Shown: piece after piece, positions 1-6,416 of the stretch
How positions within the stretch are numbered: position 1 is the stretch's first letter
Layout of the letters: each line of letters starts with the position of its first letter
NCBI GenBank assembly: GCA_001803565.1
Contig: MHDQ01000243.1
Span: 1 to 6,416, forward strand
Direction of reading: 5' to 3'
DNA length: 6,416 bases
Source: Nitrospinae bacterium RIFCSPLOWO2_12_FULL_45_22
GTDB lineage: Bacteria; 2-12-FULL-45-22
Position numbers and translations under genes: made by a program
Notes under the pieces: generated by a model
What the model was told of the DNA's origin: nothing
Databases searched by the model: none
The model's input: only the letters and a program-made list of their open reading frames with translations

Positions 1-2
1 TC

Positions 3-104
3 CCCATTACTCAAGTTTATGCCGATGAGATAGGGGCTGATGCATACGGCCGGGATGCCCTCGATGCCTTAGAGAAAGCCCATAAGCTTATCAATAACCA
101 CTAA
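3..104 (+). CDS. Corrinoid (B12-binding) protein, C-terminal end only
   Basis: An open frame enters from the left edge and ends at TAA (102-104), leaving 33 residues. The tail contains YADEIGADAYGRDALDALEKA. That matches the C-terminal helix region of cobalamin-binding proteins of the MtaC/MtbC/MetH B12-domain type, where a D-E-I-G-A-D-x-Y/F signature is followed by an A-x-x-A-V/L-E-x-A-K helix. These proteins carry the corrinoid cofactor that shuttles methyl groups between methyltransferases in the cytoplasm. The His that ligates cobalt (DxHxxG) lies outside the window, so the subfamily and substrate cannot be read. The gene converges with the minus-strand GTPase gene. The call rests on a short tail recognised from family knowledge; confidence is moderate. 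Confidence 0.62.
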   Translation, partial: PITQVYADEIGADAYGRDALDALEKAHKLINNH

Positions 105-140
105 CCAATCACTGATAACTAGATTGTAAAGGGTTATTAA

Positions 141-167
141 GATCTATCCCTTCGGTCGAGATGACAT
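141..167. repeat. Possible dispersed intergenic repeat remnant
   Basis: The intergenic segment between the converging corrinoid and GTPase genes contains CCCTTCGGTCGAGATGACA. This resembles short dispersed repeats of the TTCGGTCGnnATGACA kind that I recall between genes in many environmental bacterial genomes. Only one copy is in the window, so repetition is not shown here. A nearby AAGGG/CCCTT inverted repeat (129-133 with 148-152) is too short, and its loop too long, to call a terminator. Confidence 0.2.
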
Positions 168-184
168 GCTAATTAAGAAACGTT

Positions 185-1162
185 CTAGATATGGAATTCT
201 ATAATGTCTCCCTCTTGAAGGATATAATCTCTATGGACCATTTGACCGGCATATTTATCTTTACCCCATATCCTGGCAAATTTTAATCTTTCAGCAAAAT
301 CTTTATGGATAGATTGGCCCACATCAACTACATTACTTCCTTTCTTCATTGCCAGCGGTTCATTGTAGTTTGCCTCTTTACCCGGGGCCCTGGTATATAC
401 CCGGACAATATCCAGTGCGTTATATATTTGATTTTTTAGCTCCTCCAGGTTAATGCCTTTCTCAGCAGAAACAGGAACGATAGAATATCTTTCCCCATAT
501 AATTCCTGCAGGACGGTTAAGTTTTCCTGGCTCCCTGGTAGATCAGCCTTGTTAGCCACTATTAAGGTCTTTTTATAGCTTGCTCCTCCTTGCGTACCTT
601 TTCCTTCCAATTCTATCCTTGCTTCCCTCAGTATTTCTTTAACCGTCTCTATCTGTTCCAGAAGGTCTTCTGCGCTTAGGTCTATAACAAGTAATGTCAG
701 ATCAGCCTGCTTAATGATACCTGGCAGCCATGATTCCATATATTCTCTAGATATAGGGGGGAGGTCTACCAGTTGGATCTGAACATTCTCATACTCTATC
801 ATACCCGGAAGAGGGGTGCGGGTGGTGAAGGGATAATCGGCTACCAAGGGATTGGCCTTGGTCAGCCGACTTAGTAGCATTGATTTGCCAACATTAGGCG
901 GCCCTATCAGGACTACCTGGCCTATCCCTTCCCGCTTCAGATGCCCAGGGCCACTTTTTCTGCTAGTGGCCTTTTTCTTTTGTAACTCTGCCCTTAGCTT
1001 TGATAGCCTTTTCTTTAAATCGGCCTGGAGTTTCTCGGTGCCTTTATGCTTTGGCATAATAGCCAGCATTTCTTCCAGGCTGGCTATTTTATCGGGAGTG
1101 GTCTTGGCCTCGCGGTACCGCCTTTCAGCCTCCAAATATTGCGGTGGTAAATTTGCTGGCAT
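185..1162 (-). CDS. TGS-domain GTPase of the DRG/Obg type
   Basis: This is a cytoplasmic P-loop GTPase of the TRAFAC/OBG class, a group usually tied to ribosome or RNA binding; its exact role is unknown. Numbering from the upstream ATG at 1174, a charged helical N-terminus (about 6-75) precedes G1 GPPNVGKS (91-98), a TT-containing G2 (117-120), G3 DLPP (137-140), G4 NKAD (208-211) and G5 SAE (236-238). A TGS domain fills about 257-329 (GSNVVDVGQSIHKDF, ending GDIIEFHI). G3 has Pro where most relatives have Gly (DxxG). I chose the ATG at 1162, giving 325 residues: the protein then begins MPANLPPQYLEAE, as I recall for relatives, and GGGA lies 4 nt upstream. The ATG at 1174 has AGGG directly abutting it, which is too close. 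The gene begins 22 bp after the intI stop on the same strand and shows no promoter of its own, so read-through from intI is likely. Confidence 0.9.
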   Translation of the reverse strand: MPANLPPQYLEAERRYREAKTTPDKIASLEEMLAIMPKHKGTEKLQADLKKRLSKLRAELQKKKATSRKSGPGHLKREGIGQVVLIGPPNVGKSMLLSRLTKANPLVADYPFTTRTPLPGMIEYENVQIQLVDLPPISREYMESWLPGIIKQADLTLLVIDLSAEDLLEQIETVKEILREARIELEGKGTQGGASYKKTLIVANKADLPGSQENLTVLQELYGERYSIVPVSAEKGINLEELKNQIYNALDIVRVYTRAPGKEANYNEPLAMKKGSNVVDVGQSIHKDFAERLKFARIWGKDKYAGQMVHRDYILQEGDIIEFHI

Positions 1163-1184
1163 ATATTCCCACATCCCTAATTGG

Positions 1185-2138
1185 CTATAACATATCCAAC
1201 GGGCTTTGTACCTCCATCCCGCCTTTCTTGATCACATGGGTATAGATCATGGTACTGGACAGGTCCTTATGGCCGAGCAATTCCTGTACCGTCCTGATGT
1301 CATACCCTGCCTCCAGCAAGTGGGTGGCAAAACTGTGTCGAAACGTATGGGGGCTGACCGGCTTTGATAAACCGGCTGTCCGGGCACCATTATGGACCGC
1401 TCTTTGCAGCCCACTCTCATTAATATGATGCCGGCGCATCTTGCCGCTGCGGGGGTCCCTTGATATTCGCTCCGATGGGAAGACATATTGCCAGCCCCAT
1501 TCTTTTGCTGCGTTAGGATATTTCCTTTCCCGCGCAAAAGGTAGATAGACTTCTCCCAGGCCATTTCGGAGGTCCTGTTCATGTAGTATCTTGATCCGGG
1601 CAAGATGTTCCAAGAGAAAGGGTTTCAATTGCTCAGGGAGCGGCGTTGAACGATCTTTCATCCCTTTTCCATCATGCACGATCACGTGATTTCGTTCGAA
1701 TTCGATATCCTTGACTCGTAAACGAACGCACCCCATGAGCCGTAGCCCGCAACCATAAATAAGCTTTGCCATCAACCCATAGGTTGATGGTATAGCTGCC
1801 AGTACCCGGCTGACTTCTGTCTTGGTCATCACCGTCGGTAACCTCTCCGGCCTCTTGGCGCTCTCCATATGGCCGAAGTCACCCAGCTCGATTTCAAGCA
1901 CATGCTTATAGAGAAAGACAATGGCATTGAGGGCCTGGTTTTGCGTGCTGGCCGCAACCTTCTGCTCCGTTGCCAGGTGGGAAATATACTGCGAAATCTC
2001 CTTTTCCCCCATATATTGCGGGTGGCGCTTATTATGGTAGATGACAAATCGTTTTACCCATTCAACATAGGCATGTTCAGTACGAATCGAGTAATGTTTT
2101 TTGCGGATTACATCCCGGACTTGATCAAGCAGATTCAT
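1185..2138 (-). CDS. intI: Integron integrase (tyrosine recombinase)
   Basis: IntI is a site-specific tyrosine recombinase that inserts and excises cassettes by recombining attI with single-stranded, folded attC sites. At 317 residues it is of normal length. A SAM-like core-binding domain occupies about 1-90 and the catalytic domain about 100-317. Catalytic residues seen are Arg133 (GCGLRL), Lys158 (HDGKGMKDR), His264 and Arg267 (SPHTFRHSF), His290 (LLGHKD) and the nucleophile Tyr299 (TMIYTHV). The insertion at about 194-221 ([15 protein letters not shown], then EWGWQYVFP) separates IntI from XerC/XerD. The C-terminal SPLDML is typical, so the gene is intact. Position 136 is Gly where relatives usually have Glu (LMECLRLRV here LMGCVRLRV), a possible one-base GAG to GGG change. 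The start has AAGGAG eight bases upstream of ATG. The GTPase gene follows 22 bp downstream. Confidence 0.95.
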
Positions 2139-2191
2139 ATACCAGGCTCCTTTCAGTATTTTGAGGTTTCAATATTATATCTTTCCCCTGT

Positions 2192-2219
2192 ATTATAGCT
2201 AACTTAGGAAAAATAACAA
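2192..2219 (-). promoter_or_regulatory. Promoter of intI (PintI)
   Basis: On the minus strand, TTGTTA (plus-strand 2214-2219) and a perfect TATAAT (2192-2197) are separated by 16 bp. The -10 lies about 54 bp before the intI ATG, which has its own AAGGAG ribosome site. I found no CTGT-N8-ACAG or GAAC-N4-GTTC LexA box overlapping it. The prediction rests on hexamer matches alone. Confidence 0.6.
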
Positions 2220-2223
2220 AAAA

Positions 2224-2240
2224 ATTAGTATTGTACTAAT
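2224..2240. promoter_or_regulatory. 7-3-7 palindrome upstream of PintI, candidate operator
   Basis: ATTAGTA, TTG, TACTAAT form a perfect inverted repeat (2224-2230 with 2234-2240). It lies 4 bp upstream of the PintI -35 box, between intI and attI. That position suits a regulator of integrase expression or of transcription toward the cassettes. The inner AGTA-TTG-TACT loosely recalls LexA operators of the cyanobacterial AGTAC-N-GTACT style but is shorter. AT-rich DNA raises the chance of fortuitous palindromes. Confidence 0.4.
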
Positions 2241-2344
2241 ATAAAACTGCTGATAGAGAATATAGCCCAAAATTTTATATTATTTTCAGCATTACCTTTC
2301 CCCATATGACAATTATCCTTTACCAAATATTTTATCTATGTGAT

Positions 2345-2414
2345 AATGAATACAGCATATTTTTTGTCACAGTAATATATCTCTGCAGATAGACAATATA
2401 ATTAAAGGTTAGTG
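2345..2414 (+). other. attI: attI recombination site (core GTTAGTG at 2408-2414)
   Basis: The right boundary is firm. GTTAGTG at 2408-2414 fits the GTTRRRY core and is the exact reverse complement of the R'' box CACTAAC of the first cassette's attC, as expected when a cassette has inserted here. Recombination falls between G2408 and T2409. The left boundary is a guess based on the usual attI length of about 65 bp. I cannot convincingly identify the inverted L box or accessory direct repeats in the AT-rich sequence to its left, though GACAAT occurs twice (2308-2313 and 2392-2397). Confidence 0.68.
2397..2402 (+). promoter_or_regulatory. Candidate -10 box of a cassette promoter (Pc)
   Basis: A perfect TATAAT lies just left of the recombination point, so transcription would start near 2409 and read into cassette 1. 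No good -35 hexamer lies 16-18 bp upstream; TTGTCA at 2364-2369 is 27 bp away, which is too far. In such AT-rich DNA a lone -10 match is weak evidence. Confidence 0.28.
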
Positions 2415-3478
2415 TCCGAACGGAAATCACCATGTTTGATGATGAGAAATTTGACAAATATGAGTATAAGAACATACCTCTAAATCGAGATTGTTATCTC
2501 GTTGATGAAAAATACGCCGCAGAGTATGAATCTATGTATATAGGGGTCTTTCAAGGTCAAGACTGGAAACCTATTGGATATGTGAGCTTTATTGCTGTAA
2601 GGGCGGTACATGAAAAATCGATTGAACTGTCGTGGTACCCGAATACCTATGATCGTTTTCATGAGATGTGTATCTTTTTGCCAAAAAGCAAAATCAATCA
2701 ATGTATTGGATGCTGGCAGTGGGAATGGAAACCTACTATATTTGTTGAATCTAACTGGCTAAATGATCTCCACGCAAAAGCCTTTTCGGTTTTCGGTATA
2801 GTGGACGCTGTCGGAGTAAGGAAAGCAATACAAGATGAACTACTTTCAAGAGAGAAATTGCTGGAACTAAGATTCAAAATCGACCACCTATCTTCAAAAT
2901 ATCTAGACATCTCATTCATTTCATTTGCCGATAGTATCTTGATCAAGAGCAATTGGACAGTTGGTTCAGTACACAATGATCTATCTTACACATATCGGCC
3001 AGAGGCTTTTATTGAGGTCGCACAACAATTCCAGATAATTTTTCGTGAAACCCTTGGTTTGGACTGCTATACGATATTGACCCAAGGGTATAACGAATAT
3101 TACGATGATGATCTGCTACATATTTCGGAAACGAAAAATCATATTTCGCTCAATAGCCTCGGCGTTCCATTCGCTCAGCTCCTGTCAATCGAAAAATCAG
3201 TTCGGGAAGCAATAAAAAACGGTATTCATCCACCCTCTGAACTCTATCTCGATCAGACATTTTATCATTCTCTTCATCTACGGCATGACTACAATAAAAA
3301 TAATCGTCCTAAAGCAGCATATAAACCTATCATGTCAGAAAAACCAGCTCACTATTTTTACGCAGATTTGCAGACAATTGTAAATAATCTTAAAGGGGAG
3401 GAATAAGCACCAAATTAGTTAAAACACTAACCCTGGGTTCAAGGCGGACCCAAACTACCGGGCCGCTTAACCCAATCG
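2409..3478 (+). mobile_element. Integron gene cassette 1
   Basis: This 1,070-bp unit starts at TTAGTG, immediately after the cut in attI, and ends at the G of GTTATGC in attC1. Joining its ends restores GTTAGTG, which pairs 7 of 7 with its own R'' box CACTAAC (3425-3431), so the excised circle would have a perfect attC core. It holds one gene in the cassette orientation. The start codon lies 23 bp inside the left end and the stop lies 18 bp before attC1, the tight packing expected of cassettes. Confidence 0.85.
2432..3406 (+). CDS. Cassette-borne protein of unknown function, faint cyclase-like fold
   Basis: I do not recognise this 324-residue protein. No signal peptide or membrane segment is evident, so it is probably cytoplasmic. 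The N-terminal half (about 1-130) is rich in Tyr, Trp and charged residues and has Cys91, Cys94, Trp95 and Trp97 close together. A helix at about 128-150 leads to a strand-rich stretch with ISFADSILIKSNW (162-175), then a helix (190-208), TQGYNEYY (217-224) and NSLGVPFAQLLSIEKS (241-256). The order FxDS strand, helix, strand, then G-x-x-x-xAxxLxxxE loosely resembles the second half of class III nucleotidyl cyclase domains (GD hairpin, then the VNxAARLE helix). The substrate-binding residues are not recognisable, so a degenerate relative is at best possible. The start has only a weak GGAA ribosome site (2422-2425), 6 nt before ATG. It carries no clear promoter and probably relies on transcription through attI. 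Confidence 0.82.
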   Translation: MFDDEKFDKYEYKNIPLNRDCYLVDEKYAAEYESMYIGVFQGQDWKPIGYVSFIAVRAVHEKSIELSWYPNTYDRFHEMCIFLPKSKINQCIGCWQWEWKPTIFVESNWLNDLHAKAFSVFGIVDAVGVRKAIQDELLSREKLLELRFKIDHLSSKYLDISFISFADSILIKSNWTVGSVHNDLSYTYRPEAFIEVAQQFQIIFRETLGLDCYTILTQGYNEYYDDDLLHISETKNHISLNSLGVPFAQLLSIEKSVREAIKNGIHPPSELYLDQTFYHSLHLRHDYNKNNRPKAAYKPIMSEKPAHYFYADLQTIVNNLKGEE

Positions 3479-3484
3479 TTATGC
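3425..3484 (+). repeat. attC: attC1 recombination site of cassette 1
   Basis: The R'' box CACTAAC (3425-3431) and R' box GTTATGC (3478-3484) enclose an imperfect hairpin. GGGTT (3435-3439) pairs with AACCC (3469-3473), AAG (3441-3443) with CTT (3466-3468), CGG (3445-3447) with CCG (3463-3465), and CCC (3449-3451) with GGG (3460-3462), closing an 8-nt loop. C3440, G3444 and A3448 remain unpaired, all on the left arm. That polarity is what IntI uses to choose the bottom strand. GGGTTCAAG...CTTAACCC closely resembles the L''/L' arms of aadA-type attC sites. The cut falls between G3478 and T3479. Confidence 0.88.
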
Positions 3485-3505
3485 ACGCCCATAAAAAATT
3501 TCCGC

Positions 3506-3534
3506 TTGACATATTACGTGTAACGTAATATCAT
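3506..3534 (+). promoter_or_regulatory. Promoter of the higBA cassette
   Basis: A perfect TTGACA (3506-3511) and TATCAT (3529-3534, five of six consensus bases) are separated by an ideal 17 bp. The expected transcription start is near 3541, which is the A of the higB start codon, so the mRNA may be leaderless. A 21-bp inverted repeat fills the spacer. Confidence 0.8.
3511..3531. promoter_or_regulatory. Inverted-repeat operator, likely HigA binding site
   Basis: ATATTACG (3511-3518) and CGTAATAT (3524-3531) are perfect 8-bp arms around TGTAA. The repeat lies between the -35 and -10 boxes and overlaps the end of each, so a bound protein would block RNA polymerase. HigA antitoxins are known to repress their own operons through such palindromes. 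That HigA binds this one is inferred from position. Confidence 0.7.
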
Positions 3535-3540
3535 CCATGT

Positions 3541-3819
3541 ATGATAAAATCATTTGCCTGCCGAGATACTGAAAAATTGTTTAACGATAAACGAGTTCGC
3601 CGTTTTCAATCTTTTGAACGGCAGGCAAGAAAAAGGCTTATGGTTCTTCATGCTGCTCCAAGCCTTAAAGCACTGATGCTGAATCCAGGTAATAGATTTC
3701 ATGCCCTAATGGGAGATCGAAAAGGACAATATGCCATAAGCATTAATAAGCAATGGCGTGTTTGTTTTGGGTGGCATGAAGGCAATTCATATAATGTACA
3801 AATAACCGATTATCACTGA
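3541..3819 (+). CDS. higB: HigB toxin, RelE-superfamily mRNA interferase
   Basis: HigB toxins bind the ribosomal A site and cut mRNA during translation, stopping growth until neutralised by HigA. This 92-residue protein has the usual full length. Residues expected at the active site are in place: His54 (NRFHAL), Arg73 (KQWRVCF) and the C-terminal Asp90-Tyr91-His92 (ITDYH). These match positions I recall for the Proteus vulgaris HigB, so the toxin looks functional. A basic N-terminal half (KRVRRFQSFERQARKR) could contact rRNA. The start at 3541 has no Shine-Dalgarno sequence and coincides with the predicted transcription start. The ATG at 3537 is out of frame and soon meets a stop. HigA follows, with its ribosome site overlapping the higB stop, so the pair is translationally coupled. 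Toxin-first order is typical of higBA. Confidence 0.93.
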   Translation: MIKSFACRDTEKLFNDKRVRRFQSFERQARKRLMVLHAAPSLKALMLNPGNRFHALMGDRKGQYAISINKQWRVCFGWHEGNSYNVQITDYH

Positions 3820-3828
3820 GGTGCCATG

Positions 3829-4164
3829 ATGAGTACGAAAAAATTTCTTGATCCAATTACTCCGGGTGAAATACTGCGTGAGGACTTCATGGAGCCATTG
3901 GGCATCACTATCAATCAGCTTTCTCGGGATCTGGCTGTGCCGCCGAATAGAATAAGTGAAATTGTTAACGGTAAACGAGCCATCACGGCTGATACGGCTT
4001 TAAGATTACAGCGCTATTTTGGAGTTGAAGCTCAATTTTGGCTCAATTTGCAGTCTGAATATGATCTAAGAATCGTGAGGCGAAAGATTTGGAATGAGCT
4101 TGAACAACGAATTATTCCAGTACAAAATCCGAAGGCAGAACTTGTTCATAAGGATATTGCATAA
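3829..4164 (+). CDS. higA: HigA antitoxin, XRE-family helix-turn-helix protein
   Basis: HigA binds and inactivates HigB and represses the operon as a dimer. After an N-terminal segment with the family signature ITPGEILREDFMEPLG, a helix-turn-helix lies at about 27-50 (INQLSRDLAVPPNRISEIVNGK), followed by TADTALRLQRYFG and FWLNLQ, also characteristic of the HigA/VapI group. The C-terminal basic and acidic helix is longer than in minimal HigA proteins but within range. I chose the second of two tandem ATGs (3829, giving 111 residues): GAGG at 3818-3821 is 7 nt from it but only 4 nt from the ATG at 3826. The GAGG overlaps the higB stop TGA (3817-3819). The stop codon TAA (4162-4164) lies inside the attC2 R'' box GCATAAC, so the cassette has no spare sequence after the gene. 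Confidence 0.93.
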   Translation: MSTKKFLDPITPGEILREDFMEPLGITINQLSRDLAVPPNRISEIVNGKRAITADTALRLQRYFGVEAQFWLNLQSEYDLRIVRRKIWNELEQRIIPVQNPKAELVHKDIA

Positions 4165-4216
4165 CCTTGCTCTTTCAGCCGATAGCTAACCGCTACGGCT
4201 GAAGAGCCTGTTGGGC
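4159..4216 (+). repeat. attC: attC2 recombination site of cassette 2
   Basis: The R'' box GCATAAC (4159-4165) and R' box GTTGGGC (4210-4216) flank a long hairpin. GCTCTT (4169-4174) pairs with AAGAGC (4202-4207), CAGCCG (4176-4181) with CGGCTG (4196-4201), and TAGC (4183-4186) with GCTA (4192-4195), with loop TAACC. The only unpaired stem bases are T4175 and A4182, both on the left arm, giving the expected attC polarity. The sequence is unlike attC1 although the fold is the same, so the cassettes came from different sources. It could be mistaken for a terminator, but it has no T-run and carries proper core boxes. Confidence 0.85.
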
Positions 4217-4459
4217 CGCTTGCCACAATTTGTAGTGGCCCGCAAACTCGCAATCACCGCGCAAATAGAGCGAAGAGTGCGGGGTAGCTTAACCGTCTGA
4301 TATAGCGCTTGACGATGTAATAGCGGCTCAACATCCAAAGAGAAAATACTCGGTTCCATCTTTTCTGGGTGCGGCGGAGGCGGTCACTAGAGCAACCGCC
4401 TCCTTGCGTTAATTGACCAAGAGATCACAACAGGGGATTCCAGGAAGGAGATATTCGTC
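4217..4459. other. Non-coding region between last attC and glycosyltransferase gene
   Basis: I see no convincing gene here. Structures visible are a GCCAC/GTGGC hairpin (4222-4239), an imperfect long hairpin at about 4239-4283 (CCCGC with GCGGG, ACTC with GAGT, GC with GC, with small bulges), and a strong 9-bp hairpin at 4376-4403. The second structure has an attC-like bulged shape but no RYYYAAC/GTTRRRY flanks, so it is not called attC. TTGACG at 4309-4314 has no matching -10. A promoter for the downstream gene is expected but was not identified. Confidence 0.6.
4376..4403. terminator. GC-rich hairpin, possible terminator or leader structure
   Basis: GGAGGCGGT (4376-4384) pairs perfectly with ACCGCCTCC (4395-4403) around a 10-nt loop. 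No T-run follows on either strand (plus strand continues TTGCGTTAATT), so intrinsic termination would be weak. It may end read-through from the cassettes or be a structure in the 5' leader of the glycosyltransferase gene 57 bp downstream. Confidence 0.4.
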
Positions 4460-6416
4460 ATGGACCACAGCCCAACCCATTCAACCATCAATCGCATTGC
4501 CTTTATCGGCAACTACCTGCCGCGCCAGTGCGGCATCGCTACGTTCACCACCGACTTGTGCGAAGCCATCGCGACCGAATACGGTGACACAACGTGCATC
4601 GCCCTGCCCGTCAACGACGTCGAGCCCGGCTACGCCTATCCGGCCCGCGTTCGATTTGAACTGACAGAGAAGGACATCGACTCTTATCGCCGCGCCGCCG
4701 ACTTTCTGAATATCAACAACGTCGACCTCGTGTGCCTGCAATTCGAATATGGCATCTTCGGTGGGCGGGCAGGTAGTCATATCCTGGCCCTCTTGCGCGA
4801 ATTGCGCATGCCCATCGTCACGACCCTGCATACCATTCTGCAAGACCCTGACCCCGATCAACGCCGGGTGTTGGACGAAGTCGCCGCCCTGTCCGATCGG
4901 TTGCTCGTCATGAGTGAGCGCGGCGCGGAATTCCTGCAGGAGGTCTATGGGGTGCTGCCAGAGAAGATTGATCTGATCCCGCACGGCATCCCCGATTTGC
5001 CGTTTGTGGACCCGAGTTTCCACAAAGACCTGTTTGGCGTCGAGGGCAAAATCGTCTTGCTCAGCTTTGGATTGCTCTCGGCGAACAAAGGGATCGAAAA
5101 CGTCATCGCCGCCCTGCCCACCATTTTGGCCCGCTATCCGAACGTGGTGTACATCATCCTCGGCGCGACCCATCCCCACGTCAGGCGGCTCGACGGCGAA
5201 ACGTATCGGCTGTCCCTGCAATGGATGGCCCAAGAGAAAGACGTGGAAAGTCACGTGATCTTCTACAACCGATTCGTCAGTCTGGAGGAGCTTGTTGAGT
5301 TCATCGGCGCGGCGGACATTTACATCACGCCTTATCTGGACGCGGCGCAGACCGTCTCTGGCACACTGGCCTACACACTGGGGGCAGGCAAGGCGGTGAT
5401 TTCGACGCCGTATTGGTATGCGGAAGAGATGCTGGCCGAGGGACGGGGAGCACTGGTGCCGTTCCGTGATCCCGCGGCGTTGGCCGAGCAAGTGATAGAC
5501 CTGTTGGACAACGAGGCCAAGCGCCACGCCATGCGCAAGCAAGCCTATTTGTTTGGGCGGGAGATGATCTGGCCGCAGGTGGCGCGCCGCTACATGGAGA
5601 GTTTTGAGCGCGCCCGAGCCGAACGCCGCCATTTCACGCCCCCCGGCTTCACGGTCAAAGCGCTGGACGAACGTCCGGGCGAACTGCCCCCCCTCAAACT
5701 CGATCACTTACGCTACATGACGGACGAGACGGGCATATTGCAACACGCCATTTTCACTGTGCCCAACTATCGTGAGGGCTACACCACCGACGATAACGCC
5801 CGTGCCCTCATGGTGAGTGCCCTCCTGGAGGAACTGGGCAACGGCGAGGCCTTCGAACTGGCTTCCCGTTACCTCGCCTTCATCTGGTATGCCTTCAATA
5901 CCGAGACCGGACGCTTTCGCAACTTCATGGATTACCAGCGCCACTGGCGGGAAGATCGCGGTTCCGACGACAGCCACGGCCGCACGTTGTGGGCATTGGG
6001 CACCGTGTTGGGCCGCTCTAGCACGCCAGCTCTTCCCAGTATGGCTGGCCGGTTGTTCGAGCAGGCCTTGCCCGCCATTCTCGGCACGACCAGCCCACGG
6101 GCCTGGGCCTTCGCCCTCATCGGCATCCACGAGTATCTAAGGCGGTATGCCGGTGACCGCAGGGCCAGCCAGGTCCGGGAGGAATTGGCCGGGCGGCTGG
6201 TGACGTTGTATCAAAGCCATCGCTCGGACCAATGGCGCTGGTACGAAGAAGGGCTGACCTATTGCAACGCCGCGCTGCCTCATGCCTTGCTCATGTGTGG
6301 CCAATCGATACCGAATAAAGCAATGGCCGAGGCCGGGCTGGAGTCGCTCAGTTGGCTGGCCGACTTGCAGCGCGCTGAAGAGGCTGGGGGTCATTTTGTC
6401 CCCATCGGATCCAACG
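4460..6416 (+). CDS. Family 4-type glycosyltransferase fused to a toroid domain (3' partial)
   Basis: The frame stays open for 652 codons to the right edge with no stop. Residues 1-390 form a GT-B fold of the GT4 type, which moves a sugar from an activated donor to a glycan or lipid acceptor. Visible are an N-terminal FIGNYLPRQCGIATFTTDL loop (15-33), QFEYGIFGG (94-102), TTLHT (121-125), IPHGIPD (173-179), FGLLSANKGIENVI (203-216) and the donor-site region AADIYITPYLDAAQTVSGTLAY (284-305), with TPYWYAEEM after it. Residues from about 410 (HLRYMTDETGILQHA, GYTTDDNARALM, GSDDSHGRTLWALG) look like an alpha/alpha-toroid domain as in some glycan-processing enzymes; its role is unknown. No signal peptide is seen, so it probably acts in the cytoplasm. 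The start is set by GGAAGGAG ending 9 nt before ATG. The gene is distinctly GC-rich with G/C-ending codons, unlike everything to its left. The long open frame on its complement (4481-5707) is a composition artefact. Confidence 0.88.
   Translation, partial: MDHSPTHSTINRIAFIGNYLPRQCGIATFTTDLCEAIATEYGDTTCIALPVNDVEPGYAYPARVRFELTEKDIDSYRRAADFLNINNVDLVCLQFEYGIFGGRAGSHILALLRELRMPIVTTLHTILQDPDPDQRRVLDEVAALSDRLLVMSERGAEFLQEVYGVLPEKIDLIPHGIPDLPFVDPSFHKDLFGVEGKIVLLSFGLLSANKGIENVIAALPTILARYPNVVYIILGATHPHVRRLDGETYRLSLQWMAQEKDVESHVIFYNRFVSLEELVEFIGAADIYITPYLDAAQTVSGTLAYTLGAGKAVISTPYWYAEEMLAEGRGALVPFRDPAALAEQVIDLLDNEAKRHAMRKQAYLFGREMIWPQVARRYMESFERARAERRHFTPPGFTVKALDERPGELPPLKLDHLRYMTDETGILQHAIFTVPNYREGYTTDDNARALMVSALLEELGNGEAFELASRYLAFIWYAFNTETGRFRNFMDYQRHWREDRGSDDSHGRTLWALGTVLGRSSTPALPSMAGRLFEQALPAILGTTSPRAWAFALIGIHEYLRRYAGDRRASQVREELAGRLVTLYQSHRSDQWRWYEEGLTYCNAALPHALLMCGQSIPNKAMAEAGLESLSWLADLQRAEEAGGHFVPIGSN

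Follow-up and report, generated by a model that had tools for sequence, protein, structure and literature searches.

What kind of element lies between positions 2408 and 4216 of this contig, and how much do short matches within it tell us about its boundaries? The stretch analyzed here (the window) comprises all 6,416 nucleotides given for contig MHDQ01000243.1 of Nitrospinae bacterium RIFCSPLOWO2_12_FULL_45_22. From the sequence alone, the original prediction had proposed a two-cassette integron in which each cassette begins with a core that pairs perfectly with the R'' box of its own attC site.

The window carries a complete integron

From left to right, the window contains a C-terminal coding tail, a gene for a DRG-type GTPase, intI, an attI region, cassette 1, attC1, cassette 2, attC2, and a glycosyltransferase gene (Table 1). 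This arrangement is almost certainly a complete, ordinary integron made up of intI, attI, and two cassettes. Such an element is a standard gene-capture platform whose mechanism is already established, so that the integron, while genuine, is of modest significance: it adds a clean, base-exact example from a phylum represented here by two genomes.

Table 1. Features of the integron and its left flank (positions are those of the window)
Feature	Positions	Strand	Basis or remark
DRG-type GTPase gene, with TGS domain	185-1174	-	
intI, integron integrase, 317 aa	1185-2138	-	TIGR02249, 467.9 bits (cut-off, 265); transcribed away from the array
attI region, AT-rich, 27% G+C	2139-2408	+	Ends at the G of the core; 67.5% identity with L070 over 2219-2410
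attI direct repeat, copy 1; putative accessory integrase-binding repeat	2237-2264	+	28 nt; spacing, 136
attI direct repeat, copy 2	2373-2400	+	82% identity with copy 1
attI/cassette 1 core GTTAGTG, crossover G^TT	2408-2414	+	Exact reverse complement of 3425-3431
Gene cassette 1, 1070 bp	2409-3478	+	Limits given by core and attC1
Cassette 1 ORF, 324 aa, orphan	2432-3406	+	No database match
attC1, 60 nt	3425-3484	+	R'' CACTAAC, 3425-3431; R' GTTATGC, 3478-3484; model and folding
Gene cassette 2, 732 bp	3479-4210	+	Limits given by attC1 R' and attC2
Candidate sigma-70 promoter in cassette 2, TTGACA-17-TATCAT	3506-3534	+	11/12 consensus matches; consensus only
HigB-like (RelE-type) toxin gene, 92 aa	3541-3819	+	PF05015, E = 7.2e-13
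HigA antitoxin gene, 112 aa	3826-4164	+	TIGR02607, 114.5 bits (cut-off, 47.7)
attC2, 58 nt	4159-4216	+	R'' GCATAAC, 4159-4165; R' GTTGGGC, 4210-4216; model and folding

Directly past attC2, the G+C content rises to 59.4% (positions 4217 to 6416). This high-G+C segment could be a foreign flank, a large cassette, or a false join. The array might continue past 4216, with the glycosyltransferase region as a very large third cassette, or a false join might lie there in the contig. The G+C value favors this reading, since it exceeds those of all 106 two-kilobase windows sampled from the genome (mean, 45.9%; maximum, 55.2%), and the best glycosyltransferase relatives that we found belong to genomes outside the phylum. 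However, the attC covariance model described below detected no attC in the window after 4216, and there was no sign of a join error. We regard this reading as possible but not favored, and it would add to the two-cassette integron rather than replace it.

The integrase is intact, and first cassettes vary beside related attI sites

The intI product matched the integron integrase family TIGR02249 over its full length and aligned end to end with VchIntIA/IntI4 (2A3V) over 313 residues, including the R, K, HxxR, H, Y region. Together, the family score and this continuous alignment identify the protein as an integron-type integrase with the IntI-specific region. In the adjoining DNA, a GTT core stands at the start of the first cassette (GTTAGTG at 2408), as expected of an attI site.

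Two relatives allowed the attI side of this boundary to be compared. At L070, which carries an integrase fragment 80% identical to that of the window, the similarity of the attI region ends inside the core at 2408, although a gapped alignment scored more permissively shows weak similarity continuing past the core. At L003, whose integrase is 78% identical, the attI region has the same TAAGGTT ending, which is also found at L070, while the rest of the region aligns poorly. Had the cassettes failed to vary beside the same flank, the original prediction would have been undermined; instead, the first cassettes of both L003 and L070 differ from that of the window, in a comparison of relatives whose integrases are 78 to 80% identical rather than of strains of the same species. 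Each of these cassettes also has a 7/7 core/R'' pair of its own (GTTAGGG/CCCTAAC at L003 and GTTGGGC/GCCCAAC at L070). The attI region of L070 contains 33-nt direct repeats at a spacing of 137, close to the layout in the window. Relative to shuffled sequences, the L070 repeat is clear (30/36; shuffle maximum, 23), and the repeat in the window is marginal (26/36; shuffle maximum, 25).

Neither of two LexA-like patterns (CTGN10CAG and GAACN4GTTC) occurs in the attI/intI upstream region, the one match lying inside higB, so SOS control is unsupported by these patterns.

It could be argued that the cassettes are real but fixed, and that the integron is a relic that no longer recombines. Several intI pseudogenes and fragments are indeed present in the same genome, and one survey classed almost a third of intI genes as pseudogenes (PMC2426708). 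Nevertheless, intI in the window is full length, its catalytic region aligns to 2A3V, and the stem and boxes are intact in both attC sites, all of which make a relic unlikely.

Both cassette cores pair exactly with their own R'' boxes

Within the complete two-cassette integron, a script check confirmed the pairing that had been proposed. The cassette 1 core GTTAGTG (2408-2414), which occurs only once in the window, is the exact reverse complement of its own R'' box CACTAAC (3425-3431), and the same is true of the cassette 2 core GTTATGC (3478-3484) and its R'' box GCATAAC (4159-4165), with 7/7 positions matching in each case. The linear R''/R' pairs are poorer, with 4/7 matches in attC1 and 5/7 in attC2. 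The explanation offered for this difference was right: linear pairs mismatch because the first bases of the next element complete the R' of each attC. When folded with DNA parameters, the bottom strands of the circle forms had stems closed by seven pairs, at -15.3 kcal/mol for attC1 and -20.1 kcal/mol for attC2, relative to -11.7 and -15.5 kcal/mol, respectively, for the linear-array forms.

Since AAC and GTT are fixed by the search, each pair contains four informative positions. When real R'' boxes were reassigned among the real cassettes, 5 to 7% of cassettes had a 7/7 match by chance, so a result of two out of two would arise by chance in ~0.3 to 0.5% of cases. Both R'' boxes also depart from RYYYAAC, which makes the 7/7 match more telling.

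The attC sites stand out from background

A covariance model (R1) was trained on 22 attC sites from other arrays; three of these sites lie on a different contig of the same genome and none in the window. The stem covaries strongly in the training alignment, from which the structure was also derived, with 9/11 pairs changed on both sides and 94.5% paired. Used as a substitute for an integron finder, the model returned attC1 (41.6 bits, E = 1.4e-8) and attC2 (28.5 bits, E = 1.5e-5) on the + strand as its top and only strong matches in the window. Scores on the - strand were only 7.5 and 12.5 bits, indicating that both sites have one orientation (+), and the next-best matches were the opposite strand of attC2 (12.5 bits) followed by background. 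Dinucleotide shuffling of the 2.3-kb region 300 times produced no attC-like hairpin of 50 to 70 nt with AAC/GTT boxes. Other DNA of this genome and of a same-order relative, 161 kb with the strands counted separately, likewise contained none of that length. The covariance model, the shuffles, and the other DNA thus agree that the attC calls do not represent chance hairpins, as the original prediction had held. A search of the window against Rfam at gathering thresholds gave zero matches.

Although a weak terminator-like call on the - strand overlaps attC1, it is very unlikely that the hairpins represent terminators of transcription or chance palindromes whose 7-mer matches are coincidental, given the model E values, the absence of such hairpins from the shuffles and other DNA, the low chance of two 7/7 matches, and the adjoining intI.

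Perfect core/R'' pairing is a general feature of cassettes

The same comparison was made in 45 cassettes that each lie between two called attC sites, mostly in the arrays of relatives but also on C304 of the same genome and on one contig of a same-order relative. The core matched its own R'' at 7/7 positions in 23 of these, compared with 4/45 for the linear pairs, and shuffling the R'' boxes gave a mean of 3.2 and a maximum of 8. Elsewhere in the same genome, 17/33 cassettes had the 7/7 match, against 0/33 linear pairs (R'' shuffles: mean, 1.7; maximum, 7). Perfect pairing is therefore a general cassette feature that is visible in about half of cassettes and follows from cassette circularization, and the pairing in the window restates it. 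The matches reported for the window were real and correctly interpreted, but their importance was overstated. They support the two boundaries, but since 7/7 pairing is common rather than universal, the absence of a match would not refute a boundary. With this reading, a core that matches its own R'' can serve as supporting evidence for the limits of cassettes in fragmented metagenome-assembled genomes (MAGs).

Proposed recombination and expression of the cassettes

By analogy with the established mechanism, the IntI tyrosine recombinase would cut the bottom strand of a folded attC opposite G^TT of GTTNNNN, and the cut attC would be joined to a second attC or, at the 2408 core, to attI. If cassette 1 or 2 were excised, the resulting circle would have TTAGTG or TTATGC after the retained G, such that the R'' and R' belonging to one attC would pair at 7/7 positions; such circles could be reinserted at attI. 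Cassette 1, which lies beside attI, would probably depend on an upstream Pc promoter, whereas cassette 2 appears to carry a promoter of its own, and its HigBA module may stabilize the array, since cells from which the array is lost would be killed.

One cassette encodes an orphan and the other a HigBA module

The 324-amino-acid ORF of cassette 1 had zero matches in Pfam, NCBIfam, PADLOC, the PDB, viral contigs, and plasmids, and an AlphaFold prediction made with no alignment was unusable (mean pLDDT, 32). Cassette 2 is, as judged from its gene families, a HigB/HigA type II toxin-antitoxin module, with the toxin gene (PF05015) preceding the antitoxin gene (TIGR02607) in the order typical of HigBA. 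The HigA stop codon falls within the attC2 R'' box, and the promoter-like site lies upstream of higB. TIGR02607 has been named among the commonest cassette functions (PMC7370490). More HigBA-like pairs were seen on attC-bearing contigs of the same genome (C125, L122:967-444; C228, L092:3325-2753).

Profile searches of the two cassettes found no resistance family match. A class 1 mobile integron, which would have resistance cassettes and be carried on a transposon or plasmid, is not indicated by these results or by the neighboring genes, which encode a DRG-type GTPase and a glycosyltransferase, although a mobile carrier may lie farther out than this short contig reaches.

Integron components are scattered through the genome

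The genome, a MAG, totals 3.67 Mb over 321 contigs and is 85% complete. The DRG-type GTPase and the existence of archaeal integrons had raised the possibility of an archaeal host, which the full-length bacterial 16S rRNA ruled out. Both of the two genomes examined from this phylum encode an integron integrase that scores over the family cut-off.

With 150 of 370 candidates scored, the covariance model gave at least 69 attC matches (E up to 1) on about 36 contigs of this genome. attC2 was absent among the matches listed in this search and was found in the unfiltered search of the window. Most of the 69 matches have no nearby intI. A second intact intI lies on C304 with its own array, and several partial copies are also present, some of which stop at contig ends. 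The intI pseudogenes on C136 (L084:6130-6725) and C317 (L086:6156-5561) share a 596-bp stretch at 83% identity and the same deletion of about residues 128 to 270; their similarity stops just outside the gene, and their flanks differ. C287 carries a third copy, which is shorter and comes from the 3' part.

This genome-wide content of attC and intI is more interesting than the pairing in the window, though it has precedent: archaeal MAGs can contain up to 107 attC sites (PMC9668308), and about a fifth of integron-bearing lineages have more than one intI (PMC2426708). Tentatively, and as a conjecture that we consider rather doubtful, the window may be one node in an unusually scattered integron system of a poorly known bacterial phylum. 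Besides two intact integrases and the partial copies, such a system would have cassettes at tens of places, perhaps exchanged among several attI platforms, and a shortened intI derivative would have been copied to two or more unrelated sites.

Comparison with known integrons

Sedentary chromosomal integrons of the Vibrio cholerae superintegron type resemble the integron described here in their divergent intI, attI, attC-bearing cassettes, HigBA cassettes (PMC7370490 cites two higBA loci in the superintegron of V. cholerae), and many attC sites per genome. In contrast, the array in the window is short, with two cassettes; the attC sites of this genome are heterogeneous and spread over about 36 contigs; and the host belongs to a sparsely sampled phylum. 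Clusters of attC sites without an integrase (CALINs) in MAGs, for example, those of archaea (PMC9668308), likewise place many attC sites on many contigs of one MAG, whereas the contig studied here has its own intact intI, and its host has a bacterial 16S rRNA. Like attI1 of class 1 integrons, which has two direct repeats (PMC2727003), the window attI has direct repeats upstream of the core, although these are 136 bp apart, are likened to attI1 by layout rather than by sequence, and have a putative binding role.

Other observations

At L069, an ORF that by eye resembles a LexA repressor adjoins an intI fragment. The coding tail at positions 3 to 104 of the window, PITQVYADEIGADAYGRDALDALEKAHKLINNH, may resemble the end of corrinoid-binding proteins. 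The 3' end of the GTPase gene (window positions 186 to 548) recurs in the same genome at C73:7594-7956 (locus L109) with 96.4% identity. The two copies diverge at the stop codon, and contig C73 ends inside the gene; the C73 copy may be a second copy or a strain variant.
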